Positions 1-64,000 of a stretch of DNA of 64,000 nt are shown piece after piece (within the stretch, counting starts at the first letter, position 1; each line of letters opens with the position of its first letter). Source of the DNA: Nonomuraea longispora (GTDB taxonomy: Bacteria > Actinomycetota > Actinomycetes > Streptosporangiales > Streptosporangiaceae); NCBI RefSeq assembly GCF_004348345.1, contig NZ_SMJZ01000013.1, positions 1-64,000 of the forward strand, in the 5' to 3' direction. The notes beneath the pieces are model-generated. The model saw nothing but the letters and a program-made list of their open reading frames with translations, did not search any database and was not told where the DNA came from. A program made the position numbers and the translations under genes.

Positions 1-54
1 GGCCCCCTCCCCGAGCTGCTTGACCTCGGTGTATCCGGGAGCGCTCCACCGCAT
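1..54 (-). CDS. Ser/Thr protein kinase-like protein, N-terminal 18 codons only (partial)
   Basis: Reading leftward from an ATG at 54, 18 codons are open to the window edge and end in GYTEVKQLGEGA. That looks like the start of the glycine-rich ATP loop of an actinomycete eukaryotic-type Ser/Thr kinase. A purine-rich GGGAGAGG lies just upstream (about 57-66) and serves as ribosome binding site. The rest of the gene, including the catalytic loop, lies outside the window, so the kinase call rests on the first residues alone. Confidence 0.5.
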   Translation of the reverse strand, partial: MRWSAPGYTEVKQLGEGA

Positions 55-136
55 ATGCCTCTCCCATCAGGATGGCCCACCTGATGAGACGTCTGATCAA
101 GGAGTCAGGTTTTCCAGGTGTGCCTGCTTTATGGAA

Positions 137-775
137 CTACTCCCGGGAGAGAACGTGAACGGGGATGGCGATACCTTCTGGGAGTACCGGATCGGGCTCC
201 GGTTCACCGTAGGACGTGACGATGGGCACCACCCCGGCCCACACGGGCAGTTCGTGGTCCTCCTCCTCGTCCTTCGGCGCGCCCCGCCGGATCTTGACCG
301 ACGCCTCCTCCAGCGACAGCGCGAGCACGCTCGTGGCGACCAGTTCCTTGCGCGAGGGCCGCCGGGCGTAGTCCCACTGGCCGGGCGCGAGATGTTCGGA
401 CAGCGCCCGCAGCGCCTCCATGCGCTCGTCGGGGTCCGTCACGAGCCGGGGCCGGCCGTAGATGATCGCCGAGCGGTAGTTGAAGGAGTGGTTGAAGATC
501 GAGCGGGCGAGCACGATGCCGTCGAGGTGCGTCACCGTCACGCACACCTCGCTCCCGTCGCCGGCCCGCAGGGAGCGCGCGCCGGTGGAACCGTGCAGGT
601 AGAGGGTGTCGCCGATGCGCCCGTAGCCGGTCGGCACCACCATGGGGTGGCCGTCGACGACCACGCCCAGATGGCAGACCAGAGCGGTGTCCAGCACCTC
701 GTGGAGATCGTTCCTGTCGGTGCTGCCGCGCTCCTTGGCGCGGCCGAGCCTGGTGCGTGAAGTGGTGGAGAGCAT
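137..775 (-). CDS. pyridoxamine 5'-phosphate oxidase-like FMN-binding split-barrel protein
   Basis: The protein has 212 residues. It reads as a flavin-reductase-like/PNPOx split barrel: the N-terminal half has the HLGVVVDGHPMVVPT strand pattern and the GRIGDTLYLHGS strand-turn-strand, and the middle has the NYRSAIIYGRPRLV segment seen in actinomycete 'pyridoxamine oxidase family' proteins near MocR regulators. Such proteins usually bind FMN or F420, and the actual substrate is unknown. The gene is transcribed divergently from the PdxR/MocR-type regulator at 851, with only 75 bp between them and a dyad in the gap. It is therefore the likely direct target of that regulator. The ATG at 775 has no clear Shine-Dalgarno site, so a leaderless or very short 5' leader is possible. 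Confidence 0.85.
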   Translation of the reverse strand: MLSTTSRTRLGRAKERGSTDRNDLHEVLDTALVCHLGVVVDGHPMVVPTGYGRIGDTLYLHGSTGARSLRAGDGSEVCVTVTHLDGIVLARSIFNHSFNYRSAIIYGRPRLVTDPDERMEALRALSEHLAPGQWDYARRPSRKELVATSVLALSLEEASVKIRRGAPKDEEEDHELPVWAGVVPIVTSYGEPEPDPVLPEGIAIPVHVLSRE

Positions 776-794
776 GGTTCGACCGTACGGGCGA

Positions 795-819
795 AGTGGA
801 CCTATCCTATAGGGCCACT
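795..819. promoter_or_regulatory. candidate operator: 11-3-11 inverted repeat between PNPOx-like gene and MocR-type regulator
   Basis: AGTGGACCTAT, a 3-base spacer, then ATAGGGCCACT forms an inverted repeat with 10 of 11 arm positions matched. It is centred in the 75-bp divergent gap. MocR/PdxR regulators usually bind paired sites in exactly this kind of gap and often repress themselves. The TATCCT/TATAGG core could also overlap a -10 element. Confidence 0.6.
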
Positions 820-850
820 ATCGGCCCCTTCGTAGAGACCACTTTCGCCT

Positions 851-2284
851 GTGCACACTCCGCCGTCCACCGTGGCCCGCCGACCGCAGCCTACCGCCCG
901 CACACACGTCGACCTGCCCGTATCCCTGTCACGCGACTCGGTGGAGCCGCTCACGGCGCAGCTGGCCGGCTGGCTGCGCCGTGCCATGCTCGACGGCGCC
1001 CTCGCGCCCGGTGAGCGACTGCCGTCCACGCGGGCGCTCGCGGTCCAGCTGGAGGTGAGCAGGACCGTGGTCACCGAGGCCTACCAGCAGCTGTACGCCG
1101 AGGGCTGGCTGGACGGGCGGCACGGCTCCGGCACGTACGTGGCGGACATGGACATGCCGCGCCGCCCTCGCAAGCGGCCGTCACAGGAGGCGCGCGTGCC
1201 CCCCGAGCCGTTGCCCGCGGCCGGCGTGATCGACCTCACGCCGGGCCGGCCCTGGGTGCGCGACCACGACCGGGCGGCGTGGAAGCGGGCCTGGCGCAAG
1301 GCGGCCGACCTGCCGCCAGGGGAATCGCCCGACCCCTACGGCCTGCCGCGGCTCCGTGAACTGCTCGCCGACCACCTGCGCCGGTCCAGGGGAGTGGCCG
1401 TCGGCCCCGAGAACGTCCTGGTCACCCGGGGCACCGGCAACGGGCTCGACCTGTGCTCGCTGGCGCTGCTCGGCGCGGGCGCCAGGGCGGGCGTCGAGGA
1501 TCCCGGCTACCACGTGGCCCGCACGGTCTTCGCGGCCAGGGGCGCGGAGGTGGTGCCGTGCCCGGTGGACGCCGACGGCGTCGTCGTCGACGGACTTCCC
1601 CGTGACCTGCGCGTGCTCTACACCACGCCCGCCCACCAGTACCCGCTGGGCGGCCGGCTGCCGATCCCGCGCAGGGAACGCCTGCTGGCCTGGGCCAGGA
1701 ACACCGGCGCGACGATCGTCGAGGACGACTACGACGCCGAGTTCCGCTACGACGTGGCCCCGCTGCCCGCCCTCTACGGCCTCGACCCCGAGCGGGTGGT
1801 GCTCCTGGGAACGCTCTCCAAGACCCTCACACCTGACGTCGGAGTCGGCTGGCTCGTCGGCGACCCCGCGCTCGTCGACCGCGTCGCCGGGCTGCGCCTC
1901 TCGGTGGCCGACCGCACCAGCGGCCCCGTGCAGCAGGCCGTCGCCACCCTCCTGGAGCGCGGCGACCTCGACCGGCACCTGCGCAGGATGCGCCTCGAGT
2001 ACGCGCGCCGCCGCGCACTGGTCGTCGAGCTGCTCGGGCCCGTCTGCGGGCTGCGCGGCGACACGGCGGGGTTGCACGTGCTGGCCGAGCTGCCCGAGGC
2101 CGTCGCGCCCGCCGTCGTCGAACGGGCCAGGAAGAGCGGCGTCCTGGTCGACTCCATCGAGCCCCACCACCACGGCCGTCCCCGCCTGCACGGCCTGGTC
2201 ATCGGCTACGGCTCGGCCCCGTATGCCGACCTCCGGCGCGGCTGCCGCATCCTGGCCGATCTGATCAGGCGGCTGACGGGCTGA
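851..2284 (+). CDS. MocR/PdxR-type transcriptional regulator (GntR winged helix + aminotransferase-like domain)
   Basis: The protein has 477 residues with a GTG start at 851. Residues about 20-95 form a GntR winged helix (PGERLPSTRALAVQLEVSRTVVTEAYQQL). Residues about 125-477 form a fold-type I aminotransferase domain with the PLP-lysine motif GTLSKTLTP near residue 325 and the VEDDYDAEFRY motif that contacts the cofactor. Family members sense pyridoxal phosphate or an amino compound and control vitamin B6 or amino-compound genes. The divergent split-barrel oxidase-like gene is the obvious target. The 3' end overlaps the convergent DegT-like gene by 20 bp. Confidence 0.9.
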   Translation: MHTPPSTVARRPQPTARTHVDLPVSLSRDSVEPLTAQLAGWLRRAMLDGALAPGERLPSTRALAVQLEVSRTVVTEAYQQLYAEGWLDGRHGSGTYVADMDMPRRPRKRPSQEARVPPEPLPAAGVIDLTPGRPWVRDHDRAAWKRAWRKAADLPPGESPDPYGLPRLRELLADHLRRSRGVAVGPENVLVTRGTGNGLDLCSLALLGAGARAGVEDPGYHVARTVFAARGAEVVPCPVDADGVVVDGLPRDLRVLYTTPAHQYPLGGRLPIPRRERLLAWARNTGATIVEDDYDAEFRYDVAPLPALYGLDPERVVLLGTLSKTLTPDVGVGWLVGDPALVDRVAGLRLSVADRTSGPVQQAVATLLERGDLDRHLRRMRLEYARRRALVVELLGPVCGLRGDTAGLHVLAELPEAVAPAVVERARKSGVLVDSIEPHHHGRPRLHGLVIGYGSAPYADLRRGCRILADLIRRLTG

Positions 2285-3398
2285 CAGGGCGGTCCGGAAG
2301 CCGCAGGCGGCTGAGGACGGGGAGCGCACGGGCGGCGTGCAGGGGATCGACGGGCAGCACGTTCGCCGCCCACCAGCGGGCGGGACCGGGGTGCGGCGAC
2401 GCCTCGGCGAAGGCGGGGGCGTAGTCGTCGTAGGGCGGGTCGTACAGGTAACCCGTCGCCACCCCGTGCCGCTCCAACTCGGCGATGGCCGCGTCCCTGT
2501 CGCGCACCAGCAGGGGCACGCGGAACAGCGGCTGGTCCAGATGGTCGAGCACGGCGGGCGCGACCGTGGGCAGCTCGGCCAGCCGCCGGACGCCCGCCAG
2601 GCGTCGCGCCCGCGTGCGGGGGACCTGGGCCACCCGTCTCGACTGGTACCAGCGGACGAGGTGGCCCCGGCGGCGGCGGTAGTCGTGCAGGTCGGCGCGG
2701 ACCCAGGGGTCGAACGGCGGCAGCGCGGGCGCCTGCTTGAGCGCCAGCCGCAGTCCCTCGGGGTCGAGCGGGATGCGGTAACCGTCGCGCGGCTCGTGCA
2801 GGCCGAGGGCCCGGGAGAGGGCGAGCGCGGGGCGTACGAGGTTGGTGCGGAGCGCCACCTGGCGGGCCGCGGACGTGGCGACACTCATCAGGTCGGCACG
2901 CAGGGAGCCCGGGGCCAGCAGGAGGTCGCGGGCGCGCGTCAGCGCCTCCAGGTCGGACCTGTCCTCCACGGCGAGCACGCCGCCCGAGCCGGCCCCCGCG
3001 TGCTTGGAGAGGCTGAAGACGCCCGCCTGGCCGAACGTCCCCAGCGGCCGGCCGTCGACGTGGCTCTCCAGGGCGTGGGCCACGTCCTCGATGAGGACCT
3101 TGCCGGTGAGGGCGGAGACGCGGTCGGGCAGGCCGTACAGGTTGGTAGTCAGGACGGCGTCCACACCGTCGAGATCGAGCCGTGAGACGTCGATGTTGCC
3201 GTCACGGGCGGAGAGCGGCGCGATCACCGGCCGCAGCCCGGCAGCCAGCACCAGGAACAGGATCTCGTCGGCCGAGATGGGCGACATGAGCAGTCGCTGA
3301 CCGGGCAGGCACCAGTGGCGTAATGCCAGATAGAGGCCGAGCCGGTTGGAAGGAAGCGACAGACAGTGACGACCCGTGCGCTCTGCGATCAAATTCAT
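2265..3398 (-). CDS. DegT/DnrJ/EryC1/StrS-like PLP-dependent enzyme
   Basis: The protein has 377 residues and starts at the ATG at 3398, which overlaps the stop of the upstream gene as ATGA (translational coupling). The fold-type I pattern is visible: LTTNLYGLPDR, IEDVAHALES (Asp expected to contact the pyridine nitrogen) and VFSLSKHAGAGSGG with the probable Schiff-base lysine near residue 150. The family makes amino sugars on nucleotide-activated sugars. Sequence around the lysine differs from classical sugar aminotransferases, so substrate and even reaction are uncertain. It is paired with a CelD-like acyltransferase, which suggests glycan tailoring. The 3' end overlaps the convergent MocR gene. 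Confidence 0.7.
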   Translation of the reverse strand: MNLIAERTGRHCLSLPSNRLGLYLALRHWCLPGQRLLMSPISADEILFLVLAAGLRPVIAPLSARDGNIDVSRLDLDGVDAVLTTNLYGLPDRVSALTGKVLIEDVAHALESHVDGRPLGTFGQAGVFSLSKHAGAGSGGVLAVEDRSDLEALTRARDLLLAPGSLRADLMSVATSAARQVALRTNLVRPALALSRALGLHEPRDGYRIPLDPEGLRLALKQAPALPPFDPWVRADLHDYRRRRGHLVRWYQSRRVAQVPRTRARRLAGVRRLAELPTVAPAVLDHLDQPLFRVPLLVRDRDAAIAELERHGVATGYLYDPPYDDYAPAFAEASPHPGPARWWAANVLPVDPLHAARALPVLSRLRLPDRPVSPSAA

Positions 3399-4477
3399 CC
3401 TTGTAGGACAGTACGCAGCTTTCCATAGGTTTTCAACGCCTTGTCGGCCGTCTTGAGCAAGATCGGGTTGGCCATCACCGCGGCGCGTGTCCTGCGCGCG
3501 GGCACCCGCAACAGCCAGTGCACCCCCGCCGACGCGCCGGCCCTGGCCACGCGCCCCTCGGCCACCTGCAACTCGCCGGTCTTCAGCTTGTCTTTGTACT
3601 CCTTCTGGCCCCGGCCCATGTCGATGACGCGGATGCCGGACCCGGCGGCGCGCTCGGCCATCGCCAGGTGGTGGATGAGGCCAGGGGAGTATTTGGCGAA
3701 GCGCGGGTCGTAGGCGGGGAACCAGCCGACCAGCGTGGTGCTCGTGCGCAGCCCGAAGTGCCCGGCCACCGGCTGGTCGTCGGCGTAGACCATGTCGAGC
3801 ACCCCGGCGAAGCTGTCCGACCGGGTGGCCAGCAGCCGCTCGACCAGCTCCACGATCCACCGCTGGGAGAAGCGGTCGGTGCGGCCCGTGCGACGGTATT
3901 GGTCGGTCTTCCAGCCGAGCAGCGTGCGCAGCGGCGCCACGTCGGCGGTCGCGTAGTCGTGGCGGATCTTCCCGGCCTCGCGTTCCAGCTTGCGCGCCTT
4001 GGCCAGAGTTGTTTTGTACGTCTTGCCGGAGTGCTGCCTCAGGAACTCGGTGTAGCGCTCGTAGCCCTCGCTCAGGTCGATGATCGGCGACGGGTGCCGC
4101 TCGTGCCGGGAGTCGAGCAGCGGCTGCCCGGCCACCAGGTGGTCGAACTCGTAGACCGACAACCCGCAGTTCTTGATCAGCCGGCGGGGGTCGAGCTCGA
4201 GGTCCTTGACGTGGACGATGCCCTGCGCGTCGGTGAGCCCGGCGGCCACGGGCTTGCCGATGCCCAGCGGATGCCGCTCGAAGGGGAAGAACCCGACGAT
4301 CTCCGGGCCGTCGTGCAGCACGGCCACGCGGACGACGTCGCGTACCTCGCCGACCGTGATCGTGAACTCGGGCGACAGGAACGGATTGTCGAAGACGGTG
4401 CCGGGCTCCTGCAGGCTCCGCCACCGATCGATCTCGGGCTCTCCCAGCTCACGAGGCAGGGCAAGGGTGACGCGCAT
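3395..4477 (-). CDS. CelD/BcsL-like GNAT acyltransferase (copy 1)
   Basis: The protein has 360 residues and begins with MRVTLALPRELGE after a GGAG ribosome binding site. It has two GNAT-like halves: an N-terminal half with NPFLSPEF and VGFFPFERHPLGIGKP, and a C-terminal acetyltransferase core with DDQPVAGHFGLRT, WFPAYDPRFAKYSPG and IDMGRGQKEYKDKLKTG. This architecture belongs to the CelD (cellulose biosynthesis)/FemAB-like acetyltransferase family, which modifies exopolysaccharides or peptides with acyl groups. A close paralogue lies at 15829-16956 in the polysaccharide operon. The gene is coupled by ATGA overlap to the DegT-like gene. The donor and acceptor cannot be read from sequence. Confidence 0.75.
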   Translation of the reverse strand: MRVTLALPRELGEPEIDRWRSLQEPGTVFDNPFLSPEFTITVGEVRDVVRVAVLHDGPEIVGFFPFERHPLGIGKPVAAGLTDAQGIVHVKDLELDPRRLIKNCGLSVYEFDHLVAGQPLLDSRHERHPSPIIDLSEGYERYTEFLRQHSGKTYKTTLAKARKLEREAGKIRHDYATADVAPLRTLLGWKTDQYRRTGRTDRFSQRWIVELVERLLATRSDSFAGVLDMVYADDQPVAGHFGLRTSTTLVGWFPAYDPRFAKYSPGLIHHLAMAERAAGSGIRVIDMGRGQKEYKDKLKTGELQVAEGRVARAGASAGVHWLLRVPARRTRAAVMANPILLKTADKALKTYGKLRTVLQG

Positions 4478-4527
4478 GGTCTCCTACTGTGTGCTGCCAC
4501 TCTCTGTCCAGCGTCTGGGCAGACGTA

Positions 4528-4541
4528 TACCCCCCAGGGTA
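4528..4541. promoter_or_regulatory. GC-rich dyad TACCC-CCCA-GGGTA in a divergent promoter region
   Basis: A 5-4-5 inverted repeat lies in the 152-bp gap between the divergent GNAT (start 4477) and phosphotransferase (start 4630) genes. It resembles the TACCC...GGGTA core of CsoR-type operators, but no metal-related gene or CsoR gene is nearby, so only the dyad itself is supported. Confidence 0.3.
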
Positions 4542-4629
4542 AAGGATCTCAGCTCTTGGCGGATCGCCCCTGCTCTGGAACGTTACGCAACTCTCAGCTG
4601 GCATTCAGCACCGAATGAGGTTCTAATGT

Positions 4630-5661
4630 GTGTTCATGACCGTACCTGGCATCGACCGTCCCAGCCTGGTCGCGTGGATGGGCCGGAACCTGCCCGACGC
4701 CGGCGAGCCCCTGTCCGTCTCGCTGATCCCGGGTGGACGGTCGAACCTGACGTATCTGGTCGAGGCCCGCGACCGCCGGCTGGTTCTGCGCCGGCCGCCG
4801 CTCGGTCACGTGCTGCCCACCGCCCACGACATGCGGCGCGAGTTCCGGGTCATCTCGGCGCTCGCGCCGACGCCCGTGCCGGTGCCGGGTCCGGTAGCGT
4901 TCTGCGCCGACGAGGACGTGCTCGGGGCGCCGTTCTACCTCATGGAGCACGTGCCGGGCGTTGCCGTGCGGACCAGGGAAGAGCTCGGCGAGCACACGCC
5001 TGAGCAGGCGCGGCGGCTGTCGGAGCGGCTGGCCGAGGTGCTGGCCGCCATCCACGCAGTCGACTACCGCGAGGTCGGGCTGGCCGGCTTCGGGCGGCCG
5101 GAGGGTTACCTGGCCAGGCAGCTCGACCGGTGGGGCCAGCAGTGGGAGCGCTCGAAGACGGCGGAGTCGCCGGAGTACGACCGGCTCGTCGGCCGGTTGC
5201 GTGAGCGGCTGCCCGCCGAGTCGGCCGGCACGCTGGTGCACGGCGACTACCGGCTCGACAACACGCTGATCACGATGGGGGAGCTCGAGATCGCGGCCGT
5301 GGTCGACTGGGAGATGTCCACCCTCGGTGATCCGCTGGCCGACCTGGGGCTCACGCTGACGTACTGGCACGACGCCGGGGACGACGAGCGGGCGGGGATC
5401 CCGGTGGCGGGCGACGTGACGGTGGCGCCCGGGTTCATGAACGCGGCCGAGTTCGCGAGCCACTACATCAAGGCATCAGGTCGGGATATTTCGGATCTCG
5501 GGTTCTATGTGGCCTTCGGCAACTTCAAGCTGGCGGTCATCGTGGAGGGTATCCACGCCCGCTTCCGGCAAGGTAAGACCGTGGGAGAGGGATTCGACCG
5601 CATCGGCTCCGCCGTACCCACGCTGATCGCTCGCGCCCACCGCATGCTCGACCAGCACTGA
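4630..5661 (+). CDS. phosphotransferase family protein (APH/ACAD10-like kinase fold)
   Basis: The protein has 343 residues. The kinase-like fold is visible: nucleotide-binding GGRSNLTYLVE near residue 30, lysine-equivalent RRLVLRRPP, the catalytic loop LVHGDYRLDNTLI near residue 205, and the metal-binding VVDWEMSTLGDPLADLG near 225. The LGDPLADLGL pattern is typical of the ACAD10/11-like branch, which phosphorylates hydroxyacyl-CoA-type substrates, rather than of aminoglycoside resistance enzymes. GAGG at 4617-4620 favours the GTG at 4630 over the ATG at 4636. The SDR gene follows 73 bp downstream on the same strand and may be co-transcribed. Confidence 0.85.
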   Translation: MFMTVPGIDRPSLVAWMGRNLPDAGEPLSVSLIPGGRSNLTYLVEARDRRLVLRRPPLGHVLPTAHDMRREFRVISALAPTPVPVPGPVAFCADEDVLGAPFYLMEHVPGVAVRTREELGEHTPEQARRLSERLAEVLAAIHAVDYREVGLAGFGRPEGYLARQLDRWGQQWERSKTAESPEYDRLVGRLRERLPAESAGTLVHGDYRLDNTLITMGELEIAAVVDWEMSTLGDPLADLGLTLTYWHDAGDDERAGIPVAGDVTVAPGFMNAAEFASHYIKASGRDISDLGFYVAFGNFKLAVIVEGIHARFRQGKTVGEGFDRIGSAVPTLIARAHRMLDQH

Positions 5662-5734
5662 CCGCCCCGAGCCCGGCAGACCCTGAGACGCTCGACCAGC
5701 CTGGACCCACGGTTTCGACCCCGCAAGGAGCGCC

Positions 5735-6493
5735 ATGAGCACAGTTGCACTGATCACCGGAGCGGCCAGTGGCATCGGAGCCGCCGTGGCACGCCGACTG
5801 GCGGCCGGCGGGGTCAAATGCGTGCTCGTCGACCGCGACGGCGAGGGCGCGGAACGCCTGGGCAAGGAGGTCGGCGGCGTCTGGCTGGAGGCCGACGTCA
5901 GCCACGAGGAGGCCTCGCTCGAGGCCGTCGCGCTGGCCGAGCGGCAGTACGGCCGGCTCGACCTGGTCCACCTCAACGCCGGCGTCAGCGGGCGGGTGGA
6001 CCTGACCGACTTCGACGCCGAACGTTACCGCCAGGTGGTCGGCGTGAACGTGGACGGCGTCGTCTTCGGCGTCCGGGCCGGCGTCCCGCTCCTCGCCCGT
6101 TCCGGTGGCGGCGCCATCGTGGCGACCGCGTCCCTGGCCGGGCTCGTGGCCTTCTCCGGCGACCCCGTCTACACGATGACCAAGCACGCCGTCGTCGGCC
6201 TCGTCAGGGCGCTGGCCGAGCCGCTGGCCGCCCGGAACATCCGCATCGGCGCCGTGTGCCCCGGCTTCACCGACACGCCGCTGGTCGCCGAAACACGAGA
6301 GATGTTCGTCAACGCCGGCTTCCCTCTGCTCACCGCCGACGACGTGGCCGCCGCCGTCGAGTCCGCCTTCTACGCGGAGACCCCGGGCACCCTGCTCATC
6401 GTCCAGCCCGGTAGGCAGCCGGTCCCCTACCGCTATGCCGGGGTGCCCGGCCCGGCCGGCGGTCAGCGGCCACCGCGTGCTGCTGACGAATAG
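5735..6493 (+). CDS. short-chain dehydrogenase/reductase
   Basis: The protein has 252 residues. The N-terminal nucleotide-binding motif TGAASGIG lies near residue 8, the NAG motif (LNAGVSG) near 80, a serine in ATASLAG near 130, and the catalytic YTMTK near 145-149. Together these show a complete classical SDR. The residue after the second strand is Asp (VDRDG), which favours NAD(H). An AAGGAG ribosome binding site precedes the ATG. It follows the phosphotransferase gene, so a joint role in hydroxy-acid or fatty-acid-like metabolism is plausible but unproven. Confidence 0.9.
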   Translation: MSTVALITGAASGIGAAVARRLAAGGVKCVLVDRDGEGAERLGKEVGGVWLEADVSHEEASLEAVALAERQYGRLDLVHLNAGVSGRVDLTDFDAERYRQVVGVNVDGVVFGVRAGVPLLARSGGGAIVATASLAGLVAFSGDPVYTMTKHAVVGLVRALAEPLAARNIRIGAVCPGFTDTPLVAETREMFVNAGFPLLTADDVAAAVESAFYAETPGTLLIVQPGRQPVPYRYAGVPGPAGGQRPPRAADE

Positions 6494-6593
6494 CGATTTG
6501 TGAGCGAGACGATTAGCCTCATCAGGCCGGTGCTGCGTCCGGCCTTTCTGTATGGTCGCCCCTTGCGGGGCACGTCTGGATGAGGAGCGTTCA

Positions 6594-7982
6594 GTGATTC
6601 CGACCGATGGCCGTCATGCGCGCCGACGCTCGCCGTGGCCGATCGCCCTTGGAGCAGGCATCCTCGCGGTCGTCCTCGTGGCGGGCATCATGGTCTACGC
6701 CTCACTCACGTCCGGGGAGCGCAGCGAGTTCAGCGGCGCCGAGGTCGCCACGACGGTGCCCAGCGAGCCGGCACCCAAGCTGGACAAGCCGCCCGCGCTG
6801 GCCAACTGGCCGCGCTGGGGCGTCACGCACACGCAATACAGTGTCGACAACGAGCCCGAGCAGGTCCAGGACCAGGCCAAGGGCCTGCTCGGCCGGGTGC
6901 CGATGGTGCAGAACCAGCACATCATGGGCTGGGGAGTCGGCAACCCCGAGCCGAGCCCGGGGCAGGTCAACTTCCGCGACCTCGACCGGCGGCTGACCTT
7001 CATCGCGTCGTCGCGAGGGATGCCGGTGATCACGCTGTGCTGCGCGCCCGACTGGATGAAGGGCGGCAGGGCCGGGCGCACCGACTGGAGCAAGAACCAC
7101 ACCGTCGCCCCCGAGCCCGAGCACTACGACGACTTCGCCGAGCTCGCCGTCAAGGTCGCCAAGCAGTATCCGACCGTCAAGCACTACATGGTCTGGAACG
7201 AGTTCAAGGGCTTCTGGGACCCGACCACCAACAAGTGGGACGCCAAGGCGTACACCGAGCTGTACAACAAGGTCTACACGGCCTTGAAGAAGGTGAGCGC
7301 CGACATCAAGGTCGGCGGCCCGTACGTCCCGATCGAGAGCAACGCGAACCCCCAGGAGCCCTCCGAGCTCACCGGCCCCTGGGGAAGCGTCGACCAGCGC
7401 GCGCTCGACGCCATCCAGTACTGGATCGACAACAAGCAGGGCGCCGACTTCATCGTGGTCGACGGCGCGTCGATGACCACCGACAAAGACAACATCCCCG
7501 ACGACTTCGGTGCCCAGGCAAAGTTCAGCGCCATCACCTCGTGGCTGCGGCAGAAGAGCGGCGACCTGCCGGTGTGGTGGGCGGAGTGGTACGTCGAGCC
7601 GGAGAACTCCGGCTGGAGCGAGGAGCAGCGCACGGCGGTGCAGGCGACGGCGCTGATGGAGTTCGCCACGAGCGGCGTCACTACGGCGCTGTACTGGAAC
7701 CCGCAGCAGAAGGACGAAACCGGGTGCCCAGGCTGCCTGTGGGCGCCGAAGGTGGGCGGCGAGATGCCGATGGCCGGCCTGCTGAGCGGGTTCACCAAGT
7801 GGTTCCCCGCCGGGGTCGAGGTCACCAAGGTCCCCACCTCCGACCAGCGGATCAGAGCCATCGGCCAGGAGCGCCAGGTCGTCATGGTGAACACGTCCGG
7901 CGAAGCGGTCAACGCGACCGTCGACGGCAAGCGGGTCACCCTGCGGCCGTACGAGATCAAGTGGGCCGGCCGGGGCATGTGA
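6594..7982 (+). CDS. membrane-anchored clan-A glycoside hydrolase (GH39/xylosidase-like)
   Basis: The protein has 462 residues from the GTG at 6594, which has GAGGAG six bases upstream; an upstream in-frame GTG lacks such a site. A short basic N-terminus (RHARRRS) precedes one transmembrane helix at about 15-38, so the catalytic domain should be outside the cell. The clan-A TIM-barrel signature is present: the acid/base in YMVWNEFKGFWD near residue 200 and a candidate nucleophile in WWAEWYVEPENSG near 335. Such enzymes often lie beside exopolysaccharide export genes and trim or degrade the polymer. This one converges on the polysaccharide operon ending at 8244. Substrate unknown. Confidence 0.75.
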   Translation: MIPTDGRHARRRSPWPIALGAGILAVVLVAGIMVYASLTSGERSEFSGAEVATTVPSEPAPKLDKPPALANWPRWGVTHTQYSVDNEPEQVQDQAKGLLGRVPMVQNQHIMGWGVGNPEPSPGQVNFRDLDRRLTFIASSRGMPVITLCCAPDWMKGGRAGRTDWSKNHTVAPEPEHYDDFAELAVKVAKQYPTVKHYMVWNEFKGFWDPTTNKWDAKAYTELYNKVYTALKKVSADIKVGGPYVPIESNANPQEPSELTGPWGSVDQRALDAIQYWIDNKQGADFIVVDGASMTTDKDNIPDDFGAQAKFSAITSWLRQKSGDLPVWWAEWYVEPENSGWSEEQRTAVQATALMEFATSGVTTALYWNPQQKDETGCPGCLWAPKVGGEMPMAGLLSGFTKWFPAGVEVTKVPTSDQRIRAIGQERQVVMVNTSGEAVNATVDGKRVTLRPYEIKWAGRGM

Positions 7983-8205
7983 AGCACCGGACGACAGCAC
8001 GCCCACCGGATGGCCGCCGCTACCGCGTCGTGGCCCCCCACCAGCGCGGGTGCGGTGAGACCGACGTGCCGCCGCGGGTGACCGGCTGACACGATCGACA
8101 ACGCGGCAGCCACTCGACCGGCCCGCCGAGCCACGAGCGGCTGAAGCGGACCGGCCGGTGGAGCGACAGCAGCGCCGGACCCACGGCGCGCACGTCGTCA
8201 GGACC
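7983..8205. other. intergenic region, no gene seen
   Basis: The gap between the convergent glycoside hydrolase and the polysaccharide operon contains no credible reading frame or repeat apart from the dyad that follows it. Confidence 0.6.
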
Positions 8206-8241
8206 TCCCGGGGAACAGCAGACGGCGTGGGTTCCCCGGGA
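8206..8241. terminator. bidirectional terminator-like hairpin at end of polysaccharide operon
   Basis: TCCCGGGGAAC (8206-8216) and GTTCCCCGGGA (8231-8241) form a perfect 11-bp inverted repeat with a 14-base loop. It ends just before the stop codon of the minus-strand gene at 8244 and lies between convergent genes. There is no T-run, which is common for actinomycete terminators. Confidence 0.65.
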
Positions 8242-8243
8242 TT

Positions 8244-11200
8244 TCAGTTGTTCTGCGCGATGTAGATGAAGCGTTCGATGACCACCGCGATGGCCACCAC
8301 GAACGCCGGAACCGCCAGGAACAACAGGCGTTTACGCGCCTTGCGCGCCCGGGCGGGGCCGTTCAGGCGGATGATCTCATAGCCGAACAGCGCCACCCAG
8401 GTCACGACCAGCGCCCCGATGCCCACCGGCGTCCACGGCGAGGTGGGGTCGCCGCGGCCCTTGTAGGGGTGTGGCTCGGGGATCTCGGTCCCCCTGACGA
8501 ACTTCTTCCAGGTGTAGAGCGCCGCGTCGTCGTTGGAGTACACCCGTTTCAGATGGGGCGAGGCGTCCAGCGCCGCGCGGAACTTCTCCCCCCAGTCCAC
8601 CGGATAACCCTCGTTGAGCTGCAGGTAGCTCACCTGGCCGGTGCTCACCATCAGGTACGAGTTACGTGGCTGCCCCTGCAGCGCCTTCACCGCGTCGGTG
8701 ATCTTCGTCGGGTCCTTGTGCACGAGCGCCTGCTCGTTGAAGGCGACCAACTCGACGTCCCGCTCGCCCCACGGCAGGGTCGGCGTGACCTCCGGCCCCA
8801 GCTTGGGCACCAGATAAAGCACCCTGGCGCTGGGCTTGTCGTGGTCGTAGACGTGGTGCAGGGCCGCCACCTCGCCGGTGGTGACCCGCTCGAACTTCTC
8901 GTTGCCGTACCTCGCCAGCAGGAACGCCATCGCGAACACCACCGCGAAGCACGCCGCGAGCACGACCGAGATCTTCCTGGTCAGCTCGGGGTTGAAGCGC
9001 ACGTTCCGCTTACGCAGCGGCACGGTCTCCTCGCGTACGTCGGCGCTGTCGGCCGGCAGGTTGGGGAAGAACGCGTATGCGGCCAGCAGGCACGCACCGG
9101 GCAGCGCGAACATGTAGATGCGCAGCCCGATCTCGCCGCCGTAGCTCTGCAGGCCCAGAGCCAGCACGGGCACGCAGAGCAGGACCAGCGCCGACCTGTC
9201 GAACACCCCGCGCCGCAGCCGCCGGAACAACCCGGCCGCCGCCAGCCCGAGGATCACCACCAGGATGCCGAGCCGGGCCTGCAACACCATCGCGTGGGCG
9301 GGGTCGGTGCCCTCGATCCGGTCGCCGGTGTTGCTGCGCAGGTTGGACAGGACGTTGCCCAGCCCGCCGAAGATCGTGTCGATCTGGCTGGACCAGAAGC
9401 CGACCGTCATGTAGCTGATCCAGGCCGCCACCACGAGCCCGAGGAAGAACGGCAGCCCCCATGTCAGCGACGTACGCTTGACCAGCAGGAACGCCGTCAC
9501 CACACCGAGCATCATGAACGGCGTGATCTGGTGCGAGGCCACCGACGCGATGAAGAGCGCCAGCAACATCATGAGCATGAGCAGCTTGTCGGCCCGGTAG
9601 GTGCCGGTGTTGGCCAGCTCGCCCGGCGTCATGGCGTCGAGCCTGCCGAGCAGCTTGCGCAGGCCCTTGGTCGCGATCGGCCGGGTCCGGGGCTCGACCC
9701 GCCCGAACCATCTCAGCAGGATCGCCACGAACGCCAGATACAGGGCGAACGTGAAGCCCTGCGGCGAGAAGTAGTCCTGCCCGATCCACTGCACCAGCAC
9801 GAACAGCAGCGCCGCGAACCACCGCGCCCGCGTGGTCGCCACCACCTGGCGCAGGATCAGCACGAACGGGAGCAAGTAGAGCAGGTTCGACAGGAGCGGC
9901 GTCCACTGCAGGATCGTCGTCATGTCGCTGATGCCGGCGGCCTTCGTCACGAACGCGAACAACGCGAAGAAACCCGGCCAGCCCATGCGGGCGTCGATGC
10001 TGATCGCCGTCTCGCCCGTCCTGCTGATGAACTCCACGAAACCCGCATGGATGTACGCCGTGGGGAAACGCGGCTCACTGGCCACCAGCGACCCGACGCC
10101 GTGCAGCGCGAACGCGATGGCGGCGATCTGGAACAACAGCAGGAACTTGCGGTCGGTGCTCTGGGCGACCGTGACGAAGAACGACACGATCATGATCAGG
10201 ATCGCGAGGAACGCGGTGACGGGCAGCGCCGAGATCAGCCCGAGACCGTCGATGTCCGCCGGGTCCACACCTCGCAGCGGCCCCGGGGAGACCTTGACGG
10301 CGAGGATGAACATGAGCAGACCCTCAAGGACCAGCACCACGGGCAACCACCGGGGCGCGCTGGCGATCAGCGCGCTGACGCGGGCCCGCAACGCCTGCGG
10401 TTGCGCCGTCGCCCGCACCTGGGCGATCGGCCCTCCGGCCGGCCCCTGGGGTCCCTCCAGCGCCACACCTACGGGCCCCTGAGGCGGCGCCCCGACGGGC
10501 GGCGCACCCACGCCCGCGGGCGGCGCTCCGGCGCCGGCGTGGGGGCCTCCCGCCGCGGGGGGCACTGCGACGTTCGGGTTGGTGGCGCGGGAGTCATCCT
10601 CGGTGCCCGGTTTCCCGCCGAGTGCCCCGGACCACGTCCCACCGGGCGGTTGCGCATGCCCGGCCGGCTGCGGGCCGCTCGCGGATCTCGAGTCGTTACC
10701 GGTCTGAGCACCGCCGGCCGGTTGCTGCGCGTCGCCGGAAGAACCCCCGCCCTGCACGGTGTGGGCCGAGCCGCTCGCCGGCTGCGGACGGACCGTCTGG
10801 GGCCCGCTCGCCGGCTGCGGTCGGACGGTCTGGGGCCCGCTGGCCTGGCCGGTCCCGGTTGTGCTGCTCTGTCCGCGCGTGGCCGAGCTGCTGTGTTCGC
10901 GTCCGTCGGTGCCGGCTTGCTCGCGCCCGGTAGCCGCCGCGCCAGTGCCGACCTGCCCGATCGCGCGCGTCTTCTCGCTGTCGCCGACTTGCCGCGTTGC
11001 GCTGGGTTCGCCGCGTCCGCCGGCGGGTGCGCCTGTGCTTGCCCTGCCGCTGCCGCTGCCGGCGTCACCCTGTGACCTACCGGTGCCCTGCGACGTGCCG
11101 GAACTTCGCGATGTGGCGGTGCCCTGAGGACCGCCGGGCGGTGGGGTCGGACCGCCGGATGGCTTGCCCTCGGACGGTCGTGTGCCGGTGCCGGGCTTCG

Positions 11201-11789
11201 TCTTGCCGGACGTCTTCGAGCCGCTGGCGGGTTTCGTACCGCCGGAGGGTTGAGCGGTGGCGGCGGCCCGCGCCGCGCCGTACGGTCGCGATCCCACGGA
11301 CGGCCGCGCACCACCGGCCGGTTTCGTCTCCCCGGACGCCTGGGAACCTCCCGGCGGTTGCGAGGAACCGCCGGATGCCTGCGATCCCGCCGACGGCTCC
11401 GCTGAACCCCCGGACGGTTGCGATCCACCGGGCCCCGCAGAACCGCCGGACCCCGGAGAAGCACTGGACTCCGGAGAAGGGGCGGACTCCGGAGAAGCAC
11501 CCGGAGGTTGTGGGTCGCCCTTGCCCGACGCCGGTGGCACCGGGAGGCGGATGGCCGTGGTGCGGTCGGGGCCGGGATCGGCGGTGGTCTCGGCGGCCTC
11601 CGCCTCGCTCTCCTCAGACGTGCCGGAGCCCTCACCAGGGGGCTCGAACGTCAGCTTCGGGATGATCCCGGTAGCCTCCGGATCGAAGGGCACGTCTGAG
11701 TCCTCCTTGTCCCCGCGCGCGTCCGGGGAGCCCGTGGTCCCCGGTGTCGTCACGCCATCGCTGTCCCGTTGCCTCGCGTTGACCATCAT
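8244..11789 (-). CDS. large polytopic membrane protein with disordered Pro/Gly/Ser-rich N-terminal tail
   Basis: The protein has 1181 residues. The ATG at 11789 overlaps the stop of the upstream flippase gene as ATGA. Residues about 1-450 are low complexity (G, P, S, A, T, Q) with repeated PQPASG/QTVR and SGGS/PSGG motifs, so the region is probably disordered and cytosolic. From about residue 465 roughly a dozen hydrophobic helices follow, with glycosyltransferase- or polymerase-like loops (YFSPQGFTFALYLAF, SNTGDRIEGTDPAH). Then comes a soluble stretch of about 130 residues after a late helix (LLARYGNEKFERVTTGE onward) and two C-terminal helices. I do not recognise the family. As the last gene of a Wzx/GT/NodB operon, a polymerase or ligase role is a reasonable guess. 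Confidence 0.7.
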   Translation of the reverse strand: MMVNARQRDSDGVTTPGTTGSPDARGDKEDSDVPFDPEATGIIPKLTFEPPGEGSGTSEESEAEAAETTADPGPDRTTAIRLPVPPASGKGDPQPPGASPESAPSPESSASPGSGGSAGPGGSQPSGGSAEPSAGSQASGGSSQPPGGSQASGETKPAGGARPSVGSRPYGAARAAATAQPSGGTKPASGSKTSGKTKPGTGTRPSEGKPSGGPTPPPGGPQGTATSRSSGTSQGTGRSQGDAGSGSGRASTGAPAGGRGEPSATRQVGDSEKTRAIGQVGTGAAATGREQAGTDGREHSSSATRGQSSTTGTGQASGPQTVRPQPASGPQTVRPQPASGSAHTVQGGGSSGDAQQPAGGAQTGNDSRSASGPQPAGHAQPPGGTWSGALGGKPGTEDDSRATNPNVAVPPAAGGPHAGAGAPPAGVGAPPVGAPPQGPVGVALEGPQGPAGGPIAQVRATAQPQALRARVSALIASAPRWLPVVLVLEGLLMFILAVKVSPGPLRGVDPADIDGLGLISALPVTAFLAILIMIVSFFVTVAQSTDRKFLLLFQIAAIAFALHGVGSLVASEPRFPTAYIHAGFVEFISRTGETAISIDARMGWPGFFALFAFVTKAAGISDMTTILQWTPLLSNLLYLLPFVLILRQVVATTRARWFAALLFVLVQWIGQDYFSPQGFTFALYLAFVAILLRWFGRVEPRTRPIATKGLRKLLGRLDAMTPGELANTGTYRADKLLMLMMLLALFIASVASHQITPFMMLGVVTAFLLVKRTSLTWGLPFFLGLVVAAWISYMTVGFWSSQIDTIFGGLGNVLSNLRSNTGDRIEGTDPAHAMVLQARLGILVVILGLAAAGLFRRLRRGVFDRSALVLLCVPVLALGLQSYGGEIGLRIYMFALPGACLLAAYAFFPNLPADSADVREETVPLRKRNVRFNPELTRKISVVLAACFAVVFAMAFLLARYGNEKFERVTTGEVAALHHVYDHDKPSARVLYLVPKLGPEVTPTLPWGERDVELVAFNEQALVHKDPTKITDAVKALQGQPRNSYLMVSTGQVSYLQLNEGYPVDWGEKFRAALDASPHLKRVYSNDDAALYTWKKFVRGTEIPEPHPYKGRGDPTSPWTPVGIGALVVTWVALFGYEIIRLNGPARARKARKRLLFLAVPAFVVAIAVVIERFIYIAQNN
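10771..10836. repeat. two tandem 33-bp coding repeats
   Basis: Two direct copies (10771-10803 and 10804-10836) differ at two positions and encode an 11-residue unit around PQTVRPQPASG in the disordered tail of the large membrane protein. The frame is kept because the unit is a multiple of three. Confidence 0.8.
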
Positions 11790-13102
11790 GCGGTCCTGGA
11801 CGACCCCTGAGTGACAGCCGGTCGACCTGTATCGCCGAATCCGAGAATCTTACGCAGATTTCCGAAGATCAACAGCGCCACGAGCAGTTCGCTGGCCAGC
11901 AGCCCGTATCCCACCGCGTTCACCCCGGCGAAGGGGAACAGCGCGAGCGTGGAGACCAGCACCAGGACGGCCAGCCCGATCTGGACGACGGCCAGCGTGC
12001 GCGCCCTGCTCTGGGCCCGGAGCCCGCTCAGATAAACCTCGATCAGCACCCGGGGCAGCACGGCGAGCGCCATGAGCCGCAGCAGCGTCGTGCCCTCCTC
12101 GGCGAAGGCGGGCCCGAAGACGGTCAGGATGAGTGGCGCACCGGCGATCGCCACCGTGATGATGGGTACGACGATCATGAAGGCCCGCCGCAACGCCCGC
12201 CGGCAGTTCTCCGCCAGCTGGGACCGGTCGAAGGAGCCCTCGACGGTCAGCGACACCGCCATGTTCATGGCCAGCAGTTCGATCATGCTGGCCAGGGTGT
12301 GCGCCATCGAGAAACGCCCGAACGTGGCCTCGCCCACCTGGGTGGCGACGACCACGGGCACCAGGTAGACGATGGCCAGGATCGACAGCGTCCCGGGGAA
12401 GTCGCCGGCCAGGAACCTTCCAATCTCGCGCAGACGAGGGGGCTGCTGCTCCGCGCCGGCCTGCCTGGTGTGCCGGGGCACCACGACGCCGAAGATCAGG
12501 AAGTTGATCGGGATCAGGGCGAGCGCAGTCGGGATGACCCAGGAGGCGAAGATGCCGCCCGTGGGCAGCGCGCCGGCGAGCGCCACCAGCAGGCCCATCT
12601 TGACCAGGCCGAAGATGAGGTTGTTCAACGGTACGAACGGCGCCCTGCGCAGGCCCGTCAGCACGACGTCCTGGAGGGTGAAGACGGCCCACACCACCAC
12701 GGACGCCAGGAAGAACAGTCCGGGCCCGAACCCGGCGAGCACGGAGTAGGTCTCGCCCCACAGCGGCAGCGTCAGCAGGAAGCCGACCGCCGCGACCCCG
12801 CCCGTGGCGGCGGCCAGGCCGTACCCGCGCAGGATGAGCTCGGGCGTGCGGCGGCCGGCCACCGGCAGGTAGCGGGCGAGCGCACCGACGAACCCGAGCG
12901 CGACCAGCGACGCGAACAACCGCATCGCGGTGATCACCGCCTGGCCGCGGCCGAACTCCTCGGGGGAGTAGTAGTGGGCGGCCAGCAGCCAGTAGCCCAT
13001 GCCGAGCACGCCGGTGATGACGGTGTTCGCCATGAGCGCGTAACCCTGCCGGAAGAGCGGGTTGCGCAGGTCGACGAGGATCCGTCCCCAGACCTTAGAC
13101 AT
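11786..13102 (-). CDS. Wzx-like polysaccharide flippase (MATE/MVF superfamily)
   Basis: The protein has 438 residues and is almost entirely hydrophobic helices (about 12). The N-terminus (LFRQGYALMANTVITGVLGMGYWLLAAHYYSPEEFGRGQ) is the characteristic first helix and 'YSPEEFG' turn of oligosaccharide flippases. The family moves lipid-linked repeat units across the cytoplasmic membrane. The gene overlaps the upstream deacetylase by 8 bp and the downstream large membrane protein by ATGA, so the three are translationally coupled. This makes it the export step of the locus. Confidence 0.85.
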   Translation of the reverse strand: MSKVWGRILVDLRNPLFRQGYALMANTVITGVLGMGYWLLAAHYYSPEEFGRGQAVITAMRLFASLVALGFVGALARYLPVAGRRTPELILRGYGLAAATGGVAAVGFLLTLPLWGETYSVLAGFGPGLFFLASVVVWAVFTLQDVVLTGLRRAPFVPLNNLIFGLVKMGLLVALAGALPTGGIFASWVIPTALALIPINFLIFGVVVPRHTRQAGAEQQPPRLREIGRFLAGDFPGTLSILAIVYLVPVVVATQVGEATFGRFSMAHTLASMIELLAMNMAVSLTVEGSFDRSQLAENCRRALRRAFMIVVPIITVAIAGAPLILTVFGPAFAEEGTTLLRLMALAVLPRVLIEVYLSGLRAQSRARTLAVVQIGLAVLVLVSTLALFPFAGVNAVGYGLLASELLVALLIFGNLRKILGFGDTGRPAVTQGSSRTA

Positions 13103-13898
13103 TGCCGCGCACCCGCTGCAGCCCGTACCTCGTCCTGCGCACGACGGCGTACCCCTTGGTGAGGATGCGCTCGCGCATGTAGATGAGAGGTACGGCGGTG
13201 CCTTCGACGGCGCGCTTGAACATGTTGATGGTCGTGCCCTTGCCGACCGTCAACCGGGGGATGGCCAGCATGTCGTGCCGGTCCGCGGCGATCGTGTTGC
13301 TGACGGCGCAGGCGGCGAAATAGCCGGCTTTGCGCACCTCACGGCGTACGCGGGCGCTGGAGTAGCCGTAGGGGTAGGCCATGGTGGCGACCGGCGCGCC
13401 GATCTTCTCCTCCAGCAGGCCCTTGTTCCTGCGCAGCTCCTGACGCAGGTCCTCGATGCGGAGCTGGTCGAGCTGGGGGTGGCTGTGGCTGTGGCCGCCG
13501 ATCTCGATGCCGGTCTGCGCGGCTTCGCGGGCCTGCCCCCAGGACAGCATGCCGTCCAGGGGCCTGCCCGCCGCGTCCTTGCCCGCGTCGGACACCCAGC
13601 CGCTGGTCAGGAAGACCGTGGCGGGGAAGTTGTAGCGTTCGAGCAGCGGCAGCGCGTGGCTGTGGAAGTCGGCGTAGCCGTCGTCGAAGGTCACCACGAT
13701 CGGCTTGTCGGGCATGGAGCGGCCGTTGTTCTTGTTGAGTGAGGCCACCAGGTCGCCCAGCGTGAGCGGGGTGAAGCCGCGCTCCGACAGGTAGGCCAGC
13801 TGCTCGGCCAGGTCGGAGGGCCGCACCGAGTGCGGCCGCGTCTCGTCGTTGGGGCTGTCGGTGACCGAGTGGTACATCAGGATCGGGACACGGATCAT
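13095..13898 (-). CDS. NodB-type polysaccharide deacetylase
   Basis: The protein has 267 residues. The start ATG at 13898 overlaps the stop of the upstream glycosyltransferase (ATGA). The carbohydrate esterase 4 motifs are present: LMYHSV near residue 8, motif 1 TFDDGYAD near 75, motif 2 HSHSHPQ near 125 (metal-binding His pair) and AYPYGYSS near 165. No signal peptide is seen, so it may act on a lipid-linked or membrane-proximal intermediate, or be exported another way. Its place between glycosyltransferases and a Wzx-like flippase suggests N-deacetylation of the exported glycan. Confidence 0.88.
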   Translation of the reverse strand: MIRVPILMYHSVTDSPNDETRPHSVRPSDLAEQLAYLSERGFTPLTLGDLVASLNKNNGRSMPDKPIVVTFDDGYADFHSHALPLLERYNFPATVFLTSGWVSDAGKDAAGRPLDGMLSWGQAREAAQTGIEIGGHSHSHPQLDQLRIEDLRQELRRNKGLLEEKIGAPVATMAYPYGYSSARVRREVRKAGYFAACAVSNTIAADRHDMLAIPRLTVGKGTTINMFKRAVEGTAVPLIYMRERILTKGYAVVRRTRYGLQRVRGNV

Positions 13899-14836
13899 GA
13901 GCGCGCCGCCTTCAGTCGTGCCGTGCCCACCACGTAGCCCCAGGTCGTCCAGGCCAGCCCGATGACGATCGCGGCGGCCCTGCCGAGCCCTCCGACGTCG
14001 CCCCGCAGGGCCTCGCCGATCCCGCGCAGCGCGCCGAGCGGCAGTGTCTTGATCGCGTGCGCCCGCTCGCTGGCCAGCCCGTCCTGGGTGCCGACCTCCT
14101 GCGTCACCAGGGCCTTCGACAGGCCCTCCGCGTAGCATCTGGACCGGAAGTAGGCGAAGCCCTCGCGCTGCTTCGACACCTTGTGCCCGATCACCGCGCG
14201 CGGCTCGAACAGCATGACGGAGCCGGGTTTGCGCTGGGTGAGCCGGATGCAGAACTCGGTCTCCTCGCAGCCCAACGGGCGCGACCTGCGCCCCTGGACG
14301 CTGCGCCCGATGCCGCTGTGGAAGCCGCCCACCTCGGACACGACGTCGCGCAGGAAGGCGGCGTTGCCGCCCATCACGTTGCGGATCGGCGCCCTGACCG
14401 CGGGCATGCCGCGGTAGGTGCAGCCGACCGTCCAGTCGAACTCGTACGGGAACCACCGCGGCCGCCTGCCGGACGCCCACAGGGGGTCGGTGCGACCGCC
14501 CACGCCCACCACGCCGGATTCCTGGAAGCCCTCCTCCAAAGCTTCCAGCCATCCGGCATCGGCGACGGCGTCGTCGTCGAGGAACGCGATGATCTCACCG
14601 TTGGCCGTGGCCACGCCGGTGTTCTTGCCTCCGGACAACCCCTGCTCGTGCGTGTTCTCCACCACGATGGCCTGTGGATATTCGCGCTTGAGCTTGAGGT
14701 GCAGGTCGGGGTTGTGGTCGACCACCAGGATCAGCTCGTGGGCCGGGCGGGTCTGGTTCTCGACCGACTCGACTGCCTGCCTGATGTCCTCCCACCGGTC
14801 CTCGGTGTAGACGCAGATGACAACAGACGTGTTCAC
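13895..14836 (-). CDS. family 2 glycosyltransferase with C-terminal membrane segment
   Basis: The protein has 313 residues from a GTG at 14836 preceded by AAGGACC. GT-A signs are VVICVYTEDRWED at the N-terminus, the metal-binding AFLDDDAVAD near residue 90, the acceptor-side CEETEFCIRL near 190, and a hydrophobic C-terminal helix (about 285-305) that would hold it to the membrane. It lies 11 bp after the other GT2 gene and is coupled by ATGA to the deacetylase. It probably adds a sugar to a lipid-linked repeat unit; donor unknown. Confidence 0.88.
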   Translation of the reverse strand: MNTSVVICVYTEDRWEDIRQAVESVENQTRPAHELILVVDHNPDLHLKLKREYPQAIVVENTHEQGLSGGKNTGVATANGEIIAFLDDDAVADAGWLEALEEGFQESGVVGVGGRTDPLWASGRRPRWFPYEFDWTVGCTYRGMPAVRAPIRNVMGGNAAFLRDVVSEVGGFHSGIGRSVQGRRSRPLGCEETEFCIRLTQRKPGSVMLFEPRAVIGHKVSKQREGFAYFRSRCYAEGLSKALVTQEVGTQDGLASERAHAIKTLPLGALRGIGEALRGDVGGLGRAAAIVIGLAWTTWGYVVGTARLKAARS

Positions 14837-14847
14837 AACGGTCCTTT

Positions 14848-15681
14848 TTATGCGACGCCTCGGTCAGCTGCAGGGGCGGCGGTGGGCTCAGGCTGGGGCG
14901 GGGAGGGCTGGCGGCGCCACTCCTTCAGGATGGTCCTGAGCACGCGGAAGCCGTCGCGTACGACGTGCAGGTTGCTCTCGCCGTGGATGCGATTGCGCTC
15001 GTGACTCGGCACCTCGTGCACCTTCAGCCCGGCCTTGGCCGCGCGCACGTTCATCAGCGTCTCCACCTCGAAGCCGTCGCAGTCGAGGTCGAGCACGTTG
15101 AGGTGGCGGGCCCAGAAGGCGTTGTAGCCGTAGCACAGGTCGGTGTACTGCGTGCGGTACATCACGTTGACGATGCCGGTGAGCACCTTGTTGCCCAGAC
15201 GGCGGTTGAACGTCAGGTCGTCGCTGCCGCCGCCGGCGGCGTAGCGCGAGCCCTTGACGAAGTCGGCGCCGGTCACGAGCGCGCCCACGAAGTTGATGAT
15301 CTCGCGCCCGTCGGTCGAGCCGTCGGCGTCGATCATCACGATGATGTCGCAGGTGCACGCCGCGAAACCGGCGGCCAGGGCGTCGCCCTTGCCCTTGCCC
15401 GTCTGCGTCACGACCTTCACGTTGGGCCGCAGCCGCCTGGCCACGGCGACCGTGTCGTCGACGGAGTTGCCGTCGACCAGCACGATCTCGTCGACCCACT
15501 GCGGGATGGTGGCGAAGACGTGCGGCAGGTTCTCGGCCTCGTTCATGGCGGGCACGACCACGCTCACCGTCGGTGAGATGGCGAGGTGCGGCGTCACGGG
15601 CGTGAAGCTCGACGGAGGCGGCATCGAGCGGAGGGGCGTGGCCTGGAGCTTGCCGTTGTGCTTGGTTATCTCGGGACTCAT
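14848..15681 (-). CDS. family 2 glycosyltransferase, dolichyl/polyprenyl-phosphate sugar synthase-like
   Basis: The protein has 277 residues. The catalytic domain begins near residue 38 (VSVVVPAMNEAENL), with VLVDGNSVDDTVA, MIDADGSTDGREI (metal-binding DAD) and a KGSRYAAGGGS motif. This pattern is close to DPM1-type synthases, which load a single sugar onto a polyprenyl phosphate. No membrane helix follows the domain. It is the first of the four overlapping or nearly abutting distal genes of the operon, after a 147-bp gap. Confidence 0.85.
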   Translation of the reverse strand: MSPEITKHNGKLQATPLRSMPPPSSFTPVTPHLAISPTVSVVVPAMNEAENLPHVFATIPQWVDEIVLVDGNSVDDTVAVARRLRPNVKVVTQTGKGKGDALAAGFAACTCDIIVMIDADGSTDGREIINFVGALVTGADFVKGSRYAAGGGSDDLTFNRRLGNKVLTGIVNVMYRTQYTDLCYGYNAFWARHLNVLDLDCDGFEVETLMNVRAAKAGLKVHEVPSHERNRIHGESNLHVVRDGFRVLRTILKEWRRQPSPPQPEPTAAPAADRGVA

Positions 15682-15820
15682 GGCGAGGAATGTCCTTCCG
15701 GGACCCTCCCGTGCGCGCCGGACGAAGTCATTCCCGGGTGCTGCGGGAACGACGGAACCGGGGTGCCGTGCACGGGCGGGTCCTGTGTGGAGAGTGAGGG
15801 TGTGTGCTGGTGCCGGGGGT

Positions 15821-15841
15821 GGGAGCGGTCAACCCGCTCCC
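15821..15841. other. 8-bp perfect hairpin spanning the stop codon of the GNAT copy 2
   Basis: GGGAGCGG, loop TCAAC, CCGCTCCC. The loop holds the stop codon of the minus-strand gene. In the operon direction it precedes a 147-bp gap before the GT2 gene, so it could be a partial terminator or a processing/stability element. No T-run follows. Confidence 0.5.
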
Positions 15842-16956
15842 GATGCTTCCTTGACTACATTGGGTGACTCCTGCTGTTGCACTGAGGTGCGCACCCGACC
15901 AAAGCCCTTGAGGACACGGTCGGCCGCCTTATAAAGAGACGGCCGGTCCATGACAATTGTTCGGGCCTTGTTGAAAGGAGTTCTGCCGATCCAGTGCACC
16001 GCCGCGGTCGCGGACGGTCTGGAGATGCGGCCCTCGGCGACGTACAGGACCCCGCTCTTGAGCCAGTCTTTGTACTCCTTGCCGCCCTTGCCCATGTCGA
16101 CCATGTGCAGCCCGTCGTTCGCGGCGGCCTCGGCCATCTGCAGATGATGGACGATGCCCGGCGAATAACGGGCGAACTCGGTGTCGTAGGCGGGGAACCA
16201 CCCTACAAGGGTGGTCGCCGTGCGGAGGCCGAAATGTCCGGCCACCGGCACGTCGCCCGCATAAAGCATGGTGAGCACGCCTCCGAAGTCCGATGACTTC
16301 TCGGCATGCATCATTTCCGTCAGCTCGACGATCCACGGCTGGGCGAACCTGTCGACCCGCCCGGTCCTGCGGTACTGGTCGGACTTCCAGGCCAGCAGCG
16401 TGCGCAGCACCTCGGGGTCTGCGGACGCCCACGCGAGGCGCAGTTCGCCCTGCTCCCTGCCGAGCTTGCGCTCCTTGTAGCGGACGGTCTTGAGGTTCTT
16501 CGGGGAGTTGGCCTTGACCTGGTCGATCCAGGCCTCGAACCCCGAGGTGAAGTCCATGACCGGAGCCGGCCGCACGTCCTGCTCGTATGGGGCGAACGTG
16601 GGCTGCCCCGCCACCAGATGGTCGAAGTCGAACACGCTGAGCTTGCAGGTCCGCAGCAGCGCCTTGGCGTCGAGCTTCAGCTCCGGCGCGGCGATCAGGC
16701 CGTGGCAGGTGGTCAGGAAGCCGCCGAGGGGCTTGCCGATGCCGAAGCTGTGCCGTTCGTACGGGAAGAAGCCGGCGATGCCGTTGCCGTCGGAGAGGAC
16801 CGCCACCCTCACGTAGTCGCGCAAACGGTCCATCGCGACGGCGAACTCGACGGACAGGAACGGGTTGTCCAGACTCGGGTCCGCCTTCTGCAGCTCCCGC
16901 CACCGGGCGCGCTCGGAGTCTCCGAGCTCTCCCGGCCGAACTACCTGGATGTTCAC
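15829..16956 (-). CDS. CelD/BcsL-like GNAT acyltransferase (copy 2)
   Basis: The protein has 375 residues. The GTG start at 16956 overlaps the stop of the upstream membrane gene (GTGA), and the resulting N-terminus (VNIQVVRPGELGD) aligns with that of copy 1 at 4477. Shared blocks include NPFLSVEF, AGFFPYERHSFGIGKP, FDFDHLVAGQP, DQYRRTGR, VAGHFGLRTATTLVGWFPAYD and MVDMGKGGKEYKDWLKSG, in the same order as in copy 1. It is probably a cytosolic acyltransferase that decorates the polysaccharide precursor. Having one copy inside and one outside the operon suggests duplication. Confidence 0.78.
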   Translation of the reverse strand: MNIQVVRPGELGDSERARWRELQKADPSLDNPFLSVEFAVAMDRLRDYVRVAVLSDGNGIAGFFPYERHSFGIGKPLGGFLTTCHGLIAAPELKLDAKALLRTCKLSVFDFDHLVAGQPTFAPYEQDVRPAPVMDFTSGFEAWIDQVKANSPKNLKTVRYKERKLGREQGELRLAWASADPEVLRTLLAWKSDQYRRTGRVDRFAQPWIVELTEMMHAEKSSDFGGVLTMLYAGDVPVAGHFGLRTATTLVGWFPAYDTEFARYSPGIVHHLQMAEAAANDGLHMVDMGKGGKEYKDWLKSGVLYVAEGRISRPSATAAVHWIGRTPFNKARTIVMDRPSLYKAADRVLKGFGRVRTSVQQQESPNVVKEASGAG

Positions 16957-17321
16957 CTTGCCCTGGCCCCCTGTTCGGTCTGCATGCTCTTCCCCCGGTA
17001 CAACACGCGAAGCACGTACATGAACCCTCCGAGCACGGCGACGGTGGCCACACCGGCTCTCGGAGACCACGCGTTGAAGAGCAGCATGGCCTGAGCGAGA
17101 AGCACGTTCAGCACGAGGCTCGCGGCGGCCCCTACTGATAGTGCGGCAAGGGGATCACGATCCCGCAACAGTCCCACCACTGCGGCCCCAGGAACGAACA
17201 GGAGAAACAGGGAGATCAAGAACGGGCGCAGCGGTGTCTCGATGTCGAACAGCGCGACGATCGCCCCCGCTATGCAGGCGAGCGCCAGCACCCACGCCAG
17301 CGCTCTGCGGTGCTTGAGCAT
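16953..17321 (-). CDS. small polytopic membrane protein, first gene of the polysaccharide operon
   Basis: The protein has 122 residues from the ATG at 17321, preceded by AGGAGAGACACAGGAG. A longer upstream reading of about 37 residues is possible but lacks a good site. It has four hydrophobic helices (about 8-25, 30-50, 57-78, 84-102) and a basic tail, and no known family motif that I recognise. It is translationally coupled (GTGA) to the GNAT gene. It may be a scaffold or chain-length component of the export machine, but that is only context. Confidence 0.65.
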   Translation of the reverse strand: MLKHRRALAWVLALACIAGAIVALFDIETPLRPFLISLFLLFVPGAAVVGLLRDRDPLAALSVGAAASLVLNVLLAQAMLLFNAWSPRAGVATVAVLGGFMYVLRVLYRGKSMQTEQGARAR

Positions 17322-17613
17322 CTCCTGTGTCTCTCCTGATCTTCCTGGTAGGAGCGTGTTCGATCGCAGTTCATGGGACCAATCAGCGCCTGGCACGTCA
17401 ATGCCGACGCTTGGTGACGCTGACCGGTTCACGCGCCGGCTGAGTTTTCTCGTGTGAACTTCAACACATGGTCAAGCGCTCGTCGGCCCCGGAGTGGTCT
17501 CCAAGCACACCAGAATGCCCTATGAGACGCAGGATGTTCGAGCCAGGGCCGGAATTATGCCTAATTGTCGTCTAAGTTTCGATCTACCGGCCTGTGGTGT
17601 GGACCCTACCCGT
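17322..17613. other. intergenic region with the presumed promoter of the polysaccharide operon
   Basis: This 292-bp stretch separates the ECF sigma gene (upstream on the same strand) from the operon. It is less GC-rich than its surroundings (for example 17520-17580). I see no gene and no convincing consensus promoter, only a weak GTGTGAAC/TTCAACAC near-palindrome at about 17453-17468. Confidence 0.5.
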
Positions 17614-19176
17614 TCACTCGTCCATGGTGTCCACGGAGGAGCTCTCCACGCCGGCGGTGGGCGTCTCGGGAGGCTCGGAGATGTCCGTGGGCACATCGCC
17701 GTCCGGCGCGTCGGTGGCCGGCGGCCACTCGTCGGCCACCCAGGACAACGAGCAGGACCTGGTGCCGCCGTTCGAGGTGAAGGCCACGCGGCCGCTGCCG
17801 GAGACGGCCGGGTCGGCGACCGTCACCACGACCCGCACCGAACCGCCCGCCCTGATCGACCCGCTCGCCGGATGCACGTCCAGGCCCTGTGAGGCCGTGG
17901 CCACCCAGGAGACCGCGGCGTTGCGGGCGCGGAGCCCGATCCTGGCCGGTCCGTCGATCCCGTCAGGGCACGACGCGACGAGCTTGGGACCCGGCGCGGG
18001 CCTGCGCCGGATGGCCGTGGGGACGGGGGCGGGCCTGGAGCGGGGGCGCGTGGCGACCGGCCGCCCGCTCGGCGTGCGCCTGGCCGGCCGCGTCGCGCTG
18101 GGCGTGGGCGACGGCGAGAACGATGGCTCCTCCTCGTCCTCCTCCAGAACGGGCTCGGGGGAGGGGCTCTCCGCCACGGAGAACGCCGGAGAGGGCTTCG
18201 ACGGCAGCGCGGAGCCGCTGGAGGCGTCGCGGCCGTTGATCGCGACCACGGCGCCCGTCGCGGCCAGCAGGCAGGCCCCGGCGAGGACCACCGGAGCGAG
18301 CCGGCGCGTCCCGGGGCGGCGCGAGCGGCCCTCGGCGGCCACGGGGAAACCCGTCCGGTCGAAGTTGTCGCCCCGATCGGTGATCAACGTACGGGTCTGG
18401 TCGCGCTCCGGGTTGACGCACGTGTCGACCACCCGGCGGCGCAGCGAGAGCGGCGCGAACGCCACCGGCACCATGTCCAGCAGCCGAAGGGCCGAGATCT
18501 GCCGGTCCCGGCCCTCGGTGCACACCTCGCACCCGCCGATGTGCCCCGACAACCGCCGGCGCAGCAGCGGCGTGAGCGGACCCTCCCACGAGTCCACCAT
18601 CGCCGACAGGTCGGGACAGTGCGCCCGGCCCGTCCTGGCCAGCACCACGGCGGCGGCGGCGTTCTCCAGGTGGTCGCGCGCGCGGCCCAGCCTGGAGGTC
18701 ACCTGGCGCGAGGTCAGCCCGAGCACCGCGCCCGTCTCGGCCGGGGTCAGGCCGTGGCGCAGCGACAACACCAGGACCTCGCGCTCGTTCCTGCTCAGCT
18801 CGCCCAGCGTCTCGTAGACCAGGTCGGCCAGTTCGGGATCGTCGTGCTCGCCGGGATCCGGCAGCGGCATGCCCTCCACGGGGGTGCCGCTCCGGTACGA
18901 CAGCCTGGACCGCGCCTGGAACCGGGTCAGCGCGTACAACCAGGCCCGCAGCCTGACGGGCTCCTTCAGCCGGTCCACGCACCCCTGGGCGGTGACGAGC
19001 GCGTCGTGCACGGCGTCCCCGGCGACCTCCCGCTCCTCGATGAGGGTGCAGGCGTAGTCGTGCAGGCGTTCGCCGTACGAGTCGTACAGCTTGGCGGGGG
19101 CGTCGGCGTCCGCGCGGCGCAGAGCCTCAACGAGCTCCTGATCGTCGGCTCGGTCGACGGTCGGCCATCCAGGCAC
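17614..19176 (-). CDS. ECF-type sigma factor fused to zinc-finger, transmembrane and extracellular region
   Basis: The protein has 520 residues from the GTG at 19176, which has GGGGAGGG five bases upstream. Residues about 10-80 are sigma region 2 (DDQELVEALRRADADAPAKLYDSYG; LRAWLYALTR near 85) and 125-180 region 4 (LGELSRNEREVLVLSLRHGLTPAETGAVLGLTSRQVTSRL). An anti-sigma-like zinc-binding pattern HIGGCEVC follows near residue 215. A single transmembrane helix lies near 300-320, then a long Pro/Ser/Glu-rich linker, then a C-terminal beta-rich domain of about 90 residues (SWVATASQGLDVHPASGSI) resembling BACON/immunoglobulin-like folds. Sigma factor, built-in zinc finger and sensor thus sit in one chain. 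Release would need proteolysis or a membrane-tethered mode of action. Confidence 0.85.
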   Translation of the reverse strand: MPGWPTVDRADDQELVEALRRADADAPAKLYDSYGERLHDYACTLIEEREVAGDAVHDALVTAQGCVDRLKEPVRLRAWLYALTRFQARSRLSYRSGTPVEGMPLPDPGEHDDPELADLVYETLGELSRNEREVLVLSLRHGLTPAETGAVLGLTSRQVTSRLGRARDHLENAAAAVVLARTGRAHCPDLSAMVDSWEGPLTPLLRRRLSGHIGGCEVCTEGRDRQISALRLLDMVPVAFAPLSLRRRVVDTCVNPERDQTRTLITDRGDNFDRTGFPVAAEGRSRRPGTRRLAPVVLAGACLLAATGAVVAINGRDASSGSALPSKPSPAFSVAESPSPEPVLEEDEEEPSFSPSPTPSATRPARRTPSGRPVATRPRSRPAPVPTAIRRRPAPGPKLVASCPDGIDGPARIGLRARNAAVSWVATASQGLDVHPASGSIRAGGSVRVVVTVADPAVSGSGRVAFTSNGGTRSCSLSWVADEWPPATDAPDGDVPTDISEPPETPTAGVESSSVDTMDE

Positions 19177-19296
19177 GGATTCCCTCCCCGCGGGTCGTAC
19201 GGGCACTCAGCCCCACGCGGAGAGGACGCCGCCCCTTTCAGGCCGGTTCGCCCGCCATACCCGATGGGCATGAGGGGAGTCCGGCCCTCTCACAGG

Positions 19297-21069
19297 TCAG
19301 CCGTCGCAGTTGGGTGAGCAGAGGCGGCGTTCCATGCCCTGCAGGAAGAAGTCGCGCACCTGGAGGATGTCCTTGGCGATGTACGCCTCGCCGCCCGTGG
19401 CCTTGGCCAGCGCGTCCATCTGCCGTTTCCCCTTCTCGGCCTCGGGGCCGAACGCGATGAGCAGGATGCTGATGGGCCGCTTCGGGCTGTAGGTCTTCTT
19501 CAGGTACTGCAGGATCTCGGCGTTCTTGACGCCGCCGTCGGGATCGTCGTTGCCGGCGCCGTCCGTGAGGATCAGCAAGGTGTTGATCTTGTCCTGCCGG
19601 AAGGTCTTGGTCAGCTCCGTGTAGGCGGCCTTGATCGTGTCGTTCAGCCCGGTGTCGCCCGTGGGCTTGGCCTTGATCTGGGAGAACGTCTTGGCCAGCG
19701 CCTCCTTGCGGAGTGTCCCGTCGATCGACTCGCTGAGCGGGCCGACGGACACGAGTTCCTTCCAGTCCTTGTCCTGTCCGTCCAGATGGGTGGAGAACGT
19801 CCACAGACCCACCTCGGAGTCGGCGGGGAAGAGCCCGAGACCCTCTGTCGCGATCTTGTTGATGGCCTGCATGCGCGTCATGTCGGTGCCGGGCACCGGC
19901 AACGCCATCGTCCCCGAGACGTCGAGGAGGGTGAGCAGCCTGGTGCCGAGGTTCAGCCTGGACCAGGTCTGTACCATCCGGGCCACGGTCGCGGTGTCCG
20001 GCGGCTCCAGGGCGGTCGGCGGGTCGGTGGTGAAGCCGTCCTCCTCCGACAGCGCGTCGCCCGCCTTGCCGTCGATGCCGCGGAACCCGGCGTTGCGCAG
20101 GGTCTTCGCGGCCGACTCCGTGGTCAGGTACTGCTTGAAGTCCGCCGCCGCCTTCAGCACCGCCGGGTCCTTGGCCAGGATCGTGACGGGGTAGTCGAGG
20201 TTGAGCGTGCCTTCCTTCGGATAGAGCGCCACCACGGGCGCCTCCGGCTTCTTCTTGTTGTGGGCGTGGATGGCCTGCTCGGAGGTGACCCCGACGGGCA
20301 TCCTGCTGCTCTTCACCGTGAGGCTGGCCAGCAGCGCCGTCGAGTCGGGGGCGAGCTGCCCGGACAGCTCCTTCAGCGCGCCGACGAGCGCCTTGTCCTG
20401 CTTGGCCTCCTTCGCGGTGCCGGCGGCGGCGAGCAGCGCGGCCAGCCCGGCCGAGTTCTTCTGAGGATCGAGGGCCAGCACGCGCACCTTCTTGCCCGGC
20501 CCGTCCACGTTCGCGACGTTCGCCGCCGCGATCATCGCGCTCCAACTCGGCTGCAGGGTGTCCGCGAGCTTGGGCGCGGCCGACTTGGCGGCCGCCAGCA
20601 CCACGGGTGACGTCGCGATCGACCCCTCGACCTGCGGCAGCGCCTCGCCGCCCGAGGCCTGGCTCATGCTCTCCATCAGCAGACTGGAGTCGGCCACCCA
20701 GAAGTCGGCCGGCACCTTGCCCGCGGCCAGCGCGTTCGCGGTTCTCGCCGCCGCTTCCTTGGCCACGGTCACCTCGACGCACTTGCTGTCGATCGAGTTC
20801 ATGGCCTTGTTGTAGTTGCCGGCGATCTTGTTGAGCGCGGGATGGATGTCGGGCGTCGCGACGACCCGCAGCGGCAGCTTGCCGCTCGAGCAGTCGTGGT
20901 TCCTGTTGAAGATGACGAACGCGGCGACGCCGAGCAGCACGGCCATCGCGACGGCCCCGGCCAGCGGCACGAGCACCCTGCCGCGACCGCTGCTTGAACG
21001 CTTGCGCGGGGGTGGAGGTTCGCTGGCTCTGTATCCGCCGTCGAGATCGTCTGTGCGGTGTCGCCCCAC
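19297..21069 (-). CDS. membrane-anchored substrate-binding protein fused to von Willebrand A domain
   Basis: The protein has 590 residues with a GTG start at 21069 and GAGGG upstream. A cytosolic basic stretch (PPPPRKRSSSGRGR) precedes one transmembrane helix at about 31-53. Residues about 65-345 look like a periplasmic-type solute-binding fold (LRVVATPDIHPALNKIA; FKQYLTTESAAKTLRNAGFR). Residues about 380-580 form a VWA domain with the MIDAS motif LLDVSGTM, the TGDTGLND threonine and the DGAGNDD loop. The protein should be outside the cell. The architecture is common in actinomycetes but of unknown role. It sits 120 bp upstream of the ECF-membrane fusion on the same strand, so the two may work together in envelope sensing. 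Confidence 0.82.
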   Translation of the reverse strand: MGRHRTDDLDGGYRASEPPPPRKRSSSGRGRVLVPLAGAVAMAVLLGVAAFVIFNRNHDCSSGKLPLRVVATPDIHPALNKIAGNYNKAMNSIDSKCVEVTVAKEAAARTANALAAGKVPADFWVADSSLLMESMSQASGGEALPQVEGSIATSPVVLAAAKSAAPKLADTLQPSWSAMIAAANVANVDGPGKKVRVLALDPQKNSAGLAALLAAAGTAKEAKQDKALVGALKELSGQLAPDSTALLASLTVKSSRMPVGVTSEQAIHAHNKKKPEAPVVALYPKEGTLNLDYPVTILAKDPAVLKAAADFKQYLTTESAAKTLRNAGFRGIDGKAGDALSEEDGFTTDPPTALEPPDTATVARMVQTWSRLNLGTRLLTLLDVSGTMALPVPGTDMTRMQAINKIATEGLGLFPADSEVGLWTFSTHLDGQDKDWKELVSVGPLSESIDGTLRKEALAKTFSQIKAKPTGDTGLNDTIKAAYTELTKTFRQDKINTLLILTDGAGNDDPDGGVKNAEILQYLKKTYSPKRPISILLIAFGPEAEKGKRQMDALAKATGGEAYIAKDILQVRDFFLQGMERRLCSPNCDG

Positions 21070-21203
21070 GATGCCCTCTTAGGTGTGTTGGAACCTTCCG
21101 GAGACCCTAGCGGGAGAAGCTCCGCAATACTCCGGGAACGATACTCGGTGCGGTTAGTGTGGCAAAACAGCCCTTTTGGTGCGACGATTACAGTGTGTTG
21201 CCC

Positions 21204-21842
21204 TCAATGGCAGCATGCGTGACCGCGCCAGGCGCGCCTTCCCTCACGCACGGCGACCGCCGCGAGAGCGACCGCGACGGCCGGATCCACCCACCACCAG
21301 CCGATCGTGTTCAGCCACAACCCGGCGAGCACGCCCGCCGCCATGGCGGCGCAGATGAGGTTCTGCGTGCCCTCGCCGGCCGTCGACGGTGAGGCCAGCC
21401 GCGCGCCGAGCCGCCGCTTGGCGATGCCCAGCACCGGCATGCTGACCAAACTGACCGCCGTCACCACGATCCCCAGCGTGCTCGGCACCGCCCGGTGCCC
21501 CGCGCCCAGGTCGTAGGCGACGTGGATGACCAGATAGGGGGCCAGCAGCCAGAAGCTCACCGCGACCGCCCGCCTGGCGGTGGTCTCCGCGCTCGGCGAC
21601 AGCGTGCGCGCGCCGGTGAACCGCCACACCACGATCATGCTGGCCGCTGCCTCCACGACCGCGCAGAGCCCCCATCCGATCAGGGCGACGGAGTGGGCCA
21701 CGAGGCCCGCCGCCAGGCCGAGCGTGCTTTCCACGCCCAGCCAGACGAGCGTAGCCACCGAGAGTGAGCGAGCCGCGCGAGCGGCGCGCATCCAATCTGC
21801 TGACGCGGCCGGATGCTCACGAATCCGCTGGTCAGGCACCAT
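21204..21842 (-). CDS. cation diffusion facilitator-like membrane protein with altered metal site
   Basis: The protein has 212 residues, with about six helices and no C-terminal cytosolic domain, so it is shorter than typical CDF transporters (about 300). Helix 5 keeps LNTIGWWWVDPAVAVALA, including an Asp. In helix 2, where the family normally reads like GFGLDSVIE, this protein has GWGLCAVVEA, so the expected Asp is replaced by Cys. The transport function is therefore uncertain. A 10-bp perfect palindrome GTTACGTAAC lies upstream at 21880-21889. Confidence 0.7.
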   Translation of the reverse strand: MVPDQRIREHPAASADWMRAARAARSLSVATLVWLGVESTLGLAAGLVAHSVALIGWGLCAVVEAAASMIVVWRFTGARTLSPSAETTARRAVAVSFWLLAPYLVIHVAYDLGAGHRAVPSTLGIVVTAVSLVSMPVLGIAKRRLGARLASPSTAGEGTQNLICAAMAAGVLAGLWLNTIGWWWVDPAVAVALAAVAVREGRRAWRGHACCH

Positions 21843-21879
21843 GAACCCCCGAACTCCCGGCTGTCCGGCCGTCGACAGC

Positions 21880-21889
21880 GTTACGTAAC
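21880..21889. promoter_or_regulatory. palindrome GTTACGTAAC in a divergent promoter region
   Basis: The perfect 10-bp palindrome lies 38 bp upstream of the CDF-like start and about 95 bp upstream of the divergent DUF4184 gene. It could be an operator, but no cognate regulator is adjacent. Confidence 0.3.
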
Positions 21890-21985
21890 TTACCCACTAC
21901 AGTCCGTGACTCCAGATCATACGGGCAAAGAGTGTTCAAGGTTCACCGCATAATGGGCGAAGATCGTCAGATGGGGGGGAGACGA

Positions 21986-22756
21986 TTGCCGTTCACGCCG
22001 AGTCACATCGCGGCGGTGGTGCCGCTGATGGCATCCTCCCGGATGCGCAGGTTCGCCGATCCGTGGGCGCTGGCGCTGGGGGCGATGGCGCCCGACCTGC
22101 CGCTGTTCCTGCCGTTCCTGCCCGACTACACCGACTGGCACTCCTGGACCGGCGTCGTCACCCTCGACCTCGCCGCCGTGCTCGTCCTGCTGCCGCTGTT
22201 CCACGTCCTGTTCAGGGACCCGCTGGTCTCCCTCCTGCCGGCCGCGCTCGCCGGCCGCGCCGCGCGCCTCGCTCCCGAACGGCTCAGGATCCTGCCGATG
22301 GCCGCCGGCGCGGTGATCGGCGCCGCCTCCCATGTGCTCTGTGACTCCTTCACCCACTCCACGGGCTCCGTCGAATGGGGCGGCTGGCTCCACGTCGTCG
22401 TCCTCGGAGAGCTCCCGCTCTTCCGCCTTCTGCAGTACGTCTCCTCCGCGATCGGGCTGGCCGCCGTCGTGTGGTGGTGCCGGCGCGGCTTGTCCAGGAT
22501 GCCCGCCGCCCCGGTCCCCGGCCGCCTGCGGATCTCACCCCGCCTGCGGTGGTCGGTGGTGGCCGCGTGCGCGTCCGGCACGGTGGCGGGCGCCCTGCTG
22601 TGGCCGCTCGTGGACGAGCCCAGCCCCGAACTCGGCCTTCCCAGCGTGCTCACGAAGGCAGGCGTGGGCACCCTGGTCGGCCTGTGCCTCGTCCTCACCT
22701 GCTACGCGGTGGTCTGGCAGGTCAGGCGGCGCATGGCAGTATCAGAAGGTGCTTGA
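21986..22756 (+). CDS. DUF4184 family membrane protein
   Basis: The protein has 256 residues from the TTG at 21986, which gives the family's usual N-terminus (LPFTPSHIAAVVPL) and has GGGGGGAG just upstream; an in-frame ATG at 21971 is the alternative. The motifs ALGAMAPDLPLF, DWHSWTG and SHVLCDSFTHSTG, with conserved His/Asp residues in or near membrane helices, mark DUF4184, which resembles a membrane metal-dependent hydrolase of unknown substrate. About six helices. The stop overlaps the start of the rRNA/tRNA methylase gene by 8 bp. Confidence 0.8.
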   Translation: MPFTPSHIAAVVPLMASSRMRRFADPWALALGAMAPDLPLFLPFLPDYTDWHSWTGVVTLDLAAVLVLLPLFHVLFRDPLVSLLPAALAGRAARLAPERLRILPMAAGAVIGAASHVLCDSFTHSTGSVEWGGWLHVVVLGELPLFRLLQYVSSAIGLAAVVWWCRRGLSRMPAAPVPGRLRISPRLRWSVVAACASGTVAGALLWPLVDEPSPELGLPSVLTKAGVGTLVGLCLVLTCYAVVWQVRRRMAVSEGA

Positions 22757-23561
22757 GTACGTCACCGACCCCGGCGACCCGCGCCTGACCGACTACACCC
22801 GGCTCAGGGACGTGGAACTGCGCAAGAGCCTGGAGGCCGAGCGCGGGTTGTTCCTCGCCGAAGGCGAGAAGGTCATCAGACGCGCCATCGCCGCCGGCTA
22901 CCCGATCCGCTCGGTCCTGACCACCCGCCGCTGGCTGGCGCCCCTGGAGGACGTGCTCGGCGACGCCACCGTCTACGTGGTGAGCGACGAGATCATGTCC
23001 GGCATCGCCGGCTTCCAGGTCCACCGCGGGGCGCTGGCCTCGATGGAACGCCTCCCTCTGCCCGCCGTCGAGACCCTGCTCAAGCGGGGCGGTCACCGCC
23101 TGCTGGTGCTGGAGGACCTCGTCGACCACGCCAACGTAGGGGCGATCTTCAGGTCGGCGGCGGCGCTCGGCGTCGACGGCGTCATCCTGTCGCCCCGGTG
23201 CGCCGACCCGCTCTACCGGCGGGCGGTCAAGGTGTCGATGGGCGCGGTGTTCTCGATCCCGTACGCGCGGATGGACGACTGGTTCGAAGGGCTCGCGCAG
23301 CTGCGGAAGGCGGGCTGCCGGATGCTGGCCCTGACCCCCGATCAGAACGCCGTCCCCATCGACGAGATCGCGGTCGAGGGACGGGTGGCGCTGCTGCTGG
23401 GCGCCGAGGGCGACGGGCTCTCGTCCCACTGGCTGCAGGAGGCCGACCACGCGGTGTGCATCTCCATGAACGCGGGGGCCATGGCGGCGGGGGTCGACTC
23501 CCTGAACGTCGTGGCGGCCGCCGCCATCGCGTGTCACGGGCTGATGCGCGCGTCGCGCTGA
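22749..23561 (+). CDS. SpoU/TrmH family RNA methyltransferase
   Basis: The protein has 270 residues from the GTG at 22749, inside the end of the preceding gene. An N-terminal substrate-binding domain (RKSLEAERGLFLAEGEKVIRRA) precedes the knotted SPOUT domain with motif 1 DHANVGAIFRSAAALGV near residue 125, motif 2 ALLLGAEGDGLS near 215 and motif 3 ISMNAGAMAAGVDSLNVVAAAAI near 240. It transfers a methyl group from S-adenosylmethionine to ribose 2'-OH of rRNA or tRNA. The exact nucleotide target cannot be told. A second, shorter SpoU protein is at 42891. Confidence 0.9.
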   Translation: MLEYVTDPGDPRLTDYTRLRDVELRKSLEAERGLFLAEGEKVIRRAIAAGYPIRSVLTTRRWLAPLEDVLGDATVYVVSDEIMSGIAGFQVHRGALASMERLPLPAVETLLKRGGHRLLVLEDLVDHANVGAIFRSAAALGVDGVILSPRCADPLYRRAVKVSMGAVFSIPYARMDDWFEGLAQLRKAGCRMLALTPDQNAVPIDEIAVEGRVALLLGAEGDGLSSHWLQEADHAVCISMNAGAMAAGVDSLNVVAAAAIACHGLMRASR

Positions 23562-23620
23562 ACGCCCACGCGGCCGGTCCGGGCAACGTTTAGGACGCGT
23601 ACACCGGGCACGGAGACGGC

Positions 23621-23884
23621 ATGCATCCTGTACAGAAGGCCGCCTCGCTGGGGATGGGCCTGCTCAGCGGCGCCCTGGCGACCATGCTGTTCCGGCGGAT
23701 GTGGAAACTGGCCGCGGGCGAGGACGACTCGCCCGACGCCGAGGACCTCGACCGCGACCTGACGGAGGTCCTGGTCGCCGCCGCCGTGCAAGGGGCGCTG
23801 TTCGGCCTGATCAAGGCCGGCGTGCACCGGGCGAGCGCGAAGACGTTCCGGCGCAGGGCGATCCGGAGCGGGGCCAGGGCCTGA
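23621..23884 (+). CDS. DUF4235 small membrane protein
   Basis: The protein has 87 residues with the pattern VQKAASLGMGLLSGALATMLFRRMWKLA, an acidic linker (EDDSPDAEDLDRD) and a second hydrophobic helix (EVLVAAAVQGALFGLIKAGVHR). This is the two-helix DUF4235 layout found across actinomycetes, of unknown function. It is probably in the cytoplasmic membrane. Confidence 0.85.
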   Translation: MHPVQKAASLGMGLLSGALATMLFRRMWKLAAGEDDSPDAEDLDRDLTEVLVAAAVQGALFGLIKAGVHRASAKTFRRRAIRSGARA

Positions 23885-24020
23885 CGACCGCTTCCCGCCT
23901 CATCTGCGGCGGGGCGGGGCCGAGGCGACGCGCACCCTCGCCGAGATGCGCGCCATGGTGCGCGTCCTGCGCAAGAACGAGCCGGCGGAGCTGGCGCCCG
24001 GCCGGTGTCTCCGATCTGCA
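23885..24020 (+). pseudogene. remnant of a sensor histidine kinase dimerisation region
   Basis: In one frame the stretch 23886-24005 reads GAEATRTLAEMRAMV followed by RVLRKNEPAELAPG. This closely resembles the end of the dimerisation/phosphoacceptor region of actinomycete NarL-type histidine kinases (…LAEMRAMV.VLR…). Neither the phosphoacceptor His nor the ATPase domain remains. The frame then degrades, and a shifted frame continues as GVSDL, as in the kinases. This is a fragment, not a working gene. Confidence 0.45.
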
Positions 24021-24245
24021 GCCCGGCGGGCACGTCGTCTCGTTACTGGCGGCGGGGCCGTTCGTGTCGCAGCGGGTGTCGTCCGTGAACGTGGTGACCT
24101 GCGAGGAGACCAAGCGGAACCTGGTGACGCTGGGAAGGTGACGCCGGTCATCGACAGGAGCTTCCCGTTCGCACGCATCCCTGAGGCCTACCAGGAGGCG
24201 GGGCACGCCGCCGCGGGAAAGGTCGTCATCACGGTCGGCGGCTGA
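24015..24245 (+). pseudogene. remnant of a zinc-type alcohol dehydrogenase/quinone oxidoreductase C-terminus
   Basis: Two frames together give the end of a medium-chain dehydrogenase: one reads LQPGGHVVSLL and NVVTCEETKRNLVTLG and then stops at 24141; the other reads GKVTPVIDRSFPFARIPEAY, then AAGKVVITVGG, and stops at 24245. In intact family members about five residues join these pieces in one frame. A frameshift or small deletion has broken it, and no N-terminal half is present. Confidence 0.65.
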
Positions 24246-24261
24246 CCCCACCGGACGCTTG

Positions 24262-24558
24262 TCAGGGCTGCTTGCCGTCGAACCAGTCGGGACGGTTGTC
24301 GGGGTCGGTGACGAGCGGGCGGCTCATGATGGGGCTGTCGAAGCCCGTCTCCCTGATGTGGCGTTCGAGCGCGGGCGCCTGCGACGCGGTGGTGATGAGC
24401 GTGAGCTCCCAGGCGATCTCGTCGTGGTGGGCGGTCGGGTGTGGCGTCTCGGCTATGTCGATCGACGTGGCCAGTCCGGCGCGGAAGATGCCGTTGGCCA
24501 GCACGGCCGCCCTTTCGTGGCCCTCGACCGTCGCGCGGACCTCGATGAATTCCGCCAT
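24262..24558 (-). CDS. CutA1-like divalent-cation tolerance protein
   Basis: The protein has 98 residues from the ATG at 24558, with GGAAGA upstream. The ferredoxin-like alternation is visible: EVRATVEGHERAAVLANGIFRAGLATSIDI, EIAWELTLITTASQAPALERHIRE, and an end near SPIMSRPL. That matches the CutA1 trimer fold, which binds copper or other divalent metals weakly. The typical cysteine is absent. Some CutA-like proteins have unrelated roles, so the metal claim is family knowledge only. Confidence 0.7.
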   Translation of the reverse strand: MAEFIEVRATVEGHERAAVLANGIFRAGLATSIDIAETPHPTAHHDEIAWELTLITTASQAPALERHIRETGFDSPIMSRPLVTDPDNRPDWFDGKQP

Positions 24559-24750
24559 GGTCTTCCTTTTCGAGGGTTGAAGGGCCACCTTACTGTGCCG
24601 AGGAGCGTGGTGGCTGTGCTCCAGGTCACCTTTAGCGCTGCTGGATGTTCGATTATTGCCCGTTCGGCAGTGCTTGCGCATCCGCCGACGAAGAACCGGC
24701 GTCAATCGCTCCGGCTCCGCCGCGCCTGCCGGCGTGACGAGCGCGGGCGC

Positions 24751-25596
24751 TCAGCCGAGGGCGATGCGGTCGCCCGCGTAGTCGAGGAGCCGCTCGGCCG
24801 TGGTGAAGCGGCGCTCGCTCCCGTCGTTCAGCAGCACGCCCACGACCTGCTCGCCACTGCGCTCACCCGCGAACAGCAGGCAGTAGCCCGCCGCCCTCGT
24901 GTACCCCGTCTTGACCCCCAGCACCCCGTCCGCGCGCTTGAGCAGCTTGTTGGTGTTGGTCCAGGTGTGCGCCCGGTGCACCTTCGTCTTGGCCACCCTG
25001 TGCACCGTGCGACGGACCACGGTCGTGAACGTGTCGTCCGCCAGCGCCCGCTGGGCCAGCTTCGCCTGGTCGGCGGCCGTCGAGTAGCCGCCGTTGCGCG
25101 GGGTGGGCATGCCGTCGGCGTTCGTGTAGCGGGTGTCGTCGAGGCCGAGGGAGCGGGCGGTGCGGTTCATCTTGGCGACGAAGGCGGTCTTGCCGGGGCC
25201 GTAGCGCCGCGCCAGCGCGTTGGCCGCGTCGGCTCCTGAGGGCAGCATGAGCGCGTACAGCAGGTCCCTGACCGTGAGGCGCTCGCCCTTGCGCAGGCCC
25301 GCCGTCGCGGCGCCGTTGCGGGCGGCGTACGACACGTCCGCCGCGGAGATCCTGACGGTGTCGCCGAGCCGGGCCTCGCGCAGCACGACGTACGCCGTCA
25401 TGACCTTGACGAGGCTCGCGACCGGCATCCGGCGCGTCTGGCGCTTGCCGACGTGCACGTTCCCCGCCGAGTCGACGACGTACGCCGCCTCGGCCGCCAC
25501 GGCGGGCGCGTCCGCCGCCACGGCGGGGGTGGCGACCCCGACCAGCACAGTGACCACGACAGAACCCATGAAACCGGCGATACGCATGGCAATCAT
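24751..25596 (-). CDS. D-alanyl-D-alanine carboxypeptidase (peptidase S11, low-molecular-mass PBP)
   Basis: The protein has 281 residues with a signal peptide (MRIAGFMGSVVVTVLVGVATPAVAADA), so it is secreted. The SxxK motif ASLVKV lies near residue 61, the second motif SGAD near 120 (usual form SGN or SAN; here the third residue is Ala), and KTG in GVKTGYT near 220. It trims the terminal D-Ala of peptidoglycan stem peptides. The short length suggests it lacks the C-terminal PBP5 beta domain and amphipathic anchor. Alternative start at 25587. Confidence 0.88.
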   Translation of the reverse strand: MIAMRIAGFMGSVVVTVLVGVATPAVAADAPAVAAEAAYVVDSAGNVHVGKRQTRRMPVASLVKVMTAYVVLREARLGDTVRISAADVSYAARNGAATAGLRKGERLTVRDLLYALMLPSGADAANALARRYGPGKTAFVAKMNRTARSLGLDDTRYTNADGMPTPRNGGYSTAADQAKLAQRALADDTFTTVVRRTVHRVAKTKVHRAHTWTNTNKLLKRADGVLGVKTGYTRAAGYCLLFAGERSGEQVVGVLLNDGSERRFTTAERLLDYAGDRIALG

Positions 25597-25696
25597 GGTG
25601 TCAGCAGATCAAGGGTTCGTTTGCCTGACACGACCATAGGTATGTCTCAGGCACGGGTAAATCGTTGATCAATCCGAGATTGCGGGGGCGGCGGAC

Positions 25697-25891
25697 ATGG
25701 CAGGCAGGTTCATCATCAGCAAGGACGAACGGGGCGCTTTCCGTTTCGCGCTCGTGGCGAACAACGGGCAGACGCTCGCGGTCGGCGAGGGTTTCCCGAC
25801 GAAGGTGGCCTGTGTGAACGGCATCGAGACCGTACGCAGGAACGCTCCTGAGGCCCACATCGACGACCAGAGCGGGCAGGAGCCCCGGTGA
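25697..25891 (+). CDS. YegP-type DUF1508 small protein
   Basis: The protein has 64 residues. The YegP repeat pattern is clear: GRFIISKDERGAFRFALVANNGQTLAVGEGF, then ACVNGIETVRRNAPEA. Only one repeat is present, as is usual in actinomycetes. Function unknown; the fold is a small beta-beta-alpha unit. It lies on the strand opposite to its neighbours and nearly abuts the convergent DedA gene. Confidence 0.85.
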   Translation: MAGRFIISKDERGAFRFALVANNGQTLAVGEGFPTKVACVNGIETVRRNAPEAHIDDQSGQEPR

Positions 25892-25898
25892 AGACCCG

Positions 25899-26432
25899 CT
25901 AGGACACGAGAGCCTCGTCCTCGGAGGCCCGGCGCCGGCGACGGCGGCGGCGCACCACGAACGCGGCCACGGCGCCGGCCGCCACCACGGCCACGGCGGC
26001 GGCGGTGAGGGGAGAGGCGGCGGCCAGTTGCAGCCACCCCCACACGATCGCCGTGCCGCCGAACCACCACAGCGGCGCCCACGTCAGGCAGCCCAGCGCG
26101 CTGGCGACGACGTACCAGGGGTAGGACACGCGCAGCGCCCCGGCCACCCATGGCAGCGTGTGGCGCAGCATGGGCACCCAGAAACACCCGTAGACGGCCA
26201 GCGCGCCCCACTTCTCGACGACCTGCTCGATCTTCGCGATGCGTTCGCGGCCCAGCCTGACGCCGATGCGGGAGTCGTACAGCTTCTCGCCGAGCTTGCG
26301 GCCGACCCAGTAGTAGACCTGGAACGCTCCGAACAGAGCGAGGATCAGGATGGCGCCGACCAGCCAGTAGGGGAGGCCGAGCCAGAACGGCTCGGTGAAA
26401 CCGTCGGAGACGGGGGCGATCGCACGCACCAT
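25899..26432 (-). CDS. DedA/SNARE-associated family membrane protein
   Basis: The protein has 177 residues, slightly shorter than typical DedA (about 200). It has the family's membrane re-entrant pattern with YYWVGRKLGEKLYDSR, an amphipathic part (KIEQVVEKWGALAVYGCFWVPMLRHTLPWVAGALRVSY, with the FxPxxR-like motif as WVPMLR) and two or three further helices. It ends in a highly basic stretch (RRRRRRRR). Family members are flippase-like proteins for undecaprenyl or phospholipids. An iron-box-like palindrome lies 24 bp upstream of the start. Confidence 0.82.
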   Translation of the reverse strand: MVRAIAPVSDGFTEPFWLGLPYWLVGAILILALFGAFQVYYWVGRKLGEKLYDSRIGVRLGRERIAKIEQVVEKWGALAVYGCFWVPMLRHTLPWVAGALRVSYPWYVVASALGCLTWAPLWWFGGTAIVWGWLQLAAASPLTAAAVAVVAAGAVAAFVVRRRRRRRRASEDEALVS

Positions 26433-26455
26433 CCGCAGCCACCCCTCCCAAAGCC

Positions 26456-26474
26456 TTAGGTCAGCCTTACCTTA
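26456..26474. promoter_or_regulatory. iron-box-like palindrome (IdeR/DmdR/DtxR type)
   Basis: TTAGGTCAGCCTTACCTTA matches the DtxR/IdeR consensus TWAGGTTAGSCTAACCTWA at 17 of 19 positions (mismatches at positions 7 and 13). It lies 24 bp upstream of the DedA start codon on the minus strand, where bound repressor would block transcription, and about 120 bp upstream of the plus-strand gene at 26596. Confidence 0.65.
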
Positions 26475-26595
26475 ATCAAAGCTCCGCTCACCTGCCATAG
26501 CGGGTGCAAGCCTCCCGCAATGGGTGCAACCAGGCGACAAGCGGGGCTCAACCGCCCTGCCTCACTCTATGGGTGAGGCGAAAGGGGTGTTGACG

Positions 26596-27114
26596 ATGAC
26601 GACGAGAAGCGCAGCCGCCCTGGCCAGCGGTACGGCGAACACGGCCAAGCTCTTCGTGGCCGCGCTCGCGTTCACCAGCGCCTACGTCGGCTTCTCCGCC
26701 TACCACAGCGCCAACTCGGCGACCCAGCCGGTGACGACCATCACCCTGTCGGCCCGCGAGACGCCCATCTCCGCCCCGGCCCGGCGGACGTCCCCCGCCG
26801 CGAGGGAGGGGGAGGTCTCCGTCGACGCCGTGCCGGACGGCGGAGCCGGGTGCGCCGGCTCGTACGTGGCCCGCAGCGTGGTCGTCAACCCCGACCCCGA
26901 CCAGGCCGTGTCGTACGCCTGGCGGCTCACCCGCTGGAGCCCGGCCATCCGGACCTGGCGCACCTACCTGGTGGACCACGACGGCTCCGCCGCCGCCCGG
27001 CGCACCGTCGAGTGGCGGCCCCAGATGTCGGGCAACCCCGGGTGGTACCGCGTCGAGCTGGCCGTCAAGGGCGCCGCAACCGTCAGGAGCGAACGGTTCG
27101 AGGTCAGCTGCTGA
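26596..27114 (+). CDS. secreted or membrane-anchored protein of unknown function
   Basis: The protein has 172 residues from the ATG at 26596, with AAAGGGG upstream. An N-terminal hydrophobic segment (TAKLFVAALAFTSAYVGFSAYHS) serves as signal anchor. An Ala/Pro/Arg-rich linker is followed by a C-terminal beta-rich domain with two cysteines (GAGCAGSYVA and FEVSC at the very end) that could form a disulfide. I do not recognise the family. The 3' end overlaps the convergent regulator gene by 11 bp. Confidence 0.6.
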   Translation: MTTRSAAALASGTANTAKLFVAALAFTSAYVGFSAYHSANSATQPVTTITLSARETPISAPARRTSPAAREGEVSVDAVPDGGAGCAGSYVARSVVVNPDPDQAVSYAWRLTRWSPAIRTWRTYLVDHDGSAAARRTVEWRPQMSGNPGWYRVELAVKGAATVRSERFEVSC

Positions 27115-30100
27115 CCGACTGCCGCGCCGCCTGCACCCAGCGCGGCACGCCCACCCGCTCGGCCACCTCGAGGGCCTTGTGGTAGTGGTCACGCGCGGCG
27201 TCGGGCTGCCCGAGACGGATCGCGAGGTCGCCCAGCGTCAGCGCGACAGGCCACAACGCCACCACGCCGGTGCCGGCGCCCGCCACCCGGTCGGCGAACG
27301 GCTTGAGCTTGTCGTAGCAGTCGATCATCCGCTCGCGGTCGTCCAGCAGCATGCCCGCCAGTGCCCGCCAGGTCATCACCAGCTCGTAGAGGAAGTCGGG
27401 GCGGACCGGCGGCCGGGTGGCGGCCACGGCCCTGGCCTCGTCGAGCCGGCCCGCGGAGGCCAGGGCGAGGGCGTAGGCGTCGAGCGTCCACTTGGCGCCC
27501 CGCAGGTGGGCCTCGGCGAGCCGCTCGACCATGCCGGCGGCCCGGCCGTCGACGAGGTGCAGGCAGAACGTCGTGATCAGCGGGAGGTCCTGGCGGCCCT
27601 CCAGCATGCCGGCCCGCTCGGTCATCCTCGCCGCGTCGCCGTAGGCGCGTCCGGCGCCCGCGTAGTCGCCGGCGATCATCAGGCGCTGGCCGGCGTACCA
27701 GACGACGACCGCTGCGGGCGCCGACAGGTCGTACTGCTTGGCCAGGCGGTCGGCGGCGGCGGCATGCTCGTCGGCGGTCGTGAACTCGCCCCTCGCCGCC
27801 GCGCACTCCAGCAGCACCAGATGGGCCAGCGCCTGCGTGGCCATCTGGCCGGAGCGCTGGGCGACCTCCAGCAGTTCCCTGCCGATGCTCTCGCGGGTGT
27901 CGACCGCGGGGATGTCGTAGGACTGGCGCAACCGCCCGCTGAGCGCGGCCGCGATCAGCGCGGGGTCGCCGCTCTGCCTGGCCAGCTCCAGCGCCTCCAG
28001 CGACGCCTGCCGGCCCCGCTCGGGCGAGGAGGAGCCCTCCAGCTCCAGGGCGAGCGTCGTCAGCAGGCTCGCCCGCAGCCGCTGCTCGCCCTCGGGCAGC
28101 TCCATGAGGGCCCGCTCGGTGACGTCGACGATCTCCCACGCGGTGCGGGTGAAGTCGCGGGCCATGCCCTTGTGCGGCACGGCCAGCGAAGCCGCCACCT
28201 TCGCGGTGATCTCGAGGTCGCCCAGCGGCAGCGCGGTGTCCATGGCCTGGCGGCGCAGCACCCTGGCCGCCGACATGTCGCCGCACAGCGCCAGCGCCCT
28301 GATCTGGCGCAACATGAGCACCAGCCGCTCCTTGGTGCGCTCGCGCGCCCGCTCGCCGTCCTGCTCGTCGTTGCGCGAACGGTCGAACGCGGCGATGGCC
28401 TGCTCCCACAGCATGGCCGCCTCACGGTGGGCGAAACGCCGCTCGGCCTGCTCGGCCGCCAGCCCCGCGTAGTGGACGGCCTTCTCGGCCGCGTCGGCGA
28501 GGAAGTAGTGGTGGGCGAGCGCGGCCACGTCGGACGGCGTGCGCTCCTCGATGACCGCGGCCACGGCGGCGTGCAGCCGGGTGCGGCGCAGCCGGGAGGC
28601 GTCGGAGTAGATCGTGTCGCGCACCAGGTCGTGGTCGAACCTGAGCAGCCCCGGCCCCGGCTCGGTCACCAGGCCGGCCAGCAGGGCCGCCTCCACGGCC
28701 TCGATGACGGCGTCCTCGTCGCCCGCCACCGCGATGAGCACGTCGAGATCGACGTCACGGCCGATCACGGCGGCCTGCAGCAGGATCTGCTGCGCCCCGG
28801 ACGGCAACCGCGAGATGCGCCGCCGCAGCACGTCGCGCACGCCGGAGGGCACCTGCGAGAGCACCTCGGTCGCGCTGGCCCGGTCGGCCGCGCCCTCGGA
28901 GTCGAGCAGGCGCACGGTCTCGCGGACGAAGAACGGGTTGCCGCCGGTGCGCTCGACGATCGACTCGACCGCGTCGTCGTCGATCTCGCGTACGCAGGTG
29001 GCCCTGACCAGCTCGGCCACGGCCTTCGGGTCGAGCCCGGAAAGACCCACGCGGACCGGGCTGAGCCGGGCGAGGGCGGCCAGCACGTCGGACTGGCGGT
29101 CGTCGAGCTCGCTCTCCCTGCAGGTCACCACGAGCAGCACCCGGCTGGTGGCCAGCAGGCTGGGCAGCGCCCGCAGCAGGGCCAGCGTCTGGTCGTCGGC
29201 CCAGTGGAGGTCTTCGAGCGTCAGCAGCACGGGCGACCTGCGCGCGACCCCCGCGAGGTAGCCGCCGACCGCGCGGTGCAGCCGGAAGCCGCCGGACACC
29301 TCGTCCTCGTCGGGGTCGGGGGCGGCGTCGTCGAGCAGCGGCGCGAGCAGCTGGGCGTATTCGCCCGCGCCCGTCACGCCGATGAGCGTGCGCAGGATCT
29401 CGACCCACGCCCAGCCGGGCGGGGTGGCGCTGGAGTCGGGGCAGGCCCCGGACGCGGTGGTCCAGCCGTCACCGGCCAGCCGGGTCTCCACCTGGCGCAG
29501 CAGCGTGGTCTTGCCCGCGCCCGCGACCCCGGTGACGATCGCGACCTGGAACCTGCCGGTGCGTGAGGCCGCCGTGGTCAGCCGGGTCAGCTCGGCGTCG
29601 CGGCCGACGAACGGCTCGGGCTCCAGTGGCGGCGGGTCGACGGGCGTGGCTGGCCTCGGCGGCCAGGTGTCGGTGACCGGCGCCGGCCGGGCGGGCCGCG
29701 CCGGGGCGGCCAGTTCGAGCTCGGGCGACTGGGCCAGGATGTCGGACTCCAGCTTGCGCAGCGCCGGCCCCGGGTCGATGCCCAGCTCGTCGGCCAGGAT
29801 GTTGCGCGCCCTGCGCAGCGCGGCCAGCGCGTCGCCCTGCCGGCCGCAGCGGTAGAGGCCGAGCGCCAGCAGCCGCCAGCCCTCCTCGCGCAGCGGATGC
29901 TCGGTGGTCAGCGCCTCGAGGTCGGGCACGGTCTCGGCGTGCATGGCGAGCCGCAGGCCGGTGTCGGCGTGCCGCTCGCGCGCGACGAGGCGCAGCTCGG
30001 TCAGCCGGTTGACCTCGGCCTCCGCCCACGGCTGGTCGGCGAAGTCGGAGTAGGGGGTGCCGCGCCACAGGCCCAGCGCCTTCTCCAGGCGGCCGCGGGC

Positions 30101-30478
30101 GGCCTGCGGGTCGCCCTCGTCGAGGTGCTCGCCCGCCGCGCGTACGAGCTGCTCGAACCTGAGCGCGTCGACCTGGTCGGAGGCCACGCGCAGCGCGTAG
30201 CCCGACGCGACCGTCACCAGCAGCCGGTTGGGCCCGCCGCGCGGGCGGCCCGGCTCCAGCACCCTGCGCAGGCGCGAGATGTAGACCTGCAGGCCCGACT
30301 GCGCGCCCTTCGCCGCGTCGTCGTCCCACAGATCGTAAAGAAGCGTGTCAACGGGCACGACCTGGCCTCTGGCCACGAGGAGCCGGGCGAGGACGGCCCG
30401 CTGCCGCAACCCGCCGAGGTCGAGTTCGTCGTCGTGTTCGTACGCCTCGACTGGCCCCAGAACTCGGAACGCCACCAT
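27104..30478 (-). CDS. SARP/AfsR-like regulator with BTAD, AAA ATPase and TPR-like regions
   Basis: The protein has 1124 residues from the ATG at 30478 (a GTG at 30490 is possible). Domains in order: OmpR-type winged helix about 1-90 (FRVLGPVEAYEHDDELDLGGLRQRAVLA), bacterial transcriptional activator domain about 95-240, AAA ATPase about 290-640 with Walker A GVAGAGKTTLL and Walker B LLTLEDLHWADD, then a long alpha-helical TPR-like region. This is the build of pathway-specific or global antibiotic regulators. No biosynthetic cluster adjoins it here, so targets are probably elsewhere or its role is general. A weak -35/-10 pair (TTGTGC, 16 bp, CATAGC) lies just upstream. Confidence 0.88.
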   Translation of the reverse strand: MVAFRVLGPVEAYEHDDELDLGGLRQRAVLARLLVARGQVVPVDTLLYDLWDDDAAKGAQSGLQVYISRLRRVLEPGRPRGGPNRLLVTVASGYALRVASDQVDALRFEQLVRAAGEHLDEGDPQAARGRLEKALGLWRGTPYSDFADQPWAEAEVNRLTELRLVARERHADTGLRLAMHAETVPDLEALTTEHPLREEGWRLLALGLYRCGRQGDALAALRRARNILADELGIDPGPALRKLESDILAQSPELELAAPARPARPAPVTDTWPPRPATPVDPPPLEPEPFVGRDAELTRLTTAASRTGRFQVAIVTGVAGAGKTTLLRQVETRLAGDGWTTASGACPDSSATPPGWAWVEILRTLIGVTGAGEYAQLLAPLLDDAAPDPDEDEVSGGFRLHRAVGGYLAGVARRSPVLLTLEDLHWADDQTLALLRALPSLLATSRVLLVVTCRESELDDRQSDVLAALARLSPVRVGLSGLDPKAVAELVRATCVREIDDDAVESIVERTGGNPFFVRETVRLLDSEGAADRASATEVLSQVPSGVRDVLRRRISRLPSGAQQILLQAAVIGRDVDLDVLIAVAGDEDAVIEAVEAALLAGLVTEPGPGLLRFDHDLVRDTIYSDASRLRRTRLHAAVAAVIEERTPSDVAALAHHYFLADAAEKAVHYAGLAAEQAERRFAHREAAMLWEQAIAAFDRSRNDEQDGERARERTKERLVLMLRQIRALALCGDMSAARVLRRQAMDTALPLGDLEITAKVAASLAVPHKGMARDFTRTAWEIVDVTERALMELPEGEQRLRASLLTTLALELEGSSSPERGRQASLEALELARQSGDPALIAAALSGRLRQSYDIPAVDTRESIGRELLEVAQRSGQMATQALAHLVLLECAAARGEFTTADEHAAAADRLAKQYDLSAPAAVVVWYAGQRLMIAGDYAGAGRAYGDAARMTERAGMLEGRQDLPLITTFCLHLVDGRAAGMVERLAEAHLRGAKWTLDAYALALASAGRLDEARAVAATRPPVRPDFLYELVMTWRALAGMLLDDRERMIDCYDKLKPFADRVAGAGTGVVALWPVALTLGDLAIRLGQPDAARDHYHKALEVAERVGVPRWVQAARQSVSS

Positions 30479-30490
30479 GTCAGCCGCCAC

Positions 30491-30742
30491 GCTATGCGGG
30501 CCTGCGAATCATGCACAAGGTCTTTGTTGGCTTTGGGATTGTCACCGATCTCCCCCTGCGGCGGCTCGCGCATGGAAACCGCGTCCCCCCGGTGCGGTCG
30601 GTCGTTGCAGGGTGCCAGGACATGGTGTTCACCTCGTGGTCGTGGTGCAGTGACCCGGAGCGCGTGCCGACGGCGGCCGGGCGCGGTGTGCGGCGCGTCC
30701 CAGGTCGCGGAACATCGTCGGCCCAGCGGGCCGCAGTGGTGG
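30491..30742. other. intergenic region upstream of the SARP-type regulator
   Basis: The 250 bp hold the probable regulator promoter. I find no credible gene. Confidence 0.5.
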
Positions 30743-31801
30743 TCAAGAGGGGGCCTTCGAGATCGTGGACGGGGGCTCCGCGTCGGCGTCCCGGCCGTTG
30801 CGCCTGCGCAGGAGCGCCCATGCGCCCAGTGCCAGGCCGCCGAACGGGATCTCGATAGTGTAAGTCCAGAAGCCGAAAAGCAGTGCGGTCGCGATCGCGG
30901 GGCTGCCCTGCACCCCGAAGGCGATCAGCAGGGCGGCCACGCCGCTCTCCATGATGCCCGCGCCGCTCGGCGTGATCAGGGCGCTGGTCAGGACTCTCGA
31001 CAGCGCGAAGACGGCGATCGACTCGGCCAGGCCCGGCCAGGCGCCGGTGGCCTGCATGCAGGCGGCCATGATCGCCCACTGGAAGCCGAGGAAGAAGATC
31101 ATGCCGAGTGACAGGCCGGGCCATCGGGTCCTGACGACTCCGGCGGTGTCGGCGCGCAGGCGGTGGAAGGCCGCGGAGGCGTGCAGCTTCAGCCTCAGCA
31201 GTCTGGTGAGGCCGTCGAGCGCCCGGCCGAGCAGCGTGGCGGCGCGCTCCCAGTAGAGGGCCGCGGCCACGACCGCGCAGAGCACGAGGATGGAGATCGC
31301 GCCCGTCCAGCCCGCCTGGGCGACGGTCGGGTTGGGCACCTCGTCGGCCATCAGCAGCGCGATGATGCCGACGGCCGGCAGGACGAATCTGAACAGCGTG
31401 TTCCAGATGCCGCTGACCAGCGTCATGACCACGAAGGCGCGGTTGGTGAAGCCCCATCCCTTGGTCATCGCGAACGACAGCGCCACGCCGACCGCCCCGC
31501 CGAACGGCAGGAGGTTGCTCACCGCGCTGCCCGCCGCGTTGAGGGTGAGGCCCTGCAGGTTGTTCAGCCCCGGCAGCGAGTTGGTCAGCACGAACGTGTA
31601 GGCCAGCAGGCTCAGCAGCCACAGCACGGTCATGATCGCGATCTCGCCCGCGCCGAGCGCGCCGAACACGGCCCCGATCTCGGCCCAGGAGACGGGCTTG
31701 CCGGTGAGCGTGCGCACGATCTGGGGCAGGTAGACCACGAGCAGCACGGCCAGCCCGAGCGACAGGACGGACAGGGCGATCTGGAGCCACTTGTTCTTCA
31801 T
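30743..31801 (-). CDS. flippase-like membrane protein (UPF0104/AglD, lysylphosphatidylglycerol synthase TM-type)
   Basis: The protein has 352 residues from the ATG at 31801, just before LQIALSVLSLGLAVLLVVYLP. Upstream in-frame codons give a Pro/Arg-rich stretch without membrane character. The family features are about eight helices, the conserved NLLPFGGAVGVALSFAMTKGWG loop and SALITPSGAGIMESGVAALLIAFG with its acidic residue. Such proteins move or build lipid-linked compounds. It lies 49 bp after the PIG-L gene on the same strand, so the two probably form an operon. Confidence 0.82.
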   Translation of the reverse strand: MKNKWLQIALSVLSLGLAVLLVVYLPQIVRTLTGKPVSWAEIGAVFGALGAGEIAIMTVLWLLSLLAYTFVLTNSLPGLNNLQGLTLNAAGSAVSNLLPFGGAVGVALSFAMTKGWGFTNRAFVVMTLVSGIWNTLFRFVLPAVGIIALLMADEVPNPTVAQAGWTGAISILVLCAVVAAALYWERAATLLGRALDGLTRLLRLKLHASAAFHRLRADTAGVVRTRWPGLSLGMIFFLGFQWAIMAACMQATGAWPGLAESIAVFALSRVLTSALITPSGAGIMESGVAALLIAFGVQGSPAIATALLFGFWTYTIEIPFGGLALGAWALLRRRNGRDADAEPPSTISKAPS

Positions 31802-31850
31802 CGGGGTCCAGTCTGACGGGTGACGCGGCGGCTCTCGTCGTCCGGGGGAA

Positions 31851-32669
31851 CTAGGGGGGCCACGGGTCGAAGGGATGAGTGAGGCGGGCGCCCGGAGGAA
31901 GGTCACGGCGAACGTACCACTCCGTGCCGAAGACCAGGCGGTAGAGAGGGCGGGGGACCTTCAGCATGACGGCGAGGGTGCGGTCGCTGTCGCCGCCGCT
32001 GGCCTGCGAGGCGTGCGCGGCCATGGACGCCCTCTTCTGTTTCGCATATTTCCGGACATTGACGCGGTGAGTGATCGTCTCACTCGCCGAGTACGCGCTC
32101 TCGAACGTCCGTACGTCGAACTCCGGCGGAAACCGGTAGAACCGGCTGGCCAGCCGCAGGAGCCGGACCAGCGGATCGCGGTTGACCGTCGCCTCCAGGA
32201 CGATCGGCGTCTGCGCGATCTCCGACGCCCGTCTGCCCACCCGGTGCACCTGCACGTGGTCGGGATGGCCGTAGCCGCCCGCCGGGTCGTAGATCGCCAG
32301 CAGGTCGGCCTCCTCCTCCTGAAGGATCGCGGCCAGCGCCTTGGCGGCCTCCTCGGTGTCGGCGTCGATGAAGGCGTTGTCGGGCCGTTCGTCGGCGCTG
32401 CCGCCCTTCGGGCTCAGCCCAGAGTCACCGTAGCCCAGGCACTCCACGCGGGCGCAGCCGAGCAGCGCGGCCGAGGTGTAGAGCTCCTTGAGCCTGGTCT
32501 CGCCGAGCGCGTCGCCGGGCTCCATCTCGGCCAGGCCCCGCTCGCCCGCCGTGGCCACCACGAGCACCACGCGGTGCCCCTCGGCGGCGAGCATCGCCAT
32601 GGTGCCCGCCGTCAGCAGGGCCTCGTCATCGGGATGCGCATGAAAGAACACAGCGGTACGTGGAGGCAC
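31851..32669 (-). CDS. PIG-L/LmbE family zinc-dependent deacetylase
   Basis: The protein has 272 residues from a GTG at 32669. The zinc-binding AHPDDEAL lies at residues 11-18 and the second metal motif GYGHPDHVQVHR near 133, as in MshB-type N-acetyl-sugar deacetylases. It may act in mycothiol, a related thiol or glycan modification; the fold alone does not separate these. The gene is divergent from the GT4 gene with only 23 bp between starts, and upstream of the flippase-like gene in an operon. Confidence 0.88.
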   Translation of the reverse strand: MPPRTAVFFHAHPDDEALLTAGTMAMLAAEGHRVVLVVATAGERGLAEMEPGDALGETRLKELYTSAALLGCARVECLGYGDSGLSPKGGSADERPDNAFIDADTEEAAKALAAILQEEEADLLAIYDPAGGYGHPDHVQVHRVGRRASEIAQTPIVLEATVNRDPLVRLLRLASRFYRFPPEFDVRTFESAYSASETITHRVNVRKYAKQKRASMAAHASQASGGDSDRTLAVMLKVPRPLYRLVFGTEWYVRRDLPPGARLTHPFDPWPP

Positions 32670-32692
32670 ACGCCCAGATTAGTCTGGGAGGG

Positions 32693-33835
32693 GTGCGGAT
32701 CTTTCACGTGAGCGACTGTTACCTGCCCCGGCTCGGGGGGATCGAGGTCCAGGTCGCCGATCTCGTACGAGAGCAGCGGGAGGCCGGCCACGACGTCCGC
32801 GTGGCCACGGCGACCAGGGGGGAGCCGCTGCCGGGCGTGCGCAGGATCGTCGCCAGGATGCCGTTCGACCTTCCCGTGCACCCGTTCGGAGTGGGACATC
32901 TCACGCGCCGGCTCGCCTCCGACCGGCCCGACGTCGTCCACGTGCACGCGGGCGCGGTCTCGCCGTTCGCCTGGATGGGGGTGCGGGCCGCGGTGCGCGC
33001 CGGGGTGCCGTGCGTGGTGACCGTGCACAGCATGTGGGATCCGCTCACCAAGGGGCTCTACCGCCTGCTGCGACTCGTGTTCGGGTGGGACCGATGGAGG
33101 CTGGTCGCGACCACGGTGAGCAACGCCGCCGCGGTCCCCATCCGCGACGTGGCGGGGCCCGGGATCCCCGTGCGCGTGGTGCCCAACGGGCTCGACCTGT
33201 CGGGCTGGGCACCGCCGCCGGGGCCGCCCGTCCCACGTGACGAGGTGCACGTGGTCGCGGTCGGCCGGTTCGCTCCGCGCAAGCATCCCGTACGCCTGCT
33301 GAAGCTGCTGCAGGCGGCCCGCGCGCGCGTCCCCTCCCGGATCCCCATGCGGGCCACGATCGTCGGCGACGGGCCCGCACGGGGCCGGATGGAACGTTTC
33401 CTCGCCAGGCACGGCATGACCGGCTGGGTCTCGCTGCCGGGGCGGCACACCCGGGAGCAGATCGCCAAGGTCCTGGAGTCGGCTGACGTGTTCGTGGCGC
33501 CGGCGCCACGCGAGTCGTTCGGCATCGCGGCGCTCGAGGCGCGGGCGGCGGGGCTGCCCGTGGTGGCCAGGACGCAGAGCGGGGTCGCCGACTTCGTCAA
33601 GGACGGCACGGAGGGGCTGCTCGGGCGCGCGCCGGGCGACCTGGCGCGGGCGGTGGCGCGGTTGTGCGCCGACCCCGGCCTGCGCGGGTCCATCGCTGCG
33701 CACAACCGCGCCACGCCGCCTGCCGCGGGCTCGTGGCCGGCCGTGATCGAGGGCTTCGACCGGGCGTACGCGCAGGCGATGTCCATGCGCGGCCCCCGTG
33801 ACCCGCGCGGTCAGTCGCGGCGCAACACCACGTAG
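32693..33835 (+). CDS. family 4 glycosyltransferase (GT-B)
   Basis: The protein has 380 residues from the GTG at 32693, with GGGAGG close upstream. The Rossmann start VRIFHVSDCYLPRLGGIEVQVADL is typical of GT4, with donor-binding VAVGRFAPRKHPVRLLKLL near residue 185 and the E-x7-E motif in PRESFGIAALEARAAGLPVVA near 275. It transfers a sugar from a nucleotide donor, probably on the cytosolic face, to a lipid or glycan acceptor. The 3' end overlaps the convergent DUF2079 gene by 25 bp. Confidence 0.88.
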   Translation: MRIFHVSDCYLPRLGGIEVQVADLVREQREAGHDVRVATATRGEPLPGVRRIVARMPFDLPVHPFGVGHLTRRLASDRPDVVHVHAGAVSPFAWMGVRAAVRAGVPCVVTVHSMWDPLTKGLYRLLRLVFGWDRWRLVATTVSNAAAVPIRDVAGPGIPVRVVPNGLDLSGWAPPPGPPVPRDEVHVVAVGRFAPRKHPVRLLKLLQAARARVPSRIPMRATIVGDGPARGRMERFLARHGMTGWVSLPGRHTREQIAKVLESADVFVAPAPRESFGIAALEARAAGLPVVARTQSGVADFVKDGTEGLLGRAPGDLARAVARLCADPGLRGSIAAHNRATPPAAGSWPAVIEGFDRAYAQAMSMRGPRDPRGQSRRNTT

Positions 33836-35283
33836 CCGTCGCTCTCGAACACCTTCTCGTACCCCCGGGCCTCCCGCTCGGCGATCGCGGCGAACTGCTG
33901 CTCGGGCGAGCCGAAGGGGTAGTCCCAGCGCGAGGTGTCGGCCACCACCCACGGAGCGCCGTGCGAGGTGGGCCCCCACAGCAGGACGGTGGTCCTGGAC
34001 GTCAGCGCGGGACCGACGGAGTTGGCCGCCTCGACGGTGACCCCCGAGGGCACCCGGGCGACGGCCTCGGCCGCGGCGGCCGCCTTGGGCTCGGTGTAGA
34101 AGTCCGGATGGTAGAGCTGGTCGAGGGCGAATCGGGGCACGAGGGTGAGCGCGACCACGCAGGCGGCCGCCGCCCACGTGAGCCGGAGCGAGCGGTCGCG
34201 GGGGCGCTTGATCAGCCGTGACAGGCGCGACAGGCCGTCCACGCCCGCGCAGAGCAGGATCACCACGGTGAACGCGCTGTAGTGGAAGTCCGCCTGCCAC
34301 CACTGGGACCGGTCGGCCAGCATGCGGACGAGCACGTGAGGCAGCGCGACCAGCGACAGCGGCGAGAGCAGGCACAGTAACAATGTCGGCCACACCATCA
34401 GCAGCAGGGTGTCGACCTTGGCCTCCTCGCTGAACAGGAGCAGCACCGCGCCGAGCGGGTCGCCCAGGATGCCGAGGAGCGCCCCGGGCAGGTTGTCCCC
34501 GAGATGCCCGTAGGCCCAGTAGTCCTTGGCGTCGCCGCCGAACACGGAGATCGTCAGGCCGCGTACGAGCAGCACGGTGCCGAGGCCGAGCAGCGCGGTG
34601 AGCACGCCGCGCCACCGGTCGCCGAGGGCGATCAGGCACGCCCCCGCGCCGATCACCATGAGCCCCATGTCCTCCTTGACGAGGAGGAGGGCGGCCATCG
34701 CCAGGAACGCGGGCGGCATGCGTCCCGCGTGGTAACGCTCGATCATGATCGCCGTGAGCACGGGGACGAACATGACCTCGTGCACGTCGAAGGCGACCGC
34801 CTGCGCGACGGGCCACGACAGCGCGTACGCGGCGCAGACCAGGTAGGCGGGCCAGGTGCCGAGCACGCGGCGGGTGAACAGCCAGACGAACGGGATCGCG
34901 GCGGCGAACAACACCGCCTGAGCGACGATCAGCGTCCCGGGGCCGTCGTGGATCCAGTAGAACGGCGCCAGCACCGCGTAGATGGGTGAGAAGTGGTCGG
35001 CGAGCTGGACGTAGTCCATGCCCCGGTCGCCGAACATGCCGCGCACCGGGATGTACGGGGGCCGCAGGCCCGCGTAGTTGCGCACCGCCTGGTCCACGAT
35101 CACCAGGTCGAACGTACTGGCCCTGAAGGTGGCCAGCTTGACCAGCCCGAGTACGGCGTAGGCCACCGCGGCGGCGAGCGCGACGGCGCCCACCAGCACG
35201 CGGTGGCCCGGCAGCCGGCTCTTCCATGACGGCGCCCGCGCGCTGCCGGCCCCCACCGGCGTCGCAAGCAGTTGTCCCGTCAC
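33811..35283 (-). CDS. DUF2079 polytopic membrane protein
   Basis: The protein has 490 residues from a GTG at 35283; a GTG at 35322 is the alternative. About 10-12 helices. The DUF2079 signature is clear near the N-terminus: LVIVDQAVRNYAGLRPPY, then LADHFSPIYAVLAPFYWI, with the acidic residue and His expected in a GT-C-like active site. Family members resemble membrane glycosyltransferases that use lipid-linked sugars. The convergent GT4 gene and the PIG-L gene nearby support a glycan role. Confidence 0.82.
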   Translation of the reverse strand: MTGQLLATPVGAGSARAPSWKSRLPGHRVLVGAVALAAAVAYAVLGLVKLATFRASTFDLVIVDQAVRNYAGLRPPYIPVRGMFGDRGMDYVQLADHFSPIYAVLAPFYWIHDGPGTLIVAQAVLFAAAIPFVWLFTRRVLGTWPAYLVCAAYALSWPVAQAVAFDVHEVMFVPVLTAIMIERYHAGRMPPAFLAMAALLLVKEDMGLMVIGAGACLIALGDRWRGVLTALLGLGTVLLVRGLTISVFGGDAKDYWAYGHLGDNLPGALLGILGDPLGAVLLLFSEEAKVDTLLLMVWPTLLLCLLSPLSLVALPHVLVRMLADRSQWWQADFHYSAFTVVILLCAGVDGLSRLSRLIKRPRDRSLRLTWAAAACVVALTLVPRFALDQLYHPDFYTEPKAAAAAEAVARVPSGVTVEAANSVGPALTSRTTVLLWGPTSHGAPWVVADTSRWDYPFGSPEQQFAAIAEREARGYEKVFESDGYVVLRRD

Positions 35284-35374
35284 GGAAGGCAAGACTAGAA
35301 CGAATCCGCCAGCACGGGGCACGGCCGCCTAGCCCTCCCGCCCCCCACGGGCGGAGCGGCAACCGTGCGCCCGG

Positions 35375-35749
35375 CTAGGAGCAGGCGGCCGTGATCTTGC
35401 TGGTGAAGCCGTTCACCTTGCCGCTGAAGTCGGAGACCGAGCTCAGGTCGCCGCCCTTCATGGAGTCGAACCCGGCCGCCAGGTCGTTCAGCGCCGAGGC
35501 GACCTCGCCGTCGTACTTGCCCGCGAGCTCCTTCGTCTTGTCTGCAGCCGTCTGCGAGGCGGTGCCGATGGCGTCGGTGTCGCTGGCGTTCTTCGTGACG
35601 GCGGTGCTCCACTCGCTGGCGATCTTGCTGGCCTCGCTGGCCGCGGTGTTGCAGTCAACGGTGTTGCCCAGGGCACCACAGGCGGTGGTGAGGACGGCAA
35701 GAGTAAGCGTCGCGGCCGCGACGGCCAGACGACGGCGTGGGGGAGTCAT
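35375..35749 (-). CDS. small secreted lipoprotein-like protein
   Basis: The protein has 124 residues from the ATG at 35749. The signal peptide (RRRLAVAAATLTLAVLTTACG) ends in TTAC, a lipobox-like site with Thr instead of Leu at -3. The mature part is helical and rich in Ala, Ser, Asp and Lys (TAASEASKIASEWSTAV; ASQTAADKTKELAGKYDGE), with two further cysteines (VDCNT and the terminal AACS). No known family recognised. It stands alone on the minus strand between DUF2079 and TetR genes. Confidence 0.7.
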   Translation of the reverse strand: MTPPRRRLAVAAATLTLAVLTTACGALGNTVDCNTAASEASKIASEWSTAVTKNASDTDAIGTASQTAADKTKELAGKYDGEVASALNDLAAGFDSMKGGDLSSVSDFSGKVNGFTSKITAACS

Positions 35750-35836
35750 TTCCGTGCCCTTCGTAGGTTTGCTAACGAAGGGAACATTATGGAGCACGAC
35801 TTGACCGTCACTTGCACCCCACTAACACCACGCGCG

Positions 35837-36400
35837 TCAGCCCGGTGTAAAGCCGTGCAGCAGGACCTGCACGATCTGCTCCGGCTCGGGTAGGGGAAGA
35901 TCCAGGAGTCCCCGGTAAGCGACGAAACCGGCAAACATATCTGTAAGCATCCAAAGGTCGGCATTCGGCGGCAGTTCTCCGCGTTCGATCGCGCGCTCGT
36001 ACACGATCCACGAACGCTCCATCCGGGTGCGCATCCCGGTACGGATGATCTGGGCGACCGCCGGGTCTCGGCCGGCCTCGCCGAAGATCTGCTTGGTCAT
36101 GCGCGACACGTCGGGATGGTGGAAGAGGGCGAGGGTGTCGGAGACCACCGCGCGCAGGTCGCCCTCGAACGAACCCGTGTCGGGGATGGCGACGTGCGTG
36201 TTCATGATGGCGGCGAGGGCTTCGAGCAGCATGTCGCGTTTGGTGGCGTAACGGCGGAACACACTGGCCCGGCCCACGCCCGCCGCCGTCGCGACGTCGT
36301 CCATGGTGAAGTCGAGGCCGCGTGCGAGCACGAGCCCGGCCGCGGCCTGCCTGATGCGGTGGTCGACCGTGGGATCGGGCTTGCGTCCGCGCGCAGACAT
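35837..36400 (-). CDS. TetR/AcrR family transcriptional regulator
   Basis: The protein has 187 residues from the ATG at 36400. Its N-terminal helix-turn-helix reads RIRQAAAGLVLARGLDFTMDDVATAAGVGRASVFRRYATKRDML. The variable C-terminal ligand domain has no recognisable relation. It is divergent from the FAD monooxygenase gene at 36451. A perfect inverted repeat directly upstream suggests that it represses itself and the monooxygenase/Rieske genes. Confidence 0.9.
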   Translation of the reverse strand: MSARGRKPDPTVDHRIRQAAAGLVLARGLDFTMDDVATAAGVGRASVFRRYATKRDMLLEALAAIMNTHVAIPDTGSFEGDLRAVVSDTLALFHHPDVSRMTKQIFGEAGRDPAVAQIIRTGMRTRMERSWIVYERAIERGELPPNADLWMLTDMFAGFVAYRGLLDLPLPEPEQIVQVLLHGFTPG

Positions 36401-36403
36401 AAT

Positions 36404-36418
36404 GATACTCCAAGTATC
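36404..36418. promoter_or_regulatory. candidate TetR operator GATACT-CCA-AGTATC
   Basis: The perfect 6-3-6 inverted repeat begins 4 bp from the tetR start codon and lies 33 bp upstream of the divergent monooxygenase start, where binding would block both transcripts. Confidence 0.7.
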
Positions 36419-36450
36419 TGATATCGACGGTCTCACAAACAGGGGTTGCT

Positions 36451-37581
36451 ATGAGGGTAATCGTGGTCGGAGCGGGCGTCGCGGGGCTCGCCGTGGCGCG
36501 CGGCCTGCTCAACGCCGGTCACGAGGTCGAGGTCTACGAGGAGGCCCCCGAGCTGCGTACGGCCGGCGGCTCCGTCTCCCTGTGGCCGGCCGCCACGGCC
36601 ATACTGCGGGAGCTCAAAGTCGACTACTCCACGACCGGGCGGCGTCTGGAGGCCATGGAGACCTGGGCCGTCGACGGGCGCAGGCTGGTCACGATCGACC
36701 TCACCGCGGCCGAACGCCGTTACGGCCACCCGAGCGTGCACGTGGCCCGCCGCGACCTGGTCGAGCTGCTCGCCGACGGCGTGCCGGTGACCTACGGGGT
36801 CGCCGCCGAGCACGTGGTGCCCGAGTGCGCGGAGGTGCGCCTGTCCGACGGGCGCACGGTCCGCGGCGACGTGCTCGTGGGGGCAGACGGGCGGCGCTCG
36901 GTGGTGCGCGAGGCCCTGTGGGGAGACGACCGCGCGACGCTGGGCGACTGGGTGACCTGGCAGGGGTTCACCACCAGGCCCACCACGCTCACCGAGCAGC
37001 GCAGGGCCGTGATGATCGCCGGGGCGCGGGGGTTGTGCGGGCTGATCCCGGCGGGTGAGGGCCGGCTGTTGTGGTGGTTCGACGTCAGGTCCGCGCCGGG
37101 CAGGCCGTTCTGGGACGACGACCCCCGCGTGGCCGAGCGGCTGCGCGAGCGGTTCCGCGGATGGGCGGACCCGGTGCCGGACGTCCTGGAGACGATCACG
37201 GACATCGACTTCTTCCCGCACCACCGGCAGCCGTTCTCCGCGGTCTGGGGCAGGGGGCCGACCACCCTGGCCGGCGACGCGGCCCACACCATGCCGCCCA
37301 CCATGGCCCAGGGGGCCAACCAGGCACTGGAGGACGCCTGGTCGCTGGCCGGCGCGATCGGCGGCCTGCGCTCCGCGTCGGGCCGCGCCGAACCGGCCGG
37401 CGCGTTGCGCGCGTACGAGCGGGCGAGGGCGAAGGTCGTGCGCCTGCCCGCCCGGCTGGCCGCCACGGAGATCACCGACATGCACCGCCCGTTCGCCGGG
37501 TTTTTCCCCGACCGGCTCGCGACCTGGCTGTATGTCAAGTGGTTGCGGAGAGTCAGCACTTACCTCTTGACAGCGTCCTGA
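36451..37581 (+). CDS. FAD-dependent aromatic monooxygenase (PHBH/UbiH-type)
   Basis: The protein has 376 residues. The three group A flavoprotein hydroxylase motifs are present: GAGVAGLAVARGL near residue 7, the DG motif VGADGRRSVVREA near 148, and the GD motif LAGDAAHTMPPTMAQGANQALEDA near 270. Such enzymes use NAD(P)H and oxygen to hydroxylate aromatic rings or decarboxylate salicylate-like compounds. It is divergent from a TetR gene and followed 63 bp later by a Rieske oxygenase, so a small catabolic or detoxification unit is likely. Confidence 0.9.
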   Translation: MRVIVVGAGVAGLAVARGLLNAGHEVEVYEEAPELRTAGGSVSLWPAATAILRELKVDYSTTGRRLEAMETWAVDGRRLVTIDLTAAERRYGHPSVHVARRDLVELLADGVPVTYGVAAEHVVPECAEVRLSDGRTVRGDVLVGADGRRSVVREALWGDDRATLGDWVTWQGFTTRPTTLTEQRRAVMIAGARGLCGLIPAGEGRLLWWFDVRSAPGRPFWDDDPRVAERLRERFRGWADPVPDVLETITDIDFFPHHRQPFSAVWGRGPTTLAGDAAHTMPPTMAQGANQALEDAWSLAGAIGGLRSASGRAEPAGALRAYERARAKVVRLPARLAATEITDMHRPFAGFFPDRLATWLYVKWLRRVSTYLLTAS

Positions 37582-37644
37582 GCGCGACCTGACGATGTTG
37601 CATATAGGGCAACTCGGTGCGTAATACGCAACAAGAGGTGACGG

Positions 37645-38757
37645 TTGACGACGACGTCAAGCCTGATCGCGACCCTTCAGGGGAACTCCTACACGGACCC
37701 CGAGGTGTTCGCGCGAGAGCAGGCAAGCATCTTCGAAAGCCTCTGGTTCTGCGCCGTCAGGACAGAGGATCTGCCGAAGCCGGGAGCGTTCAAGACGGTC
37801 CAGGTCGGCAGGGAGAACGTGATCGTGGTCCGCGGCCGGGACGACCTGCTGCGCGCCTTCCTCAACGTCTGCAGGCACCGTGGCGCCCGGCTGTGCGTGG
37901 AGGAGCAGGGCGAGGTGCGCAGGACGATCAGGTGCGCCTACCACGCCTGGTCCTACGACCTCGACGGCCGGCTCGCCGCCGCGCCGAACCTGGTCAAGAT
38001 GCCCGACATCGACCGCGTGGCGTACGGGCTGGTGCCCGTGCACCTGCGCGAATGGCTGGGGTACGCGTGGGTGTGCCTGGCCGCCGAGCCGCCGTCGTTC
38101 GAGGAGACGGTGCAGAACGCGGCCACGGAACGCCTCGGTGACCCGGCCGCCCTCGACCGCTACCACGTCGAGGACCTCGCACTCGGCCGCAGGATCCGCT
38201 ACGACGTCAAGGCCAACTGGAAGCTCATCGTCGAGAACTTCATGGAGTGCTACCACTGCGCCACCATCCACCCCGAGCTGACGGCCGTGCTGCCGGAGTT
38301 CGCCGGAGGCTACGCGGCGCAGTACTACGTCGGCCATGGCGCCGAGTTCGCCTCCCGGGTCGAGGGCTTCACCGTGGACGGCGGCCCGGGCTTCGGCCGG
38401 CTGCCCGAGCTGTCGCACGAGCAGGACCGGCGCTACTACGCGGTCACCGTCAGGCCGCAGGTGTTCGTCAACCTGGTGCCCGACCACGTGATCATGCACC
38501 GGATGTACCCGATGGCCGCCGACAGGACCGTCGTCGAGTGCGACTGGCTCTACCACCCCGACGTGATCGCCTCGGGGGCGGACCTGTCGACGTCCGTCGA
38601 GCTGTTTCACCGGGTCAACGAGCAGGACTTCGACGCCTGCGAGCGGACCCAGCCCGGCATGTCGTCACGGGCGTACGTGGAGGGCGGAGTGCTCGTGCCC
38701 AGTGAGCACCACATCGCCCTCTTCCATCAGTGGGTGAACCAGCGCTTGCGGGGATAG
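37645..38757 (+). CDS. Rieske non-heme iron oxygenase, alpha subunit
   Basis: The protein has 370 residues from a TTG at 37645, with AGAGGTG upstream. The Rieske cluster motif is CRHRG…CAYHAW (CxH about 20 residues before CxxH) near residues 75-100. The mononuclear iron site has NFMECYHCATIHPEL (H-x4-H) near 200 and an Asp in FDACERTQPGM near 335. The layout resembles GbcA/CntA-type single-component oxygenases acting on quaternary amines or aromatic acids. No reductase or ferredoxin gene is adjacent, so electron donors must be encoded elsewhere. The end overlaps the convergent DUF1707 gene by 31 bp. Confidence 0.88.
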   Translation: MTTTSSLIATLQGNSYTDPEVFAREQASIFESLWFCAVRTEDLPKPGAFKTVQVGRENVIVVRGRDDLLRAFLNVCRHRGARLCVEEQGEVRRTIRCAYHAWSYDLDGRLAAAPNLVKMPDIDRVAYGLVPVHLREWLGYAWVCLAAEPPSFEETVQNAATERLGDPAALDRYHVEDLALGRRIRYDVKANWKLIVENFMECYHCATIHPELTAVLPEFAGGYAAQYYVGHGAEFASRVEGFTVDGGPGFGRLPELSHEQDRRYYAVTVRPQVFVNLVPDHVIMHRMYPMAADRTVVECDWLYHPDVIASGADLSTSVELFHRVNEQDFDACERTQPGMSSRAYVEGGVLVPSEHHIALFHQWVNQRLRG

Positions 38758-39281
38758 CGCACGGTGAGACCGCCGTACTTCGCCCGGCCGCTGATCACCA
38801 CCTGGAGGGCTCCGGGGCGCGGCCGGCTCGGGACGGCGCTCGTCGAGGTGTTGCCCCAGTCGCTCTGGAACTCGTCCACGTTCACCACGGCGCCCTCGGG
38901 CAGGATGATCTTGGCGTAGCCGTACGTGAGGTCGAGCTCGATGTCGACGACCGTGTGCGGGATGACGGCCTGGGAGAGGTCGAGCTCGGCGCTGCCGTAC
39001 TTGGAGGACACGCGCAGCCGCCGGGGGACCGCCCAGTCGCCTGAGCGCTTGATGAGCCCGTGCTTCGACTGCAGCTCGACCACGTCGTTGACACGGGGTT
39101 GCTCGACGGGGAGATCGTCGATCAGGTTGAGCAAGTCGCCGTAGGTCTTCGAACTCAGCGCGACTTCGAGCCGGTCTTCGAGCTCCATCTGGGTGAGACG
39201 ACCCTCGGAGAACGCACGCTGAAGCTGCTGGGTGGTGCGTTCCCGATCTTCGTCGGAGACCCGCATCTGCATTTCCGACAT
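38727..39281 (-). CDS. DUF1707 (SHOCT-like) domain protein
   Basis: The protein has 184 residues. The N-terminal 55 residues form the DUF1707 helix pair (RVSDEDRERTTQQLQRAFSEGRLTQMELEDRLEVAL). The C-terminal part has a beta-strand repeat (LRVSSKYGSAELDLSQAV; TYGYAKIILPEGAVVNV; VISGRAKYGGLTVRY) like the cell-wall-active antibiotics response (LiaF-type) fold. Presumably cytosolic; precise role unknown. Confidence 0.85.
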   Translation of the reverse strand: MSEMQMRVSDEDRERTTQQLQRAFSEGRLTQMELEDRLEVALSSKTYGDLLNLIDDLPVEQPRVNDVVELQSKHGLIKRSGDWAVPRRLRVSSKYGSAELDLSQAVIPHTVVDIELDLTYGYAKIILPEGAVVNVDEFQSDWGNTSTSAVPSRPRPGALQVVISGRAKYGGLTVRYPRKRWFTH

Positions 39282-39461
39282 GTCTTGAGCATAGGTTCAC
39301 AAAGCTCAGAACGGGAGCCGTCGGCCGGAAGGGGTGCGTAGATCGAGGGGAGGGGACGGGCGGACACGCTGAGGGCGGCGGCTGACCTGTATTCTCTTCA
39401 CAACTATGAGGTACCCAGTGGATCGCCGGGAAGTCGCGGTCCTTGGGTGGCGTGAGGGCTG

Positions 39462-40391
39462 ATGCTGGCAGAACCGTTCGCGCATCCGGCTCTCCTCTAT
39501 CGAGGCGAGCCGGAATATGTTGCTGCCACGACCGCCTTCGTCCGTGAGGGCCTGGCGGCCGGCGAGCCCGTCGCCGTCGCCGTCCCCGCCCGCAACCTCG
39601 CCCTCATCGAGGCGGCGCTGGGTCCGGACGCCAGAGCTGTCCGCCTGCTCGACATGGGCGTGGCGGGGCGCAACCCCGGACGCATCATCCCCGCCGTGCT
39701 GCGCGACTTCGCCGACCGGCATCCCGACGGCCACGTGCGCATCATCGGCGAGCCCGTCTGGCCCGGCCGCACCCCGGCGGAATATCCCGCGTGCGCCCAG
39801 CACGAGGCGCTGATCAACCTGTCGTTCGCGGGCCGGCACGTCACGATCCTGTGCCCCTACGACGTCGAGGGCCTCGACCCGGCGGTGATCGAGGAGGCGT
39901 CGCGCACCCATCCCGTGCTGCGCGACGCCTCCGGCGAACGACGCAGCCCCCTCTTCGCGCCCGAGCTGGTGATCGACGCGCACAACCGGCCGTTCGACGA
40001 GCCCGCGCAGTGCGCCACGCTGCGCTTCGACAACGGCAACCTGTCGGAGGCGCGGTCGCTGGCCGCGCGCGAGGCCGTCGCGCTGGGTTTCCACGGCGAC
40101 CGGCTCGACGACGTGCGGCTGGCGGTGGCCGAGCTGGGCGCCAACAGCCTCGACCACGGCGGCGGCTCCGGCACGATCAAGGTGTGGACCGTCGACGGGC
40201 GGCTCGTGTGCGAGGTCAGCGACGCCGGCCACATCACCGACCCGCTGGCCGGGCGCAGCCCGGTCGACCCGCGTCAGGCGGGCTCGCGCGGGCTGCTCAT
40301 CATCAACCTGCTCAGCGATCTCGTACGCGTGCACTCGACGCCGGAGGGCACCACCGTCCGGATCTATTTCGACGTCCCGGGCCGGCGCTGA
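39462..40391 (+). CDS. MEDS domain fused to anti-sigma-factor-type histidine-kinase-like ATPase
   Basis: The protein has 309 residues. Residues about 1-170 match MEDS (sensory, DcmR-like: FAHPALLYRGEPEYVAATTAFVREGLAAGEPVAVAVP; HVTILCPYD). Residues about 195-305 form an HATPase_c domain with N-box-like VRLAVAELGANSLDHGGG and the G-motif AGSRGLLIINLLSDLV, as in SpoIIAB/RsbW-like kinases. No phosphoacceptor His is present. It probably phosphorylates a STAS-type antagonist; one (46020) is encoded 6 kb away, but a link is only inferred. Confidence 0.85.
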   Translation: MLAEPFAHPALLYRGEPEYVAATTAFVREGLAAGEPVAVAVPARNLALIEAALGPDARAVRLLDMGVAGRNPGRIIPAVLRDFADRHPDGHVRIIGEPVWPGRTPAEYPACAQHEALINLSFAGRHVTILCPYDVEGLDPAVIEEASRTHPVLRDASGERRSPLFAPELVIDAHNRPFDEPAQCATLRFDNGNLSEARSLAAREAVALGFHGDRLDDVRLAVAELGANSLDHGGGSGTIKVWTVDGRLVCEVSDAGHITDPLAGRSPVDPRQAGSRGLLIINLLSDLVRVHSTPEGTTVRIYFDVPGRR

Positions 40392-40400
40392 GCGGCGCCG

Positions 40401-41375
40401 TCAGAGCTCGACCTCCGACATGCTGGGATAGCGGGTGCCGCGCACCGCGTCGGCGGGCACGGCCGCGTCCAGCGCGCCGAGCTGCTCGGGCGTCAGCGTG
40501 ATGTCCGCGGCGGCGGCGTTCTCCTCCAGATAGCGCAGCCGCTTCGTCCCCGGGATCGGTACGACGTCCTCGCCCTGGGCGAGCACCCAGGCCAGCGCGA
40601 GCTGTGCCGCGGTGACACCGGCCGCGTCGGCGATCCGCTTCACCTCGGCCGCCAGCGCCTGGTTGTGCCGGGCGTTCTCGCCCACGTTGCGCGGCATGTG
40701 CTTGCGGAAGTCGTCGTCGGGCAGCTCGTCGGCCGGCGGCAGCGTGCCGGCCAGAAAACCGCGGCTGATCGGGGAGTAGGCCACCAGCGCGACGCCGAGC
40801 TCGCGGGCCGCCGGCAGGATCTCCTGCTCGATGCCCCTGGTGAACAGCGAGTACTCGCTCTGCAGCGCGGCGATCGGATGCACGGCGCACGCCTCGCGCA
40901 GCGTACGCGCGCTCACCTCGGACAGACCGAGATGGCCCACCTTGCCCTGCTCGACCAGTGCGGCCATGGCGCCCACCGACTCCTCAACGGGCACGGCCGG
41001 GTTGCGGCGGTGCATGTAGTAGAGGTCGATGCGGTCGACGCCGAGCCGCTTGAGCGAGGCGTCGCAGGCGGCCTTGATGTAGGCGGGGCTGTTCTCGATC
41101 GAGCGGCTGTCGCCTTCGCGGTTGACGCCGAACTTGGTGGCCAGCACCACCTCGCCGCGGCGTCCCTTGATGGCGCGGCCGACCAGCTCTTCGTTGGCCC
41201 CCTTGCCGTACATATCGGCTGTGTCTAGAAAATTCATGCCGAGGTCGAGCGCGCGGTTGATCACGGCGATCGACTCGCTCTCGTCGGCCTGGCCGTAGAA
41301 TTCGGACATCCCCATGCAACCGAGCCCCAGCGCCGAGACCTCGGGACCGCCGTTGCCGAGCGTTCGTCTCTTCAT
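40401..41375 (-). CDS. aldo/keto reductase
   Basis: The protein has 324 residues forming a TIM barrel with the AKR catalytic set: Asp in [20 protein letters not shown] (Asp and Tyr near 50-57), Lys in VVLATKF near 80 and His in YYMHRRNP near 120. NADPH binding shows as [16 protein letters not shown] near 275. Likely cytosolic reduction of aldehydes or quinones. The upstream region has a MerR-type promoter (see 41402-41432), which suggests induction by an electrophile or oxidant. Confidence 0.92.
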
Positions 41376-41401
41376 CCCTGCCTCCTTGGTCCTTCTCCTT
41401 C

Positions 41402-41432
41402 AGGGTCACCCCTCGAGCGCGCTCCAAGTCAA
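41402..41432 (-). promoter_or_regulatory. MerR-type promoter: TTGACT, 19-bp spacer, GACCCT, with dyad in the spacer
   Basis: On the minus strand TTGACT (41432-41427) and GACCCT (41407-41402) are 19 bp apart. An imperfect dyad CTTGGAGCG/CGCTCGAGG (41428-41411) fills the spacer. Long spacers with a central dyad are the hallmark of promoters activated by MerR-family regulators, and this motif is known upstream of actinomycete aldo/keto reductases. No merR gene lies next to it here. Confidence 0.6.
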
Positions 41433-41610
41433 ACCGGCGTCCGGCCGGCGCCACCCACCCTGAGGGGGAACGCCCTACTCAGGGTCATGTCCCGGCAGGT
41501 CATCAGGGTCGGCCCGGGTCCAGTGAGACCAAGGTATTAAGGGAAGCTTCAGGGCCGGTTCGGGCCCATCTCCGATAGTCGCAAAGCTCGCATTACACGA
41601 GCTTGGAGGC

Positions 41611-42240
41611 ATGAGGGGATTGCTTGCCACGGGATTCACCGCCATCGGCACCGGAAGCGCCGCCATGCTCACCCTGCACGCGGGCTCCGACCTGGACCCG
41701 CTGCACAGCGTGATCAGCGAGTACGCGTTCCAGTCGTCGGGATGGCTGCTGCCCGCCTCGCTGACGTTGCTCGCGGCCGGCTCCGCGCTGATCGCCGAGG
41801 CACTGCGCCGGTCGGGGACGGACCGCTGGGTCGTCGTGCTGCTGCTGGTGTGGGGGGCGAGCATGTTCCTGGTCGGAGCCTTCCCCACCGACCGGCCCGG
41901 GGTGCCGCTGTCGTTGTCGGGCGGCATCCACCGCTATGCCGCCTTCGTCGCCTTCCTGGTGATGCCCGTGGCGGGCATGCTGCTGGCCCGGGCGAACGTG
42001 CGCTTCGCCAGGGCGGTACGGGTGCTCAGCGGGGTGGCGCTGGGCGCGCTGCTGCTGGTCGTGGTTCCGTACGTGGTCCGCATGTTCGGCATTCCGCTGG
42101 CCGACCAGGACATCCCGGCCGGCCTCACCCAGCGGGCCGTGGTGATCACGGAACTCGGTGTGCTGGCGCTGGCCGGCCTGTCGATGCTCAAGCCGTCGGC
42201 CAGGACCTCCGACCGCGGTGTCACGCCGATCATGGCCTAG
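41611..42240 (+). CDS. DUF998 family membrane protein
   Basis: The protein has 209 residues with six hydrophobic helices. Characteristic DUF998 segments: SDLDPLHSVISEYAF in the first loop and VGAFPTDRPGVPLSLSGGIHRYAAFVAFL, with the FPTD and H-x-x-A-A pattern. Function unknown. GGAGG lies very close (1 base) to the ATG at 41611, so a TTG at 41620 is an alternative start. Confidence 0.8.
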   Translation: MRGLLATGFTAIGTGSAAMLTLHAGSDLDPLHSVISEYAFQSSGWLLPASLTLLAAGSALIAEALRRSGTDRWVVVLLLVWGASMFLVGAFPTDRPGVPLSLSGGIHRYAAFVAFLVMPVAGMLLARANVRFARAVRVLSGVALGALLLVVVPYVVRMFGIPLADQDIPAGLTQRAVVITELGVLALAGLSMLKPSARTSDRGVTPIMA

Positions 42241-42310
42241 CGCGAGGAGTGAAAGCCGCCCCTCGGGATAGAAGGGGGTTCCGATTGATTTCGCCTGAGG
42301 AGTGGCTGGT

Positions 42311-42781
42311 ATGACGATTCTGATCGCGTACGACGGTTCCGACGACGCCAATGCCGCGATCGCGTTCGCGGCCGAGATGTTCCGTGGCGCCGACGCGGTC
42401 GTGCTGACCGTGTGGGAGCGGCTGGCCATGACCTCGGCCAGGGCCTCCGCGGGACTGCTGATGGCCATGGACCAGTCGGGCCTCGAAGACGAGGCGATCG
42501 CCAAGGCGATGCGCGAACTGGCCGGGCGCGGCGCGGACATGGCCAGGGAGGGCGGGCTGAACGCCGTGCCCCGGTGCGACGTGGACTCCGTGGCCGTCTG
42601 GTCGACCATCGTCGACGTCGCCAACGAGATCGACGCCAAGCTCATCGTGACCGGCACCCGCGGGCTCGGCGGTGTGCGCTCGCTGCTGCTCGGCAGCACG
42701 TCGGACCGGGTGCTGCACCACGCGGGCAGGCCGGTGCTGGTGGTGCCCGCCCCGCCTGCCGGGCCCGAGGGGAAGGATTGA
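42311..42781 (+). CDS. universal stress protein (UspA family)
   Basis: The protein has 156 residues from the ATG at 42311, with TGAGGAG eight bases upstream. A single Usp domain: [22 protein letters not shown] at the start and the nucleotide-binding [32 protein letters not shown] at the end (G-2x-G-9x-G[S/T] pattern present, so ATP binding is expected). Cytosolic; regulation by stress or dormancy signals is family knowledge. Confidence 0.93.
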
Positions 42782-42890
42782 CGGGCCCGCGCGGGGGTAA
42801 AATGGCGGCAACGCAACGTCGATGGCTCGGGCGTGCCGCTGAAAGCGCCTCCCACATGCACATCACCCAGAGGAGCACCCTCCCGCGCGC

Positions 42891-43394
42891 ATGAGCGGGA
42901 TCCGGGTGCGCACCAGGGAAGATCTCCGGTCCCAGCGGCGGCGCCGGCCGCCCCGCTGCCTCGGCCACCTCACCGTCGCTCCGCTCTGGCCGATGCACAA
43001 CGCCAACCTCGGCACCCTCCTGCGCACGTGTGACGCGGTCGGCGCGTGCATGGCCGTGCCCCGCCTGCCGTGGGTGCCCGAGGCGCTGGCCAAGGGCAAC
43101 ACCCTGCGCACGAGGGCGTGCGTGCACTGGGTCCGCCCGCTGGACTGGCTGGCCCGCAGGCAGGAGCGGGTGCTCGGCGCCGAACTGGCCGAGGAGGCCA
43201 TCCGGCTGGCCGACCTGCCGATGGCCAGGGAGCCGACCGTGGTCGTGCTGGGCCACGAGTCCACCGGCATCCCCGGCGAGGCGCTCGACCTGCTCGACGC
43301 CGTGGTCGAGATCCCCATGATCGGCACGGGGGCGAGCCTCAACGTGGCGGTGGCCGGCTCGCTCGTCCTGTACAAACTCGCCGGACTCTCCTGA
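42891..43394 (+). CDS. SpoU-type RNA 2'-O-methyltransferase, minimal form
   Basis: The protein has 167 residues, a bare SPOUT domain without the N-terminal substrate-binding domain. Motif 1 is MHNANLGTLLRTCDAVGA near residue 35, motif 2 VVVLGHESTGIPGEALDLL near 118 and motif 3 IPMIGTGASLNVAVAGSLVLYKLAGL at the end. Small TrmH/TrmL-like enzymes of this size methylate tRNA. An AGAGGAG at 42870-42876 is rather far from the ATG. The leader region of the MetRS gene follows 22 bp after its stop. Confidence 0.88.
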   Translation: MSGIRVRTREDLRSQRRRRPPRCLGHLTVAPLWPMHNANLGTLLRTCDAVGACMAVPRLPWVPEALAKGNTLRTRACVHWVRPLDWLARRQERVLGAELAEEAIRLADLPMAREPTVVVLGHESTGIPGEALDLLDAVVEIPMIGTGASLNVAVAGSLVLYKLAGLS

Positions 43395-43404
43395 GCCCGC
43401 CCTG

Positions 43405-43410
43405 TAGCAT
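43405..43410 (+). promoter_or_regulatory. possible -10 element (TAGCAT) for a leaderless metG leader transcript
   Basis: TAGCAT ends 7 bases before the ATG at 43417, the usual distance to a transcription start. That would make the small leader reading frame leaderless. No good -35 is visible. Confidence 0.35.
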
Positions 43411-43416
43411 GACGGC

Positions 43417-43449
43417 ATGACGACGTGCCTGGTGATGACGAGCCCCTAG
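43417..43449 (+). CDS. 10-residue leader peptide (MTTCLVMTSP) ahead of the methionyl-tRNA synthetase gene
   Basis: ATG at 43417 to TAG at 43447-43449 encodes M-T-T-C-L-V-M-T-S-P. The stop codon sits inside a palindrome (43441-43454), and a second hairpin follows before metG. An internal Met codon in a leader before a Met-tRNA synthetase fits ribosome-mediated attenuation. No ribosome binding site is evident, so translation would have to be leaderless. Confidence 0.5.
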   Translation: MTTCLVMTSP

Positions 43450-43496
43450 GGGCTTTCATCGGCGACGTCCTGTTGAGGCCCTGCGAGCGGGGCCTC
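43441..43496 (+). promoter_or_regulatory. attenuator-like hairpins in the metG leader
   Basis: Hairpin 1 is AGCCCCTAGGGGCT (43441-43454), which includes the leader stop codon. Hairpin 2 is GAGGCCC (43475-43481) with GGGCCTC (43490-43496), loop of 8. GGGC at 43450-43453 could instead pair with GCCC at 43478-43481, and ACGACG in the leader frame (43420-43425) with CGTCGT at 43498-43503, giving exclusive alternatives. Confidence 0.5.
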
Positions 43497-43528
43497 TCGT
43501 CGTGTCCGGGGCCCCTTGGAGGCATCCG

Positions 43529-44962
43529 ATGTACATCACGACGACCATCCCCTACGTCAACGCCCGCCCCCACCTGGGGCACGCGCTGGAGCTCGTCCAG
43601 GCCGACGTGCTGGCCAGGCACCACCGGCGGCGCGGCGAGCCCGTACGGTTCCAGACGGGCACCGACGACAACTCCCTGAAGAACGTGCTGGCCGCCGAGA
43701 CGGAGGGCGTGCCGGTGCGGGAGCTGGTGGACAGGAACGCCGCCGCGTTCGAGGGGTTGCGGGGGCCGCTCGACCTGTCGTTCGACGCGTTCATCAGGAC
43801 GAGCAGCCATCCCGGGCATCGCGCGGGCGTCGAGCGGATCTGGGAAGCCACCCGTCACGACCTCTACCTTCGCCACTACGAGGGCCTCTACTGCGTCGGC
43901 TGCGAGCAGTTCTACCCGGCCGGGCCCTGTCCCGACGGCCATGAGGCGCCGCTGCAGCCCGTCTCCGAGCAGAACTGGTTCTTCCGGCTCTCCCGCTACC
44001 GGGACGCCCTGCTCGACCTCATCCGCGGCGGGCGGCTCAGGATCGAGCCGGCGGTACGGCGCAACGAGGTGCTGGCGTTCGTCGAGGCAGGGCTGGACGA
44101 CATCAGCGTCTCGCGGTCGGCCGCACGCGCCAGGGGATGGGGCATCCCGGTGCCCGGCGATCCCGGCCAGGTCGTCTACGTGTGGTGGGACGCGCTGGCC
44201 AACTACGTCACCGCGCTCCAAGGTGGCGACTACGAGCGCTGGTGGGTGGCCGAGCCGCGCAAGGTGCACCTCATGGGCAAGGGCGTGATCCGCTTCCACG
44301 CCGTCTACTGGCCCGCGATGCTGCTGTCCGCGGGCAGGCCGCTGCCCACGGGGATCTTCGTGCACGACTACCTGACGGCGGAGGGCCGCAAGATCAGCAA
44401 GTCGTCCGGCGGCGCCGCCGACCCGGTGGCGCTGGTGGACGCGTACGGGGTCGCCGCCGTGCGGTGGTGGCTGCTGCGCGAGGTGCCGCGCGTGGGCGAC
44501 GCCGACTTCACCGAGGAACGCCTGGTCGCCCGCGCCGACGAGGATCTCGCCAACGGGCTGGGGAACCTGGTCAACCGGGTCGTCACCATGGTGCACCGGT
44601 TCCTGGACGGCCGGGTCCCCGTGGAGGCCCGGGAGGAGGAGCCGTTCGAGGTGGACGAGGCGGTGCACGAGGCGCTGGAGGCGTTCGACTTCCGGCGGGC
44701 CGCGACCGCCGTGCAGGCGCTCGTCGAGCAGGCCAACCGGTACGTCGAGCGCACCCGGCCCTGGGCGCTGCCGCCGGCCGGTCAGGAGGTGGCCCTGGCC
44801 ACGCTGGTGCACGCCTGCCGGACGCTGGCCGTACAGCTGGAGCCCTTCCTGCCCACGGCGGCGGCGCGCGTGGCCGCCGCCGTGCGCGCGAACGCGGAGG
44901 GGCGGCTGCCCAGGCCCGAGCCGCTGTTCCGGCGGCTGGCCGGGTCCCGGCAGCCGGTGTAG
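43529..44962 (+). CDS. metG: methionyl-tRNA synthetase, short form
   Basis: The protein has 477 residues from the ATG at 43529, with TTGGAGG upstream. Class I synthetase signatures: HIGH box as PHLGHALE near residue 15 and KMSKS box as GRKISKSSGG near 288. One zinc-knuckle-type set lies near residue 115 (CVGCEQFYPAGPCPDGH). Family segments VYVWWDALANYVTAL and IRFHAVYWPAMLLSAG are present. Typical bacterial enzymes are 520-650 residues, so this looks like a shorter, probably second MetRS; paralogues can give antibiotic tolerance. It is preceded by a leader-peptide-like region. Confidence 0.9.
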   Translation: MYITTTIPYVNARPHLGHALELVQADVLARHHRRRGEPVRFQTGTDDNSLKNVLAAETEGVPVRELVDRNAAAFEGLRGPLDLSFDAFIRTSSHPGHRAGVERIWEATRHDLYLRHYEGLYCVGCEQFYPAGPCPDGHEAPLQPVSEQNWFFRLSRYRDALLDLIRGGRLRIEPAVRRNEVLAFVEAGLDDISVSRSAARARGWGIPVPGDPGQVVYVWWDALANYVTALQGGDYERWWVAEPRKVHLMGKGVIRFHAVYWPAMLLSAGRPLPTGIFVHDYLTAEGRKISKSSGGAADPVALVDAYGVAAVRWWLLREVPRVGDADFTEERLVARADEDLANGLGNLVNRVVTMVHRFLDGRVPVEAREEEPFEVDEAVHEALEAFDFRRAATAVQALVEQANRYVERTRPWALPPAGQEVALATLVHACRTLAVQLEPFLPTAAARVAAAVRANAEGRLPRPEPLFRRLAGSRQPV

Positions 44963-45000
44963 GTTGGCGCGCACCCGACCAACCGGTATGGAGGTGCCGC

Positions 45001-45978
45001 ATGCCCACCGTCGACACCCTGCGCGGTCCCGTGGACGTTGAGGAGCTCGGTCAGACCCTCATGCACGAGCACATCTTCGTCGTGTCCCCGGAGCACCTGG
45101 ACAACTACGGCACGGGCGGGTGGTGGGACGAGGAGTTCCGCGTGGCGGACGCGGTGGGCAAGCTCAACGCGGTGGCGGCGAAGGGCGTACGGACGCTCGT
45201 CGATCCGACGGTGTGGGGGCTGGGGCGCTACATCCCCCGCGTCCAGCGGGTCGCCGAGCAGGTGCCCGCCCTGAACATCATCGTCGCCACCGGCCTGTAC
45301 GTCTTCGCGGAACTGCCGCACCAGTACGAGCACCGGGGCCCCGGCCTGTTCCTCGACATGCCGGACCCCATGATCGACGACTTCGTCCGCGACCTCACCG
45401 AGGGCATCGCCGGCACCGGGGTCAAGGCGGCGTTCCTGAAGTGCGTCGTCGAGGCCGAGGGCCTGACGCCGGGCGTGGAGCGCATCTGCCGGGCCGTCGC
45501 GCGGGCGCACGCCCTCACCGGCGCGCCGATCACCGTGCACACCAACGCGTTCACCCAGAGCGGCCTCATCGCGCTCGACCTGTTCGCCCGGGAGGGAGCG
45601 GACCTGGAGAAGGTGATCGTCGCGCACGCGGGCGACAGCAACGACCTCGACTACCTCATGCGCATGGCCGACACCGGCGCGACGCTCGGAATGGACCGGT
45701 TCGGGCTGGACGTGTACAACCCGACCGCGCAGCGGGTGGCCACGATCGCGGCGCTGTGTCAGCGCGGATACGCTGACCGTATGGTCCTCAGTCACGACAC
45801 CGCCTGTTTCATGGACTACTTCGGCGGTGCGTGGGACGACGCCCGCGGCACGCTCGCGCCCAACTGGCGCTACGATCACATTCACGACGACGTGTTGGCC
45901 GCACTGCTCGACTCGGGTGTGACCGATGGCCAGATTGAGCAGATGCTGGTGTTCAACCCGAAGCGCTACTTCTCGTAG
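45001..45978 (+). CDS. phosphotriesterase family amidohydrolase
   Basis: The protein has 325 residues forming a binuclear-metal TIM barrel. Metal ligands are visible: HEH in TLMHEHIFV near residue 20, the bridging Lys in KAAFLKCV near 145, His in ITVHTNAF near 178, His in VIVAHAGDSND near 206 and Asp in MVLSHDTACF near 265. Members include lactonases and phosphotriesterase-homology proteins; the real substrate is unknown. It starts 38 bp after metG on the same strand. No signal peptide. Confidence 0.9.
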   Translation: MPTVDTLRGPVDVEELGQTLMHEHIFVVSPEHLDNYGTGGWWDEEFRVADAVGKLNAVAAKGVRTLVDPTVWGLGRYIPRVQRVAEQVPALNIIVATGLYVFAELPHQYEHRGPGLFLDMPDPMIDDFVRDLTEGIAGTGVKAAFLKCVVEAEGLTPGVERICRAVARAHALTGAPITVHTNAFTQSGLIALDLFAREGADLEKVIVAHAGDSNDLDYLMRMADTGATLGMDRFGLDVYNPTAQRVATIAALCQRGYADRMVLSHDTACFMDYFGGAWDDARGTLAPNWRYDHIHDDVLAALLDSGVTDGQIEQMLVFNPKRYFS

Positions 45979-46019
45979 AGTGGTTGGATCGGGCAAGCAA
46001 CGCAGGTAGGTGGAGCTGG

Positions 46020-46406
46020 GTGACTTCGGAGCAGGCCTTGTCGATAAGCCTCGGACTCCAGGGACCCTGTGTCATCGCGCGGTTGACGGGGGATTTCGAC
46101 TTCGGCTCCGCCGCGGAGGTTCGCGACCGCGTCACCAAGGCTCTCGACCTGACCCAGCCCCCGCTGCTCGTCATCGACATGCAGGCGGTCAGCGTCTGCG
46201 ACTCCTCCGGCCTGTCCGTGCTGGTCTACCTCCACAAAGCGGTCACCGCCTCGGGGGGCCGGCTGCTGTTGTCGGGGCTCAACGGCCGCTGCAAGCACCT
46301 GTTCGCGATCACCGCGCTCGACAAGTTCTTCGACATCCGCAGCACGGCCGAGCTGGCCATAGCCGAGCTCAACGAGGCCGGCGACCAGCCGCCGTTCACC
46401 GGCTGA
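46020..46406 (+). CDS. STAS-domain anti-sigma-factor antagonist
   Basis: The protein has 128 residues from the GTG at 46020, with GGTGGAG upstream. Typical STAS core: ARLTGDFDFGSAAEVRDRVTKAL, LLVIDMQAVSVCDSSGLSVLVYLHKAV (phosphorylatable Ser in DSSGL near residue 60) and GGRLLLSGLNGRCKHLFAIT. It binds an RsbW/SpoIIAB-type kinase and releases a sigma factor when dephosphorylated. The nearest such ATPase is the MEDS protein at 39462. Confidence 0.92.
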   Translation: MTSEQALSISLGLQGPCVIARLTGDFDFGSAAEVRDRVTKALDLTQPPLLVIDMQAVSVCDSSGLSVLVYLHKAVTASGGRLLLSGLNGRCKHLFAITALDKFFDIRSTAELAIAELNEAGDQPPFTG

Positions 46407-46625
46407 GCGTCGCGGGGTCCTCGCCCGGGGTGCGCCTGCCGTGCTGTCCCTGCTCAGCGGCATGGGCACCTTAGGCGTCTTCGTATAAGGCGGGCATAAA
46501 AGAATAACCGTTCTATATCAGATTGCCTCGGTGAAATGTTGGTGCTTCCGGATTCTTGATGTAATCAAACGGAATACCAGCCGCTGCCACAGGGGGAAGC
46601 AGCTGTTCAGGCACAGGGGGCATGC
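46407..46625. other. intergenic region, locally AT-rich promoter area
   Basis: The part 46480-46600 is clearly less GC-rich than the surroundings (for example AAAAGAATAACCGTTCTATAT) and precedes the secreted-protein gene. It probably holds that gene's promoter; no reading frame of note. Confidence 0.5.
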
Positions 46626-47069
46626 ATGATCAAGAGTCTGGCTGGAACGGTCTTAGTCGCCGCCGCCGCGACGTCGCTCGTGGCGGCGCCCGCCAACGCG
46701 TCGACCGCGGCGAGCACGTCCGTGGCCGCCACGGCGTCCAAGGCGGCCATCACCGCCCGGCCTCAGCTGATCCGCACCAACGCGTCCTTCGGCAGGTGCA
46801 GGAACACCTGCCGGGTCGAGGTCCGGATCCGGAACGTCTCACGCAAGAACCTGTTCGACGTGAAGCTCAACGTCAGGCTCACGGTGAACGGCAGGAGGGC
46901 AGGGACCTGCTACGACTACGTCGGCGGCATCCGGGCCCGTAAGGTCCGCCACGCCAGCTGCACCGTGCGGACGAGCACACTGAACCGGCTCTACAACCGT
47001 TACCTCGACGGTTACACCGGTTTCCGGTACCGCGCCAACACGTCCGTGGCGTACAGGTATTACCGCTAG
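46626..47069 (+). CDS. small secreted protein, function unknown
   Basis: The protein has 147 residues from the ATG at 46626, with CAGGGGG upstream. A classic signal peptide (IKSLAGTVLVAAAATSLVAAPANAST) is followed by an Ala/Ser/Thr linker and a basic domain with four cysteines (FGRCRNTCRVEV, AGTCYDYVGG, HASCTVRTS), presumably two disulfides, and a Tyr/Arg-rich C-terminus. No family recognised. A strong terminator follows. Confidence 0.75.
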   Translation: MIKSLAGTVLVAAAATSLVAAPANASTAASTSVAATASKAAITARPQLIRTNASFGRCRNTCRVEVRIRNVSRKNLFDVKLNVRLTVNGRRAGTCYDYVGGIRARKVRHASCTVRTSTLNRLYNRYLDGYTGFRYRANTSVAYRYYR

Positions 47070-47078
47070 ATGACGGTT

Positions 47079-47108
47079 CGAGGGCCGGCCGTGTCTGGCC
47101 GGCCCTCG
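47079..47108. terminator. bidirectional terminator hairpin
   Basis: CGAGGGCCGGCC (47079-47090), loop GTGTCT, GGCCGGCCCTCG (47097-47108): a perfect 12-bp stem. It follows the plus-strand secreted-protein gene and the minus-strand small membrane peptide, which converge here. Confidence 0.85.
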
Positions 47109-47111
47109 GGC

Positions 47112-47198
47112 CTACGCGGTGACGAGGAGCGCCAGCCCGATCAGCACCACGACCGGGACCAGCCACATCACGGCCTCGACAGCGAACTCCTTGTACAT
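47112..47198 (-). CDS. 28-residue single-helix membrane peptide
   Basis: The ATG at 47198 has a strong ribosome binding site (GAGAAGGAGAT) and encodes MYKEFAVEAVM followed by a continuous hydrophobic run (WLVPVVVLIGLALLVTA) to a TAG at 47112. The length, clean site and terminator just downstream argue for a real small membrane protein. No family known to me. Confidence 0.6.
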   Translation of the reverse strand: MYKEFAVEAVMWLVPVVVLIGLALLVTA

Positions 47199-47289
47199 CG
47201 CGCGAATCTCCTTCTCGGGGCGGCCACACGTCAATGGGCAGCATAGCCGTCCGCCGACCATGCCGAGGTCCCGGAGGCCGCCACCGGGT

Positions 47290-48939
47290 TCAGGCGGTGA
47301 CCGCGCCGTCGGAGGCGGAGCGCACGGCGGCCACGTACTTGGTCAGCACGCCGCGTTCGACCTCGCGCTCCGGGCGCCGCCAGGCGGCTCGGCGGCGTTC
47401 CAGCTCGGCCTCGGGCACCAGCAGGTCAAGGGTGGCGGCGGCGCTGTCGATGACGATCGGGTCGCCGTCGCGTACGAGCGCGATCGGGCCGCCGTGGTAG
47501 GCCTCCGGGGCCACGTGGCCGATCACCCGCCCGTGCGAGACGCCGCTGAAGCGCCCGTCGGTGACGAGGGCCACCGAGGCGCCGAGGCCCCGGCCGACCA
47601 GCGGGCCGGTGATCGAGAGCATCTCGCGCATGCCCGGCCCGCCCGCCGGGCCCTCGTAACGGACCACGATGACGTCGCCGGGCACGATCAGGTCCGCCTC
47701 GATGGCGGCGATGCACGCGTCCTCCGAGTCGAACACCCTGGCCGGGCCCTCGTGACGGAAGTCGTCCTTGCCGCCCAGCTTGAGCACGCATCCGTCGGGT
47801 GCGAGCGAGCCGCGCAGGATGGCCAGCGCGCCGCGGGCCTTGAACGGCTGCCGCGCGTCGGCCACCACCTTCTGCCCCGGCCTCTCCTCGGCCTGCGCGG
47901 CGACGTCGGCGAGCGTACGGCCGTCGACCAGGGTGACGTTCTCCCTGAGCAGCCCGGCCTCCAGCAGGCGGCGGACCACGAGGGAGGTGCCGCCCGCCCG
48001 CCACAGGTCGGCTGCGGTGTAGGGGCCGCCGCTCGGCTTGAGCCCGGTGATGATCGGCACCTGGCGGCACACCTCGCCGATCGCGTCGATGGCGAGCGGC
48101 AGCCCCGCCTCGCGGGCGATGGCGAGCAGGTGCAGGACGGCGTTGGTGGAGCCGCCCATGGCCGCGACCGAGACGATCGCGTTGTGCAGGGCGTCCTCGG
48201 TCAGGATGCGCGACGGGCGCGCGTCACGGGCCAGCGCCTCCATGGCCATCTGGCCGACGCGCCGGGCGGCGGCGTCCTTCTCCGGGGCCACCGCGGGAAT
48301 GTCGCCCGTGCCGAAGGGCGCCAGGCCGAGGAAGTCGGCGACGCTGCCCATGGTGTTCGCGGTGTACTGGGCGGCGCAGGTGCCGGCGCCGGGACAGGCG
48401 TGCCGGGCCAGGTCGTCGAGCTCGCTCTGGTCGAGGCGGCCGACGGCGCGTTCGCCGAGGGCCTCCCACATGTCCTGGATGGTGACGTCGCGTCCGCGCC
48501 AGCGGCCCGGCAGCATGCTGCCGCTGTAGAGGACGACCGCGGGCACGTCCAGCCGGGCCAGCGCCATGATGGCGGCCGGGACGGTCTTGTCACAGCCGAC
48601 GATGGCCACCAGGGCGTCGAAGGAGTGCGCCCGGCCCATGAGCTCGATGGAGTCGGCGATCACCTCGCGGCTGATCAGCGAGGTGCGCATGCCGGGGGTG
48701 TGCATGGTCAGGTTGTCGGAGACGGCGATGGTGTTGAACTCCATCGGCAGCCCGCCCGCCGCGCGTACGCCGTCGGCCACGTGCGCGGCCAGCTCGCGGT
48801 GGTTCAGGTTGCACGGCATGGTGCCGGTCCAGGTGGAGGCGATGCCCACCACGGGGCGGCGCATGTCCTCGTCCGACAGGCCCATGGCATAGAGGTGGGA
48901 GCGGGCGGGGGCGCGGTCGGGATCGTCGGCGATGCTCAA
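47290..48939 (-). CDS. ilvD: IlvD/Edd family dehydratase (dihydroxy-acid dehydratase-like)
   Basis: The protein has 549 residues. The iron-sulfur-binding cysteines of the family appear as MPCNLNHRE near residue 45, VGCDKTVPA near 115 (with the lysine next to it) and [17 protein letters not shown] near 185. The C-terminal segment [11 protein letters not shown] and [12 protein letters not shown] complete the fold. It removes water from 2,3-dihydroxy acids (branched-chain amino acid synthesis) or sugar acids. The setting beside a saccharopine-dehydrogenase-like gene and TetR, not ilv genes, suggests a specialised paralogue. Confidence 0.85.
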
Positions 48940-49014
48940 GGGGTCAACCTCCGGTGTACGGGTCGTCGCATCTCAATGATCCTGTGTCCGTTCCCTGTGT
49001 TTCCTCCGGCCCCC

Positions 49015-50235
49015 TCACTGCTCGCGCAGGCCCCACGGTGAGCCGTACGCGGCCAGCAGGTCCAGGAACGGGCGCGCGTCGAACGCCTCCGGCCCCAGCA
49101 CGCCCGTGCCCTTCCACACCCCACCGGCCAGCAGTTCGAGCGCGACGACGGGGTTGACGGCGGTCTGCCAGACCACGGCCTGGGAGCCGTACTCGCGCAT
49201 CGACCATGCGTTGTCCACCACGTGGTACAGGTACACCTCGCGTGGCCGTCCGTCCTTGACGCCCTTCACCCACGTGCCGGCGCAGGTTCTGCCGCGCATG
49301 TGCCCACCCAGCCCTGCCGGGTCGGGGAGGGCGGCGGCGACCACGTCGCGCGGTGCCACCAGGACGGTCCCCTGGCCGGACCTGACCTCGATCGGCTCGG
49401 TGCCGGCCAGGCCCATGGCGTGCAGGGCCTTGAGCTTGTCGATGAAGTCCTGGCCGAGGCCGTACTTGAAGGTGACCCGGCCGGCGTCCACCCAGCGAGG
49501 GACCAGCACGACCTCCTCGTGCTCGACGTTGACGCACTCGACCGGGCCGATGCCCTCGGGGAAGTCGAAGATCTCCGGCTCGCTGAACGGCTCCGTGGTG
49601 TACCAGCCGCGATCCTTGTCGTAGACGACGGGCGGGTTGAGGCATTCCTCGATGGTGGTCCAGATGGAGAACGACGGCGCGAACGCGTACCCCTCGACGG
49701 TCAGGTCGCCGCCGTCCCTGACCCCGATCTCCTCGATCTCGTCGAAGAGCTCGTCGGCTGCGTAGCGGGCGAAGACGTCGGACAGGCCCGGCTCCACGCC
49801 CATGCCGACCAGCGCGAGCCTGCCGGACGCGGCCCACGCGTCCGCCCGGGCGAACTGCTCGTCGCCCAGTTTCACCCCCACCTTCTCGTACGGCCGGTCG
49901 GGGTGCGGCCGCGACAACGACATCGCCATGTCGAGATAGCCCGCCCCGGCCGCGAGCGCGGCCTCGAACAGCGGCGACACGAACCGGGGATCGGTGGCGT
50001 TCAGCAGCACGTCGCAGCCGTGCCCGGCGAGCAGCGCGGTGACGGCGGCGCCGTCGGCGGCGTCGACCCTGGCCGAGGTGAACCTGCCCGCCCGCTCACC
50101 CAGTGCGGCCACGGCCGCCTGGGCGCGGGAGAGGTCGTGGTCGGCGACGACCATGTGCTCGAAGAAGGGACGGCGCGCCGCGATCCTGGTGATGGCGGTG
50201 CCTACGCCGCCGGAGCCGACGAGGAGGATACGCAT
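49015..50235 (-). CDS. saccharopine dehydrogenase-like NAD(P)-dependent oxidoreductase
   Basis: The protein has 406 residues. N-terminal Rossmann fold MRILLVGSGGVGTAITRIAARR, then DVLLNATDPRFVSPLFEAALAAGAGYLDMA as in saccharopine/lysine-dehydrogenase-like proteins, with LALVGMGVEPGLSDVFARYAADEL near residue 140. The C-terminal half (EEVVLVPRWVDAGRVTFKYGLGQDFIDKL) is typical of the family. The substrate may be an amino-acid-derived imine. The dehydratase gene follows 75 bp downstream and a TetR gene is divergent, so the three probably form one regulated unit. Confidence 0.85.
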   Translation of the reverse strand: MRILLVGSGGVGTAITRIAARRPFFEHMVVADHDLSRAQAAVAALGERAGRFTSARVDAADGAAVTALLAGHGCDVLLNATDPRFVSPLFEAALAAGAGYLDMAMSLSRPHPDRPYEKVGVKLGDEQFARADAWAASGRLALVGMGVEPGLSDVFARYAADELFDEIEEIGVRDGGDLTVEGYAFAPSFSIWTTIEECLNPPVVYDKDRGWYTTEPFSEPEIFDFPEGIGPVECVNVEHEEVVLVPRWVDAGRVTFKYGLGQDFIDKLKALHAMGLAGTEPIEVRSGQGTVLVAPRDVVAAALPDPAGLGGHMRGRTCAGTWVKGVKDGRPREVYLYHVVDNAWSMREYGSQAVVWQTAVNPVVALELLAGGVWKGTGVLGPEAFDARPFLDLLAAYGSPWGLREQ

Positions 50236-50299
50236 GACGATAGATCCCCTTTTATGCGGATTTGAGGGGTGTGTCGTTTATCCAATGCCTTAGGGTTAT

Positions 50300-50316
50300 C
50301 AACGTCAATGGCGTTG
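50300..50316. promoter_or_regulatory. candidate TetR operator CAACG-N7-CGTTG
   Basis: A 5-7-5 inverted repeat lies 16 bp upstream of the TetR start codon, flanked by offset TTAT/ATAA, inside the 97-bp divergent gap before the saccharopine-dehydrogenase-like gene. CCAATGCC and GGCGTTGG form a second, wider imperfect dyad in the same gap. Confidence 0.45.
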
Positions 50317-50332
50317 GCATAAGGGGCGTACT

Positions 50333-51031
50333 GTGGCAAAACGGGTGGTCGATGAGGCGTCGCGCAGGCGGCGGCGCCCCACCAAACACGGACAGGTCCT
50401 GACCCACCGGCTCATCGTCGAGACCGCGCTGCGGATGTTGCGCGAGCACGGCGCGGCCGGGCTCACCGCCCGCCGTCTCGGCCTCGCGCTCGGGGCCGAC
50501 GCCAGCGCCGTCTACCGCTACTTCCGCGGCATGGACGACCTGGTCCTGGCCATCGCCGACGAGCTGTACGGGCACGCCATGGCCGGCTGGACGGCCACCG
50601 GCGACTGGCGGGCCGACCTGCGCGACCTCGGCCTGCGCATCCACCACGCCTATCTCGCCCACCCGCAGGCCGCCGTGCTGACCGCCAGCCGCGTCACCGG
50701 CCGGCCCAACGAGGTGGCGGGAGACGAGGCCATCCTCGGCGTCCTGCGCGGTGCCGGCTTCCCCGACGACGACGCCGTGCGCGTCTACCACGCCTTCATC
50801 GACCAGAGCCTGGCCTTCGCCATCCTCGACGCCGCCACCCTCGCCCTCCCCAAGGCCGCGCGGGAGGCCGACGAAGAGGTGTGGCGCGACACGTACGCCC
50901 GGCTGCCCGCCGCCACCCACCCCAACATCGCCGCCACCGCGCCGCTGCTCGTCGCCCACATGAACGACAGCGCGTACCCGACGGCGCTCGACATGTTGTT
51001 GTCCAGCGCCTCGGCCCAGCTCAGCGGGTAG
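50333..51031 (+). CDS. TetR family regulator with C-terminal TetR_C-type domain
   Basis: The protein has 232 residues from the GTG at 50333. After a basic N-terminus (RRRRRPTKHGQ) comes the helix-turn-helix: LIVETALRMLREHGAAGLTARRLGLALGADASAVYRYFRGMDDL. The C-terminal ligand domain (ELYGHAMAGWTATGDWRADLRDLGLRIHHAYLAHPQAA) resembles the tetracycline-repressor-like C-domain. It is divergent from the saccharopine-dehydrogenase/IlvD pair and probably controls it. Confidence 0.9.
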   Translation: MAKRVVDEASRRRRRPTKHGQVLTHRLIVETALRMLREHGAAGLTARRLGLALGADASAVYRYFRGMDDLVLAIADELYGHAMAGWTATGDWRADLRDLGLRIHHAYLAHPQAAVLTASRVTGRPNEVAGDEAILGVLRGAGFPDDDAVRVYHAFIDQSLAFAILDAATLALPKAAREADEEVWRDTYARLPAATHPNIAATAPLLVAHMNDSAYPTALDMLLSSASAQLSG

Positions 51032-51040
51032 ATCGGAGAT

Positions 51041-51787
51041 ATGCCCGAAGGACATCTCGTTCACCGCCACGCCGGCGAGCAGCACGCGGCGCTTTCCGGC
51101 CGCGTCGTGCGCGCCACCAGCCCTCAGGGCCGCTTCGACGCCCGCCCCTACGACGGGCGGGCCGTCACCGAGGTGGAGGCCGTGGGCAAGCACCTCCTTT
51201 ACCACGTCGACGGAGCCCCCACCATCCACGTGCACCTCGGGATGCGCGGCCTCTTCCTGCGCCACGCCGACCCGGCAACCGCTCCCAGGCCCGGCACCCG
51301 GCTCCGGCTGGCCACCGAGGAGGTGGCGTACGACCTCATCGCCCCCATCCGGTGCGAGCCGCTCGGACCACAGGCCCTCGCCGAGCTGCGCGCCTCACTC
51401 GGCCCCGACCCGCTCCGCCGGGACGCCGAGCCCTCCGAGGCCGTCGAACGGCTCACCGCCTTCCGCGGCCCGGTCGGCGCGGCCGTCCTCGACCAGGGCG
51501 TGCTGGCGGGTATCGGCAACGCGTGGCGGGCGGAACTGCTGTTCCTGACCGGCCTGCACCCGGGCGCGCGCGGCATCGGCCCCGACGCCGCCGCCCGCCT
51601 GTGGGAGGCGGCGACCGCGTACATGCCGCTCGGGCGCGACGCCGGGCAGGTCGTCAGCGACCCGGACGCGCCCCACGAACGCTGGGTCTACAAGCGTGAA
51701 CGGTGCCGGCGGTGCGGGGCCGGCGTACGGACGTGGCAGCTCGCCTCCAGGACCGCCTATGCCTGCCCACTGGACCAGCCCGGATAG
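51041..51787 (+). CDS. Fpg/Nei family DNA glycosylase
   Basis: The protein has 248 residues. The N-terminus PEGH with Pro2/Glu3 supplies the catalytic amine, and VGKHLLYH contains the conserved Lys near residue 49. GVLAGIGNAWRAELLF is the helix-two-turn-helix. The zinc-finger region reads CRRCGAGVRTWQLASRTAYACPLDQ: three Cys are visible, but the fourth position is Asp where the family has Cys. Actinomycete Nei2-like enzymes remove oxidised pyrimidines and purines. It follows the TetR gene by only 9 bp. Confidence 0.88.
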   Translation: MPEGHLVHRHAGEQHAALSGRVVRATSPQGRFDARPYDGRAVTEVEAVGKHLLYHVDGAPTIHVHLGMRGLFLRHADPATAPRPGTRLRLATEEVAYDLIAPIRCEPLGPQALAELRASLGPDPLRRDAEPSEAVERLTAFRGPVGAAVLDQGVLAGIGNAWRAELLFLTGLHPGARGIGPDAAARLWEAATAYMPLGRDAGQVVSDPDAPHERWVYKRERCRRCGAGVRTWQLASRTAYACPLDQPG

Positions 51788-51805
51788 CCTGGCAAGGGGA
51801 GTGAC

Positions 51806-51957
51806 ATGAGCATCACCACACGTGACAACCTGCTGGACATCCGGCGCATCTACCTCGAACCCGCGGCGGCCGAGTTGCCCCGCGGCCGGGAGATCCTCGC
51901 CCGCTATCCCGACGCCGAGCTCGTCGGGATCGCCGGCCACCACCGCATCCCCGAGCT
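51806..51957 (+). pseudogene. 5' fragment of a spore photoproduct lyase family gene
   Basis: From the ATG at 51806 about 47 codons read LLDIRRIYLEPAAAELPRGREILARYPDAELV and HHRIPEL, matching the start of actinomycete spore photoproduct lyase family (radical SAM) proteins. The match then breaks off and the frame runs into unrelated sequence, so the radical SAM cysteines and the rest are gone. A GGGGAG ribosome binding site remains. Confidence 0.6.
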
Positions 51958-52022
51958 AGGTTCGGCCCCGCCGCTGTGCCGGGATAGAACGGGTTGTTGG
52001 TCGGCTGCTCGTCGCTTGACAT
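51958..52022 (-). other. possible 5' end of a second truncated gene abutting the lyase fragment
   Basis: Reading leftward from an ATG at 52022, about 21 codons (MSSDEQPTNNPFYPGTA…) look like a natural Pro/Asn-rich N-terminus and then run into the antisense of the lyase fragment. One deletion that fused two convergent gene beginnings would explain both ends. Weak evidence. Confidence 0.25.
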
Positions 52023-52075
52023 GGGGATAGAGCCGGCTCACGCCGGATACGCGGCTCAGTACGGTCACCAGCCCG

Positions 52076-52600
52076 TCAGGAAGCGACGGATGGCGGTGGA
52101 TGCCGCGAAACCGTCAGATCGGACGGGTTGACCTCGACCTCGTGCCACCATCCCCGGGCCGGCCGTCCCGCCACCCAGTGAGCGATGTCGGCAAGGGCGG
52201 CGGTCCATCGACGGCGGGTGGGGGCAGGAAGGTCATTCTTCCCCGGACGGTAGACGGTGGTGTGCGCGGTGGCGATGAGCAGTTCGAACACCCGGCTCGT
52301 GTCCGGTATCGACCCGCGCTCCGCACGGGCCAGTTCGGCGCGTTCTCCGTCATCCACCGCGCGAGCCCACCCTCGGAGCCGGAATTCGGCGTCGCTGGGA
52401 CCAGGGAGCGCGTGGAGGACATACCTTCCGTCGCGCAGTAGGTCACGGCGTTTCGGTGAGGTCTCGATCAGGCCCACGCATATCCCGGTGCCGTGGAAGA
52501 AAGGGCAGACCGGATGTACGCGCGGCCGGCCGTCCGCCGTCACCGTCGCCAGATAGGCGATACTCAATCGATCGATTATCTTACGACCTATTTCCGCCAT
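52076..52600 (-). CDS. pyridoxamine 5'-phosphate oxidase-like family protein
   Basis: The protein has 174 residues and a split-barrel fold: IAYLATVTADGRPRVHPVCPFFHGTGICVGLIETSPKRRDLLRDGRYVLHALPGPSDAEFRLRGWA. This is the FMN/F420-binding pattern of short actinomycete oxidoreductases, with the RRDLL phosphate-binding turn. No near relation to the split-barrel protein at 137-775 is obvious. Substrate unknown. No strong ribosome binding site before the start at 52600. Confidence 0.8.
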   Translation of the reverse strand: MAEIGRKIIDRLSIAYLATVTADGRPRVHPVCPFFHGTGICVGLIETSPKRRDLLRDGRYVLHALPGPSDAEFRLRGWARAVDDGERAELARAERGSIPDTSRVFELLIATAHTTVYRPGKNDLPAPTRRRWTAALADIAHWVAGRPARGWWHEVEVNPSDLTVSRHPPPSVAS

Positions 52601-53013
52601 TGCGCCGTCTGCGATTCTCAGCGCTTCCCCAATCGGCCATGGTGATCCATTCGCGACTTCTGATGTCCGGCTCCATAGGGCCGGCGCGCCGGTTGCCGCC
52701 GGCGTGCCGGCCCTGGCAGCCCTGATGAATGCAGGACTAAGCGTCGGCTTCCTCGGAAAGCTGCGTCCACGCGAAGGACGCCTTGCTCATCGCGTGGTGT
52801 CCCCTGGTCACGTCCAGCATCGCCGTAGGTGGCCGCAGGGGAACGAGATCAGGACTCGTCGCGGCAGGATCCGCCTGTCCCGGCCTTCGCTGTGCGCATG
52901 CAACGCCCAGGGTCAGTGCCGCGTCGAACGCGTCCAGCGCCCGTTTCCGGCGAGATGTCCGCCGGCCCGTGACCTCTGGTCGGGACTGGGTGCGTTGGTG
53001 GCCCGGTCAGGGG
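52601..53013. other. 413-bp region without a supported gene
   Basis: On the minus strand an open stretch of about 85 codons (roughly 53000-52737) ends in SFAWTQLSEEADA, but it has no start with a ribosome binding site and no recognised family. It may be the worn C-terminal end of a lost gene. A GGCCGGCGCGCCGG-like GC-rich dyad lies near 52680-52700. Confidence 0.4.
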
Positions 53014-54078
53014 TCAGAGGCGGTTCCGGGCGATGCGTTTGCCCAGCCCGGCCAGGGAGTCGTCGGCCATGAGCGCCGGCAGGCGGGGCGCGTCCTCGTC
53101 GACCTGGCGCAGCACCGCCGGATGACCGCCGCTGAACCGGCTCCAGGCCCGGACCACCTCCGGCATCGCCGCGATGGCCGCCTCCGACAGGATCGCCTCC
53201 CTGGGCAACCACGACGTCAGGAACGCCGAGACCCGCCGCGGGCTCCACCACAGCGGCCGATCCCCGACGAACTCGGCCAGCTTCTCGAACGCCTCCCGTG
53301 CTCCCGGCACGTCCGGCAGATCCCGGAACCGGGCCAGGGTGTCGTCGGACGCTCCGCGTACCAGCCCAGGGACACCCTGGGCGCGTGTGATCGCCAGCGG
53401 CCGCACGCTCGCCAGCGTGTCCGCGACCTCCACCCCCATGATCCGGTCACCCAGCTCGAACGCGTCCAGGATGCGCCCGGCCACCGTTCCCGGTTCGGCC
53501 GCCGCCAGCCCCAGATCGTCGAGGAACTTCACCTCCTCGACCAGCGCGTCGACCGCCAGCCCGCCATGCGGCTGGTCGATGCCGACCACCAGGATGTGCG
53601 GCTCCTTGCCGTTGTCGTAGCGGTAGGAGAGGACCGCCAGCACCTGCTCGCCGTACGGGTCGGCCTTGCCGTACCAGGCGCCCTCGCACGTCACCCGCCC
53701 CATCCGGCGCACCCATCCGGCGAGGGTCTCGTCGAGCCCTCGGGCGGCGTCGGTGTACACCCCGGTTCCCGCCACCGCGTCGCCGTCCCGCACCGCGTCG
53801 CCGTCCCCTGCCAGGGGGTCGGCCGCCACGTCCGGCGCATCGGATGCGCCGGGGAAAGGCGACGGGCGGCCGGCGTTGACCGCGGCGAGAGCGACCAGTG
53901 TGAGCCGCGCCTCTGGACCGCCGTCCGCCGCCAGCTCGTCCAGGAAGGGTCGTACCTGCTCCGGCGCCAACCCGGCCGTGATCCGGGCCGCCCAGAGCTC
54001 GGTCCGCAAGGGCGAACGCCACCTGAGCAGGTCACGAGCCTGGACGACAGCCGTGGAAAACGCCTCTGTGCTCACCAT
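53014..54078 (-). CDS. conserved hypothetical protein
   Basis: The protein has 354 residues and I do not recognise the family. N-terminal half: helical, with TELWAARITAGLAPEQVRPFLDELAADGG. An Asp/Gly/Ala-rich segment with a GDGDAVRDGDAVAG repeat follows. Then come a possible alpha/beta core (EQVLAVLSYRYDNGKEPHILVVGIDQPHGGLAVDALVEEVKF) and a helical C-terminus. No signal peptide or membrane helix. It follows tex on the same strand with a 299-bp gap. Confidence 0.6.
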   Translation of the reverse strand: MVSTEAFSTAVVQARDLLRWRSPLRTELWAARITAGLAPEQVRPFLDELAADGGPEARLTLVALAAVNAGRPSPFPGASDAPDVAADPLAGDGDAVRDGDAVAGTGVYTDAARGLDETLAGWVRRMGRVTCEGAWYGKADPYGEQVLAVLSYRYDNGKEPHILVVGIDQPHGGLAVDALVEEVKFLDDLGLAAAEPGTVAGRILDAFELGDRIMGVEVADTLASVRPLAITRAQGVPGLVRGASDDTLARFRDLPDVPGAREAFEKLAEFVGDRPLWWSPRRVSAFLTSWLPREAILSEAAIAAMPEVVRAWSRFSGGHPAVLRQVDEDAPRLPALMADDSLAGLGKRIARNRL

Positions 54079-54377
54079 CCGACCGTACCGCCCCTGTCGC
54101 CAACAGCCTCATCCCGTAGCCTGAGCCCCCGCTCCGGCCCGTCCGAGCCTGCCACTCGGAACCGGCCCCTCGCCGGTCCGGCCCTCCGGACGCGAGGACC
54201 ACACGTGCCCGCATGAGCGTTCCGCCCGGCGACCCCGCCCGGCGACCCCGCCCGGCGACGGTGGACGCATAGCTGAGAAGTGTGGGTTGTCGCTCAACAA
54301 TTCGCACGCGCCCTTGGGCAGCCAGGAGCTGGCAACCCGCCGAACACCGAGGCCGACAGGGTGAAGCGCTGCGGAGG
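54079..54377. other. intergenic region between tex and the hypothetical gene
   Basis: The 299-bp gap contains a short tandem repeat (54222-54260) and no credible gene. Confidence 0.5.
54222..54260. repeat. 13-bp tandem repeat, three copies
   Basis: CCGCCCGGCGACC occurs at 54222-54234 and 54235-54247, with a third copy at 54248-54260 that differs at its last base. It lies outside coding sequence. Confidence 0.85.
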
Positions 54378-56816
<2,439 letters not shown>

Positions 56817-56843
56817 TTGGTTGCCTTTCGATGGTCCCGCCGG

Positions 56844-57702
56844 TCAATTGTGCAGGACTACGCCGTCTTTCATGACCAGAGTGCGCGCAGGGTGAACGAC
56901 CACGGCCTCCGTGGGGGCCTCCGTGGGGGCCTCCGGAGGGCACGACCACCAGGTCGGCCCGGTCGCCCTCGGACAGGCCGTAGCTTGTCACGCCGCTGCC
57001 GTAGGGGCCCCACAGATCGCGGATGCCGTCGTGCCCGCACGCGATCGTGACGCCCGCGGCCCGCAGCTTCTTGATCGGCGGCACGGGATAGCTGTAGACG
57101 GCCCAGGTCGCGAGCGCCACGCCCGCGTCGGCGAAGCCCCGCGCCAGCCGGTCGACGCCGGCCGGGTCGATGCCGCCGACCGCCTCGACGCCGCCCTTCA
57201 GCGCCTCTTCGAGCAGCTCGGCGGTGCCCGGGTCGGTCAGCACGCCGTGCTGCGGGAAGGCGACCTGACGCACGTCGACCGGGGAACGGGCGGACGCCTC
57301 GCGCACGGCCTCCACGCCGCGCAGCCCGACCTCGGGGTCGATGTCGGTGCGGGAGCGCACATGGGTGGTGCCGGCCGCGCTCATGAGCTCCAGCAGCGCG
57401 CCGATCCGCTCGACGCTCGGCACGCCCGGCTCGCCGCGGCGGGCGAGGTCGTTGCCGATGCGGCCGGCGAGCGTGTCGTCGGCGGAGTGAGGCACCCAGG
57501 GCCCGCCGTAGAGGGTCTTGTCGAGGTGGCAGTGGGCCTCGACGAGGCCGGGCAGCACCAGTTGACCCGCGACGTCGACCACGTGGGCGGCGGGCGCGTC
57601 CACACCCTGGCAGACCCGGGCGATCCGGCCGTCGCGGACGAGGATGTCGGCGGTTGAGCCGAGCCTCCAGGGGAGCACGCCACGGAGCAGCACGTCGGTC
57701 AT
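56844..57702 (-). pseudogene. amidohydrolase/cytosine-deaminase-like gene, broken
   Basis: From the ATG at 57702 the frame gives VLPGLVEAHCHLDKTLYGGPW, ELMSAAGTTHVRSRTDIDPE and CGHDGIRDLWGPYG, as in the cytosine deaminase branch. Three lesions are visible. The segment between GGIDPAGV and DRLARGFADAGVALAT, which should carry further metal-binding His residues, is missing. The stretch between DLWGPYGSGV and SYGLSEGDRADL is also cut short. A one-base frameshift near 56940-56948 moves the end (EAPTEAVVVHPARTLVMKDGVVLHN) into another frame. A 12-bp tandem repeat (56904-56927) adds one extra EAPT unit. Confidence 0.75.
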
Positions 57703-57812
57703 GCCCAGCACCCTAAACGCCCGCACCGACATCCCTGGGAGCTCTGGCCGGAGTCCATGATGAACCCGGTCTCCAGCGCCTGCCCGCAATGCGTGCACCG
57801 CACATTGGACAT
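57699..57812 (-). CDS. small zinc-ribbon-like reading frame, 37 residues
   Basis: The ATG at 57812 encodes VRCTHCGQALETGFIMDSG then GCRCGRLGCWA; the TGA overlaps the amidohydrolase ATG (ATGA). CxxC plus later Cys residues suggest a zinc knuckle, and the start resembles small DUF6487-like proteins, but the end looks cut short. It could be a remnant rather than a working gene. Confidence 0.35.
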   Translation of the reverse strand: MSNVRCTHCGQALETGFIMDSGQSSQGCRCGRLGCWA

Positions 57813-57827
57813 GCGCCCCAAGCGCAG

Positions 57828-58262
57828 TCAGATTTCGTCGAGATGGGAGACGTTCGCGAGGTCGGCGGCGTCGGTGCTGGGCCGCCCCTCGAACCAGGCG
57901 TCGAGGATCTCGCCGAGCACCACGTCGGAGGTCAGCCGGAGGCTGAGCGCGAGGACGTTGGCGTCGTTCCAGGTGCGGGCGCCGTCGGCGGTGTAGGCGT
58001 CGACGCAGAGCGCGGCTCGTACGCCGGGCACCTTGTTCGCCGCGATGGACGCGCCCGTGCCCGTCCAGCAGCAGACGACCGCCTGGTCGGCCCGCCCTTC
58101 GCTGACGTCTTTCGCGGCCAGCTCGCAGGCCCACGCCCAGTCGGCGCGCTCGCCGTCGCCGAGCGCGCCGTGGGTGACCACGTCGTGCCCGCGCCTGCGC
58201 AGCTCCGTCACGACCCGCTCGGCCACGCCGTCCTTGCTGTCGGCGGCCACCGAAATCCGCAT
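57828..58262 (-). CDS. RpiB/LacA/LacB family sugar-phosphate isomerase
   Basis: The protein has 144 residues: RISVAADSKDGVAERVVTELRRRGHDV, then the family signature CWTGTGASIAANKVPGVRAALCVDAYTADGARTWNDANVLAL. It probably interconverts aldose and ketose phosphates or a related sugar; actinomycete RpiB-like paralogues of this type occur in catabolic clusters. It is the first gene of a minus-strand run with the small zinc-ribbon frame and the broken amidohydrolase. Confidence 0.88.
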   Translation of the reverse strand: MRISVAADSKDGVAERVVTELRRRGHDVVTHGALGDGERADWAWACELAAKDVSEGRADQAVVCCWTGTGASIAANKVPGVRAALCVDAYTADGARTWNDANVLALSLRLTSDVVLGEILDAWFEGRPSTDAADLANVSHLDEI

Positions 58263-58296
58263 GCGTCCTCCCGGTTGCTCACCTCAGATGTACCAG

Positions 58297-58369
58297 CGCC
58301 CCCGGCTGGAATCGAACCAGCGGCCTCCTGCATCGGAAACAGGTGCGCTCTCCGCTGCGCCACGAGGGC
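58297..58369 (-). tRNA. tRNA-Arg (anticodon CCG)
   Basis: The 73-nt cloverleaf folds completely: acceptor GCCCTCG/CGGGGGC (one T-G pair), T at position 8, D-stem GCGC/GCGC with A14 and A20, anticodon stem CCTGT/GCAGG around loop TTCCGAT, T-arm GCTGG-TTCGATT-CCAGC. Anticodon CCG reads CGG. No encoded CCA. It lies 3 nt after the CAU tRNA. Confidence 0.88.
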
Positions 58370-58372
58370 TCG

Positions 58373-58445
58373 TGGCGGGTGCGGGAATCGAACCCGCCTG
58401 GAGCGACGTATGAAATCGCCGGGCACACCAGCGCCCCCACCCGCC
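58373..58445 (-). tRNA. tRNA with CAU anticodon (Met or Ile2), structurally unusual
   Basis: The 73-nt cloverleaf has acceptor GGCGGGT/ACCCGCC, D-stem GGGC/GCCC with loop GCTGGTGT, anticodon stem GCGAT/GTCGC around loop TTCATAC, and T-arm GCGGG-TTCGATT-CCCGC. The anticodon is CAT. Positions normally U8, A14 and A21 are G, G and T, so the tertiary core is altered, while G18-G19 and the T-loop are normal. Met, fMet or Ile2 identity cannot be fixed, and a decayed copy is possible. Confidence 0.65.
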
Positions 58446-58477
58446 TGGGAATCCGGGCGGGGCCGGGGCCGGGAGGA

Positions 58478-58540
58478 TCAGCCTCGGCGCACCCAGGACA
58501 CGCCCGTACGGCGCCGCACGCGCATTCGCCGGGTGGTCAT
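58478..58540 (-). CDS. 20-residue arginine-rich peptide
   Basis: The ATG at 58540 has AAAGGA at a good distance and encodes MTTRRMRVRRRTGVSWVRRG with 8 Arg. It lies 32 bp before the CAU tRNA gene on the same strand. It could be a small basic (nucleic-acid- or ribosome-related) peptide or a leader read before the tRNA transcript. Very short, so uncertain. Confidence 0.4.
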   Translation of the reverse strand: MTTRRMRVRRRTGVSWVRRG

Positions 58541-58671
58541 GGGAGGTCCTTTCCGCTGGTTCAGGTGCCGGTATCGAGCATGGCGGCCGCCCGTACGACG
58601 GCGCAACCTGTTTTGTCCCTCACATGTCAGACTGGCACATTGAGACGGTTTGTGCTTGGTTGTGCAGCCAT

Positions 58672-59742
58672 ATGAGCATTGACGAGAGTGACATTCCCGC
58701 ACTCGCCCGCGGGTGCGCGATCCTCGGCACGGGCGGCGGGGGAGACGTGCGCGCGGGTTCGCTGGCCGCGGTCAGGGCCATCCGCGCGTACGGCGAGGTG
58801 CCGCTGGTCGATCTGGCCGACCTGCCCGGTGACGCGCTGGTCGTGCCGCTGTCCGGGATCGGGGCGCCGACGGTCGGGCACGAGATGATCCACGGGGAGG
58901 ACGAGCCCAAGCGCGTCGCCGAGGAGGTCGAGCGGCTCTTCGGCCGCCCGCCGAGCGCCATCATGTCCTCCGAGATCGGTGGCTCGAACGGGGTGGCGCC
59001 GGTCGCCTGGGCCGCGCGCCTCGGGGTGCCGCTGCTCGACGCCGACGGCATGGGCCGGGCGTTCCCCGAGGTGCAGATGGTGTCGATGTACGTGGCCGGG
59101 CTCCCGGCAGACCTCGTGATCATGTCTGACATCGTGGGAAATGTCGTGACCATCCGCCCGATCGACGGGCTCTGGTCGGAACGCCTGGCGCGGGCCGTGT
59201 GCGTGGCCGCGGGCTCGCACGCGCTGATGGCCGACTACGTCCTCACGGCTGGCCGTGCCCGCGGCGCGGTCATCGAGGGCACGGTCACCCGCGCGATCGG
59301 GATCGGCAGGGCCACCGAGGGCGCGGTCGACCCGCTCGGCGCGCTGCGGGACCGCCTCGGCGCCGTACGCCTGATCACCGGCAAGCTGACCGACGTGGAC
59401 CGCCGCACCACCGGCGGTTTCGTCAGGGGGACCGCCACGATCGAGGGCACCGGAGACGACCGCGGCCGCCGTCTCACCGTGGAACTGCAGAACGAGAACC
59501 TCATCGCCGTCGAGGACGGCGCCGTGCGGGCCATGGTGCCCGACCTCATCACCGTCGTGGACACCGAGACGGCCGCCGCCGTCCAGACCGAGAGCCTGAG
59601 GTACGGCCAGCGCGTCAGCGTGCTCGCCTGGCCGTGCGACCCGCTCTGGCGCACGCCCAAAGGACTGGAGACGGCCGGTCCCAGGGCGTTCGGCTACGAC
59701 CACGACTACGTACCCGTCGAGGAGCTGACCGCGCATGGCTGA
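58672..59742 (+). CDS. DUF917 family protein
   Basis: The protein has 356 residues from the ATG at 58672; an in-frame ATG at 58624 would add 16 residues, and neither has a clear ribosome binding site. DUF917 signatures: ARGCAILGTGGGGDVRAG, VPLSGIGAPTVGHEMI, and PSAIMSSEIGGSNGVAPVAWAARLGVPLLDADGMGRAFPEVQM. DUF917 proteins are nearly always next to hydantoinase/oxoprolinase-A genes and are thought to act with them. Here they overlap by 8 bp, which fits. Cytosolic. Confidence 0.9.
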   Translation: MSIDESDIPALARGCAILGTGGGGDVRAGSLAAVRAIRAYGEVPLVDLADLPGDALVVPLSGIGAPTVGHEMIHGEDEPKRVAEEVERLFGRPPSAIMSSEIGGSNGVAPVAWAARLGVPLLDADGMGRAFPEVQMVSMYVAGLPADLVIMSDIVGNVVTIRPIDGLWSERLARAVCVAAGSHALMADYVLTAGRARGAVIEGTVTRAIGIGRATEGAVDPLGALRDRLGAVRLITGKLTDVDRRTTGGFVRGTATIEGTGDDRGRRLTVELQNENLIAVEDGAVRAMVPDLITVVDTETAAAVQTESLRYGQRVSVLAWPCDPLWRTPKGLETAGPRAFGYDHDYVPVEELTAHG

Positions 59743-61393
59743 CCTGCCGGAGCTCGGCATCGGGATCGACGTCGGCGGCACGAACACCGACGCGGTCGTG
59801 CTCGGCCCGGGCGGCCGGGTGGTGGCCAAGGCCAAGCGCCCGACCACCCCGGACGTGACCGGAGGGCTGCGGGCGGCCATGGACGCGGTGCTGGCGGAGC
59901 TGGAAGGAGCCGAGGACCCGCCCGCTGCGCGGGACGGGCAGGGCGGCGGCGCACGCAGCCGCGTGGCCAGGATCATGCTGGGCACCACGCACGCGACCAA
60001 CGCGATCCTCGAACGCAGGAACCTCGGCCGGGTCGCCGTGCTCAGGCTCGGCGCCCCCGCCACCACCGCCGTGCCCCCGCTGTCGGGCTGGCCGAACGAC
60101 CTGCGCGCGGCCGTGTCGGCGGGGGAGGCCATCGTCCCCGGCGGGCACTACGTCGACGGCCGCGAGATCGGCGCGCCCGGCCTCGGAGCCGTCCGCCGCT
60201 TCCTGGACGGCGTGCGGGCCGACGCGGTGGCCGTCACGAGCGTCTTCAGCCCGGCGAGCGACGAGCACGAGCGCCTCGTCGCCGAACTGGTCACCTCCGA
60301 GTACGGCCTGCCGGTCTCGCTCAGCCACGAGATCGGCACGCTGGGGCTGCTCGAACGCGAGAACGCCACCGTGCTGAACGCCGCCCTGTACGGCGTCGCC
60401 GCCCACGTGACCGGCGCGCTGACCGCCGCCCTGGCCGAGCGTGGCCTGGGCGCGCGCCCGTACCTGGCGCAGAACGACGGCACGCTCATGACGGTGGAGC
60501 ACGCCGAGCGGATGCCGGTCGCGACGATCGGCTCGGGCCCGGCCAACTCCCTGCGCGGCGCCGCGCACCTGTCCGGCGTGACGGACGCGGTGGTGGTGGA
60601 CGTCGGCGGTACGTCCACCGACCTCGGGGTGCTGACCGGCGGTTTCCCTCGCGAGTCGGCGGCGGCGGTCGAGATCGGCGGGGTGCTGACCAACTTCCGG
60701 ATGCCGGACATCCTCGCCATCGCCCTCGGCGGCGGGAGCGTGGTGCGCGGCGGCGGCGTCGGCCCCGACTCCGTCGGCTACCGGATCGCCGGCGAGGCGC
60801 TGGTCTTCGGCGGGGACACGGCCACGATGACCGACGCGGCGGTGGCGGCGGGCCGTACCCCGCCCGGGTCGGCCGGCTGGCGCGGTCGGCTCCCCGAGTC
60901 CGTCCTGGCCCGACAGGCCGCGCGCTCCGGGCCCGAGAAAGGGCCGCGCGCGGGGGACGGGCGGGAGACGATCGCCGACGTCCTGGCCAGGGCGGTGCTC
61001 GTGGCCGACGAGATGGTCGTGGACGCGGTGGATCGCATGACGCTCGGCAGGACCGACCGGCCCCTGGTCGCGGTGGGCGGCGGGGCGTTCATCCTGCCCG
61101 GCCGCATCCCGGGCGTGAGCGGGGTGATCCGCCCTGAGCACGCCGAGGTGGCCAACGCCGTGGGGGCCGCGATCGCCCTCGCGAGCGGCAGAGTGGATAC
61201 GATCTTGCCTGCGGGAGATAGTCGGCCGAAAGCCATCGAAAGGGCCAAGGAAGAGGCGGCGGCGCGAGCTGTGGCGGCGGGGGCGGACCCTTCCGGCGTC
61301 GAGATCGTGGATCTCCTCGAGGTGCCACTGAGCTATCTCTCCGAGCCCGCCGTACGCGTACACGTCAAAGCAGCCGGACCCCTCGCCCGGTGA
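59735..61393 (+). CDS. hydantoinase/oxoprolinase A-type hydrolase (HyuA family)
   Basis: The protein has 552 residues forming an actin-like ATPase fold: GIGIDVGGTNTDAVVL at the N-terminus, MLGTTHATNAILERRNLGRVAVLRLG near residue 80, and the second phosphate motif VVVDVGGTSTDLGVL near 285, with ALGGGSVVRGGG near 330. ATP-dependent cyclic-imide or lactam opening is the known family chemistry. Only the A-type subunit is present with DUF917, as in single-subunit systems; no B subunit is seen in this window. Upstream of an ABC importer, so the imported compound is the likely substrate. Confidence 0.88.
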   Translation: MADLPELGIGIDVGGTNTDAVVLGPGGRVVAKAKRPTTPDVTGGLRAAMDAVLAELEGAEDPPAARDGQGGGARSRVARIMLGTTHATNAILERRNLGRVAVLRLGAPATTAVPPLSGWPNDLRAAVSAGEAIVPGGHYVDGREIGAPGLGAVRRFLDGVRADAVAVTSVFSPASDEHERLVAELVTSEYGLPVSLSHEIGTLGLLERENATVLNAALYGVAAHVTGALTAALAERGLGARPYLAQNDGTLMTVEHAERMPVATIGSGPANSLRGAAHLSGVTDAVVVDVGGTSTDLGVLTGGFPRESAAAVEIGGVLTNFRMPDILAIALGGGSVVRGGGVGPDSVGYRIAGEALVFGGDTATMTDAAVAAGRTPPGSAGWRGRLPESVLARQAARSGPEKGPRAGDGRETIADVLARAVLVADEMVVDAVDRMTLGRTDRPLVAVGGGAFILPGRIPGVSGVIRPEHAEVANAVGAAIALASGRVDTILPAGDSRPKAIERAKEEAAARAVAAGADPSGVEIVDLLEVPLSYLSEPAVRVHVKAAGPLAR

Positions 61394-61416
61394 CAGATCG
61401 AAAGGATCCCCCCACC

Positions 61417-63030
61417 ATGCGCTGGCACAAGCGCTTGCTCGTAGCCGGGCTCACCGGCGTCCTGGCCATGACCGCCGCCGCGTGCGCGGGCGGCCAGGTG
61501 CGCGGCGCCGGAGGCACACCGCAGCCCGCGGACGGCACCGGACCGGCCGCCAGGCAGACCGCGAAGGCCAACGACAGCACGTTCGTCTACGCGCCGAACC
61601 TCGACGTCGTCACCGACTGGGACCCGGCCACCTCCTACTCCAACGAGATCGTCGCCCTGTCGAACATCTACGAGGGCCTGACCCGCTACAACTTCCAGAC
61701 CCGCGAGGCCGAACCGCGCCTGGCCACCGAGTGGACCTCGGCCGACGGCGGCAAGGAGTGGACGTTCAAGCTCCGCCAGGGCGTGAAGTTCCACTCGGGC
61801 GCCACGATGGACGCCGCGGCGGCGAAGAAGGCGATCGAGCGCACGATCAGGAAGAAGGGCGGCGCGGCCTACATCTGGGACCCGGTCGACAGGATCGAGG
61901 CCGTGGACGCGACCACGCTGAAGTTCACCCTCAAGCGCGCCGCGCCGCTCGACCTCGTCGCCTCCTCCGGCTACGCCGCCTACATCTACGACGTGGACGC
62001 CGTGGACGCCGACGGCAAGACGACCGCCGGCACCGGCCCGTACACGATCGACTCGTGGCAGAAGGGCAAGGAGACCGAGCTCACGCTGAAGGCGTTCGAG
62101 GACTACTGGGGCGGCTGGACGCCCGAGCAGTACAGGAAGGTCTCCTTCCGGGTCACTCCCGAGATCACCACCGCGTGGCAGCTGCTCCAGAAAGGCGAGG
62201 TCAACTTCGTCCAGCGGCTGAACCCGCAGTTGTTCGAGCAGGCCGGCATGACCGACAACGTCCGGACCGCGCGGTCGCCGTCGTTCCAGAACCTGCTGGT
62301 GCTGTTCAACACGGCCGCGGGCCCGACGAAGGACGTCAGGATCCGGCAGGCGCTGCAACTAGCGATCGACTACGACGGCCTGGCGGCGGCGTTGAAGGGC
62401 TCGGGCTCGAAGGCCAGCGGTATGGTGCCGGAGGGGCTGCTCGGCCACGTGAGCGACATGGAGCCCAAGCCCGACCTGGGAAGGGCACAGGAACTGCTGG
62501 CCGAGGCCGGGTACGGCCCCGACAACCCCGAGCTGAGGCTCTCCCTCACCTACGCGCAGGGCGACGAGGACCAGAAGATGCTGGTCACGCTGCTCAGCTC
62601 GGCGCTGAAGAAGCTCAACATCACGCTGCAGGCCAAGCCCATGACGTGGAGCGCCCAGTGGGACCAGGGCAAGCAGCAGGGGCAGGACATCTTCGTCATG
62701 TACTGGTATCCGGACTATCCGGACGCATACTCGTGGTTCCTCAACGTGTTCAAGAGCGAGGACGAGCCGCGGTTCAACCTGTCGTACCTGAAGGACCGTG
62801 AGATCGACGCGGCCATCGAGAAGCTGCCCGAACTCATGGCGACCGACGCGCTCAAGGCGGACGACGCGTTCAAGGACCTGCAGAAGAAGATCATCGAGGA
62901 GCAGGCGGCGGTGGCGGTGCCGTACGTGCAGACCTACCAGCGCGCGCTCACCGCGGACGTCAAGGGATACGTGGACAACCCCGCCTATCCCAACGTCGTC
63001 TTCTTCTACGACCTCCAACGCGCGCGCTGA
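61417..63030 (+). CDS. ABC transporter substrate-binding lipoprotein, family 5 (peptide/nickel type)
   Basis: The protein has 537 residues from the ATG at 61417, with GAAAGGA upstream. An N-terminal signal peptide (KRLLVAGLTGVLAMTAAACAGG) carries a lipobox-like AAAC. The SBP_bac_5 domain is clear: ATSYSNEIVALSNIYEGLTRYN, LATEWTSADGGKEWTFKLRQGVKFHSGATMDA, LVLFNTAAGPTKDVRIRQALQLAIDYD. It binds a peptide or small amide outside the cell and delivers it to the permease encoded next. It follows hyuA by 23 bp. Confidence 0.93.
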   Translation: MRWHKRLLVAGLTGVLAMTAAACAGGQVRGAGGTPQPADGTGPAARQTAKANDSTFVYAPNLDVVTDWDPATSYSNEIVALSNIYEGLTRYNFQTREAEPRLATEWTSADGGKEWTFKLRQGVKFHSGATMDAAAAKKAIERTIRKKGGAAYIWDPVDRIEAVDATTLKFTLKRAAPLDLVASSGYAAYIYDVDAVDADGKTTAGTGPYTIDSWQKGKETELTLKAFEDYWGGWTPEQYRKVSFRVTPEITTAWQLLQKGEVNFVQRLNPQLFEQAGMTDNVRTARSPSFQNLLVLFNTAAGPTKDVRIRQALQLAIDYDGLAAALKGSGSKASGMVPEGLLGHVSDMEPKPDLGRAQELLAEAGYGPDNPELRLSLTYAQGDEDQKMLVTLLSSALKKLNITLQAKPMTWSAQWDQGKQQGQDIFVMYWYPDYPDAYSWFLNVFKSEDEPRFNLSYLKDREIDAAIEKLPELMATDALKADDAFKDLQKKIIEEQAAVAVPYVQTYQRALTADVKGYVDNPAYPNVVFFYDLQRAR

Positions 63031-63034
63031 CCGC

Positions 63035-64000
63035 ATGCTGCGCTATCTGGCCCGCCGGCTCGGCCAGGCCCTCCTGGTCGTGGCCGGCGTGGTCGTGCTC
63101 ACGTTCACCGTCATGCGGCTGGTGCCGGGAGATCCCGCGGTGGCCTTCGCCGGGCCGAAGGCCACTCCCGAGGAACTCGACGCGGCGCGCGAGAGGTTCG
63201 GGCTGGACGATCCGCTGCCGGTGCAGCTCGTCGCCTACGTGCGGGACCTGGTCACCGGCGACTGGGGTGTCAGCCTGCACACCCGGCAGCCCGTGCGCGA
63301 CGACCTCTATCTCGCCTTCCCCGCCTCGCTCGAACTCGTCGGGGCGGCGCTGCTGATCGCGGTGGTCGTGGGAATCCCGATCGGCGTGCTCGCCGCCCGC
63401 TACAAGACGAAATTTCCGGACTTCGGGGTACGGTTCGGCAGCATGCTGGCCGTCTCCGTCCCCGTCTTCTGGCTGGCCCTCGCCCTCCAGCTCCTCCTCG
63501 CTGGCCGGCTCGACTGGTTCCCCGTGGCCGGTGAGTACGACTCCTCGCTCGACACCACCAGCCCCCTCACCCTGTGGACCAACATCACCGTCGTCGACGC
63601 CCTCATCACCGGCAACTGGCCCATCCTCACCAGCACCCTCCACCACCTGGTGCTGCCGGCCCTGGTCGTGGCCGCCTACCCCACGGGCGTCATCGCCCAG
63701 ATGACCAGGGCGACCCTCATCGAGGAGTCCGGCCAGGACCACGCCCGGCTGGAACGCGCGCTCGGGTTCGGCGAAACGTCCATCCTGACCAAGTTCGCCC
63801 TGCGACCGGCGCTGAGCCCCGTGTTGGCGTTGATCGCCCTGGTCTTCGCCTACTCGATCGTCAACGGCTTCCTCGTCGAGGCGATCTTCAACTGGCCGGG
63901 CCTGGGCAGCTACGCCGCCGAGGCGATCCGCTCGCGCGACACGCCGGCGATCGCGGGCGTCACGCTCCTGGTCGCGCTGGTCTACGTGCTGGCCAACCTG
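63035..64000 (+). CDS. ABC transporter permease, DppB/OppB type (incomplete, runs off the window)
   Basis: 322 codons are open from the ATG at 63035 to the edge with no stop. The start MLRYLARRLGQALLVVAGVVVLTFTVMRLVPGDPA is the typical DppB N-terminus, and the EAA loop (ESGQDHARLERALGFGETSILTKFALRPALSPVL) is visible near residue 240, followed by VNGFLVEAIFNWPGLGSYAAEAI. About six membrane helices. It begins 4 bp after the binding-protein stop. A second permease and ATPases would be expected just outside. Confidence 0.92.
   Translation, partial: MLRYLARRLGQALLVVAGVVVLTFTVMRLVPGDPAVAFAGPKATPEELDAARERFGLDDPLPVQLVAYVRDLVTGDWGVSLHTRQPVRDDLYLAFPASLELVGAALLIAVVVGIPIGVLAARYKTKFPDFGVRFGSMLAVSVPVFWLALALQLLLAGRLDWFPVAGEYDSSLDTTSPLTLWTNITVVDALITGNWPILTSTLHHLVLPALVVAAYPTGVIAQMTRATLIEESGQDHARLERALGFGETSILTKFALRPALSPVLALIALVFAYSIVNGFLVEAIFNWPGLGSYAAEAIRSRDTPAIAGVTLLVALVYVLANL

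Follow-up and report, generated by a model that had tools for sequence, protein, structure and literature searches.

The short methionyl-tRNA synthetase (MetRS) gene, metG, analysed here in Nonomuraea longispora is preceded by a leader that we read, with a probability of roughly 80%, as a ribosome-mediated attenuator that responds to methionine and controls an accessory MetRS. The leader belongs to an ancient switch, common to many actinobacteria and with another form on rhizobial plasmids, which very probably induces the spare enzyme if ribosomes stall for want of charged tRNA-Met. The window, that is, the whole stretch of 64,000 nucleotides analysed, contains the features listed below; six segments were named, A to F, F being the Shine-Dalgarno (SD) region.

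43405 to 43410, + strand: -10-like element TAGCAT, 6 nt before the leader ATG
43417 to 43449, + strand: leader frame MTTCLVMTSP, 10 codons and a stop, ATG43417 to TAG43449
43435 to 43437, + strand: putative regulatory Met codon (Met7), followed by the codon ACG
43440 to 43445, + strand: segment A, 5' arm of hairpin 1, covered in the model by a ribosome waiting at Met7
43449 to 43456, + strand: segment B, 3' arm of hairpin 1, partner of A or, by prediction, of E once A is masked
43475 to 43496, + strand: hairpin 2 (segments C and D), predicted to be folded in both states
43508 to 43515, + strand: segment E, GGGGCCCC, C-rich, within the SD-masking region of the default state and by prediction paired with B during the stall
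43518 to 43522, + strand: SD sequence GGAGG of metG, whose ATG is at 43529
43529 to 44962, + strand: accessory MetRS, 477 aa, with HLGH and KISKS motifs

The 10-codon frame, the TAGCAT box and both hairpins, described in an initial annotation of this DNA, are all present and are kept in relatives. The frame does end inside a palindrome, as had been claimed: hairpin 1 spans 43440-43455, with the palindrome AGCCCCTAGGGGCT at 43441-43454, and contains the TAG stop. Hairpin 2 (43475-43496) reads GAGGCCCTG-CGAG-CGGGGCCTC. The second of two Met codons has been lost in the window (ATG to ACG); both are present in the closest relative, and the neighbour of Met7 is ATG in most Nonomuraea leaders. The window leader folds only modestly better than its shuffles (z -2.2), and the case for it therefore rests on comparison. 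Directly upstream lies a gene for a SpoU-type RNA methyltransferase (42891-43394), TrmH-like by family search, below the curated cut-off, and the gene in this position can differ in relatives. Hairpin 1 lies about 46 bp past its stop, as it would if the hairpins were merely the terminator of the trmH-like gene and the small frame were incidental. We find this explanation scarcely credible, since a U run is absent, the hairpins lie within or after a frame having its own promoter box, and the leader persists where the upstream gene is another one; conservation already contradicts it.

The window MetRS scores above the cut-off of TIGR00398 and matches Pfam PF09334, and its closest solved structures are MetRS chains, with 2csx, 4dlp and 6ax8 at the top. 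The leader Met codons and the enzyme encoded after them involve one amino acid, as is characteristic of an amino-acid attenuator. The initial annotation was right in calling it a MetRS gene; it is not the sole one, because the genome also holds a 620-aa open frame for a second MetRS (33% identical), and it is better described as accessory. The short type is present in 38 of 55 Nonomuraea genomes and in 22 other genomes, most of which hold a second MetRS too; in Frankia and Crossiella it is apparently the lone MetRS. MetRS paralogues in Nonomuraea are unusually numerous and patchy, and nine genomes carry a further type, about 41% identical to that of the window. A tandem pair of tRNA genes, tRNA-Arg(CCG) and a tRNA with a CAT anticodon (Met), is located at 58296-58445, about 13 kb from the accessory MetRS gene.

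A short frame with Met codons, just 5' of or within hairpin 1, is found upstream of short-type MetRS genes across genera, including Nonomuraea, Streptomyces, Actinomadura, Micromonosporaceae, Saccharothrix, Nocardia, Frankia, Kibdelosporangium and others. The 92 leaders compared are those with a frame having an internal Met (four without a convincing frame were excluded), so that counts are frequencies among leaders and not among all homologues, and many of the 92 are closely related, so that counts are not independent events. Tandem Met-Met occurs in 76 of the 92 and an isolated internal Met in the other 16, the window having one, against Met-Met in 4 of 453 background short frames. Peptide length and sequence are highly variable, with endings such as VMMAP, RMMPRRRGC, QVMMPRSRGR, RMMRPFSGLLGVR and RMMLMHMPSGLLRAS, each followed by a stop, and the Met codons constantly adjoin hairpin 1. 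Where the frame has 10 codons, as in 31 Nonomuraea leaders, its start and its TAG stop never vary. The reading of TAGCAT as a -10-like element gained support, as TANNNT stands 6-7 nt before the start in 84/92 leaders and before only 15 of 2403 background ATGs (0.6%). When TANNNT-anchored starts upstream of ATGATG were counted in any frame, all 72 of 72 were in frame. The leader thus has the short frame with (tandem) cognate codons that marks a ribosome-mediated amino-acid attenuator. Alignment of relatives had been proposed as a check on the first reading, and the small frame, its Met codon and the stems proved to be conserved across about 30 genera.

Synthetase genes of other bacteria are often under T-boxes, and a riboswitch or T-box could bind its ligand or tRNA directly, the frame being unimportant. 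We consider this very improbable, because no Rfam family matched the window or its relatives, the T-box covariance model and the models of SAM and other methionine riboswitches included, and because conservation lies in a run of in-frame Met codons whose distance from the start varies. An effect of leader translation without methionine sensing, constitutive through an open 5' end or reinitiation, is also unlikely. Leader genes can boost expression via short-distance reinitiation (PMC4833913), at 10-11 nt, whereas the distance from leader stop to metG start is 79 nt in the window and tens of nt in all relatives; moreover, the enrichment of Met codons would be left unexplained.

The association of leader and gene was analysed with a covariance model, R1, built from 34 diverse leaders. 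R1 found exactly one site per genome in 37 of the 55 Nonomuraea, each directly before the short metG, and none in the 17 Nonomuraea genomes without this gene; one carrier was missed. Outside Nonomuraea, the best match again adjoins metG in 13 actinobacterial genomes that carry it, and four genomes of the same class that lack the gene gave zero matches. The upstream regions of housekeeping MetRS genes hold no such frame, save two long unrelated frames in small-genome relatives. By sequence comparison, then, the frame, the Met codons, the promoter box and the stems are conserved, and the leader is linked one-to-one to the accessory MetRS.

The initial annotation had overlooked a third element, the C-rich segment that masks the metG SD. 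In 38 representatives, mostly one per genus, E and F matched their own partners better than foreign ones (z -4.3 to -4.5). As E and F were not picked for pairing, this is fair evidence that SD masking is kept up by compensating change, and the masking, as read from the alignments, is supported by covariation. The same comparison of A:B in Nonomuraea gave a z of -4.5, but A and B were picked as the best hairpin; the scores of A:B and C:D, matched against permuted, are circular since the segments were selected as hairpins. RNAalifold recovered hairpins 1 and 2 alone from a 34-sequence alignment, and hairpin 2 shows little covariation because it hardly varies. Covariation was looked for in B:E, B:C and D:E and none was found; the case for the switched state is made by energies, together with complementarity that is conserved.

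For the folding analysis, the ribosome was modelled as an unpaired footprint at each codon; the footprint is crude, and the resulting estimates apply to equilibrium. The SD was cheapest to open when a Met codon occupied the A site, with a mean change of -2.2 kcal/mol in Nonomuraea (Wilcoxon 2e-10) and -1.0 in other genera (4e-6). This dip persisted at 37 C and when the footprint was changed, and was mostly lost once the stretch from hairpin 1 to the SD had been shuffled; it was not predicted for several Micromonosporaceae and Streptomyces leaders. In the window, placing Met7 in the A site lowered the cost from 7.0 to 3.5 kcal/mol, and the dip was weaker at footprint lengths other than 13 nt (-4.3 at 13 nt, -1.4 at 10, -1.7 at 15). 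Met is the position that alters the fold most in silico, in agreement with the original proposal that stalling there changes the fold.

In the ensembles without a ribosome A:B and E:F are dominant, and with the ribosome at the stop codon E:F is still dominant. With the ribosome at Met, B:E appears in 46/92 leaders, most Nonomuraea among them, and E:F is weaker, while hairpin 2 is intact in 88/92; B:E amounts to 13 expected pairs in the stalled state of the window. The two hairpins had been thought to pair in exclusive ways with each other. This does not hold at equilibrium, where the partner of B is E and hairpin 2 stays folded. The exchange between the hairpins, B:C, was rarely formed at equilibrium (6/92 leaders) and is retained only as a kinetic or termination option; a cascade of B:C then D:E was rejected, as D:E was almost never formed.

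Conservation and the predicted fold change at Met both support the idea of a ribosome-mediated attenuator, in which the transcription start, the pause at Met, B:E pairing and the resulting induction are inferred. Transcription would probably begin at the leader ATG itself, which implies that the leader is translated without an SD. By default, when the leader is read to its stop or carries no ribosome, A:B would be paired, hairpin 2 formed and the SD masked by E, and little MetRS would be made. A ribosome at the stop codon would cover B, and normal translation should therefore keep metG off. Scarcity of charged elongator Met-tRNA would make the ribosome wait at the Met codon and hide A; the freed B could then pair with E around hairpin 2, opening the SD so that MetRS is made. 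Premature termination at hairpin 2 may act additionally or instead. Methionine is an odd sensor, because scarce charged initiator tRNA should also hinder the start of the leader.

Six related MetRS genes on Rhizobiaceae plasmids, of a sister clade, have leaders with Met-Met-Met (MNRSLANATMMMPRS, followed by a stop, and kin), which are candidate methionine attenuators in Pseudomonadota. These leaders are mostly followed, at the position of hairpin 2, by a CCGCC/GGCGG terminator-like hairpin, with a U run in 4/6; in those four, its relative stability falls from about 13-15 to about 4-6 kcal/mol with the Met codons in the A site. In the tree (midpoint-rooted), the actinobacterial and rhizobial leader-bearing MetRS fall together (support 99/98) and separately from the other sampled types. 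The MetRS genes of one Sinorhizobium and one Sphingomonas plasmid, which group with housekeeping enzymes, have no such leader. Upstream of a Thermomicrobiales metG, the motif GGTGGTACCACGAG, resembling a T-box, is found in place of a leader peptide.

The rhizobial hairpins would suit a classical transcription attenuator, with hairpin 2 as the terminator, B:C as the antiterminator and little control through the SD, as would two properties of the actinobacterial leaders: the cost of opening D is about 5 kcal/mol lower at Met, and ten of them have at least 5 U in the 9 nt past hairpin 2. For the window we hold this mechanism possible but doubtful. No intrinsic terminator, the hallmark of a trp-type attenuator, is apparent there before metG, and a scan of the window for promoter and terminator consensus returned nothing; hairpin 2 beats B:C at equilibrium, and a terminator alone leaves the covarying SD-masking segment unexplained. 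SD masking is the better-supported output in the window. Given the terminator-like hairpins of the Rhizobiaceae and their destabilisation at Met, terminating transcription at hairpin 2 could be an output that is either ancestral or parallel.

To our knowledge, hardly any amino-acid attenuator is known to use Met codons, methionine being also the first residue of every protein. A Met-codon leader that is conserved across one phylum, recurs in a second, is tied to one MetRS clade and is absent from Rfam makes it testable how elongator Met-tRNA can be sensed separately from initiation. No MetRS leader of this kind was found in the open-access literature searched, and the earlier statement that no such metG leader has been described stands for Rfam and this literature. 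Tentatively, the leader-bearing enzymes could be a distinct, partly plasmid-borne MetRS family of Actinomycetota and Rhizobiaceae, in which a Met-codon attenuator makes a self-inducing reserve enzyme that confers inhibitor tolerance. Inhibition of the housekeeping MetRS, by a natural inhibitor for example, would leave tRNA-Met uncharged and so induce the spare, differently built MetRS. This view is drawn from analogy, not data: as cited in PMC4787780, the auxiliary antibiotic-resistant TrpRS of Streptomyces coelicolor has an attenuator (Vecchione and Sello 2010), and S. pneumoniae subpopulations with two MetRS genes vary in sensitivity to MetRS inhibitors (Gentry 2003). The leader points to a MetRS that antibiotic producers could possibly induce as a backup or for resistance.

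In erm-type translational attenuators, a ribosome stalled on a leader peptide unmasks the downstream SD, as is predicted here; their stall, however, comes from antibiotic and nascent chain, not from codon starvation. The actinobacterial translational ileS T-boxes (PMC1262725) likewise control a synthetase gene by SD masking, but sense tRNA directly and have no leader peptide. The same 2005 survey of actinobacterial attenuators predicted them for trpS and leuS and reported no conserved structure for methionine operons. A reannotation of S. lividans gives leaders for alaS, thrS, leuS, trpS and metNIQ, its Table 4 containing no MetRS gene (PMC8079986). The leaders in both studies resemble ours in being short and often leaderless and in containing cognate codons, with Met in the metNIQ leader; the latter has 29 aa, precedes a transporter and, unlike most of the MetRS leaders, has no Met-Met. 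Closest in logic, from what is cited of it in PMC4787780, is the S. coelicolor TrpRS attenuator, which is also ribosome-mediated and stands before an accessory aminoacyl-tRNA synthetase in an actinomycete. That system responds to tryptophan and is reported to be transcriptional, whereas the present one would respond to methionine through a different RNA and by SD masking.
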